From Mesodorylaimus sp. YZB2_4 (lineage: Eukaryota; Nematoda; Enoplea; Dorylaimida; Dorylaimidae): a stretch of 64,000 nt of DNA. Shown here piece after piece: positions 1-64,000 of the stretch. Both the position numbers and the translations under genes were made by a program. Below the pieces are notes generated by a model, which worked only from the letters and a program-made list of their open reading frames with translations, searched no databases and was not told the origin of the DNA. The first letter of the stretch is position 1. The number at the start of each line of letters is the position of its first letter. Location: the NCBI GenBank assembly GCA_030248295.1, contig JASANH010000997.1, positions 186,001 through 250,000 of the forward strand, read 5' to 3'.

Positions 1-3000
1 GTTTCTTTATTTCTTTCGAAAACACCTCCTGAAACAAAAGACAAGTTTCTGTAAGAAATACCAAAATGAACACACCCTCACTCACCTGCTCGTCCTTATC
101 CTTTGCCGCCAATAGGACTTTCGTCACATCGTCGTCTCGCACCTGCTGCCTTAACTGTTCCACGAGCATGTCACGCTGACGCTTCATTTCGTCCACTTTT
201 CCCAGCAGTCGTTTCATTTCAGTCGTTTCTGGTAACGCGGCCAAATTGCTGGGTGGTGATGGTAGCTGCTTTTTCAAGTCGGCCAAGGGCAATGCCAGGA
301 CGTTCAGATTCCCAGAATGGGCGCTAAGAGCCTTATGCAATTCTGTGTTGGCCTTTGTTGCTTGTTCGTGCGCTCGACGATATCGTTCGAGATCATCGCG
401 AAAAGTTTTCAATCGTCCAACTATAGATGCTCGAATATCGTTGGGCAGCTTGCCTTGGTTGTCGTCGGTGACGCCGTACATTTGCGCAATAACCATCTTC
501 GCCTCTTTATCGCTTTGGTTTATAAATTTTTCGATAGCTGACATCAAAGACTCGACGCCTTGATACGATTTCATCAATTTCGACATTTGTTCCATTAAGC
601 CAGAAACAGCCGACGGTTTGGCGTTGAAAGCGGCGCAACGTTCAATCAAAGCATCGGGTAGCGGCAGCTGTGAAAAATCCACATCCAACATCACTTGATC
701 CATTTTCAGTGATGCCATAAATTCGTCCAAGGACGCATTCTTGGCATCAACTTCGTCCGAGATACGACGTAATAATTTTGCTTTTTCCTCGCTGTATAAA
801 GAGGACGTACGATGAACTTCTAGTGGAATAAGACGTTTAAAAATATCGCCGCCAGATACGTCGGAATCCAAGGGATCGAACGGAATCGCCTTCACTAACG
901 AAGCGCCTTTGAGTTCCGGGAGCGAGTCCATGCTTGGAATCTTATCGTGATAAATAAAATCGTTTTCTTTCTGGGCATTATTTAGACGAGCTACGATGAC
1001 GTCTTCCGCAAATTGCAACGACTGACGAATTGAGTCCGTGGAATCTCGTTGACCATATTTGGCAGCATCGGCCAAATCATTCGATGCCGCTTGGAAATAA
1101 GCCAGTCGCTCACCCATTTTCTGTTGCTCATCCGATTGCGTTCCCAATTCGTAATAAGCGATCGCGCGATAGAATTTCCTTTTCATATCAACGAATTTAC
1201 GCCAACTTTTACACTTTTGCGAACCCACGACGTCCGATACTGACGGCGCTTCGAGAATTCGACCCGCTTGAGCATAATAATCCGACACTTGAGCCGCTAC
1301 TTTAGCGATAATATGCGATTTCCTATTATCGACCAGCGATTTCTCTAGTATGCATTCCTGGGCTTGAGCCAACATCAGGACGGCGTACCAATCTAAAATA
1401 TTCTGATCGAAATCTGGACTGAATGAGCTGGCCGAATATCGAAACGGCTCTGGATTGTCTCGCATCGTTTGAAATGCCCAAGCGGCGCATTGGAAATGAG
1501 TACACGATACTTTCATGCCTTCTGACGTCATTCGACTGTCAACTGTGGCCAAATATGAATGCACGGCACCGACGTTGTGGAATATGCAGGCCAACTCATA
1601 CCGGATATCTTCGTATGTCACCGGACTGGGCATATCGTTAAATTTTTCATACCTGAAACAAATTGAACATAAGCTTTTTCAAAATCATCCGTGAAGCTAA
1701 CGAATTTGTAGGGCACCAAAATTTCTTTACCATTTTTAGAAAGTTAACCCCTTAATTAAAATTAGAACTCCAGGAATCGATTCGGGCATTTGTATTTGGA
1801 TTCAAAAACAGGAGACTGATCGGACGCCCCGATCAGAGCTATTGTATTTTGGTCCCCCGACGAATGTTCAGTTTGACTTTTTGCCTAAGCTCAAGCTCAA
1901 TGGCCAACGTAAGCATAACATTAGAAAACCAAGAAAAAAAGCCAACCTAACACTCGCTGGTGAACCAAAGGACAAGAGCCCTAGCCCTGGCCCTGCCTAC
2001 TAGTCAGTATGTGAGAAATACCGTGCCTGCATGGACAAACTGATACACGATCCACAGCAAATTACAGGCCCAACCTGCATTGCCGTAGCCACTTACCAGG
2101 TAAATGGCACTGCCGCAGCGTCATTTTCTTCCATTGGGAATCTACTTTTCAATAAGTGCAACTGCGCAAAATACTTTTTCAAAGTGCAGCAGCCCGTGAA
2201 ATCTCCCGGTGCTTTGATTGCATTCTGAAAACGAAAATTTTGCACATTTATCTTCATCAAGCATATGTCATTGCAGACCTTTACTAAAGGTCCAACTGTG
2301 ATCTATCATAGTAGAGCGCTGTACAGTGTAAACCTCACCTCTCGCAACGTATTCAACTCTTCGATTTCTTTCGAGTAAGAGTCTGGATTTTCTTGATAGA
2401 AAGTGGCGATGTACTAAAAATTAAAATGACAAGTGGAAAGTATATGTATCATTAGTAGGCTATAGGCCTATACATATATGTGAAATCGATTTCTTGAGTC
2501 ACACAGTGGAATAAATGGCTAAACTTTACTTTATGGAAAGTATCGAATTTAAAAAACAAATAATACCAACGTTTTTAGCACTGCTGAAAACCCCTAAAAC
2601 CGTTTTTAAATTTTGTGGCGGTCAAGCCACAAAAATATCTTGAATTTTATTGCGTTTCCGCACAGGCTTATGTGAAGGAAGCACGTGAAAATAAGAGGGA
2701 CAAGCCGGCTAAGTATTCTGTTTCTTCGGAGGGAGGGCTGAGGGAAGGGAGGTTCAGACCACCCCGAGCACGCCCTCCCAATGGCGATGAATCCATTCAG
2801 GCTCGGGGGGGGGGGGGGGGGTCTGGGGGCAGAGCCCACCAGGGCCGAAATTGCGCTCGACGCAGCAATTGAGGGCCCTATTTTCATAGCTGGTTTTTTG
2901 GTGCAAAGTACCTGCTAGCGTAGTGGAGCTGAGCGTGTATGCGCTAAAAACCTCGTCCCCATCGGTCTGCCTGAGCAACACAGACAGTGAGTCGCGCTTT

Positions 3001-3266
3001 ATCATCGACCTTTCATCACTGAGTTTCCGTGTAAAGAAAGGTGACCGCCGCGAAATTTTAATTGTTTAGAGGGTTTTGAGGGGTGCTGGAAAGCACAGAA
3101 TCATTGGCTTTTTAAAATTCGATGCTTTCCATAAAGTATATTTGTGCCGAATAAATCTCATGACTCGTGCTCTACCTACCTCTTTCAATTTCGGTCCAAA
3201 GTCTGTCGATGCTGGGCAAAATTTCAATTCGACCGAAAGCATGGGCATCCGAGGTAAGCCCTCCAT
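1..3266 (-). CDS. PTPN23: PTPN23/HD-PTP (BRO1-domain) homologue, 5' part
   Basis: Endosomal BRO1 adaptor that binds ESCRT-III and sorts receptors; vertebrate HD-PTP carries a C-terminal phosphatase-like domain, which would lie left of the window. Exons in transcript order: 3180-3266, 2339-2413, 2097-2224, 86-1652, and the first 28 nt of the next exon (1-28). All junctions are GT-AG and keep frame (619 codons before the last junction). The protein starts MEGLPRMPM, close to vertebrate MEAVPRMPM. The BRO1 domain covers roughly residues 8-390 (GMKVSCTHFQCAAWAF, QAQECILEKSLVDNRKS), then comes the coiled V domain. SSLYSEEKAKLLRR is HD-PTP-type and separates it from ALIX. Intron 1 holds a transposon copy. 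The gene is divergent from the acyltransferase at 6.4 kb. ALIX is the only serious alternative and fits less well. Confidence 0.93.
2517..3148 (+). mobile_element. Non-autonomous DNA transposon (MITE-like), copy 1
   Basis: About 632 bp. The ends form imperfect terminal inverted repeats: the left end reads GGCTAAACTTTACTTTATGG and the reverse complement of the right end begins GGCACAAATATACTTTATGG; similarity continues through GAAAGYATCGAATTT. It is flanked by a perfect 8-bp direct repeat GAATAAAT (2509-2516 and 3149-3156), as expected for a target-site duplication. No open frame resembles a transposase. A near-identical copy lies at 35216-35837. It sits in intron 1 of the PTPN23 homologue, about 30 bp from the splice donor. 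An 8-bp duplication is typical of hAT, P or Merlin superfamilies; the termini do not let me choose. A 17-G tract (2805-2821) is expanded relative to copy 2. Confidence 0.85.
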
Positions 3267-4403
3267 CGTTTAGTTTTGGGTGACTGAACTGTTTTACTGT
3301 ACAAGTACGGTGCTGTATGACGAAGCAAATGCGGAGGGGACGATCCAAGGGAACATGCAAATTCAGGGCAAAAAATGAGTTCTCGCACTATTTGTCACAG
3401 GTTGTCATAAGTGGCAGAATAGCGGGAATTTTAAATGTCACCCACATACTGCAAACACGAACTGTTACAGCATTGATAGATCTCGTCGAGATACCATCAA
3501 ACTGCTGGCTTGTCAGAATTATGGTGATGTGGCTAGGAATATACATATACCTCTTGATCCTGATGGGACTTCACTGCCCTGCCCGAGCGTGGACAACGGT
3601 GCGGGGCAGTGCCCTCGCCTCAAACAATCATAGATCAGGGGTTCTATTTTTCACTCTCAGACAGGATCTTCTTGATCGCCAAGCAAAATAAAGCGAAGGC
3701 CAGTTTTTCTCTACCAACTCATTGTCTGCTTCCTTCTAAAAATTTGCCAGAACAGCATTGTGGCAATGGAAACCTGACGGGTTCATGGGCCTTCTTCAGT
3801 GATCCTTAGCAATAAATTGATCTTTTTTCCGTCACCCTTTCCTCGAGGGGGTGGTAGAATGCCCTGAAAGACCGGCCATTTAGATCAGCCCTCTAACGCA
3901 AGCTTGAAAAGAGGCCTTGTCGACAGGCACACAACGATCAGGACTCCCTTCTTCCCTCGTCGACCCGCTGGGCCGCCCCCCACGCTTAGCGACCCTCTCA
4001 GCTTACCTGGGCCCTGCTATATCCAGTGTTTCTGGAAGGTTCTAGGAACGGCCAGACGCACTGGTAGTGGGCATGTCGAGGAGTGCAATGTCCTGATCGT
4101 CGATCCCGCCCAGTGGAGAATGCGGAATCTCGTACAGCCCAGGGGATCGAGCGGATGCGACTAATCGTAAGCGACATCAGGAGAAGGTGTGTTGCGCAGA
4201 GGTCACTGCATATATGAGCGTCGCAGATGCACCGCCAGGAACCCGTATTACCGGGACTTGTGCTTTCCACCAACTGCGCGTTTCAGCTTCAGTATTTATA
4301 CTCGCGGATATTTGTTGTTAAAGACGTGGAGCCATCACGATTTGAACCCGGGGAATTCGGATCTTATGTCGAAAACCTGTCATGCAAGTTGTATGTTTAT
4401 CAC

Positions 4404-4419
4404 GGGGGGGGGGGGGGGG
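4404..4419 (+). repeat. Mononucleotide G tract (16 G)
   Basis: Uninterrupted run of sixteen G; one of five poly-G/poly-C tracts of 12 or more in this window. Confidence 0.98.
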
Positions 4420-4882
4420 TTTAAGTTCGAGGTGCGAAATAATGCATGTGATCAGTCAAGCCAGCTAATGACATACTGTATCTGATCCCTCCCTTATTTC
4501 ATGATTCGGTGGAGGCAACGGTTTACGTTCATTTTCTGTCCATATCTGAAAAACTTGCATCACAATTCAGCTGAACACACCTGACTGAAACATCACCAAC
4601 CCCCTTCAGCGGCGTGCCCGAGGGGGGATGTTGGCGATGGCCCCCTGCGAAACGAGAAGGGGCCACAGGGTTGGGAGGTGGTCCTGCTGACGTCATTCAA
4701 ATTGTGGCGATCCACGTGATCCTAAGTCATGCATGAAACCTGTATGAAGCTTAAGCACGCATCGCGATGAGCCAAGACCTCAGTCATCCCGCAACTGTTG
4801 ACTTGGTTCATTATCGTTCTGCTGACTAATATCTTGACTGTGTCACCTGCACACCTAGATTCATACGCAAAACCTTGAGCCT

Positions 4883-4955
4883 TGAGCGGAAATCGAACCA
4901 TGTGCCTCTGGGACCAGTCCAGCGTGCTGGACCCACCTAAAGCCCCTTCCCTGGA
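4883..4955 (-). repeat. tRNA-like sequence, possibly SINE-derived
   Basis: On the minus strand a segment reads like the 3' half of a tRNA: GCTGGACTGGTCCCAG resembles an anticodon arm and GGTTCGATTTCC resembles the B box. The A-box side is poor and residue 33 of the loop is not T, so this is not a credible functional tRNA. A degenerate tRNA or tRNA-derived SINE is the likely reading. Confidence 0.3.
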
Positions 4956-6376
4956 CTGTGCTCCCTTCTAGCATCGTCTCCAGAAGATATACCGTATGTA
5001 AAGGCAGTGCATGAAGGGGCACAACCACTTGCAACACGGTCCATCAGCACTTTGGTGATAAAACGATTACGTGTTTTACTAATGTCGACATGAGCGGGTG
5101 AGCAGTCTACGAGTCAACGTCTACAAAAATAGCAAAACTGCTGCCTCAATTGCCGACGGGGCTCATTCAAGTGCTCTTATCTCCCCTCTCCGCCGTCATT
5201 GTACACTTTGGGCTCACCATACCTATCGCCTGACTTTTATTTACCTAATCGTACCCGACGATCCTTGCGCAGCATAGGAGGGTTAACTGCATTCACCGTG
5301 TCCGTCCTTCAGATCACAAGGCGTAATGGGAATACAGAAGTCGATGGAGATACTAGGTTAGGAATTCGGGAGATGAACCAGGGAAGTGCTTTGGAGAAAC
5401 CGGGCCCAGGGTGGCTGCAGTACCGTGCTGGTAGCACACCTAATGGGCCAATCTTGAACACAGCACACGCTCAACGATACGCTTGTCCTACCCTTGATCT
5501 TGTTGGTACTAGGCATAGGTTAGGGCCCAACAACTGCCAGACTCAACCTGCACCTGTGCTCGCTCTCGCCCGCATTCTTTTTGCTTATTGAAAATGCCAG
5601 CCAGATCTTGGCATGGTGTCTGCATTTCGAAGCCAGTCTCCCTTCCCATGTTCAACACACCACACTCATTCTCGAAGAGTCCAAGGCACCTGAGTATGCT
5701 TTGCATAATTCACAAAGCACAGCTGATGCTTCTTTGCCACTGACGCGGGCGAACAAGATGATCAGAGGAGACAGGTGTGCTACTCAAATTTGCATTCTTG
5801 AATTAGCATCGTATTTCTCGTGATTCATTTAAAATTTTTATGCGTTTCTAGAAGAGGCAGAACATTGAGAACGTGTTGCAGCTGGCCAATTACAAATACA
5901 AGGTTAAACGCGAGAGAAAACAGGATAGGCACAAAAACGAGCATGAAGAATGCCCGTCGGGTAGGCGTCGATGCCGTGCGTTCTCGCACGAGTTTACCTG
6001 GCCCAATCGCAGCCCGAACTTGTAGTGGCGGCCGTATATGTGTGTACACAGGAGGAGCGAATATTCATGCATGGCAAACGAGTGCACGTCACGAGTGGTC
6101 GTATCACTGGCCTCGTAGATAGTCTTCGCGCCAGCGCATGCCCAAGATCGTCATTGTGTCTGCTTTACTCATCGTAGACACACGACCGCGTAAGGGGCCC
6201 GACTTGTATTGTTGTCCAACTCACCGCTCTTCTAGTCGGAGGGAAGAAAAGAGCAGGTACGTAGCGCAGCCCATTTGAACGTAGGATGTCAAATTTTCGC
6301 TTTACTTTTCAACTGGCCTACTTTTCTTTGCCCTCTCGCACGAGCTCGTTACGTCTAGGAGAGTGTCAGAAGAAAG

Positions 6377-8712
6377 ATGTCTCACGCCAGGCAGAGGAGA
6401 ATACTTGAGGATTCCAGCAATTGGTGGTTTCTCCTACGTGCCCCCATACGCGCCAGTTGGATCATCTTCGAGAGTGTTATCGGATTCATATTCTATGTCT
6501 GCGCACTGATCATCTGTCGACCAATTTCCTATTTCGCGTATGTTATTATGCTTTTATCAAGATCTTCCACTTTGCAACTCGCATCTTTTTCTTATAGACC
6601 ACGTCTTTATTGGAAAATAGACGAGTTTTTAGTATGGATGGGCATGTATTTTGTCAGCTTTTGGATGACTTCGGCTGTTGGGAAATGTAAGTGCCATTCG
6701 CATGAACAAACTGTTACTCCTACGTGCAGTAGCTGGGACCGCGCCAGAGACTTTGCCGCGCTAGTTTTTGTACGGCTCGCGAGCATTGAACGGTGCAGTG
6801 CAAGTGAGTGCTATACTAGCTAGACTGACATTGAGTTTAAATACCGATCAACAGAACTGATCCTTGCACAAAAGGTTGACACAAGATTGTATCATCGGAG
6901 GGTTGGGGGGCGTTTCCAAAACCGGTACTGATGACCCGACCATGATGAATGGTTATGACAGATTCCCGCTTTTTGCTCCGCTTACACACATTTTTTATGG
7001 ACCCGAAACCTTTACACTATGCTATATGGTAGTAACAAGATGGGTCATACCCTAAGGGATTGAGGTAACAAGGGATTGGGCTTGATTGAGCGGAGCATCA
7101 GTCACAGAAGGTTTGAAAATAGCTCTGTTTGCATGGTAATGGGTGGAATAAGCTATGTTGACGGCCCTTATCATGAGCTATCGTCTACTACTGTAGCTAT
7201 GAGCAGTTTACGACAAGATGCATATGCATGTATGTCCATGTTAAAACTTAGGTGGTTCATCACGACCATGCTATAGCACGATACAAATGTTAGTTCAAGC
7301 CCGAACAGAGCGCATTGTGGTCAAATATCATATGAGACACATGCGCACACCGCCATGCACTTATTGTTAGCATCTTTCCAGTGATGGTATACGGCGATGA
7401 TCTGAGGCCATACGTCAATGATCCGTGCCTGGTACTGGTCAATCATCAAGTCGATGCCGATCCTCTCTTCATTTTGGCGATATGGAGGAAGCTTGAAGAG
7501 CTAAACGGAAAGGTACACTATCGTATGGGGAAGGAAGGTTACTCGAAAGGACGTAAAAAGTTAAAAAATTAAAACGGGCTGTCCGCGGATTAAAATCCAT
7601 GGCCCATCAGACTTCTTGTTTCTGAATGCAGGGCATGGTAAAGGTAGACCTTCATGTGATCATAATGCATCACCTCTGTGCCATGAAAAGCTGCTAAACG
7701 CATGTGATTCTAGAAGACACATAATGGATATATGGAAAATACAGCCTCACATAGATAGCTTTTGACTGCTGTCTCAGTCATGGCCCTGATTTGATTTCTA
7801 ATCACATTTGCATTTTAGATTTCTGTAGTTCTGGAAGATATCTTCCACTGGACCCACTTCGGCATAAAAATGAGATTACGAGGTGATTTTTTTATTCATC
7901 AGGTAAGTCATGATTGCCAGTTAGATAACCCGTCTGAGTACATCCCACTCGCCTTTTCTTAAAGGGTCGAGAAATGAGGCATATGCAAGCATCGTTGATT
8001 GAAGATCACATTCGACGATACGAAAACCAACGCGATCCGAGGTGGTGTATTTTGTTTCCTGAAGGCGGATTTTTACAGAAGCGCAAGCAACGAAATATGG
8101 ACTACGCAAAGAAGCACGGGTATCCCGTGCTCGATAACGTGCTGCTTCCTCGGTTAGGGGCCGCCATGGCTTTGCTGAATGCCGTTCCTAACAATGATTC
8201 CAGCAACCACTCTCTTCAAAACGGAGGTATTTCAGTACTTTGATGCGCTTTGATGACAAACCAGGAATTCGTGTGTTTCAGACGCATTCCATCACAAGCC
8301 AAAGCGATATTATCGTCATATTATCGATGTGACAGTGGCATATCCGGATCGGAAGCCTGTCAGTCTGCTCGATATGCTCTTCGCCTTATCCCCGGTCTCG
8401 CACGTTGCAGTTCATTTTCGAGTCAGAAAACTTGACCAGCCGTCACCATTTTACGAAGAGGGACTTCGCAAATTCATGTATGATATGTGGGTGGAGAAGG
8501 ATCAGCTTTTACAACAGTACTACGAAACAGGAGCTTTCCCTGATCTGCGAAGTGAAGACACACTAGGCATTAATTACATGACCTATCTGAAGGGCTATGC
8601 CCTTGCCATCCCCATCGTGTCCCTCTACGCATTCTCTGTTTGGTCTGTCTTCTACTGTACGAGGTTACTCCTTGTATGGCTCGCGCAGCCTTTGCTGAAT
8701 TTGGTATATTGA
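6377..8712 (+). CDS. LPGAT1: Lysophosphatidylglycerol/lysophospholipid acyltransferase, LPGAT1-like
   Basis: Integral ER-membrane acyltransferase of the PlsC/AGPAT superfamily, which transfers acyl-CoA chains to lysophospholipids. Six exons: 6377-6537, 6598-6686, 7382-7512, 7819-7902, 7965-8226, 8282-8712; in frame, 385 residues (human LPGAT1 is 370). An N-terminal hydrophobic segment lies near residues 24-50. The catalytic NHxxxxD motif is NHQVDAD at about residue 104, and the glycerophosphate-binding motif is FPEGG at about residue 186. C-terminal EKDQLLQQYYETGAFP matches LPGAT1, and a final hydrophobic segment spans about 350-380. The spacing and tail fit LPGAT1 better than LCLAT1/AGPAT. 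Introns vary from 55 to about 700 nt. Substrate choice cannot be read from sequence. Confidence 0.92.
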
Positions 8713-10141
8713 TTTATGGGCTTTTAGCGAGCGAATGAGTAAATATATTGAGAAGCCGTGTGCTACATTCTGGGGGCCTTGCCTACGTGGTTTTTTAGTG
8801 ATGAATTCTCGAGCTTGAAGTTGCTCGAAACAATCACGCGCAGGAATTCGGTAATTGAAACACGCCTCGAGTCACAAGTTTGAAAGGTCTGGTGGATGCG
8901 TAGTACCAGTGGGGGGTGGCTGCTTGACTGTGCCTATAATTCACTAGATCGAAGAGCGCTGGCCACTAGTTCCCTTGATCCTTATCGGATTAGACTGCCC
9001 GTGACTTTCTTATCATGTATAAGAAGCCGTTGGATAAACTAACTTTTTTCCCGCAAATGCGTGCACTTCATTGTGCTTACAGTACTGTGCTTCATTGTGC
9101 TATTGTCTGGCAATCGATCTTGGCAGCTGGAGTGATTTTTCAAATACGAACCGGGTCGAAAAACTTGACTGCTCCGGGTTCCCACTCCACTGCATGATGG
9201 CCACTTGATCCAGCCCAAAATTCTTCACTGGTGCGTCGACGGCCAACCATGGCTGGCTCTACGTATGCTGGTTCTGTGATCCCGCGCGTCGCAAAAATCC
9301 AGCCGCTAGACCTATCCCATATTGTACTGATCAGATAGGCAGCTCGATCCTTACTTATGGCTGTCGACTGATAGTGAGCTGATTTAGTCAAGGCTGAACA
9401 TATAAATCCCAGTGTGTGTACCGACGGGCCTCAATTCAGGGGTCCTCATTCACAGTTCTGGTTCAGACTTCCTTTAAAACGTGGCCCTGGCTTTTCAAGA
9501 TTTTGTGGTTTTATATGCCGCTTATTTGGACGGACGATTCTCTCGCGCTCCCCCGGGTCCTTTACGGACAACAGGACATACGTAGGTGATCCTTCATTAT
9601 AGCTGTGCTGTGCCCAATCCCTCAACTCTGATAGACACCCTCTTTATCCTTGTTCCTCCAGCATAGCTATGTTTATATCCTATCGCAGTTCCGATGCGTG
9701 AAGTGACTACATCTCGTGCTTCAAAGTCGCACCATCCCTGAACGCCCCCAGCAGCTTGAGAGGCATGATGCTAGCGCCCGACCTGCCTCTGGTTCCGAAA
9801 TTTCCATTCTTCATCTGCCATGTTGATATGATTGGGAGGCACTTCCTGAAAAGCCCTTGGTCTGACGATCCGCAGGCACTGCGATCTTCGCAATCCCTAA
9901 AGCCTACCCTACTTCCTTCCGACTATTGCGCATGCCATTCTCAGGTTTGCATCCCTGAGAGAATGCCAGTTTGCCTGTAGATGGGCAACGAAGACAGAAT
10001 CTAGTTTCGATTTCCGATCGGGCAGGCACGCGCATTTTTAACCGGATACACAGCAAGAAGTGCACCGACCCCTTTTTACCACCCACTACTACTTTCTTCC
10101 ACTTTAGGCGCAGGTTGGTTGAAGAACGTTGGACAGTCAAA
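8713..10141. other. Intergenic, nothing recognised
   Basis: About 1.4 kb between two + strand genes. Only short unsupported frames. A good 3' splice acceptor (TTCTTCCACTTTAG, ending at about 10107) lies just upstream of the next ATG. It could serve a 5' UTR intron or a spliced-leader addition site. Confidence 0.6.
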
Positions 10142-11371
10142 ATGCGTGGTTTGAACGAAATCGAAAAAGGCTACGTGACCGATTTACGTGCCCGCCTCAA
10201 AGATGTACTTCCCCCAAATTACGACACCGATTTCAATTTGCATCGATGGATTCACGATGCCCGCTCGAGAGGTAATGTAGAGGCGGCTGAAAAGAACCTC
10301 AGGCATCACCTGCGATACAGAAAAGCAATGAAGCTGGACGAGAAGCCAGTACCGTCCCTGGAGGAGAACCCACTGTTCGTCGAGCGATACATGTGCAAAC
10401 CTATGCTCCACTACATGCCATCGAACAACATGTATCTGAGCTGGATGGACCACTCCACGTTCGATACGGCCGGCATTCTGCACAAACTGACCACAACCGA
10501 AATGCTCGTGTACAATTTTTACTTTTTCGAAGTACAGTTGAGGATGGTCAACGAGCGGGAGGCCGAGACAGGTCGCAGAAGTGGCATATTCGCCATCCTG
10601 GACGTGAAGAAGTACGAGATGAATCCGTGGACAATCATGTTCGCTAGCAATGGCACCCTGGCTCAACTGATGCAAGTGTTCGCCTACGAGCACTTCCCCG
10701 GCCTCGTCCACCCCTACAACATAATCAACACCCCCAAGTGGCTCATGTGGCCACTCAAGATTATCAAGGCCGCCATGCCCAAGGACTTCAACGATCGGTT
10801 CGTCTTCCTCGACAACCGATTCGCGGACTCTGTGCTCAAACACATGACCGAGGAAGAATTGCCCAGACAGTTGGGAGGGCGCAACCCGTGCAGTGACGCC
10901 ATCCAGCCCGTGCTCGCCCGCCACATCCACCCCTCCGAGTACTACCAGCAAAAGGCCAGCAATGACCCACAAAAGTCACAATTGGCTCACATTCAGTTGC
11001 ACGTTGGACAACGCAAATTCATACCCGTACGATGCGAGGCCGGCTCGACCATCACTTGGTTCTTCTCGACTGATGGCGACATCCACTACGGAATCTTTTT
11101 CAAGCCTGGCCATGACGGAGACAAGGCACTGCTGCAGCCGACTGAGGCTAACATATTGGAAAAGTTAGATATGCAGCACCCCTATTTTCGACTGGGAGCA
11201 AAACTAGTACCCGAACGAGGGTCTCTAAAATGCGAACAGAACGGTTTCTACTACATCGTCATCTGCAACAAAAATTCTTGGTTCTACAAAAGAAATATAT
11301 ATGCGAAATTTGAAGTCGATGGGGTGACCATAGACAAGAAGACCCTCGCTGAGACTTCCTTCACCGTTTGA
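10142..11371 (+). CDS. CRAL-TRIO plus GOLD domain lipid-binding protein (Sec14-like), intronless
   Basis: Sec14-like cytosolic lipid-transfer or lipid-sensing protein. Single uninterrupted frame of 409 residues. The frame stays open for 57 codons upstream, but the start MRGLNEIEKGYV matches the N-terminus of nematode CRAL-TRIO/GOLD proteins and follows an acceptor-like site. Residues about 1-70 form the CRAL-TRIO N-terminal helices, about 80-270 the CRAL-TRIO lobe (GIFAILDVKKYEMNPW, HPYNIINTPKWLMWP), and about 285-405 a GOLD-type beta-sandwich (FIPVRCEAGSTITWFFSTDGD). C. elegans has a family of such genes. Oddities: no introns in a region of intron-rich genes, and a strong preference for C- or G-ending codons compared with SRP68 or PTPN23. 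That suggests high expression or a retroposed origin. The ligand is unknown. Confidence 0.9.
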   Translation: MRGLNEIEKGYVTDLRARLKDVLPPNYDTDFNLHRWIHDARSRGNVEAAEKNLRHHLRYRKAMKLDEKPVPSLEENPLFVERYMCKPMLHYMPSNNMYLSWMDHSTFDTAGILHKLTTTEMLVYNFYFFEVQLRMVNEREAETGRRSGIFAILDVKKYEMNPWTIMFASNGTLAQLMQVFAYEHFPGLVHPYNIINTPKWLMWPLKIIKAAMPKDFNDRFVFLDNRFADSVLKHMTEEELPRQLGGRNPCSDAIQPVLARHIHPSEYYQQKASNDPQKSQLAHIQLHVGQRKFIPVRCEAGSTITWFFSTDGDIHYGIFFKPGHDGDKALLQPTEANILEKLDMQHPYFRLGAKLVPERGSLKCEQNGFYYIVICNKNSWFYKRNIYAKFEVDGVTIDKKTLAETSFTV

Positions 11372-11724
11372 AGATCAGAGGAGTCGATGAGCCACTTCGA
11401 GGGGCTTCTAGGAAGTCGGCTCTGCACTCAATTTAACTGTAACCTCTTATTGTAATTCGTGTATACCTAGCAGCCACCTCATGCAGGTACTTATTGCGCG
11501 TGGCTGCTCAATGAAGACAGTTGGAAGCAGCTGAAAATGTTTTGTGTCTGTTTTGTCTGATCAGAAATAGTGCCTTCTCTGGACAACAAACTAAAGTAGG
11601 TACATTCAACCCAGTCACTAAACACCATCGATAATAGAGCCTTAACTCCTACTGGAACAAGCGCAAATTTAAATTTGACCTCTCTGGTAATTCAAACAGT
11701 CCTGATCCTTCCCCTCACATATTC
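11372..11724. other. Convergent 3' ends of CRAL-TRIO gene and TOMM20
   Basis: About 350 bp shared downstream region of two genes facing each other. No coding frame supported. Confidence 0.6.
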
Positions 11725-13412
11725 TTATTCCAACTCGGCATCTTCTGATATCAGTCTCGGTTCCACTCCCATGGCCGCCGCCAATTCATCAGCACCACCA
11801 CGGCCACCAACGCCTTCCGCTTCTCTCGCTGCTCTAGCCAAACGCTAAAAACAAAAACCAGATGCCACGGCATGTTCAACCAAATTAGCTTTCACAGCCG
11901 AACCAGGACCACCCAAACCAAAAGACAAGTGTTAAAGAACCAAGACAACAATGAACCCCGATTTTCAGACCGCTCGTCCTACTACCGGAGCAGACATGTT
12001 GAAGTATCATGATACATTCAACAGATTACACGATCGCAATAAAGACCAACAGTGGTCAGCACTGTCAGTCTGAGTCAAATGATACAAGGCAGGTTGGTCC
12101 TGGTTTGGCAGCTGAGATGCAGGTTGGTCTTGGTTTAGTTAAATCTGATGTCGTTCCGAACAAAAAGCTAGCAAGCTTACCATTCCCGTAGCTGGCAATC
12201 GTTGCAACAACAGCGCGAACACCTGCGGCGGCAACGACTGCTGAAGAATTTGCAGCAGTTGCTGTGGTTGACCGCATAATGTGACCGCATTGCTCAAGTG
12301 GTCGATAGCATTTTCGTAATCGCCTGAACAATAAAAACTCGGACTTTAATGCTGATTGAGAAGCCAGCTTCAAAAAAGAAACAGTCTCGTTTCCGTCTGC
12401 TCCCATGGGGAATGTACTCCCATCAAACGTCCAGGCTTACAATCTTACCTTCAGCCAAGAGTTCTTCTCCTAACTGCACTTCTTGCAAGAAATACGCTTG
12501 CATTTGAGACGGATCGTTAAAATTCGGAAGCTAAAATATAAAATGCATGCACACTAAACCGAATACCGCTCAAACATATCTTTACCGGATTACTACGGCC
12601 ACGGCCTTGATCGCGTTTTTGCTGACGGGCTCGTGTCCGGCCTAGAAGAGGACAGAAAACCTGCAGGTTAACGCAGCAAAGAATGAGTGGCAGGCAAGAG
12701 CAGTCCGTTTCAAGAGACAATATGCTTTAAAGGAGCGGAGAGGTTGTACTGTCTAGGACTCAACGGACGACACCTACAGTACCAAGGCACGCCGGACAAG
12801 AAAGGCCTAAGGTTAGAGCAAGGTAGTTTTTGATAGCATAAGTCTATCCACGGTCAGGGCTAGCAAGAGATCAATTATATACTGTGGGTAGGCCATATGC
12901 AAGCACAGGGTACACATGAATGACCCTTACAAACTGCGGTCTGAGGTCACATCCCTGGGCACACCAGAGGATGCTTATTCCTGGCCTTTGCCGTAGCCTC
13001 AAAGCTTTTGACTGCGCAGTAAGTTACAGAACTTCTTTCACGGCTAGTCCGTACGAAATTTTCTTCTGACATCAAATTTAACCTTACTACACTTTGAATG
13101 CATCAATTATTTTATGTAGGCCCATGACAAAGCACGAATGCGACAGTGAAGCGCGGCCGCGTTTACCCACAAATCACATTTGAAGTGAAATATCTGATAC
13201 CAAACCAGTCCCAAGCCCCTCCCACTACCGTAATGTGATCAGCCCTTGCAATACTCCTGGCCTAGGTCCCGTATAACCTTACGCTCTTTCAGTTTCCTCC
13301 TGAAATCGGGATCGCTTCGTCTTTTCTGATCGAAATAGATGCAATAACCAATAAAGGCGGCTCCCAATGCGGCTCCAGTACCGACGGCGATCCACTGCGA
13401 CGTTGAAAGCAT
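11725..13412 (-). CDS. TOMM20: Mitochondrial import receptor subunit TOM20
   Basis: Outer-membrane receptor of the TOM complex that binds mitochondrial presequences. Five exons in transcript order: 13283-13412, 12586-12641, 12449-12530, 12181-12323, 11725-11844; GT-AG junctions, total 176 residues (human 145). A signal-anchor lies at about residues 8-27 and ends in GYCIYFDQKRRSDPDF, close to human GYCIYFDRKRRSDPNF. A basic linker follows (KLKER-RTRARQQKRDQ), then the receptor domain with QEVQLGEELLAEGDYENA and CGQPQQLLQILQQSLPP. The C-terminus is longer and Gly/Ala-rich but ends in the typical acidic tail (ISEDAELE). An in-frame ATG eight codons upstream (13436) is possible; the inner ATG gives the family-like N-terminus. 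Confidence 0.95.
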
Positions 13413-13900
13413 GGTTTTTGTTTTCCTATGGCTCAAGGATCAGGCACGAAAGACGTGAAGAAACTCATTTACTAAATTCGTAGCCAAACCGAAAAATCGG
13501 ATGGGCAAGATGGAGTGCGTACTCAAGCTAACAGATGCTTATGCTAGCGCGCGGGATTTCAAATTTTGTTTATTGCTTGCATTTATTCTTAATTCCGGGC
13601 AATTCTTGATTCTACGAATTCTCTGAAGGAATTAGTTTTTTTCATATGTTAAACTTTAAGAAATAGTGTCACTAGGATGAACCAGAAAGTGAAGTTCGTC
13701 TAACTGTGGGGTAACTGGGTCAACTTTCTCTCACCCTAAAAGGTAACATCACTCGAGCAATCTAGATCATCTCTTAGTCTACGACGCATGTTTCCTTTAC
13801 AATCGAGACACAGTTTCGTGACCTAAATGCACAGTCCAAAACCCCTATATAAGTCGTGTTGGGAAGGGATAGAGTCAGAGTTGTATTCAGTCCAGTGAGC
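13413..13900. other. Divergent promoter region of TOMM20 and collagen gene
   Basis: About 490 bp separating TOMM20 (-) from the cuticle collagen (+). It holds the collagen TATA box; no coding frame. Confidence 0.6.
13846..13853 (+). promoter_or_regulatory. TATA box of the collagen gene
   Basis: TATATAAG lies 48-55 bp upstream of the collagen ATG (13901), with an initiator-like TTCAGTCC at 13887-13894. Strong TATA boxes are common in highly expressed, stage-regulated cuticle collagen genes. Position and match are seen; use in vivo is inferred. Confidence 0.6.
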
Positions 13901-15509
13901 ATGGATTCCATTTTCCTTGCGGGTGGGAGTGAAATCGAGAAGAAACAAACGGCCAATGTCCGCGTGGCCACCGTATTCGCCACCTTGCTCAGTGTGGGGG
14001 CTTTGTTCGCCTGCTTCATCGTGGCTCCCATGATCTACAATGAAGTGCAGAGCATCTGGAGTGAAATCGATTTGGAAATGGAAGAATTCAAGGTCAGTGC
14101 CCGTCGTGCTGGTCCAAATGAGTGTCTGACTTCTACCCTGTTCCTTTAGATAATGTCAAACGAACTATGGTCTGACGTCATGGTCATCTCTGCTGGCAAA
14201 CGTTTCTCGAGACAGGCCGGAGGTGCTGGTGCCGGATATGGACCTTCTCCACCATCTCCGCCATCCGGTTATGGATCGACTGGTACTGAAGGAGCCAAAC
14301 AAGGCTGCCGTAAGTACAGAATGGCTGCAGCTAGGAGAAATGTTTGAGTTCGATAAACCTAAGCTGATTCATTTTGCAGAGTGCGATGCCAACAAGCAGT
14401 GCCCAGCAGGCCCACCCGGCCCACCTGGTGACCCAGGACCACCAGTAAGCCCCGAATGAATTTATTGAGTACCATTGACTGCTCAGAGTGTCGCTTCTGT
14501 TACAGGGCTTGGATGGCATTCCTGGCCAAGATGGTAAGCCCGGTGTGGATGCCAAGGATGGCGAAGTTGTCAAGTCGAAGGTGATGTGCAACAAATGCCC
14601 GCCAGGTCCGCCTGGTCCACCTGGCTTGGCAGGTCCACCAGGCGCGCAAGGCATGAAAGGCTCCGACGGTCGTCCTGGTATGCCTGGCAGTGATGGTCAG
14701 CCAGGCCCACCTGGAGAAATGGGCCCACCTGGACCTCCGGGTCCAGATGGAAAACCAGGTACGTGCTGATTCTTACTGTTTCTTTCCGTTCTCCATTAAG
14801 ATTTTTCAAATCACCTTGTTTTTAGGTCCGAAAGGGCCACCAGGCAACCCTACTGATCAGATCAAAGGTGTCAAAGGACCCAAAGGCCCACCAGGACCGC
14901 AAGGACCCCCTGGTGACAAAGGCCCCGATGGCAAGCCCGCCGACAAAGGCGCAGATGGAGAGCCCGGAGGACTCGGACCGCCTGGTCCGAAGGGCAACGA
15001 TGGCAACCAAGGTGACAATCTTGACATTCAACGCAGAAAGCAGACATAAAAACTAGATCCTTTTAGGGGAGCCTGGACCGATTGGTGAGCCTGGCGGGCC
15101 AGGATCCGACGCTCAATATTGCCCATGTCCAGGAAGAACGCAACCTGGTGGAATCAGTGGCGGTGGATTTGGTGGCGATAGCGGAAATGCCGTGGCTGGA
15201 GCCGGTGCTGGTGCTGCAGCTGGCGCAGGTGTTGGTGCTGCTGGTGCTGCTGTAGCTGCGGCTGGAGCTGGTGCTGGTGGCGTTCAAGCTCCAGCTGCAG
15301 CAGCTGGAGGGGGTGAGGCGGCACCAGGAGCGCAGCCTGCGTCTATTCCACATCCGCCAGCTCAAGTTCCACCACCACCACAGCCTCCAGGACCGGGAGC
15401 TGGCGCTGGTGCTGGTGGTGCACCTGCTGGAGGCGCCGCGCCTGCAGGAGGGGCTGCCCCCGCTGGAGCGGTGTATCCTGCTGCCCGTCAAAAGAAACGG
15501 CAGCACTAG
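13901..15509 (+). CDS. Nematode cuticle collagen with Ala/Gly/Pro-rich C-terminal tail
   Basis: Secreted structural collagen of the cuticle. Six exons: 13901-14092, 14150-14309, 14380-14444, 14506-14758, 14826-15011, 15067-15509; in frame, 432 residues. The N-terminus is a nematode cuticle collagen domain: a hydrophobic segment (about 22-45) followed by [19 protein letters not shown] and ELWSDV. Short Gly-X-Y runs begin after [16 protein letters not shown], are interrupted by a linker with CNKC, and resume over about 60-residue blocks. The triple-helical part ends near [16 protein letters not shown]. About 130 further residues are not collagenous: alternating Ala/Gly like elastin or silk, then PPPPQPPG, then more Gly/Ala and a basic end RQKKRQH. 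The usual nematode collagen is about 300 residues with a short tail, so this tail is unusual. Most introns are 49-72 nt. Confidence 0.93.
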
Positions 15510-15961
15510 AAGAAAAGCTGATAAAAAAACTAAGCTGAGCGTAAAGTTATGTGATATCATTTCTATCGCTTATTATGAACTATTTTTGCCCTATTTTCCA
15601 CTTGTGTTCCTTTACTTCCCTGTTAAAATTTTTCCTAAATGCACTTTACTACTTACTGCGTCACAGCTGATGTTTGATGATCACCAGACCAAAATATGTA
15701 AGCCAGACGAACAAAGAGCTTCTTCACAGAGGCATATATGTAAGCTGGACACATTATCTCGCTACAAACATCTCCAATTAAAGTCACATTCAAATTTCGC
15801 GCAATTTTTACTTGCTTGTTACGTTTTTGACTGCTTACGCCAGTTAATCACGTCTATTCTTTCGTTGCAGTCCTGTTCGGCGATTGCGTGGCAAAACAAA
15901 AGTTCGACAGAAATCGAAAAAGTTCGAAAATTTAGATCTAGGTTGATTATTTTCGATAAAA
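15510..15961. other. Intergenic between collagen and SRP68
   Basis: About 450 bp with the collagen 3' UTR and SRP68 promoter. The open frame across it is a read-through of the collagen exon in another frame and has no support. Confidence 0.6.
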
Positions 15962-18900
15962 ATGGCAGCGCCAGTCGCTTCCGAAGAAGTCCTTTTATTT
16001 TCGACATTGAGTATTTTGCAGTTAATTAAAGAAGCACAACAGCAACACGGCCTCCGTCATGGAGATTATCAGCGCTATCGGTTTGTATTTCCGTGTTTGC
16101 GTTTCTGGAATAGTTTTGATGATATTGAAAATATGTCCGCAGGGGGTATTGCGCCAGGAGGCTGCGTCGGATTCGAAAATCGCTTCATTTTACAAACGTA
16201 CAGAAGCACAAGAGCACGTTTCAACCGAAGACGGTCAACACCGATGTTGCTGCCAATGATCTAAGGTAGTCATATGCTATGCATGGTTTGCGCACAGATT
16301 TGAAACACAGGCGCTTACGTACTGTAAACTGATCGCAGAAGCGCGCTCGAATCTATGCTTTTCTATTTTGCAGCTCATGATAATTTTATGATTTCCGCGA
16401 AAGCGATACGCTGTCGTCATCCACTTATGTGCAAAGTTACTTGCACAGCTGCCTTGAAAATATACAGGGCTTCTTTGACGCTTTTTTAAGGGGATTTACT
16501 CTTGCTAAAGATTCAAAGCATCGGTCGGAATGATATGATATCAAACTAATACTTGCTGTGTTATTTTTAGATTCTTAATGCTACCGTTATTCGAAGCTGA
16601 ACGTTGTTGGGCTTACGCCATGCAGTTGAAACAAGAAGCCAATACGGAACCGCGAAAGCGATACGCTGTCGTCAATAAGTTAAAAAGGGTATCGCGCGTT
16701 TCTCAGCTCAATCTGCCCGTTCTGAAATGCTGTGTCTTTTTTACATTCAGGCTGTGTATCATACTCAGACGTTGGAGAATATTTGCAAATCGGTGGATAA
16801 GTTTGACGCGCCGACGAAGCTAGAAACTCAAGCCTACAATGCTTGGTTGCACGGGTGTTTGAATTTTGAGTTAAAACAGTGGGCGAAAGCGATGGAGTAT
16901 TTGAACACTTCTAAGTAAGCTGCAGTTTTTGTTAGTGCATCATATTCATTCTGGGTTGTAGTCACTTGTAAAGCTGTCACATTGCGTGTATTGGAGACCT
17001 GTTCCCCCCCCCCCCCCCCCCAAATGTCCAATGCTAAGGTCTTTAGTTGCTAGTGGGATTATGTATTTGTTGTAAAATTAAACTCTTCGTAGGAAAATTT
17101 ATGAAAATTTATCGACGTTGGTCAGCAATAGCGGTGATCAGGCCAATTTGGTCGACGTATATCATCAGCGTTGTCAAGAAATGACACCGCAGTTGCGATA
17201 CTGCGCATTCAGCGTTGGAGACGAATCTGCTGGTACAGTCGACGATCTTATTCGAATGAAAACTGAAATGCAGACAGGCGGCGAGCAGCAAGAAAATTTG
17301 CTGATCACATCGGATCTAGACGTAAGAAACATTAGTTTACTACCCCGTGTTTTCCAATGGAAACATAATTTTTCAGAAACTCATCGCCGAAGCTCGTCAA
17401 AGACAAGCAGCAACTGCTGCTCAAAAGATGGCCTTCGAAGTAGTTTGGTGCAGTCATAAAATAGCGACCGATAAGCCGGCTAAAGTGCAATCATTTATTT
17501 CGAGTCTGCAGCAGTTCGACGCTCAACTAAAACAGGCTGGAAACATGGACGCTAAGGTACGAGCGGGCATGGTCCGTATTGTTCGCCATAATGTCTCATT
17601 CTTTCCTTTCCTGCTGTTTTCGAGATGTCATACTGCGTGGCTGGGTTCTTATGTATTCCATCGCCTCATTTTTTCAGGTCGCATTGTACGAACGCTTATT
17701 GATTGACTGTCGCGACGCTATACAAGCCGTGAGGGACGACGCTAAATCAGAGGTAACCTTATTCTCAATGTCTTTGCTTCGTCGAATTAAATACAAAGAT
17801 GCTTTTGTTTCAGAATTTAAAAACAAAACGTGGCGGTGTTGACGATTCTGTTATCGATGGACCACCCGCAGTTCAAGCGAATGATAATCAACCATTTAGT
17901 CCCGCGCAGCTGCTTCATTCCTATTTGGTTTACGTCCGCTTGTCAAAAACGATCGATCGTTATTTACTAATGATCGACCAGCTTCGATCAGGTTCCTTAG
18001 CGAACGGCGATGATTCGCAAAAATTGCTGGCGGAGTCTTCGAACGATTCGAATCAATATGGGAAACAGAAAAGCAAGAAAAAGAAGCAGAAGGAGGATCT
18101 AGCCGCTGCTCAACAGAATACGCAAGGTGAGAAATCGAAAGCCAAGCCGCTGGATCTAGTTCGTTTGTACGACACGGTGTTGCAGGTATGACGATTCGAT
18201 TTTGGCATTACTGATTTTGCGAAATGCTTTTTCTTATTTAGAATTTGTCAGATATCGCCGCCTTACCTGGCGTTCAAAATGACCAAAAGTTTTTGAACGA
18301 AATTGATGCGAAATCGACGTACTTCCGCGCCTTTAGGTAAGAATTTTTCTAGTGCATTGCGAGGAACCTCGCGCACGGGTCTTGCGTTTAGGTGCTATTG
18401 TGTCGCGCAGTCTTTCGGACAACAGAAGAAATGGCGAGAGGCGTTGGCACTGTACGATCGTGCGGTGGATTACGCTCAGAAAGCCAAACAGGCTTTAAAA
18501 AAAGTCAAGATTTTCGATGAGAATGGTCATGTAAGAGGACACTGTTCTTGCTTAATATCTGTTGTCGCTTCCTTACCTATGTATATTTTGGATTTCAGGT
18601 TTCGGAACCAGCTTTAGAAGAGTTGTGCAGTGTAGTGAATGCGGCGAAATACTGTGCTCATGCCAACAGCGTATTGGAGGCGAGTCCGGGTGCCATGGAA
18701 ACGAATGTTACGCCAGCTGATGCTAGCGATGGCAGGGTACGAGTATACTCATGTTTATTGCATGTTTTAATTAATTCACGTTATTTTATGAATCACGTTT
18801 GTTATCTGACCTGAAAGTCATGAGGTACCTGATTATATTTTAGCCTATATTGGAGTCGTTGGATGTTTTCCGTCGTATCAACCCGTCAGATTTGACTCCT

Positions 18901-19128
18901 GCCAAGCTGGCCATTACGAATCCCCCCGTCTCGCTGGTGCGACTTCCACCAGATTTTCAAGCCATGCCTTGCAAACCCATGTTCTTCGATCTGGCATTAA
19001 ATCATGTACAATTCCCGTCCTTGGAAGAAAAGCTGGTGGAAGAAGGCGGCGGACGATCGGCTGGTAAAGGGGCTGAGGGTGGCGGTCTGACAGGAATCAT
19101 GAAAGGGTGGCTTTGGGGGAAGAAGTGA
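15962..19128 (+). CDS. SRP68: Signal recognition particle subunit SRP68
   Basis: SRP68 binds 7SL RNA and SRP72 in the particle that targets nascent secretory proteins to the ER. Twelve exons: 15962-16080, 16143-16265, 16571-16688, 16751-16914, 17093-17321, 17377-17556, 17678-17752, 17814-18185, 18242-18336, 18392-18530, 18599-18736, 18844-19128; 678 residues in frame (human 627). The RNA-binding N-terminus carries IKEAQQQHGLRHGDYQRYR, the Arg-rich YCARRLRRIRKSLHF and AMQLKQEANTEPRKRY, all nearly as in human. TPR-like helices follow. A Lys-rich insert lies near residue 440 (KQKSKKKKQKEDL). The C-terminal SRP72-binding end includes CKPMFFDLALNHVQFPSLE and GLTGIMKGWLWGKK. A 25-bp copy of exon 3 sequence lies in intron 2. 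Confidence 0.96.
16395..16419 (+). repeat. 25-bp copy of SRP68 exon 3 sequence inside intron 2
   Basis: Positions 16395-16419 are identical to 16650-16674, which encode PRKRYAVV in exon 3. The flanks do not match clearly, so this is a short isolated direct repeat 255 bp upstream of its source. Confidence 0.85.
17004..17021 (+). repeat. Mononucleotide C tract (18 C)
   Basis: Uninterrupted run of eighteen C in SRP68 intron 4 (16915-17092). Confidence 0.98.
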
Positions 19129-19388
19129 TCGCTGTACTGTATGTGACAGTGAGGGTGTGATGAGTGGTAAATGTTCCTATGCGCGTTTGGTGAAAGGGAT
19201 AATTAACGCGTCTTCAGATGATTATTGGCAGCGTTTCTGTTCTCTGCCTAGTCTCTGTGCGAAATGTTTATTAGGGAAATGAGCGTTTTGCGTTTTTGTT
19301 GAAAGATGTTTGAGATGGGCATCATTATTGATGAGCCTGTTTTGTGCAAACGAGGTGGGTGGCGGAGAATTTTGTTCTGGTTTTTCTA

Positions 19389-19394
19389 AATAAA
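19389..19394 (+). terminator. Possible SRP68 polyadenylation signal
   Basis: AATAAA about 260 bp after the SRP68 stop codon on the coding strand. Position fits a 3' UTR end; no other canonical signal is closer. Confidence 0.4.
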
Positions 19395-19658
19395 AGTGAT
19401 AAAAATGGGGTGTTTGGATGTTCCGCAGTAGCATCGTTGAAAGAGGGAATACGGACAAGAAATGCGAGACGCTAGACTTTGTCCACAGAGTCACCATGCA
19501 CCGATATGTGCCGACAACGTAAGAAGCAGTGGGGGCTCGGATGTCCGGCCTTAGTTTCGCTAATGAGGATGGCCTGGGTGATTCTGTGGCCGCAGTCTTG
19601 CCGATATTATTGTGCGTCGATGTTGGTTAGGTGACCTGTTCAGGCAAGGACTGCGAGT

Positions 19659-20667
19659 ATGGCACGTGACACGGCAGTGTTGGTGGTCGTGGTACTGGGT
19701 AAGTAAGTGGGCTGTGGAAGAGTGAGAAACCTTATTCTTACTGCGAGTCATAGTGACCAGTGACCGGTGAGGAGAAGGGGATACACGGCGTTATTTGCAG
19801 TGTGTGCAGTCATTCAAGCATTGGCTGAATCAGACGAACAGACCTTTACTGAAATTACGAGGAAGCTGCGTTCAACTCCTGGCGCCTCAAAGTACTACAA
19901 TGTCGGGCTGTCGGCACCCCAAGTCAGTGTCCTTGCTGTGCCGCCATCTATTTCCTATGTGCTTCAAAGTTTCAGACGCGAAGTGATAAATCTAGATCAC
20001 GACTAATTTTAACCGAGAACATTTGCCCGAGCCTACCCGAGTGGAAGAACTTCAGCAAAGCATTGACGGCAGATGGGTCCGAGGTCACGGTTATACAAGG
20101 GATGTTTGGATGGGCGTACCAGTGGTTCTATACAGTTCAATGTTCACCCATGACCGAGAACCGCACGTGCCAGTGGATTGATGAGAAGTGAGTATGGCCA
20201 AGTTATCTTTGGCAGACCCCAGGCACTAACGGAGCCAATGGTCTTCGAATCATGGGTATTTGACTTTGCCCACTTGCTCGCAGGCGATAACGTGCGTGGG
20301 AGATTTGGCCGGAAGGTTCTGATGTGGGAGTGTTTGTCACCAGTGCTTTGCTTATGCTTGCTGAAGCATAAGAAGGTAGACTTCCTGTTGACTTTCCAAC
20401 CTCTCAGGCCCGAATAGGCCGTCAGTCACACGCGTGTGATCAGAAAATTGTTGCAGACAAGCACCGAGAACGGCGTGTGTGACGGGCTATAACTTGGTCC
20501 CAGCCATCGTGAAAATAGACGAAATGGACAAGAACGGACAAGAGCAGTCGTCGTTCGATTGGCGCATGATACGCATTCCGGGCCGTTGCGGCTGCTATCG
20601 CGTTCGTTCATCCCTCTCGAGTCAATCGCCAGGTCTATTTGCCATGAAACTATCGGCACTGAAATAA
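19659..20667 (+). CDS. Neurotrophin-like (NGF/BDNF-type) secreted cystine-knot ligand
   Basis: Four exons: 19659-19698, 19801-19922, 19976-20187, 20457-20667; frame kept, 194 residues. Residues 1-22 form a signal peptide (Val-rich core, ending near VCAVIQALA). A short pro-region ends in a basic cluster (KSRSR, residues 59-63) just before the domain. The mature domain has six Cys at about 71, 110, 119, 132, 169 and 171: C-x38-C-x8-C-x12-C-x36-C-x-C. It matches vertebrate neurotrophins in order: CPSLPEW (BDNF CDSISEW), a loop with DGSEVTVI, YQWFYTVQCSPM (BDNF KQYFYETKCNPM), then WRMIRIPGRCGC (WRFIRIDTSCVC). Spaetzle is the related alternative, but it lacks the WRxIRI strand. Neurotrophins signal through Trk and p75 receptors; no receptor is in the window. 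The stop overlaps an AATAAA. The loop before WRMIRI is about nine residues longer than in NGF. Confidence 0.82.
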
Positions 20668-20668
20668 A
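20663..20668 (+). terminator. AATAAA overlapping the neurotrophin-like stop codon
   Basis: The hexamer spans the TAA stop (20665-20667). If used, the 3' UTR would be very short. Confidence 0.35.
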
Positions 20669-21446
20669 ATTTTACGGTGAACATGATTGGTAATTGAGTA
20701 AGAAAAGTGGTGACGTGACATCCGGTCTTTTGTTCCTACTTGTGTTGAGAATGTATTTTCACGGACCCAACTCACATTGCTTTTACGCTTTAGAGACTTC
20801 AATGAATACATATTGCCTGATGACGTAAGCTAGACGAGACCCAGGGGAAACTAAACGCAACTATTTACGCCAATAGCCCGGAAACGAAGAAATGCACTGA
20901 CTGGCGCCCTCCACCGCCCCTTCATTTATTCTCCACAGTAAGACTTCCAGAGCATTTTAATCAAAGATCGGAGGTACATGGCGCAGATGGATCCATACAG
21001 CACGTTTTCATGAAGGATTCATTCCCATATTCATGAGTTCCATGTACTACTCGTTCACCCCATACGCTTTGGTCAGAATTAATTCGTGCTGTGTATACGC
21101 CCCATCATATCAAAATACTTCGATACCAGTAATCGGCACGTTGTACTTCTACAGCCTCCTTTGTAGAATGAATTAGCGGGTGGGGTCATGCTTCCGTCCG
21201 CTCGTTTAGACAGTTCTGAAATAAAAAACGCTGGAATACAGCGAGCTGAGGATGGAGAGCCAAACGTAAGGATATGCCACAAGTCTTGAACGATGATAAG
21301 AGAGTGCAAGGGATGCCACTTATCACTTCTCAGTTGCTTGCTGCAGCCCCGACAGTGGTGACTGACTGAACAGCAAGTGCACCACCAGCACGTACCTTGC
21401 GGCACTTCCATCTCCGATTCGCTCAGTTGGATCTGCGGGACATGGC
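20668..21446. other. Intergenic, nothing firm recognised
   Basis: About 780 bp between the neurotrophin-like gene (+) and the possible secreted-protein gene (-). A minus-strand frame with several Cys (down to 21079) is open but has no start, splice or similarity support. Confidence 0.5.
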
Positions 21447-21958
21447 TCATGAACTGAAAATACCGACTCCAGCACGCTGTTGATCGACACGAATACCACG
21501 ATGAACGCTCAATATCTTTCGGGATCCTGCCCAAAGAATCTGAAGCGAAAAATAGTCTTCAGTGTGTGGTCACCGGACAGTGAAAGCGTTAAAAGTCGTC
21601 CCCTAAACAAAGGAATTAGCTTTTCCTACTCCCCCTCTAACCTCTCAGTACACACGGCATGGGCCATGCGATCTGATAGCTGATTCCACACTTACAGTAG
21701 GTCGGCTTTGACTTGCGGCAACCCGAGAGGCGACCCGACCGACAGAAGACTCTGGAAGACCCATAAGTCGAGTCGGATATTGAATAAAAGCTGCAGGGTC
21801 ATTTAAGCCATATCAGCAGTCCCCCGCTAGGAAACCACATCATACTTTTACAAATTCCAAAAAAGGATCGTACCTGCCGTTCCACTGATTGTGGTAGGCG
21901 AAATTATGAAAAGGGTACAGAAGACTGCGAACAGACTGACCGACAGTTTGCAGGTCAT
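21447..21958 (-). CDS. Possible small secreted protein, unrecognised
   Basis: Gene model from signals only; I do not recognise the protein. Exons in transcript order: 21874-21958, 21696-21790, 21447-21539; GT-AG junctions, 90 residues in frame. The first exon encodes a classic signal peptide (MTCKLSVSLFAVFCTLFII then SPTTISGTA). The predicted mature part is about 62 residues, basic, without Cys, with single and paired basic sites (GSRK, HRGIR, QQR). It could be a peptide precursor or a lineage-specific secreted protein. The second donor (ACT|GTAAGTG) and third acceptor (TTCGCTTCAG) are good; the first donor (GCAG|GTACGA) is acceptable. Because each exon is short, chance openness is a real possibility. 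Confidence 0.35.
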
Positions 21959-23441
21959 GACCGTCGTGTAGGAATATGAGCATAAGACAGTTGAGGGAGG
22001 GAAGGAGGCGCACGGCTGTTGCCAGGCTCAACTGATGACGTAGCCGGCGACTGGTCGATTGCGGGCTAAGTACTCTCACAAACGATCCGGGCTTGATTGA
22101 AAACCGAGAGTCTAAGATTTAATTCGGCTACCTCAGTTCTCAATTCGATTAGGCTTTTTTGTGGGCACCGGAGTCAATTTTCCTTTAAAAACCATGCGAA
22201 AATGTATCGATGCCACTTTGCTGACGCATAAAGGTCGGAAACGCTCTTATTATGCGCCCTATCAAGCGAACAATGTGATTTCAACTCTTCGCTGTAGTCT
22301 TAGCCACCAATTTGAACTAGCGTACCAGAAAAGGCTGAACAACATTGTCCAGCGTAGGTATTAGCTCTTGACACACAAAGTACCACCCATAGGTCTCCTC
22401 GTGGGCGGCTTCAGTGGGGTATCAGGAAGCAATTAAGCAAGGCGTAGCTTTGCTGCGCTCACCTGCTGACATGCTTTTTACTCCGTTCTATTTATTGACA
22501 CGTATTTTCTTTCTCGCAATCAGCTTTTATAATTAGCAACACTGGGAGAACATATCGCGTTGGCACCGAACTCAGGGCCGCCCAACTCCCACTAATTTTC
22601 AAATTGCCAACAATTATTTACTGCGGAGGCTGACAGAGTGCCAAGTGCAGGCACACTCATCTTGCGTCTCTTGAAAAACATTAGATAAGAGTTGCGATTG
22701 CAGTATGTGCTCGTCCCTTCGCAAAAAAATTAGCACCAGTGACTTCCTGTCAACAGTGTGGATGACACTAAAATAATCAAAGCCTGTTTGCTTCTTTGCA
22801 GTTCACCTGAGCACAAATCGAGAGCTCATTATTTTAAGTTACTTCCGTGTCGCAATTTTTTCCGATGCCTGTTAAGAGTAAAACTATATATTTCATTTCA
22901 TCTTCCAAATCTGACCTGACCGCTTACCCTCAACATATTGTACTCCACTCATTCACGTACTGTAGCGCTGAAGGGGCAAACTAATCGTAAGAATTATTTC
23001 ATGCGATAAAATGGTCACTTGAATGCTCGAAAAAACCCTACCGCTTACATAATAACTGGAGGAGCGAGAAAGGCGAAACAAATAAAGACGGGATTTAAAA
23101 TTGGTCTGTGTGGCTCGACTGCTAGCTTTTCATGTTAGCTTTTTTAGCCGAATGTAAATTCTAAAGATAAGTAAACACAGAATAATGACATACTGTTCGT
23201 ATACATAGCACGATACGTGCTTGGTGCGTGGGTGACAAGCGCATAGGTATAGGTGATAAGAATGAATGACGTTCCAACGAAGAGGGTCAGCCTAGTACGT
23301 AAGTATGCAGTAGATATCGTGTGTCGTACAACTGCTGTAATTGCTAGTGTCTTCCTGGTCCTGTCGTACCTACTATCGCAGAGTTCACTGCGCATAAGTC
23401 TGCCGATCTTTGAAGCTTTAAGGAAATACTCGCACACACAC

Positions 23442-23480
<39 letters not shown>

Positions 23481-25188
23481 GCGCACTACTACACGGGTGT
23501 ACAGTGTAGTACGTTAGGGTCCCAAACCCATGCCCGACCGATACGGATACCGATATGGGTCCCCGCCCGCTTGTATTATTGCATATCATGATCAATCGTC
23601 AAGACAGAATATGGTTTGGCTCTTTATAGCGAACGCGCACATAAAAAGCATACAGTAGAGTTCGCCTCATCTCTCTCGACTCGTCTTGCCTGGGTCCTTG
23701 GTTATGGGTCACAGGAAGCATGCGAACTTCGATTCGATGTCCTCATCAAACTCGTCTATAATTCATCCGTGCTAACCCCCGCCGCCAGACCATGAGCATC
23801 CTGACTAATGATGATTGCGCATACTACTAGTGGTGTGGAGTACGTACAGATTAGCATGAGGGTTATGGCACAAGTATCTTTCGGTCTTATGCAACACTTG
23901 ATTTAAGTGATAAGAATGTATTGCGACATAGGGTTTTTACGAGCACGAGATACGATGAAGGGCATGTTCCTTCATAAAGCGTCAATCAGCCACTGATTCT
24001 AATCACTCACAATCAGCATTCTTCGCTCTTTCATAGTGGTTACGCAGTCACGCTTTGTCGGCAGTCTTGTTAAACTCTACTGTATAAGATAAAAACTTAT
24101 GACCTACAAACAAGATCATTATGTTCTTAGTATTTGGTGATAAGCTTGACGATCTCGAAGTCTATGCACTCCGACTCGAAAATGGTTTCCTTGCCGCGCC
24201 CCGGAGGATGATGTGCTCGTGATGCTACCTCTATACCTGCTCATTATTCAAAGCTCGTTTCCATGGTTGATAACCTGGTCTCGCTTGGACGTTGGCTTGG
24301 CGATGCTGTTCAATATGGCCATCATAGCCTCGGTGACGCACGGTATCTTTATTTGTGTCTACTCATCTCTTTATTCCTCGAACTTTCTTTGCAAGCTCTC
24401 GTCCTAAGGGTTCCTTTTAACCGTCTTTTCGAGTACAATCTACGCAAATGTTTCATATAACTTGGGCCTAACGGGCCAACACCTTACCACCAGGAATGTA
24501 CTGTAACTAATGTTTTCGTTTAACTAGAGATCCAAAATTAGCATTGACTGGCATCAAGTAATGCTAGAACATGGGTAGATATTGATATTTGCTCAGATAC
24601 CTTTGCTTGGAAGACGAGGGAAGGTCGTGTTCAAGCAAGAAGTTCCTTCTACGTACGCGCACAGACATAGGTCATAATTTGAAAGCTTTCTGTTCTTTTT
24701 TTAAAAAACACGGTTCCCCTTCGATCTCATGTTTGTTGACCATTTTTTGATTGTGATCGTTCGTTTATATGCATTCCCTTACATGGCATGGCTGTCTTTA
24801 TGAGAGCAGTAGGTGAATGGCTATGCCGTCTGGCATCTTCGACGGCTCACTGCGTAAAGCTCGACAGCCGCTTTCACTCGCTGCGACAGCACTCCTAGTA
24901 CGATTGCCAACACCTCGTGTATTAGTCGCTACGTATTTGGATACTAAACTTGCGGCTGCTCACTTTTCAATAGAATGAAAAATTTTGTCCTTGTCGGGTG
25001 ATATAAAACAGTCAACTTCTGTCCATCAGGTATCACAGCCAACGAGAGAACTAGTTTCTTGTACGAACGGTACCAGGGAGTCTAGTTATTACGCCAACTT
25101 CATTGTCGCATTCTGGGCGGTTAGGTGGAGTTTGCTCTGGCGCTTCGTGAACTCGATTTCTGTAAAATTCCGTTCTTTGTAGAGGAAA
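21959..25188. other. Long intergenic region with a CA microsatellite
   Basis: About 3.2 kb. No exon could be linked to a known family. A frame near 24213-24460 is hydrophobic but lacks start and splice context. Confidence 0.55.
23432..23478 (+). repeat. (CA)n microsatellite
   Basis: About 23 CA units with one CG interruption. The His/Thr and Val/Cys frames reading through it are artefacts of the repeat. Confidence 0.97.
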
Positions 25189-28100
25189 ATGAAGCTTGCA
25201 TTACCAGTCGAGAATTGGGCCCGATCTGATACGTGCATATGGCTGGCCAGTGATGAAGGAAAGATCCAAATTTGGCCGTGTAGAAAATCGAAACTTAAAG
25301 TAATTGTATCGTGGGTGCTTACTGTGCTTACTGTGGGCTTCTTACGATTGCTTTTCTATTGGAAACCCTTATGGCACGCGTTGGCAATATGCGACAAATG
25401 CGAACCAGAAAATGCTGAACAGATGCTAGTTAAGTAAGTTGTCTCAGACAAATTGTGATTCATTTCCGCTGCAGTTCCGGAAAGCTTTAGGTCTGAAAAT
25501 GAACATGATTTACGACTGATTAGAACAGCTGTATGGCCAGACGGATTGACCCTGTTCTGTCCGGGTGGTGCTACAATGGAAGTTCCATCATGTCGATATT
25601 TTTCTTATAAAAAAGTTACTTTCCTCTGGCATCCATTAGTCAAAATGTTCCATAAGATATTCGGATTCGACTGCGATGTACCACTGACCTTATTAGGATC
25701 ACAAAAAGGCCTTACATCAAGCGAAGCTAACAAAAGATTAGCCATATTTGGATCGAATGAAATTGCTGTCGATTTGAAACCAATTATCGTTTTATTATTT
25801 CGTGAGGTGAGTGGCGTGCTGGTGAGGAAGTAGTTAGGAAGTAGCAAAGATCGCAAGGGACCAGTATAAACAGCGGGTACCAGATGTGCTGAAAAAACCG
25901 CAACACTGTAAAGTTGGTCAATTGCCAATTCAGAACTATCAGGAAGAACGAGGGTGGTACCAAGCCCCATAGCACGAACTCCCGGTTCACTTCCTGTCCC
26001 TATTTCCTGTATCTTATTGTGAGACATAGAACACACACCTTTCACTGATCGTGAGCCAGTCATATGGTATCATGTGGAATTTATAAAGCAGCCCTCTCCG
26101 CAGTCACTTCAAAAATGCGTGTTCTGAAGACCTGCTGTAACGGACTCTCGGAGTAGCGCATTTGCGTCAGATCGGAGTAGCGCATTTGTGCTTCTGTGTG
26201 GTAGCTTTTCACCAGCCATTAGAGTAATCTTGACAGTGCAGTCGTATTTACATAGCTGTCTCCTAGTGAACAGTGTTGGCGAAGTTGCCAAGTTTACGCT
26301 CCAAGGATGTCTTGTAGTACGAGTCCTAGAAAATCCATCGGGCATAGTTCAAATAGTGATCTAGTTCTCAAGGCGGTCTGATTGCTTTTCTCTTCTCTAC
26401 TACCACGGCACTTGGGTGACGCTGATTAGGCTTTCGTGACATGTTTAGATCGTCAGAATAGAATGCGTCTTTTCCGTTCAACCCAAAGGGAGTACTGCAA
26501 GGTCGGGGTGAGAATTCGATTTGACTAATTGCTCAATGGCGTTTACTCTAGGCAAGTAAAAATCGAAACTTAGCGTTTCGAACGTGAAGAGGGACCATAT
26601 GACTACCTGGTTGCGTGGCAAAATGACATTTTTTGTGGCCTTCATTACACACTCCCAGGCACTAAAGCAGATTCCGAGCGGAACTGGTGCAATGCGAAAT
26701 TAAATGCAGGCATGCATAAAATTCATGAAAGCACTTGTCAGGAACAGAGCAAACAACTCATGCACATTTTATTTTTGCTTTCATACTGTACATTTCAGGT
26801 TTTCAGCCCGTTCTATTTGTTTCAAGTCTTCAGTGTGGCCGTATGGTACAGCGAAGGCTATTTGTACTACGCTACCATTATCATTGTAGTGTCAGTCATA
26901 TCAGTCACAGTGACAGTATGGCAGACACGGCGGAATCAACGAAAACTAAGGAACATGATGTACTCAATTGGCATTGCCACAGTCTGGAGAGATGGTGAGT
27001 GGAAAAAGAAATCGACCAGCATCTTAGTCCCTGGCGATGTAATCTATTTGCCCGATATGGGAGAAATGCATTGCGATGCGGTGCTGTTACGTGGTTCGGC
27101 CATAGTTAACGAAGCTATGCTGACTGGCGAAAGTGTGCCCATGACCAAAACACCAGTCAGGCCCGAAACTGCCCAGCCTGATGAACGATACGATAGTAAG
27201 GAGCACGCTAAACATACTCTGTTCTGCGGAACAAAGATTTTACAAACCAAACATGCACCAGGAGAACCGGTTACGGTAAGCATTCGACTGCTCATCATCA
27301 GCCTGATTAGTGTAAAACGTTATTTATCTTTGCGCCGTAGGCAGTTGTCATTCGCACGGGATTCAGTACAACTAAAGGACGATTGGTTCGTACGATCATG
27401 TACCCGAAGCCGATCGAATTCGAATTCACGCGTGATCTCTTCCGATTCATCGGTGTTTTCTTTCTGATAGCAATCATAGGGTTTATTTACACTGTCATAT
27501 TGATGGTGCAAAGGCAGAACAGTTTCCACAAGATCGCTACTAGGTCACTCGATATAATTACCATTGTCGTGCCACCAGCGCTCCCAGCAGCGATCACCAT
27601 CGGCATCATAGTTGCTCAACGAAGACTGAAGAAAGCTATGATTTATTGCACATCGCCCAGCGCGATCAACACAGCAGGTGGAATAAATGTAGCTTGTTTC
27701 GACAAAACTGGCACACTGACCGAAGAGGGACTGGACCTGTTTGGTGTCATACCTGCCAGTGGGTAAGTTGGAATTGTGGGATGGGGGTTTTTTATACAGT
27801 TGGTGCGACATTAGACCGACTGTACGTGACTTTTTCAGAATCCAAGCTGAAAAATCAGCCGTGGACGTATCTGACTTGCCTCCTGACAGCGAGCTGATCA
27901 GCGTAATGGCAACTTGTCATTCGCTGACTCAACTGAACAAGCACCTCGCGGGCGATCCAATGGACATGATACTTTTCCAAAAAACTGGTTGGAAATTGGA
28001 GGAAAAAGGTCAGGAAAGAATAAGCACAATACCCAGTGATTGTGGCTACGACGGCCCAGCTTCACTATCACCGCCAGTCGAGGATTTTGAAGCGAACGAA

Positions 28101-30480
28101 AACGGTCTCATGGTCGTTCGCTCACCCGATCACAAAACTCGCATCCAAATATTGCGTGAATTCACATTCACCTCGTCGTTGAGACGGATGTCAGTTTTTG
28201 TGCATTCACATTGCAGCGACTCTGCTTCTCGATCGGGATTGTTCCTCTTTTGCAAAGGAGCACCAGAAACGATTTCGGCTTTGTGCTCCGCCGACTCAGT
28301 GCCCGCCCAGTTCACCCAAGTTCTGCACTCTTACGCCAAATGCGGATATCGCGTCATAGCCTTAGCTTATAAACGATTCGATTCCGACGAGAGCAATGCG
28401 GAACACTATTTGAAAATGCCTCGTGCGGATTTGGAGAATGATATGACATTTTTAGGATTCGTCGTCTTTGAAAACAGATTGAAAGAACAGACCATTCCCA
28501 ATATCAGCATCCTGAAGGCTGCTAGGATGAGGACTGTGATGGTCACCGGCGATAACATGCTTACGGCTGTCTCAGTGGCTAAAGAATGCGGACTGCTGGA
28601 TGATCGAAGACTGATTTACACCATCGAGGCCGAACTGATCAATGAACAGCCCAAGATAACCTTGCATGCCGAATCAGCTGATCCGGTTAGACTCGTCTCA
28701 AGCGGTAGACTAAAGGCAGAAGAGAGGAAACATGTGATGATCGACGTAGATGCCAATGACGCTGGTAAAAGGAAGAAGAGGAAGTCCATAAGCGAGGATC
28801 ACTTGTCGACTGGATTCGAAGCCAATTATCAGCTTGCCATTTCAGGTAACTTGAAAAACAGTTGGGACAGCAGGTATGCCAGCTAAGGGTCGCTTTATTC
28901 CAGACGGGCTTCCTGCGGGGTTGGTCGAGGAGGGTGCCCACCTGTACAGTCGTCCGGTAACCGCGTTAAAGTAAAAATCGATCCCAGAGTGCCTGCTGTG
29001 GTCCCTAACGGCTCACCAATAAACCTGTACTGGTGGCTGTATAATTGGTGTCACTCACTATCAAGACTCTGCTGTTCTCTTCTAACTGTCTGATGGCATT
29101 ACTTTCAGGTTCATCCTACGCTATTATCACTTCTAAGGCACCTCACCTCCTTCCCAAATTGACAGCCGTTTGCGACGTTTATGCACGCATGGCCCCAGAG
29201 CAGAAGATCCAGCTGGTGACCAACTTACAAGAGATCGGCTACATTGTGTCCATGTGCGGAGATGGAGCAAACGATTGTGGCGCCTTGAAGGTCAGTATTC
29301 CAATAGAGTTCTCTGTGTTGAGAGAAGGTGCCGTCCACGACTTGACTTCCACATTGCAACAAATGTCAACCACATCTGGCTTGTGGAACAGCTTGGGGAA
29401 CCATATCAACGTAGTTTTGTGCCCTGCGCAGAGACCTCAAAGAGTATGGGACAGTTCTGCCAAGAAGAGGTTTCCCTGCTCGTAAATGCGATCCTTCTTT
29501 CCTCCCCTGATTCATGGAATGACTCATTTCAGGCTGCTCACGTCGGCTGCAGTTTGTCCGAAGCCGAAGCCTCGATCGCAAGCCCATTCACGTCGAAGGT
29601 GCCCGATATTAGTTGCATTCCAAAGCTCATCCGCGAGGGTCGAGCCTCCCTGGTCACCACGTTCGGCGTTGTGAAGTATATGTGCGTGTACAGCTTGACG
29701 CAGTTTCTCGCCGTGGTTATCCTATATTGGATCGGATCCAATTTGGGCGACATTCAGTTCTTATACAGCGATCTGTTCCTGACCACCACGTACGCGGTGT
29801 TCTTTGGGTACACCAACCCGTCGACCTTCCTTTCACCCATCCCACCACCAACTCATATTCTCACAGTTACGTCCGTCACCTCAATCATGGCTCAAATGGC
29901 CTGGGTTTTGGCCTTTCAAGTATTCGCTTTCGAATTTGTCAAAATTCAACCTTGGTTCGTCCCATTTGTCTTTCCCAACGATGAAAACAACTATGTGTCA
30001 TATCAGACAACTTGCGTCTTCTTTGCGGCCTCCTTTCAACAAATCGTCCTGTGCATCGTCTACTCAAAGTCATTTCCGTACAGGGCATCCATACTTAGTA
30101 ACTACTTATTGACAGCCTCAATCATATTGACCACTGCGGCCACCATAGCTCTATTAATAGCACCTGGAGCCGCCTTGACTGACATCATGAACCTGAAACT
30201 GCCCCCTGAAATGAAATATAGGGGGCTCATGATCCTTCTAGCTATACTTCACTTCTTTTTGGGCGTTGGAACAGAGAATATTGTCGAGTACCTGATGCCC
30301 GTGATCGAACCACACTTGCCTTTCCGACGGAAGAAGGCAAAATATGAGGAAACTTTGTCCTCAGATGTAGCCCGCAGTCCGAACTGGCTTCAGGCAAAAG
30401 TTATCCATGACGTACAGGCTCATGATGCCAACAGAGCAGCGTATGGAAACCAGGCCTTCTACGCTACTGATGAACTCTAG
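25189..30480 (+). CDS. P5B-type ATPase (ATP13A2/ATP13A3 family)
   Basis: Endolysosomal P-type ATPase; P5B members export polyamines from lysosomes. Seven exons: 25189-25433, 25491-25806, 26799-27275, 27341-27762, 27839-28845, 29109-29290, 29533-30480; 1198 residues in frame (human ATP13A2 1180). The N-terminal membrane hairpin ends in [11 protein letters not shown], shared with ATP13A2. The actuator TGES lies at about 296-299, the P5B signature PPALPAA in M4 at about 425, the phosphorylated Asp in DKTGT at about 467, MVTGDN in the P domain, and the hinge GDGANDC at about 874. Six C-terminal membrane helices follow. PPALPAA rather than PPELP excludes P5A. A Lys/Arg insert (GKRKKRKS) precedes the hinge region. 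C. elegans relatives are catp-5, -6 and -7. Intron 2 is nearly 1 kb. The start ATG is the first in frame and could be preceded by another exon. Confidence 0.95.
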
Positions 30481-33236
30481 TGTCCGACGAGGCCAAGAGC
30501 GCAAGCCACTGGGCTGTGGCCTTCAACGACGACTGTGATGTAGGTACCCCAGTGGATTAGGTAATACTATTTGGATGGACTTGTACCGCTGATATAACCA
30601 TGGGCTTTTCTGGATTCGCTGCACTTTGGATAAAAGAAGAGTTCGCACTGGTGCCGTCTGACTGAGTAAATCACTTGATCATTAGGATAACCATGATCGA
30701 TAGGCAAGCTAACCCACATAACAGCAAATGCCGAGACATGTCAAACACCCCTTTTATTAACTGACTGAGCGAACAGTGACAATATGATTCATACACGACA
30801 CTAAAAAAACAGCCCCTTGGTTTTTATTTCCTCACATTCCCGCAAATCCACTCGATTATAGACACCGTATAAGCAGCGTCGACGAAGGATTTACGAGCAG
30901 CTTGATGAAGACGATCTGTTGTCATTCGCATTTTTCTCACTCGTTCATGTTCATGCTTTACCCCATCACTGCAATAACGTAAGCGCAGGTCCTGTGCATC
31001 GTCTACTCAAAGTCATTCATACAGGACATCCGTGCTGAGTAACTTACTTACTGACAGCCTCAATCACATTGACCACCGCGGCCACCAGAACTCTATTAAC
31101 TAATAGCACTTGGCTGAAGCCTCCTTGACTGACATCATGAACCTGAAACTGCCCCCTGAAATAAAGTACATGGAAGTTTGAATTTGGCGCACTTAAGTGA
31201 AGGGACACATAAAACACAACATGCCGGCCGAGAGGCAAGCACTTCAACGGATTGAATTTTGGATATTGGATTAGCCTTTATATTCGAAAAAGGCATTCTT
31301 GCCAGACTTCTCATCAGCCGAAGACTTCTCGAAAAAAAGAATTTGTTTATCTTTCTCCACGACTTCTGAAAAGCCCGCATATTGCCGCAGGGCGCACCCG
31401 GCGGGGATGTGGATCATCTGTATTTCTGTCTAAGTAGTACTCCTTCAACGCCATGGAAGTCCAAAAGGACTTTCTCCGAATCATTTTGGACGCTGAATCC
31501 CGTACAGAGATGACATCTCGTATCCCCAACATGGGCAGGAGGTGTGACGCCCTATGATACGACTGGGGACGCATTACTGGAGGGAGTGGCTGGTGGAGCT
31601 TTTGCACAACGCCAAAAATTTAGTCAATGTCTGAAACATCACCCTGGCGGTTGACGCTCCCAGCTGACAACTCCGTGCAGAGTGTCGATTGCTAGTCGAA
31701 CCTCTAAGCGTTTCTTGCACTTATATATGTTTTGCTGCGATGTAATTCACCAGAAAAATTGGACGTGGAAACCTCTCCCACTTGAGGCAAAAGAGCCTGA
31801 GTACATGTATGTTGTGTCTGTTGCCAGCCTGCCTACGAGCGGCTGAGGGCATTTTGTAGGGCTTTTACGTATGGCCTAGCTTTCTTTAGCTAGCTGATTC
31901 ATGCACCCGTTGCCGGCCTCTGCACAGCTTTCCTTTGTTTGGCATTGCTTCCCTTTTCATTTATGGGATTTGCCTGCTCGCTTTTCTGTCTTCACTCGCT
32001 ATAGCACTAAGCATGAGGGACCATAACAAACTAGCTAGAAAGCACTTATTTTATGATCATGCTTTTCATTGCAGGCTGGGGTTTTTTAGTTTTGGGGAAA
32101 TATATTTTCACTTTCGAGCTTGGTCTTGATTATATGTTGTACAAGCCACGTTACAACAATGTATTTCACGCAAGAGGGCAAATGACTAGAGGTCAAAAAT
32201 TGGCATCGTGTTGCCAGATTAGTCATGGCAGAACTTGGCGGGGACTTTGAACCAGGCTGCGCATATGTTTTCTAATGACGCCCTGGTGTCTGCGAAGGAG
32301 TGCCATATTCAAGATGTCGGAGATATGCAGATTTGAATACATTTTGGGTCCTCTCCTTTGAAGAATCTGCCCGGACCTGCCTGGGGGAAGAGTGGATGGC
32401 CATCATTTATGCGACAGCCGAAAGGGGAATCTGTGCCTGCACCAGCACTTTGCACAGCCGCGTAGTCAAGCCGCCCATCGAACGTTTCATCGTGGGTTTG
32501 TATGTACTTTTAGATTGCATCTTAAAATTAACAATTTCGGGGCTTATTTCCAAGACTTTCACTTTTTTGTGCAAAATAAGGACGGCCGTAGCAGTGGCAA
32601 GACCCCTCTGTTTGATCAGCTCAATGATGAGTATGCTTTATGAAACGATGTGCCAGGAACTCACGATCGACTCAAGTGAATGTAAAGCCTTTACCAGCGC
32701 AAAAGCGTTGGAATATAGCTTAGGGGGATGTTAGCGCACAGTTTCTGCTTCAGATGTTGCGCTATGGCTGACACTCTCTTTGCATGCTGTTCTGCCTCTG
32801 AAATTTGCTTTCGAAGCACTTGATCACAGCCACTTATCGAAGGTATATTCCAGCCATGGTGTACCTGGCAGGCGCAGGAGAATGCGACCGACCAAAGTCG
32901 ATCGGACAAAAACCATACCATAACCTGCCATAGCACACCAGCCATAACCCACTGGGCAGTGAGGCCACATTAGCTTCCCCTTTTTATAAGTAAAGCATTT
33001 GTTGAAAATTCATTCTCCTTACACAAGAGTGCCAGTGTTCCGTGTGTGTTTCAGTTTTGAGGTGCTTGGACTTCGGTACGTAGTGCCCTTCATCTGACAG
33101 TGGGGAGTTGCATGTAAAGTGCAACGATACTCGTGCTGTAGAAGTTGTTAGACCTACAGTACAGATGCAAGCCATTATTTGGCTCGACGATGCACGCTAC
33201 GAATAGGACCGACCAACTTGCCTTCAACGTAATTCA
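30481..33236. other. Intergenic, with a decayed ATP13A fragment
   Basis: About 2.75 kb. Apart from the exon-derived fragment at 30989-31172 I see no supported gene. A hydrophobic frame at 31935-32129 lacks splice or family support. Confidence 0.55.
30989..31172 (+). pseudogene. Decayed duplicate of part of the ATP13A last exon
   Basis: This stretch closely matches 30047-30221 in exon 7: both contain CCTGTGCATCGTCTACTCAA near the start and TGACATCATGAACCTGAAAC near the end, with substitutions and small indels between (for example an extra CTAA in the middle). Similarity stops abruptly on both sides. The indels break the frame, so it is a non-functional partial duplication about 0.5 kb beyond the gene's stop codon. 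Confidence 0.9.
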
Positions 33237-33548
33237 CTAAATCACTTCAGGCATGATTAAATCCTCAAAGTAACGTGTGGCTCGTTTTCCAAAGCGTATC
33301 GGCTCTCTGTGATCGGATGTTGTGAACCCGAATCGATGCACCTTTCTCGCACCGCCGCCAGCTGTCGGTTTCCGCATTGGCTCGAGCACGTATGTCCGGC
33401 GCTGTCTGCTGGTCGGACTCAGTACGATGGCCCAAGGTCGAGCACGAACATTATCTTCAATGACCAGACGATCTTGCGCACGAGTGGGTGACAGTGATAG
33501 GGAGAAGATAAGGAGAAGGATTAGAAGATACCTTACTGCGAGCAACAT
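33237..33548 (-). CDS. flp-2: FMRFamide-like neuropeptide precursor, FLP-2-like
   Basis: Single exon, 103 residues. Residues 1-24 are a signal peptide (LLILLLIFSLSLSPTRA). After spacer sequence with basic sites (RQRR, MRK, ARK) comes SDHREPIRFGKR: EPIRF, an amidation Gly, and a KR cleavage site. C. elegans flp-2 encodes SPREPIRFG and LRGEPIRFG, so the C-terminal peptide is an FLP-2 type. Likely products are an extended peptide from VHRFGF to EPIRF-amide, or a shorter EPIRF-amide. An acidic tail follows KR. Only one copy is encoded, against two in C. elegans. Whether the internal VHRFG is processed is unclear. The short ORF alone would be weak; the signal peptide plus exact EPIRFGKR makes it credible. 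Confidence 0.8.
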   Translation of the reverse strand: MLLAVRYLLILLLIFSLSLSPTRAQDRLVIEDNVRARPWAIVLSPTSRQRRTYVLEPMRKPTAGGGARKVHRFGFTTSDHREPIRFGKRATRYFEDLIMPEVI

Positions 33549-34970
33549 GATTTGGACACTGCCCGTAGCTAAATATGCTGCGGGGCCTTCTCGAGTCCGC
33601 GTAAGGTTTGATGGATGGGCTAGTTAAAAAGTAATGGACTAACGATAAGTTTGAGCGTGGGCGCCTATTAACGCCCGGATTGGCCTATGACTAGCAAATA
33701 AACCAGCAGAGATCTTGAAATCGAGCCCACAAATTGAAGACGACAGCGCTTATGTTTTTATGGATGTACAAGAACTCGAGTCCTTCCTCCCTTCCTTTCC
33801 ATAAGGAGCCACGAAACTGACTCGCCGTTCGAGAGTGTAGGTTGACTGAAAGAGCGCGTGCAAAGGGGACGCTTCTTATATGGCACACCAACAGTATTGA
33901 CATTCCGCACAAAAACAATTGCGCATCACAAAAAAACGCGTCTGGCAGTGGATGAAAGGAGTTAGCTTGGAATGGGCGTTTGATCTTGACTGCCTGTCGT
34001 GTCATGATGCCTTCTATCAATCGTTGTTGGGAAGCTAACGTTGCGCAGTAGTCCTGCTTTATGAAAGAATCACGAATCTAGTTTTTTTACCTGGGTTTTT
34101 CTACTCTCTGACGGGGCAATGAGAGAAATGGTTCCCCCTCAGAAACTGAACAGTTGTTCAGTTGACTCTGCGTGTACCTTCTAAACGCTATACTGACAGA
34201 CCTCGCCGACACCTTCGGCTGACAGTGAGTATTGGAAACGTCCTTGTCGTGGTATCCGAAGAGGGTGGGGTTACTTCGCCGGGAACTACCTTATTTTTGC
34301 TTATGCCATCGAATGCGTTCAACCGGATTTGTAGTGTGTAAAACATACAGTGCGTTCCATAAGTAAAGGCCCGTATCGACAATGTGCAAACTCTTGGAGC
34401 TCTCAGTTTGATGATTGTGGAAATCAAAGCACATGACCTCAGAAAGAGTCCTATCCTCGCGTATTCATTTGCAGTGATTTTCTCCGCACAAAACGAACAG
34501 TATTCTTCGAATTCTTACCAGATTACGTCATAGATGGAACTTTTGAGAACGAAGTAAAAAAGGTTGAACCCTCATCCTTCAATGCCAGGTATATAATGCT
34601 GATCGATGTCACGGGGAGAAATTCAGCTAAGACAAGCTAAGAAGAGTAATGATTGTGAAAAGTTTTAATTATTCATACAGAAAAAAGTCAAAGCACTGCC
34701 GTAGGAGAAAATGCTCTTGGCATGTTTTTCAGCTTTGCGCCAAATTGTTTTTGAAATTAGCGCATTTTTAACTGCTTACATCAAAAAGAACGGGTTATCA
34801 AAACGTGCATGTGTGTCCAACGGGCTACTGTGCACGTGTCGTTGAACTTCGTCATACCCGAATTTGGTTTGATTCTGTGGGATTCAAATCAGTCTCGTCT
34901 GATTTGTAGTGATTGACGAATATTTAGTTTTAAGAATTACACCATCAGAATTTTGAAAACTCAAGTCACC
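33549..34970. other. Intergenic between flp-2-like gene and Scm-like gene
   Basis: About 1.4 kb upstream of both divergent genes; it must hold both promoters. No core element or exon recognised. Confidence 0.55.
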
Positions 34971-39208
<4,238 letters not shown>

Positions 39209-40221
39209 CGGTAGCTATCCGTGTATTATAATACAAAGGTTAAATCGGGTTGATGAGTTACTGTAAGTTCGAACTTAAAAAAATTTTGTGAGTTAGTACG
39301 CTTATGACTTTTTAAATTCAAAGGGCTCATTAAATATTAATTAAACCAGCAATCTCTTTTTTTCTTGTTTCTCCGTTCAGTTTTCGGTGAATGTGCATTA
39401 TTCGAGGTTGTTCATTTGTTTGTTTAATGGATATGCTCAACTTCATAATTTGCTGAGTTAAATAATTATTTCGATACTAATCGTAGTTTGAGGGCTGAAG
39501 ATTGTTAAGGGAGGTAGAGGGCATGGAAGGAGGTGGTGGCCTTGTTAGGAGATCTATGCCATGTTGCTAGAAACCAAGGATATAATTCCCATAGTTATTT
39601 AGATTATGCAGACTAAGAACAGAGACCGATCGATGAGAAGCATAGCATGGTTGCCTCGTTCCACGCGAAACTCATCTCTACGCCAACCAATTCCTATCCT
39701 AACAACAAATAAATATGAACGTGACAGAAAAGAGAACAGCACGTTTCCATTCCCGTAACGATGCTGAATATACAGCGTTCAAAACACAGCATTGCTAAAC
39801 GAGCTGACGTAGGCAGCATACCAGACCCATACCGGGAGCAAATCCCATCTTACCTTACGCAGCACAAACACACACGGACGTTGAAATATAAAAAAAGTTA
39901 TGCATTCTCCTGTATACACGATTCAAACTTGGGCATAGAAAAGTAGATATTCTCAAGAGTGTTATGAGTTACAGTAAACAATAGTAGAAATCGGATACTG
40001 CTTTTAAAAAATCCTAGATTACTGTAAGACCCATATTTGGACATCAGGAATACGAAGACCTATGTAGACAATGAATACGCACTCTGATCATAAAAAAGGT
40101 TCAACTTATACGCAGGCTATACTGTACGTGCACGTCGATAGCCTTACATAAAACGTCTTCTAAGCACGACGGCGCACGTCAAACAGGAACAGAGAAATGA
40201 TACAACAGCTTACGGATTAGG
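39209..40221. other. Convergent intergenic region, nothing recognised
   Basis: About 1 kb between the 3' ends of the Scm-like gene (+) and the PKA gene (-). Short frames only. Confidence 0.6.
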
Positions 40222-46759
<6,538 letters not shown>

Positions 46760-47677
46760 GGCGCACAGTTTGACTAGAATCCCGTAAAATGAACGAGTGA
46801 TAAGAGATCAAATGCAACGTACATCAATGCCTAATAGAACATCTGGGGCAGGCTTCGGCCGAGCATTATCCCAATGTGTTGAGTCGTGCGCATTGCATAT
46901 GTTGTAGAGCACAAGCATCGATCAACCACATTCTCCACCAGCCCCCGAATGTGCCCAGTGAAGGCCAAGCTAAATGGGCTTTCAAAGAAAACCAACTGTC
47001 AATTAGAACGCAGGAAGTTGAAGGAATTGATCAGCTGGATAGACAGATTAGGATCGAATTACGCACCGTTCTGTCCGCGTCGAGGTCAAATAAGGCGGCT
47101 AACTGGGAGGAGTGAAAACTAAAGAATATCTAGTATCTGATTAATGTGGGTCGATTTGCCAAATTTGGGTCTTGTATGTTCTGGAAATGCTGACGGGAAC
47201 GACATGGGCGAAGCGAGATTACGGACAGGACGGCAATGATAGACTAGTGCGAGCTGAAAGTGACGCGGAAGAGACAAGGGCTTTCGGGAGGCAAGACGAA
47301 AAATGACAGCAGGGCGTAATCGTCACGTTAGTTTGGTAGGCAGACGATCGGTGGGCGGCACTCGACTGAGTGAAGTGATCAGTCTCGCAACACTCTTTGC
47401 CCACTCCATAGTGGATAGTCTGCAACGGCCGTTACTAAGTGTACAGCCCCGCAGGAATGGGATGAACGAAATTGCTAAGCCGAGCTCCCTATCCAACACA
47501 ATGCTGGTCGGCTGCTCTTCATTTCCAACTCATCCTACAAGCCCATTCCCTCGGTTGCTTGGTTCGCTCCATGCAGCACGATCGGCCCAGCTAGCACGAC
47601 CACTTTTTTAATCGAAACGACCAACTCACTCGTTGCACGAATGGAGCGTCCAAAGAGAACTGGTCAAGCAGGAAGGA

Positions 47678-48076
47678 ATGAGCCGCTGCTTCGCGTTCTC
47701 CAGAGTGGGGAAAGTTGTCCAGCGGAAAAACTTTACCGTGGACAAATCTGCCAACTTTTTCCGCTCGGGCCGCAGACTATGCGTTGAAACAGCGAGAAAT
47801 GAGCCTTCTCTCACGCGAGACTTCTTCAGATGGATTAGATGTTTTTCGAGAAAATGTGATGCGCAAAACGAACTATCGCGAATTGAAACTGAACTGAAAG
47901 TAGAAAACTGGCAATTACAAAACTTGGAGAACGAAATCGATGAACTTAACAAACCCCTGCCCAAATGTCTCCCAGGGCAGTTTTGGTCGCTTAGAAGTTT
48001 AATGGAATTGCCGATTCTGATCGTGCATCTAATTAGCATTCTTCTTGGTAGTGGAGTGGTCCAGAAAGTGCCGTAG
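47678..48076 (+). CDS. Hypothetical ORF with coiled-coil segment
   Basis: 132 codons from ATG. The middle reads NELSRIETELKVENWQLQNL and continues NEIDELNK, a convincing heptad-like coiled coil; a hydrophobic stretch (ELPILIVHLISILLGSG) is close to the C-terminus. The start is Arg-rich. An overlapping second frame (47715-47897) is also open, so the true exon structure is uncertain. Not recognised. Confidence 0.3.
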   Translation: MSRCFAFSRVGKVVQRKNFTVDKSANFFRSGRRLCVETARNEPSLTRDFFRWIRCFSRKCDAQNELSRIETELKVENWQLQNLENEIDELNKPLPKCLPGQFWSLRSLMELPILIVHLISILLGSGVVQKVP

Positions 48077-48543
48077 AGGTCACACAGCTAGAAATGAATG
48101 CATAAGTTTGTTCGTCGTTTTTCCCAACAGAGACAATAGTGTCACGATCAGTGCGTCGATTCCAAGAGTTACAATATACAACAAATCTCTTCCAGAAAGG
48201 AAAGCCTCTCACAAGTTTCCTGCACGCAGAAACAGGCCCCTTGAACTTACCCTTTAATTTCTCAATCTTGTAGGCCTGCCTCACGTTAGTGTGTTAACAT
48301 CAGACGGATTCATATGGGCGGCCAGCATGTGCAGCAATTTAGCCATATTCTAAATATGTCCAGGTATTTCGAGCGTATGCTCCTGATGCTAATTTGTGAC
48401 TATTTTGTAATGGGGCATTGAAGCGGTAACCACCCCCATAAACTTGAGAATTGAGATCAGTTATGGTAATGCACTAATGGTCGTGACTATCGTTACATAT
48501 TATCCCATGATAGCAATAAGGCAAATTTCGAGACCTGCACCCC

Positions 48544-48561
48544 GGGGGGGGGGGGGGGGGG
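48544..48561 (+). repeat. Mononucleotide G tract (18 G)
   Basis: Uninterrupted run of eighteen G directly preceded by CCCC. Confidence 0.98.
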
Positions 48562-51500
48562 AACCGTGCTTCGAAAATAAACCATGACTAGTAAATGCCC
48601 CCTTCGAAAAAAGCACGTACACCTCATTACTGTTCCTTATCATCCCTTGCCCGATATCTCGGGAAGTCTGATGAGCAGCTACGGCGAAGAAGCAGCTTTT
48701 GCGTCTTGGAACCAAGAAAGCCAATTCCAAACTGCAATTGCGCATTTGCGTCATGGACTTCAATCCAACACCGACCTCATTCATTTTCGCCCTCTAGAGC
48801 TCCCGACTAATTACCCAATGCCATGCCATTTCTACCTAGCGAACAAAGCCAGCACTAATTCCAATTCGCACCGGCTGCTCAAGCCAGGCTTTAGTTGAGA
48901 ATCTAGAATTCCAAAAGTCTGCGCCAGGTTAGTAATTTACGATCCCCTGCACTTAAATTATGATACAGGACGTATAAGCACGCTACGCCCACCTCTAACT
49001 GTACTCGCAATCAGCCATACATGAACAAGAGGCAAATCCGTTTAATACCTCCAACCTACCTCCAGCTCCCGAACCAGTTTGTGCGGCTGCCCCTCCGGTC
49101 GTTGCCCCAGCAGAGGCCGATTCTGGCGCTGAAGTATCGCCTTTGCGAAGGAATTTTAACATTTCTGATCAAGCACTGACGATGAGTATAGTAAATCGGC
49201 AAGAAATCAGAGGCCAAACAGGTCGCAGGTGATTCGCTGACTAAGAGAGGCTCGAGCGTGTGGCTGTAACGGCAAGACTACAAGTTAAAATCAAGGGTCT
49301 CAATGTGAATAAATGCCAGCCCGCCTGGTTTCTGGATTTTAGATTAGTGAACGTTATCCTCAGGTTTTAGAGAATGGCCTAAACTGCGACCGTCTTCACA
49401 ATAGTTCCGTATCAAGTATCGGCGAAGCACGTCTTATTGGAGAATGCCTCCATTCGTGCTTGCTCCTTCGCTTGGACGGATGAATGATTTGGACGGGAAG
49501 CAGTGACAGGAACACGAAAAGCTCGCAGGCTCGAGGCTAGCCTTGAAACGTAAAACAAGATAACGAAACTCGGGTCGCACACGCCTATAAGTATTGGTCG
49601 GTGGGAAGGGCTGGAGGGAACGAATGATCTCCTTATCGTGTATGCAAAGGAATTCTTAGCTGCTGATTCGTAGCCGGCGGCGAAGGACGAGTTCGCTCAA
49701 TACAATATTTTAATGACAGGCCGAGGCTGTCTTGCAAACTAACTGGCATGAATCCCGCGATTGACGCAATCTGGCAAATCCGATATTGAACTGGTCCTTG
49801 CCAACTCGAGTAGTCTCCACGAATCGACTAAATCGCTGAGTTTGGTCTCGAGACTCGTTCAACTGCGCAATAATCACCTATGGCCAAATTTAGTGTCCTC
49901 TCTTCGTCAGCCCGGATAGACGATTGATTTGCGTCGCCTGTACCCTCGTCGAGAGTATAATAGATGGCGGACGAGGTAGAGTCGAAGTTTTCGCCTCCCG
50001 TTTAAAAGTGAAAACCAGTCGACGGGTTATTGGAGTTGTAAAAATAAATGTCGTAAAGGAACTGGTTTTTAGGGGCTTATATGGGCAACCTGAAACGGGG
50101 ACTGCCAACGCGCAATATTTCAATGTCCCACCCCGCACGGGAGGCAACGCAAGTTCGATTTGGACGGTTCGTTCTCGTTGTTCGAAGCAAAGCTCACGCT
50201 CGATTTCACCTTCGTAACTAACGACTGGGATATATATAGGGCCTGAACGTTTACATTAAAACTAGCCGCATTCGGCTTTCGAAAAAGGAATTGGCTTCTG
50301 GCAAGCATGTGTAACAAGAACTGACTAGCTACCTATAAAGAAGATATGTTGGCACAAAGATAGCCATTAGGCCGGAACCCTTTCAGCAACGCGTGAAAAT
50401 AGGCGCCGTCTAGGAGACTGCCCGTATACCGCAAGGCTATCCTGGCTCGAGCCTCGACCAAGTTCCAAGCCTAGAAGGCGTTGACAATGGCATACATGCG
50501 AGAATGCTGCACTCGAATAAACGTCCGCTTTTTCTCTCTCGTCGTCCCGTGTTGCCCAACCTCGCCATTCCATTATATTTGTTAAAGGCACGCCCCTTTT
50601 ATGGCAATGACGACGTCAAAAGCGAATTCACAAGCATGTGCGGGCTCGGTGGATGCATTCCCTCCGGTTAGCTAGAACTGGGCACAAATGCCAACGAGTG
50701 AAAGAACAGAAACCCCCGCGGCCCTCTGCTCAAAAGGGAAAATGCGGAGGTAACACGACACGGCTTCGTTTCCAGTCTATCGATCCGTGCCCTCCTCACG
50801 AGAAGCTAGACCAGATGATAAAGGCTTACCGTACGAGGAAGCCTATTCTCGCTACTATAAATAAGCACATTGCCAGCCAGGCTAGGAAGCTTCGTAAAAG
50901 GCTAAGAGCATCAGCACGGATAACCGTCCGTGATAGCATCATGTATCAGGCAGAGGTGTCGCACCCAACTGGTGTCCTCTCGCCACATCAGTCGTGTTGC
51001 CGAACAGCAAGTGCGTGCATAAAATAAAAAGTTCTCAGCATTATTCAATAAACCAAGACAAGAGAGCCACTCGAGCCAGTGGTTACCCGGCAGCCGATAA
51101 CGGCATTAGAGTGAGGCAAGACGCGCAGAACCTTCCATTTTCGAAGCCAGGCTGAGTGGCGTTCCAAAGGAGCTGGTAACCTAGGTCGCTACTACCGCAC
51201 TGCCATCGTGCTGATTAGATTTTGCCCGCCTGAAGAGGCGTCGTCGACACGTCCCACAATCCTTCGACCCATTACATCGCCCGTAGCCTTGTCCATGTCC
51301 GCGAGCGACTAATCAAGGCGAGAACTCAAAACCGAGATTCTTGTAATTGACAACTGAAACCCGGAAATAAACATGCTTCTTTCTATGAGCTTCGACGGAG
51401 TCTATTCGTTAAAATCCGCTGGAGCTTTCCAATCGTATCACCCCCTATTTGACATTGTTTATGCATGAAAGGGGAACTGCCATGACATGCATCTATAACC

Positions 51501-53116
51501 TCCTGCTCAGACGTAAAAGGGGTTTTCTCAAAGACTTCTCCAGGAAATAGGGGCAAAGACCTCCACAGCTCAATCGCCGACTGGTGGGGAGATGTCAAAA
51601 ACCAAACCCAGATAAGTTTATTGAATGATGCTGTCGCTAGATGCAAATATCAAAACATCTTCAGCTGCCCCAAAAAAGAAATACGGTTCAGTGAGGCATT
51701 GATGAGCATCAAGCAGGGAGTGATGGGGCTATACATAGATAGTTCTCGTGTCAGGTGCTCACGCGAGTGTATGTTAGACCTAAACTACTTGATCGCATGG
51801 ATAGGAGCGGTGATCTGATGGTCATCTTTGGTTGACAGAACATGTCCCAGATCTTGATAGGTGATCAATCGCGGAAGTGCTTGAGCCTTTTTGTCCGTCA
51901 ATATTGCACTTTAAAGTCTTTGTATTCGTTGCTGTATAAAATTTTTTGTTTCCATTTTTGCTAACTGAAGAGATTGGGATGGAAGTAACACGATCCGAGA
52001 GCATGCGCTAGGCTGGTTGGATCGATGCAAGATGGGCCCCGGGAGAAAGTTTGTGCTCTTCAGAATCCTAAATCCGTCTCACTTTCTAACGAATCGAAGG
52101 AATTTTTTCGAGCAAATGGGACGGCCTCACTTTCGCATCGGGGGACCCATTCATCTCCATTCTGCTCCAAATGCGAGTAAGCGACGAGAGTAATGGCAGC
52201 CAACAACAGCTACGATGAGGTTACTATTTTTGCCAACCACTAACTGCGGCCCAGGAGCTCGTCTTTAAGCTAATGCCTTCACCGACTTAAATCTTCAGCA
52301 CACGTCAGCAAGCAGCCAAGCTAAGCAACGAGACGATTTCCCTTCCTATCCAGCTTTCCTAAGACGCCCCCTTTCAACGATTCGTGAAAATGGAGAAGCT
52401 GCTTTGCTAAAATCCAGGACAACCCACTCAATGCCACAGCCCTACATGGCAAGATGATACGCGCCGGAGCAGTCGATGACGAGTCCGACTGTTTCAGCTT
52501 CCAAATTCGTCAGCTCATTAGGGCAAGTGCCACACGGGTAAAGTCCGAGTTATGTGTCACTAGCCCATAACTCTGTCCGTCCAGCACACTTCTAATACCC
52601 AAGCACCCTACATGAGTAACCTGCGCACTCACTGTCCACCTAACGACAAAAGAAGGAGTGGCCACATGACTAGGCTCATTTTGCATTTGTCTGCTTGTCC
52701 TACAAAACTGCTAAAAACAGTACTTAAAAGCACTTGAATATTCGTACCGCTTTCGTTAGGGTCGCACTTTTTAGAGCCGCCGGCTGGTGCGTTTCCCATG
52801 ACGAACGTTCTTTGTAATTAAAATTATCAGTCGGATAAGCTGAGTTATCGACGGGATGAAGAAAATGAGGGACACCAATTGGAAAGATCCCGTAGTCACG
52901 ATTAAGATTCCGCCGAGAATGTCCAGACGACGGGATTTGAATGGAATAATGTGATCGCGGCTGTTCTATGAGGCGTGTTAATCAGTTTTACGAATTTCCA
53001 ACGTAACCTTTTAGGGGTTGAGAGTGATCTGGAGTGTGGAGAGCTTGATGGGGTATCGGGGGAAGATAGGTGAAAAAGAGCTGCTGGTCTAAAGAATAGC
53101 GTCGATGGAGAGACTA

Positions 53117-53125
53117 TAAATAGTG
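53117..53125 (+). promoter_or_regulatory. TATA-like element
   Basis: TATAAATAG about 105 bp upstream of an ATG (53222) that opens a 133-codon frame of unconvincing composition. No gene confirmed downstream. Confidence 0.2.
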
Positions 53126-55283
53126 CTCGGCTACACTAGCAGCATAATAAGGGTCGGCTGGCCGGTCGTATCCTGCCAGCAGCTTTTGCTTCTTCCAAAG
53201 CGCTGTTAGTTGCTGCTGCTGATGGTGGCGGTAGATGGAGATTTTGCCATTCAACTCTCCCACCGGCGGCCTGAATCAATTCGTCGTAGCAGAGCAGCCG
53301 ACGGAGAAAAAGAAGCGTCTCGGGTCGACGAAATGGGCCTTATTTTATTGCCTTTAGTATGGGGGAAAAGGCAGGTAGCAACCAAAGCCACGTCTTCGCC
53401 CTGTCCACGACCTGAAAACGCCAAAGCCAATACTGATTTATTACTTATCCAATGGCAGCCGATTGCTAGCCGCCCATCTAGAGTAATTATTATTACCTAC
53501 AGGAGCGGCTTTATCTCCCTCCCTCTCCCGCTCAGCAACGACGACGTCAAAGCAAAACGAACGGCTCGAAGCAACGAGCCCTTCGAAGACTGCGTAATGA
53601 GCCGGCGGCTGAACCAGCACTAGCCCTGCCTGGAACGGACTTTGGAGAACGACTACGCAAATCTCTAATGACGGGCCAAGAGGGAAGACACACACGCAGC
53701 CAAGAACAACTGTCGCACGAACAATACGACGATGAGAAACTGCTGTCTCGACTACCCCCTTACATAGCCTGCCGCGCATCACCCGTTTAGAGACACCCGA
53801 CCGAGCCTATGATTGAATGACGGCGAAACCGTGCCACATTCGCTGACTGTGGCTGCGCGATACGACAGCCCCGACCAAGTCACACATAAGAACCAAGTTC
53901 CCGCAGGGAGAATCTCATATTCGAAACTTTCCTTCCTTTCCATTAACTTGACAAGTCGATGACGCGAGGGCGACTCGAGAAATGACCACCCTTAAACTTC
54001 CAGCCACTGCCATCCAATCAGCGCTGCACGACTGCCGGAAATCGTAGAGGCCACAGCATAGCTACAAAAACAAGAAGCCAAATGGCTTCTGCGCCCATCA
54101 GCACTCGTTGCCTTCCGTGAAGACGCCCTCGTTTCTTCGAGCTTCTGGCTGTGGGTTAGGATAAGCCATGTTTTAGAAAGAGACCCAGCGCACTTTATAA
54201 AAAATGGACGCAGGCAGACTTACATTAGCGTCATTGGTGAGTCCACATGCAGTGACGATGGTCGAAGCATTGGACCTGAGGAGTTGAAGATTGGCCAAAC
54301 CAACTTTATTTGAATCCTTATAAGATTTCTGAGGTTATTTTGTCGTAATGCACAGAAAACATTGGATTTGAACCAACGTTTGTGTTGGATTAAACCCCTG
54401 TTTTTTCCTGGCAATTAGCTCCAGTCAGCCCTCTATCGCAGTGCGTATTGAAGGAACTGATTTTTGGTAGATACGTGATAACAAACGTTAATGGAGTGGT
54501 CGAGACGAAGCCAGTCAGGTAAAGAGAAAACAGAAAAAGCCTTTTAAAACAATGTCTTCAGACGACGCCGTCAGCTTCTCTGCTATGCGATAATCCGCAG
54601 CAATCAAGCACGAACCTCGAATTCGAGTTTGATATCGGGCAATGGGTTGACAAGTTGGGTTTTTGGACACGTGGACACCGTCGAGAATTCTCGCTGCTAA
54701 ACAAAGGACTAAATGCCCGAGGCGAACATTTTAGAGACGTAATAAGTTTAGAGACGGTAATAAATTGTGTCCAACTATATCTAGGTACATATGACCACTA
54801 TGTCATCATGTCTTCCTGGTTAGTGCTACTCTGATTCATTAATCGCCGTGCCTACATGTTACACGATTGGTCACTTTGATCAGAGACCCCCACACACCCA
54901 AAACAACTAGAATAACTCTGCATGCGCTCTCCCTGATGCAATTCCGGCACTCGTCCCTATAAACTCAAGGATGGGGCTACTGCAGTTGTCTTGGAACCAT
55001 GACCTGATAACTTGCCAGCAACTCATGTTTACAGCAGATTGTGTCGCAGCAGGTGCATGCGAAACACAGGGCGCAGGGAGAATACAGTGCAAACCCAGCG
55101 CATGAAAATAGGGTGTTTGATCTCACTTTTTGTGCACGCATTTTTCATTGTTAGAAGTCACAGAGGAATGGATATGAATACTAGAAAAAGCAGAAATGAA
55201 ACTTTGAAGTTGTAAGGCCCAAGTCCGAGCTAGCAGCCGTTTTCATTCCTCATGTTGCTTCTTTAAAATCCCACACCTCGCCC

Positions 55284-55844
55284 TCATTTTCTGTCCTTAC
55301 CATAGCGCCTATGACGAGCACGGCCGTTTGTTTGCCGACTGCAAGTGCTGCTAGTTTTCTTTACCACCTCGTCAGTTACTTGCCGCTCCAATAAGACTGG
55401 CGTGTAGTTCGAAAGAGCGTACGTCGAGGAGCAGTTAAAATGAATTCCATCAAGGCTTCCACTATTCGGATAAGACATTTGGATCGGGTGTCTAGCTTGA
55501 GCGGAAGTACACGGGTAAACGCTGTCATCGCTCTCCATGGGAATGGGTTCCGCTGGCTGGTAGCCCATGTTGGATGACGACGGCCATTGATAGCAGACAC
55601 CCAGGTTTGGATACGCTAAACTTGCAGTCGACTGCTGTCGCTGGATAAGCCATTGCTGAGCTAAAAGGAGCACCTGACTCGACCCAGTTGGGATGACCAT
55701 TGGTGCAGAATATGGAGGGGCCATGGGATAGGGGCTCGCAGAAAAATGAGGCAGTTGATGGTGCTGCACATTCGATGAAGTGCAGGATGGAGTGCCATTT
55801 CCATCCAGGGCATAATGTTCGCTATCACAGTCTTGGTATTCCAT
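55284..55844 (-). CDS. Ser/Pro/Gln-rich exon, possible transcription regulator
   Basis: Starts MEYQDCDSEHYALDGNGTP and is open for 186 codons. Composition is rich in Ser, Pro, Tyr, Gln and His (HHQLPHFSASPYPMAPPY), like an activation or disordered region, and it ends in a basic stretch NGRARHRRYG. A good donor (TATG|GTAAGG) after codon 183 suggests splicing to an exon further left (coding end 55295); without splicing it ends 11 nt later at a stop (55284). An acceptor (TCGTTTTTAG) precedes the exon near 55887, so the start may lie upstream. No DNA-binding domain was found in the neighbouring sequence. Assignment to any family would be guesswork. Confidence 0.45.
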   Translation of the reverse strand: MEYQDCDSEHYALDGNGTPSCTSSNVQHHQLPHFSASPYPMAPPYSAPMVIPTGSSQVLLLAQQWLIQRQQSTASLAYPNLGVCYQWPSSSNMGYQPAEPIPMESDDSVYPCTSAQARHPIQMSYPNSGSLDGIHFNCSSTYALSNYTPVLLERQVTDEVVKKTSSTCSRQTNGRARHRRYGKDRK

Positions 55845-58604
55845 ATTTGACCGAAGTTTTGGCACGCACCCCAAAACACGAGGCTAAAAACGAGTGCCAC
55901 CCGCCGGCACACCGGCTGCCTACACATACAATAACAATTATCAGGTAAAAATGGAAACGAATTCAGGACGTGGATGGCATGGAGTTGACGTGCTTGTAAC
56001 CAGATCCGTCGTCGCAAACTGGATCGTAAACTGGACTAACTCACATCTAGTCAAATATGGCTGATCGTACGTAGTTCGGTATCAGGCACCACTGTCGCGT
56101 CTCCTATTAACGACTGACGGCAAGTCCCTGAACCAGTACTAATAGTTAACGCCGTTATCCTCTCCTATCCTCCCTTATCAGACACGACTCCAATTGTTAA
56201 TCCTTTTCAAAACTTTTGCCTGACTAGTTGCAAAAGTACAGCACATGAAAATTTCACACCCTTCGCTTTGGCTGTAATAGCCGAGCCACTCCGAGCCTGC
56301 TTTCACAGGATAGACGATTCGTAGATGTACAATATTTCGGAACGCGTCAAGCCTTCCCCTTTTCCACGTGACAATACAACGAGGTCAGCAACGGGTTCAT
56401 GAAACGAGCAAATAAATGGACCCCCAGTCGACGACGCAAGTTAAACAAGGAAGCATAATTCGGCAGTAGCCTCACAACGCCACTAGACCGAAGGACCAGA
56501 ACTAAAATAGCCTTAACCAAAAAACTCAGTGATGTCCAACAAAAACGAGGCCCGAGTCCGGATCCAACATCAGCACAGCCAACATCTGATTACGGATAAG
56601 CCATAGCTATAAGCACACAGCACTGGCTGCTGGTGTCAATCACCAGCTCCAACCAGCGTGACGTTTATAAACGTGGAGTACATATGGAGTGCGTAGGAAT
56701 GGGCAGCAACATGGAAGCGGCATTCGATAACAAAATATGGTCGTTGCCATGCTGGCCAGTAAGCTAGACCGAATCTGGGTTCAGGTACACATCTTAAAGA
56801 AAATCGATATGAAGGAATGTGTGCGGGTCGAAGGTGAATAATTGTACTAGGGTGCCTTCTGAAACAATTAGCCGCTGAACTATATTGGAGTTGGAAAAGC
56901 CGTAATATCGATCCGTACATCATCAGACTGGTCTCGGAACTGCCAAGCAAAAACAAATCGTCCGCTTTTACTGAATCCACTTATCAAACCATCTTTGTCC
57001 CACGAACGAAGTGCGAGACGTTCATGCTTTAGTCATACAGCCATACACGTGCACTTATTATCCCCCATTATTGAGGCTAATCGCAGGTCAAGTTGTACGT
57101 AGCATTTACGTCAGTGACAGGGAAAACCTTACTTACATGATTTGGTTTGTAAAAGAATCTCCTTGGCTGTCATTATGGTCGCACAGTACGTATGAGAACG
57201 CTTCGAAACACACTCAGACCAGTGATAGCGCGAACTATTGTACTGTTGGAAAAAGACGTGAGGTGAAAATTTCCGACGCGAGCTATCAGTCCAGTGTCAC
57301 CAGCACAAATAATGCATCCACGACGGATTGGTACGTGATCTACAAAGCACTAAACAAGTATTTTTAGCAGCCGCTTGAAAATAAAAGGAATGAACACAGT
57401 CTATTTTTGGCTTCTTGGTCGATATTCTCAGTCGATTAAAAGGAGGCAAATCAGCGATGCCTACAGGTCCAGCATAATCCTATGCCATACCACCTGCCGT
57501 ATACTTACCATTGCTAAACAGAATCTGATTAGGCTCTGGATCGAAGAGGATTCGCCTCGAGCGTTGCCGTGTTGGGGCCTATAAAAAGTAACAAGTTGTG
57601 AAAATAAGACAATTAGGCCTTCGAACATGTAATACTATCTACTACTACGAGTATAGGCAGCTAACACTAGCACATCCCTCGGCACAAACCCTATGTCAGC
57701 TGCTTTGTACTCGCACCAAGAATCTAGGCCCGAAGGAAGCGTGGAGTTGTTCTCTCCACTGAAGACAATGCTGAGAAAACGAATCCAGTCAGTCCCGTTT
57801 CTGGCACTTCCTAATCTCTTACAATAAAATAAAGACCCCGAAGAGAAGCAACTCAACAAGCGTTTGTTCACTCCGACACCTTCTCAAAAACCAGAATGCA
57901 GAGACGAATGAGCAGAGAAGGTGGACGGGCGAAAATGGAAAAACTACACGGATGACTGCATTTAAAGCTTTTGTGCTTTTCGCACTCCTCGCTTTCGCTA
58001 TGCGCCTCGGGACTCAGGCTGAACATAAACTTCAAACAGCTACATATACAAAAATAGAAACATTTTTTCTTCGTCTTCTTTGGCTTCACGGGCCTCGTAT
58101 TTCTTAGTTGCCTAGAGCGCACTCGCAGCGACCACGATCATGCCCGTACACAATACCTCGTCTCGATAAGACTGTTTGCCAGCTCGGTGTCCGCACATCC
58201 GAGTGACAGCGGAGAAAAATAAAACTAAAACTTGTTAAAATGACAGGCGCCAATCCGGAAACTTGATATCGATCGACCAACACCTGAAGTTGACACCAGT
58301 TTGTACTTGGCGCTTCACCAAGCTCGAGTAGGACTCGAAAGCATCGAGCCCGAACCACAGAATCAACTGACTGCCACTGACAAACACTCTGACGACTGGT
58401 TGCATGTAACGTTATTGCCACATAAAACAAGCCTTAGCTTCTCTGATCTTACAAGTCATCTTATAAAAACCCTTATTTCACGAAAAAGTTTTAGCGATCA
58501 CGGTTTCAGCTTAACCTACGATTAGTCTAAAACACAAAACTCTAACACCCATCTCATATTAGTTTTAAGCATTTGAACCTCTCCTCAAACCGCATTCAAT
58601 CTAC
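55845..58604. other. Intergenic, nothing recognised
   Basis: About 2.8 kb. Open frames on both strands (for example 57011-57367 +) lack start context, splice sites and similarity. Confidence 0.5.
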
Positions 58605-61600
58605 CTAATTACAGGATGTGCAATGCGCATGAAAACACTTCGGATCACTTGTGAAATCCATTGGAATCGACTTCAAATCATCCTTGACATGGAAGTGCCC
58701 ACGGCCATCGACGCAAACGACCAGCGAGGCAGCTTTATCGCAAAAGGCGAATCTCTTTTTAAAAAAGCGAAATAAAGTGTGCATATGAGCCTATCTTTAG
58801 ACCACGCAGATTCTTACCCGTTTCCCCAACAGCGGTAGCTCAAAGTGAGGCAGACCTCGATAGTGCCGCTCTGCGAATACGTAGAAAAAGCCGTCTTTGT
58901 CAAACAACGAAGGATCTGAGCGAAGCATGTGCCAACGAATTTCCGAGTCGTAATTTAGCATAGCATTCTCTAAATTGGCCAATATTCCATCTTCGATAAC
59001 CTTCAAGGTTGGGTCGCTACCCAAAAGTTCTTGCAGCTGGATGTGAGCGTCCGAATTCCCGTCCTGAAATGAGAATAGTCGAACAAGCAGTTTCAAATGC
59101 ACTGCAGTGATCTTACCAACCGACCACATGGTTCAACGTGGCGTTTCAGGCAGTCTTCGAGCAACATTTTCCCAGATTCGATTATATTCCGAATATCATC
59201 TGTCTAAAAATCTTTTTTGTCACAAGTAAGAGCGACAGCAATCTCATCGTCAGCACATCCAATTTACCATACGCATTGGCTTTTCGGGAGCATCAACTTG
59301 AGTTTTAAGCGAAAAATCATCAAATAAATGATCGATTTTGAAAATACCCAAACATGATTTCACGTGATCGAACCGATGGTCCACTATCGACGTGCTCTTC
59401 AGTTTCTCTTGAATCTGCGCTTTGACCGTGTCGAAGAAATCCTCCGAATAGCCAGCTGAAATTAAAATATAAAACTAGACGAACAAATAAGAAAAAGCTA
59501 ATGAGGTGTCATATAAAATTAGCATAAAATCTGTCCTCACTTGATGGACAATACTTTTCTACAATCTTGGATGCCTCGTCGTCTAAAGTACTATTTTTGG
59601 AACTGTCCGACTCGTGGCTAAACCAAATTACGTTCCCGTGGACCGTGCGGCCATCCACAGCCAACTGCACAGGCACACTGAAACGGTATTTCAACTGACA
59701 CAGCAAGTCAAACCTAGAAGAAAAAAAAACGAACCTTAGACCTGAGTTATCGTATTCAAAATCGTGGAAGTGCTTTCGTTTGGTAAAGCACCAGCAGGAG
59801 TCCGTGGCTGGCGTCAAGGTGTGATCGCCCTGACGATATTCAATGTTGCCATCAGCCAGCTGTTGCCTTAATTGCCGCCTGAGTAAAACAAATGACTGAA
59901 ACAGCCAAAGCAAGAATGAAGTCTATCCTGCCTGAAATCCTCTCCGCAATGCTGGCACGTTACGATCTTCTCATTTTCAGCCGCAGTCACCAACTCGAGG
60001 CACCGCATGCACCGCCATAAACGCTTCTCCGTCGAAGCTAGCAAAATTTCGAGTCGACTTTCATCGAAAGAAGAAAAACTAGGTTCAAGTACTACGTATT
60101 CAATGCAAAAATGCTGTCCATACCAAGTTCCCGCTTGTACCCCTGCGCTGCCAAGTACTCAATTTCTAATGCTGGGCGAACATTGTTTTTTCGCACTGCT
60201 TCGTCCTCAAAAGCGAACACGTAATCGCGTAAGTAATCAGGCTAAAAATACGAGAACAGTCAATAATATTAAAAATACACTTGCTGTGAATTTCGCCGTT
60301 GGAGGCATCTGAAATCCTATGGCAAGGAGGGTGGGAAGGAGCCAGGGGGTGTAAGGAAAGGCTCCTCAGTGAGATTGGGCTCTCCCGACCATTTGTCCAT
60401 CCCATTTGGCAGGCCTGTGTGGTGTGGACCAAGCTTTAGCCGGACCTGTGCTTGTTCACTCTCATGGACCCTTTACGATCGTCGTTTCTCTAGAGTTATT
60501 TTTGGAAGAGCCCAGGAGTTGACACCAGTGCAGGACTTGGTTTGTCTACGGATATGTCTGAGGGTAAGATCCAGGACTGTTGAGATGTCGTCGTGCATTG
60601 CAGTGCTCGCAAAGGATCTTCTGATGTTGACTGTGTGATCGAAAATGGAGCTGGTCGCCAGCGTGGGCATCTTAGGAAAGGGAGCATTCAACAGTAGCTA
60701 GGCCAGTGTATCATTACGCCGAACAGTTGTAGTGATATTGATAAGTCTATAACTGGTCCTCATTTGCATAGGCACTAACCTGTTTTCTACTAACCTTGAC
60801 GTGTGTATGTCAGTGTCAGTCTGTGTTCTGCCGCCGACAAGAACAGACCATTGTGCCTGCCTCGCCTTCAATCGTTAGACCTGCACCCTAGTCGAACCCC
60901 TACCCCGTGGCAGGCAAATATTCTACACAGTTGCAGGCAGGGGGGCACGGCGTCACGCCTAAGGGGTTACTTCAGGAAACGGGATCTCAGTGATCGATAC
61001 TCTGCAGGGCACGCCTTTCTACCAGGCTCAGAGCTACACATAGAAGATCTTGGACTGCTCGCTTGTAATCAGACCGAGCCCGCCGCCACGTGAGTGCCGT
61101 CGGGCATACTGTCGTACCGTAAGTCACAACGCAAAAATCATTGCTTACCTTGAAAAATTTTCCATCGCAAACTACGCAGTAGCCTTCTTTGTCGAAATTT
61201 ATGTATTCTTCTAGCGCACGATCGTGACCAGTCCCATATCCCCACACAGATTCGATCCAGGCACGAGGAAGGCGAACAAGGCCAATCTTGTCTCCATCAT
61301 CAGTTGCCGACGCCACCATGGCTACCTTGCTACTTCGGTTCCTATCCGCCCATGCCATGACCAACGGCGATACTTTCAGTCCCTCCCAGTTGAGGCATTT
61401 GCTCGACTCTGTGAGGAATGGAAGGAATGCTTGAATGGATGGAGGTTGGCCAACGTCTACGAACAAGATCGGCCGACGGAGGACATTGGCTAATACGGCT
61501 AAATCGACAACGGAAACCGACTCGGTGGCAGAATTTGATTCAATGCATTGAACTAGATTCAAGCACTCTGCTTCGATGGCGTTGGATCGTCGCATATACT

Positions 61601-63231
61601 CGTCCCTGAACTTTTGCATGTGACTCACCATCTGGACGAGCAAAATACGAGCGAACATTTCTCGACCAGTGCAAGCTTTTGATACAGCTGCGGCAGCATT
61701 CCAAAACGGTTTCTTGTCCACTTGACTCAACGGAACCAATGCATCGACATCCTCGAATCGTCGCCCATTCACCTTATTCACTTCTTGTATCGTTTTGCAA
61801 TTAACCAAGAAGGCCGACTCATCACGTCCGTATCTGCAATGGGGGCTATCTGTCAGAATATCCATAATCGCCCCGGGGGGGGGGGGATGCTGTGTCATTC
61901 AAGGGCCCCGTGCACCATATGTAGGCTGTACCCCGCGACCTAGCTCCTGCACGGCACGTTTAACCTAATCCGACTAGTGGTCAATGAAAAGCGAGTGGGT
62001 TCGGCGAGGTGTCTGCTTTCACGTGGATGCGCACTACAGTACTGGGGAGTATTCGACTCGCGGCCAGGTAAGCAGTGGGTCCCTTCGTCACCTCGATTGC
62101 GCACACCTTTTATTGGAGGAACGTGAAGTCCCCGCATCCGCGTGTACTCGCATCCCAGGATTATCATGGGCATGGGCATCGTCCTCGCAGCGTTTCGATA
62201 AGCAGTTTCCCGGCAAGTGATGCAGAGTAAAGCGGCTAAGAAACTGTCGGCGAAGAGTAACCTTCTCTTCACGTTTGATTTAATCACCAAGCGCGGATAT
62301 GCGCACTCGAAGGTGAGGGCACTCAAACGTGAAGGGACACGTTCACACAATGATTCACCCGGCCCAGCTCAACCTACTACCTGTGTGAGAAGCCGGTGCT
62401 CCCGCCTTGACCTCTTGAGGCTACCGTTCCCACGGGAATGGAACTGTGGTCCCCTGCCCCGTTTGTAGCCCGCGCATGTAGCACCCTATTCACACGCACC
62501 AACGGAGATAAGTCCAAAAGCGGTAAGTCGTCCTGTCCACCCAGCCAGGTTCAGCGGTCGCCTATAATTGGCCCAGTCTTCGGCTGAGGCGAGGCGAGGT
62601 GACTGCGAGCCACATGGAGCGGCAGGCGGCTTGCCCGCATCTGCATGCCCCTCTGCACAAAGGTAACTTACCCGCACAATTCCAGATTCTTCTCTCGAAT
62701 AGCGAATGCATAATTGCTCAGTACAAGCACATCGATCGGATCAGCTCGTCCCATTTCTTTTAATCTTTTTACTCGCCCATCGTCCGTCACACCATATCGC
62801 TCAAACCAATCTTGCAAGAGCACGGTGTGTGGGTGCGAACTGATCCCGTCCACTGAGCGACTCGCAGCTCGCCATCGACCAAAACCCATCATACCCGCTT
62901 TTTCCAACATTGCCGCTCGATCCTGCATCCATTGCAGCACTTCTTTAATCGATTTCGGGCTCAGAACATTTCGTATCTGGTCACTCAAATGTAAAGCATC
63001 GCATCGTCGACATTTCACCATTCGTGCACTTGTTCGAAACAACAGACGATTTCGACAAGTTTCATTTGGGCATCGTCCCGTACGTACGTCAAGCAGCTGA
63101 TCTGAGATCTTCGAAAATCGCAGAGCCATTCAGAACGTATGTTAGCACACAGTTCGAAAAGTTGATGTGACACACTTACCTCGAAGCACCTGACGTAGCG
63201 ACATTACACTTCCGCACCCAGCCATTACCAT
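58605..63231 (-). CDS. VCPIP1: VCPIP1 (VCIP135) homologue with degenerate OTU active site
   Basis: VCPIP1 is an OTU deubiquitinase that binds p97/VCP and acts in Golgi reassembly. Exons in transcript order: 63180-63231, 62672-63101, 61149-61833, 60141-60241, 59932-60078, 59541-59878, 59268-59455, 59117-59203, 58818-59063, 58605-58754; 807 residues (human 1222). N-terminal zinc ribbon RCPNETCRNRLLF...CRRC; then YAFAI...GYGRD; then the OTU region with ALVPL, VSKACTGREMF, LANVLRRPILFVD and VMAWADRNR. Next come CMRC...CQHC, KHFHDFEYDN, VIWFSHESDSSKNS, and a C-terminal KDGFFYVFAERHYRGLPHF with LVVCVDGRGHF. Each block matches human VCPIP1 in order. The catalytic DGDGHCLVHA is replaced by KKPFWNAAAA (no Cys) and RNHYIPL by RSSKVAM (no His). 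Intron 59879-59931 would start with GC. An alternative start is 63129 without the first intron. Confidence 0.9.
60881..60950 (-). repeat. tRNA-Gly(GCC)-like sequence, probable SINE or tRNA pseudogene
   Basis: Inside the 907-bp VCPIP1 intron. On the minus strand GTAGAATATTTGCCTGCCAC and GGGGTTCGACTAGGG parallel the tRNA-Gly(GCC) segments GTAGAATTCTCGCCTGCCAC and CGGGTTCGATTCCC. The anticodon stem is broken and the acceptor stem is weak, so it is not a working tRNA. Derivation from tRNA-Gly, either as a SINE head or a pseudogene, is inferred. Confidence 0.5.
61875..61886 (+). repeat. Mononucleotide G tract (12 G)
   Basis: Twelve G preceded by CCCC, in the first long intron of the VCPIP1 homologue close to the acceptor at 61834. 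Confidence 0.97.
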
Positions 63232-63380
63232 CACCCCATCCAGCCAACAACACTTGAAGAAAACCACCCAACACGAAAATCCCGATTTATTGACATCCAA
63301 AACTAAACTTTTCCCTAACATAAAAGATTTTATCCAGTTTAACAGTTACCTAGGGTTCAAATTTGTAGAATGTATGCAGA

Positions 63381-63825
63381 TTACTGATTGCTAGACCTTC
63401 GATAGGAATCACGACCTTCGTTCTTCCGCTTCCGATTCCGATCGTTCGTCCACTTGTTAAAATATTTGCCATTATTCCTAGGATATTTTCCACGGCCTCG
63501 TTCAAAGTCATCGCTACGTCGATCCTCCCATCCGTGGTTATAATAATCAGAAGGCCTTTCGTAAGGATTGTAACGATAGCTGGAACGATAGCGGTCGTCG
63601 GCACGGTCGCGATAGCGAAAATCGTTCCGCCTTTCGAAAGGAGGATAATACCTCTCATTCGATCTCGGACCACGATCCCAAAGCTTCTTGTCATCCTCCA
63701 TTTCGTTTCGCGATTGCCTCTCATTGTTGAAAAAGTACTTTTTCGGATGACTGGAAGACGACGAAATTTCCGCATCATTTCGACCATTAGTCGCCGAAGC
63801 AAATTTTTCCAAGTTACCACTTTGG
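63381..63825 (-). CDS. 3' exon of an Arg/Asp/Tyr-rich protein (partial)
   Basis: Terminal exon of a minus-strand gene that continues past the right edge. It begins after a good acceptor (AAATGTTTCAG) in phase 2 and ends at TAA 63381-63383, about 148 residues. Composition is extreme: Arg, Asp, Tyr, Ser, Asn (FRYRDRADDRYRSSYRYNP, ERPSDYYNHGWEDRRSDD), ending in a basic RNRKRKNEGRDSYRRSSNQ. This resembles disordered tails of RNA-binding, splicing or RNP proteins. No folded domain is in the window, so no family is assigned. It lies upstream of VCPIP1 on the same strand with about 150 bp between, close enough for shared transcription. Confidence 0.7.
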
Positions 63826-64000
63826 CTGAAACATTTACAGATCTTATCACTCCATATGCACGGGACGGGGTATATGGGGGCTGTGTCAAGGCCAGATTTC
63901 CACCCAGTCTAGTTCGTGACCCAAGTTAGGTGCGACTGGATAGCACCTCGGGGCAAAGGGTCCATCAGACCAAGGTCACTAATTCATGCATACCTTATTT
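63826..64000. other. Intron or upstream sequence of the Arg-rich gene
   Basis: Acceptor side of an intron of the partial gene; no further exon recognised before the window ends. Confidence 0.5.

Follow-up and report, generated by a model that had tools for sequence, protein, structure and literature searches.

The window considered here, that is, the whole stretch of 64,000 nucleotides that was analysed (C121:186001-250000, from an assembly of 145.1 Mb in 1067 contigs), contains a four-exon gene on the plus strand at 19659-20667. The gene, called NT1 in the following, encodes a protein of 194 amino acids with a cystine knot of the type found in neurotrophins. Its coding sequence comprises 585 bases including the stop codon, with which exon 4 ends, and all three introns are of the GT..AG type, with phases 1, 0 and 2. 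The exons are listed in Table 1, together with the other genes that were recognized in the window.

Table 1. Positions of NT1 and of the other features in the window, counted from the first nucleotide of the window.
Feature	Position	Strand	Content	Evidence
Nematode cuticle collagen, N-terminal domain exon	13853-14146	+		Pfam Col_cuticle_N 55.8 bits, cut-off 23.5
Collagen triple-helix exon	14479-14766	+	next to the Col_cuticle_N exon	Pfam Collagen 52.3 bits, cut-off 27.2
SRP68-like gene	17082-19125	+		three frames match, one over cut-off
NT1 exon 1	19659-19698	+	start of predicted signal peptide	splice model
NT1 exon 2	19801-19922	+	remainder of putative signal peptide to ~19826 (estimated by eye), then most of the pro-region	splice model, hydropathy
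NT1 exon 3	19976-20187	+	basic cluster at ~19976-20002; knot cysteines C1-C3 (C1 at 20024-20026); phase-2 intron at end	
NT1 exon 4	20457-20667	+	knot cysteines C4-C6 (C6 at 20593-20595), C-terminal tail, stop	
Cation_ATPase match	27720-28883	+	inside apparent P-type ATPase gene at ~25.4-30.5 kb (by eye)	30 bits
VCIP135_N domain	62671-63129	-		58 bits

The N-terminus of NT1 is hydrophobic (hydropathy window 2.49) and constitutes a putative signal peptide. A basic cluster, TRSDKSRSR, precedes the knot and is a candidate site for cleavage by a convertase. The six cysteines follow in the knot order with the spacing x38-x8-x12-x36-x1, the last two forming a CxC motif. This picture agrees well with a first-pass annotation of the same DNA, which had proposed four exons, a basic cluster ahead of the knot and a number of neurotrophin-like strands. 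All of these are found in NT1, and the cysteine spacing that had been given, 38-8-12-36-1, is recovered exactly. The structure of the gene can thus be regarded as established at the level of the sequence.

As to the surroundings, the SRP68-like gene ends about 0.5 kb upstream of NT1 on the same strand. A search of the window against Rfam gave zero matches at the gathering score.

When compared with Pfam-A, NT1 scores 32.1 bits against the NGF family (PF00243; E 1.4e-7, cut-off 27), the match covering residues 69-173. One other entry appears within the limit of E 10, a zinc finger with an E value of 0.13, and the Spaetzle family (PF16077) is absent from the matches in this range. Among the PDB chains, only two entries are obtained up to E 10, both of them BDNF (E 3.6e-5) and with all six cysteines aligned. 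A joint profile of NT1 and the second ligand gene NT2, which is described below, picks up 21 sequences of the PDB with E values of at most 10, of which the best 18 are neurotrophins. The top 17 have E values below 1e-4 and the 18th, NT-4, has E 0.37; one PDB match is labelled as an ovulation-inducing factor, which we take to be an NGF. The other three of the 21 sequences are unrelated and none is a Spaetzle, the presence of a Spaetzle chain in that library being unconfirmed. These comparisons support the assignment of NT1 to the neurotrophin family. The preference for a true neurotrophin over Spaetzle, expressed already in the first-pass annotation, is supported by an NGF score over the cut-off and by the lack of a Spaetzle match for NT1.

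It should be pointed out that the NGF-profile scores of NT1 and NT2 exceed the cut-off only modestly. When the whole genome was searched in six frames with the same profile, nothing was found at E ≤ 0.001; the method disregards introns, and an exon boundary splits the knot domain.

With BDNF and the other neurotrophins, NT1 has in common the six-cysteine knot, the final CxC, the WRxIRI strand, the strand before C2 (WFY in NT1, QYFY in BDNF) and a precursor that is putatively of the secreted type. There are, however, also some differences. The loop between C4 and C5 is longer in NT1 than in BDNF. Compared to NGF, BDNF and NT-3, furthermore, the pro-region of NT1 is short and a C-terminal tail extends past the knot. 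The signature of the vertebrate neurotrophins is given as [GSRE]-C-[KRL]-G-[LIVT]-[DE]-x(3)-[YW]-x-S-x-C in PMC2772990, and it is not family-defining in invertebrates. As judged by eye, it is unmatched in both ligands, where the sequence is TCQWIDEKQAPRTAC in NT1 and PCRLVSSEYSTRC in NT2.

A genome search with the NT1 protein, carried to E 1, gives six places, and three of these are NT1 itself. Two adjoining exons of contig C219, with E values of 0.002 and 0.004, belong to the second ligand gene, NT2 (locus L007), which has four exons and encodes 186 amino acids. Over the knot, NT1 and NT2 carry the same residue in 42 of the 102 positions that align (41%), with E 4e-24 at a nominal database size. 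The raw alignment score is 218, to be compared with a mean of 26.0 (sd 4.7, maximum 52) in 2000 shuffles. Two introns are common to both genes, one of phase 0 ahead of the knot and one of phase 2 that separates C3 from C4, and NT2 has one extra intron within the knot. The cysteines of NT2 are also in the knot order, with the spacing 37-8-10-32-1 and a final CxC. Its top PDB matches are BDNF (E 2.4e-6) and then NGFs, and in Pfam it scores 28.2 bits with NGF and 25.8 bits with Spaetzle, both of which have a cut-off of 27. A third ligand candidate, on contig C15 (L006), has E 0.195 and two internal stops, and it was taken as a chance match.

We now turn to the receptors. The first-pass annotation had called for a search of the same genome for Trk and p75, and both are found, in the form of two Trk-type receptors and one p75NTR. 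For the kinases, the query was a part of the human TrkA kinase. It yields at least 86 places in the genome at E ≤ 1e-8, the scoring having covered 150 of the 271 candidates; 12 of these places were made into loci, and stretches of 10 kb were read around the best four. The open reading frame of Trk1, on contig C10, has 1004 codons, and that of Trk2, on contig C26, has 879. Counted from the likely start codons, the proteins have 906 (L022:3726-6443) and 866 (L023:3773-6370) amino acids and are 43% identical to each other, and both coding regions are uninterrupted.

The kinase motifs GEGAFG, VAAK, HRDLA and DFGM(T/S)RDIYSSDYYR are present in Trk1 as well as in Trk2. The activation loop of both, DIYSSDYYR, contains YSSDYYR, one of the two forms (the other being YSTDYYR) by which a Trk was recognized. 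Both proteins have the Pfam tyrosine kinase domain and one strong transmembrane stretch. Among the PDB chains, Trk1 matches TrkA best, with 259.1 bits compared to 222.2 for ROR1. For Trk2, the top chain (272.1 bits) is labelled only 'Tyrosine-protein kinase receptor', and it is followed by TrkB (267.7 bits) and TrkA, with MuSK at 241.0 bits. When the ectodomains are used alone, the best PDB matches are the LRR regions of TrkC/TrkA, with E values of 3e-15 for Trk1 and 2e-14 for Trk2. The Pfam domain LRR_8 scores 30.5 bits in Trk1 and 26.4 bits in Trk2, the latter being just below the cut-off of 27. Ig_3 reaches 22.2 bits in Trk1, below the cut-off of 30, and is not listed for Trk2, while a GWYxC strand can be seen by eye in both. 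We consider the membership of the two proteins in the Trk family to be shown at the level of the sequence.

Some deviations in the signalling motifs deserve mention. The juxtamembrane NPxY, which occurs in the Trks of Lottia and Capitella according to PMC2772990, is replaced by NAVY, i.e. an NxxY form, in both receptors. The C-terminal PLC-gamma tyrosine motif was sought in Trk1 and Trk2 and is absent from both. This motif is not universal, since it is reported to be missing in the Trks of amphioxus and sea urchin (PMC2772990).

Two other loci that ranked high with the Trk kinase query, L024 and L025 (ranks 2 and 4, contigs C123 and C9), were rejected as being ROR-like and not Trk. The best PDB matches of L024 are ROR1/ROR2, and kringle-type sequence can be seen by eye in both loci. 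The profile LRRCT_2 (PF16920), also employed as a marker for Trk, matches weakly at two places in the genome, both below the cut-off and neither of them on the Trk contigs.

The p75NTR gene is located on the minus strand of contig C4 (L034), and its model starts at the exon that opens the repeats and does not include a signal-peptide exon. The protein has four TNFR_c6 stretches in Pfam with a total of 81.2 bits (cut-off 29.4), a TNFR_16_TM segment (34.0 bits, cut-off 25.6) and a Death domain (36.1 bits, cut-off 22.6), and its best PDB matches are the p75NTR entries 3buk and 1sg1, with E values of about 2e-18. The first-pass annotation had been concerned with a ligand, and the results support a wider reading, in which all three components are encoded in the present nematode. 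The genome search with TNFR_c6, carried to E 0.1, gave six places, of which four are over the cut-off and two of these on C4. Repeats over the cut-off were also observed at L029 (C23:931625), the frame of which has two TNFR_c6 repeats and no death domain listed, and at L030 (C22:403292). The place on C55 (L037) is below the cut-off.

In the neurotrophin family as it is known from other animals, the mature dimers attach to the Ig-like region of Trk. The receptor then phosphorylates the YxxxYY loop of its kinase and draws in adaptors via a juxtamembrane tyrosine, and p75 binds the neurotrophin separately and signals by means of its death domain. Counterparts of all these elements are encoded in the present genome, the Ig-like region being a putative one. 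We consider it very probable that NT1 is a true neurotrophin which is secreted and processed and which acts via the Trk-type receptor or receptors and the p75NTR of the same genome. We infer the following course of events. The NT1 precursor would enter the secretory pathway, where the short pro-region would be removed, and the cystine-knot growth factor released in this way would, by analogy with its relatives, dimerise. Mature NT1 would then bind to one or both of the Trk-type receptor tyrosine kinases, with their ectodomains of LRR and Ig-like parts, and to p75NTR. Activation of the kinase could set the survival, growth or synaptic strength of the neurons or other cells that use the ligand. 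That the ligand and the Trk each have two genes suggests two partly separated ligand-receptor pairs. Because the NAVY form is present and the PLC-gamma site is missing, we also suggest that a Shc-type route would be likelier in these Trks than a PLC-gamma route.

Another scenario considered was that NT1 is a Spaetzle-type ligand that signals via Toll receptors, in which case its likeness to NGF would reflect the common cystine-knot fold only. The folds of Spaetzle and the neurotrophins are indeed related, and the Spaetzle score of NT2 falls just below the cut-off, its NGF score being the higher of the two. For NT1, on the other hand, no Spaetzle match is seen up to E 10, and among the 21 PDB sequences obtained with the joint profile the best 18 are neurotrophins and none is a Spaetzle, in a library where the presence of a Spaetzle chain is unconfirmed. 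Trk and p75 receptors are, moreover, encoded in the same genome, and Spaetzle-like places are found elsewhere in it. A genome-wide search with the Spaetzle profile, in which neither NT1 nor NT2 surfaced, gives a place on C130 (C130:182818, L044) with 26.7 bits, counted as 27 with its frame neighbours and hence at the cut-off, and a place on C132 (C132:139896, L045) with 23.8 bits, below the cut-off of 27. Both end in VPxxCxC and look like separate Spaetzle-type genes, and the genome appears to hold ligands of both types. Spaetzle was therefore rejected as the family of NT1, and signalling through Toll is in our view very unlikely. It could also be imagined that the ligand is real and yet uncoupled from Trk and p75, using some other receptor or acting outside the worm, for example on the host if the animal is a parasite. 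The divergence of NT1 and NT2, and the C4-C5 loop being longer than that of BDNF, would be compatible with this. However, the same genome retains both types of receptor in intact form, their kinase and death domains being complete, and such a role is judged to be unlikely.

A further option is that the contig represents contamination or belongs to an animal other than a nematode, and the first-pass annotation had made its reading depend on the nematode origin. The cuticle-collagen gene in the window lies 4-6 kb upstream of NT1, and the transthyretin-like family, which to our knowledge is nematode-specific, has 27 places in the genome, all 27 over the cut-off and one of them on the Trk1 contig. 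Because of this collagen gene and these 27 places the contig is taken to be nematode, and we regard the presence of NT1 in a nematode genome as established. Markers of this kind are found on C121, C10 and C22. On the contigs of Trk2, p75 and NT2, where the transthyretin-like family was the only marker family sought, none of its 27 places is located. What could speak for a foreign origin is that the canonical SL1 was not found, neither with the Rfam model (50 of 31302 candidates scored) nor with a 22-mer search allowing up to two mismatches, both of them run without a positive control. In early-branching nematodes, however, SL1 may be missing or diverged, and the failure to find it here is a weak hint of a lineage outside the typical Chromadorea. 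Contamination or a source other than a nematode is considered to be extremely unlikely.

With NT1 as a true neurotrophin, the best reading of the sequences is that the present nematode kept the full neurotrophin-Trk-p75 system. It would follow that the system, reported as absent from C. elegans, was lost there secondarily. One gene of C. elegans bears the name trk-1. According to PMC2772990, the C. elegans genome contains no component of the neurotrophin system, and in PMC7535936 the system is described as a bilaterian innovation. A triad of neurotrophin, Trk and p75NTR is reported for Daphnia pulex in PMC2772990. The likeness between Daphnia and the present nematode extends, beyond this ecdysozoan triad, to a knot that is spread over several exons and to the Trk autophosphorylation sequence DIYSSDYY. 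The two differ in that one ligand is reported in Daphnia compared to two here, and in that the Daphnia Trk gene has 16 exons whereas the coding regions of Trk1 and Trk2 are uninterrupted, the PLC-gamma motif being missing from both (PMC2772990 for Daphnia). The uninterrupted genes are perhaps due to intron loss, or to a retrocopied ancestor that was then duplicated.

We are inclined to believe, with moderate confidence, that an early-branching nematode kept and duplicated the ancestral neurotrophin-Trk-p75NTR system, beside Spaetzle-like ligands and with two uninterrupted Trk genes, and that the module disappeared inside the phylum, on the line leading to C. elegans. If this is true, a lack of neurotrophins is not an ancestral trait of the nematode nervous system, and the loss would fall within the phylum and become datable. 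It would also provide simple nervous systems in which the presence of neurotrophin signalling can be set directly against its loss, and strengthen the case for all three components in the common ancestor of Ecdysozoa. Among the matches listed in our literature search, which had the subscription literature mostly and preprints wholly outside its range, the titles and beginnings of abstracts contain no report of a nematode neurotrophin, Trk or p75. In a term look-up, 'neurotroph', 'NGF' and 'Trk' were missing from the main text of the enoplean nematode papers PMC5015942 and PMC3890508. The kind of protein is already known. What is new, as far as checked, is that it occurs in a nematode, that ligand and Trk are both duplicated, and that the Trk genes are uninterrupted.

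One additional observation concerns the mitochondrial genes. The best COX1 place in the genome is a stretch on another contig (C73:243001-263000, L042/L043), where a mitochondrial-type cox1 is followed by nad4 in an inverted repeat. Both genes can be read without stops when the invertebrate mitochondrial code is applied, each flank carries what looks by eye like a neprilysin gene, and no tRNA is found in L043 by ARAGORN. This stretch represents nuclear copies or an assembly artefact, and its COX1 sequence looks non-chromadorean.
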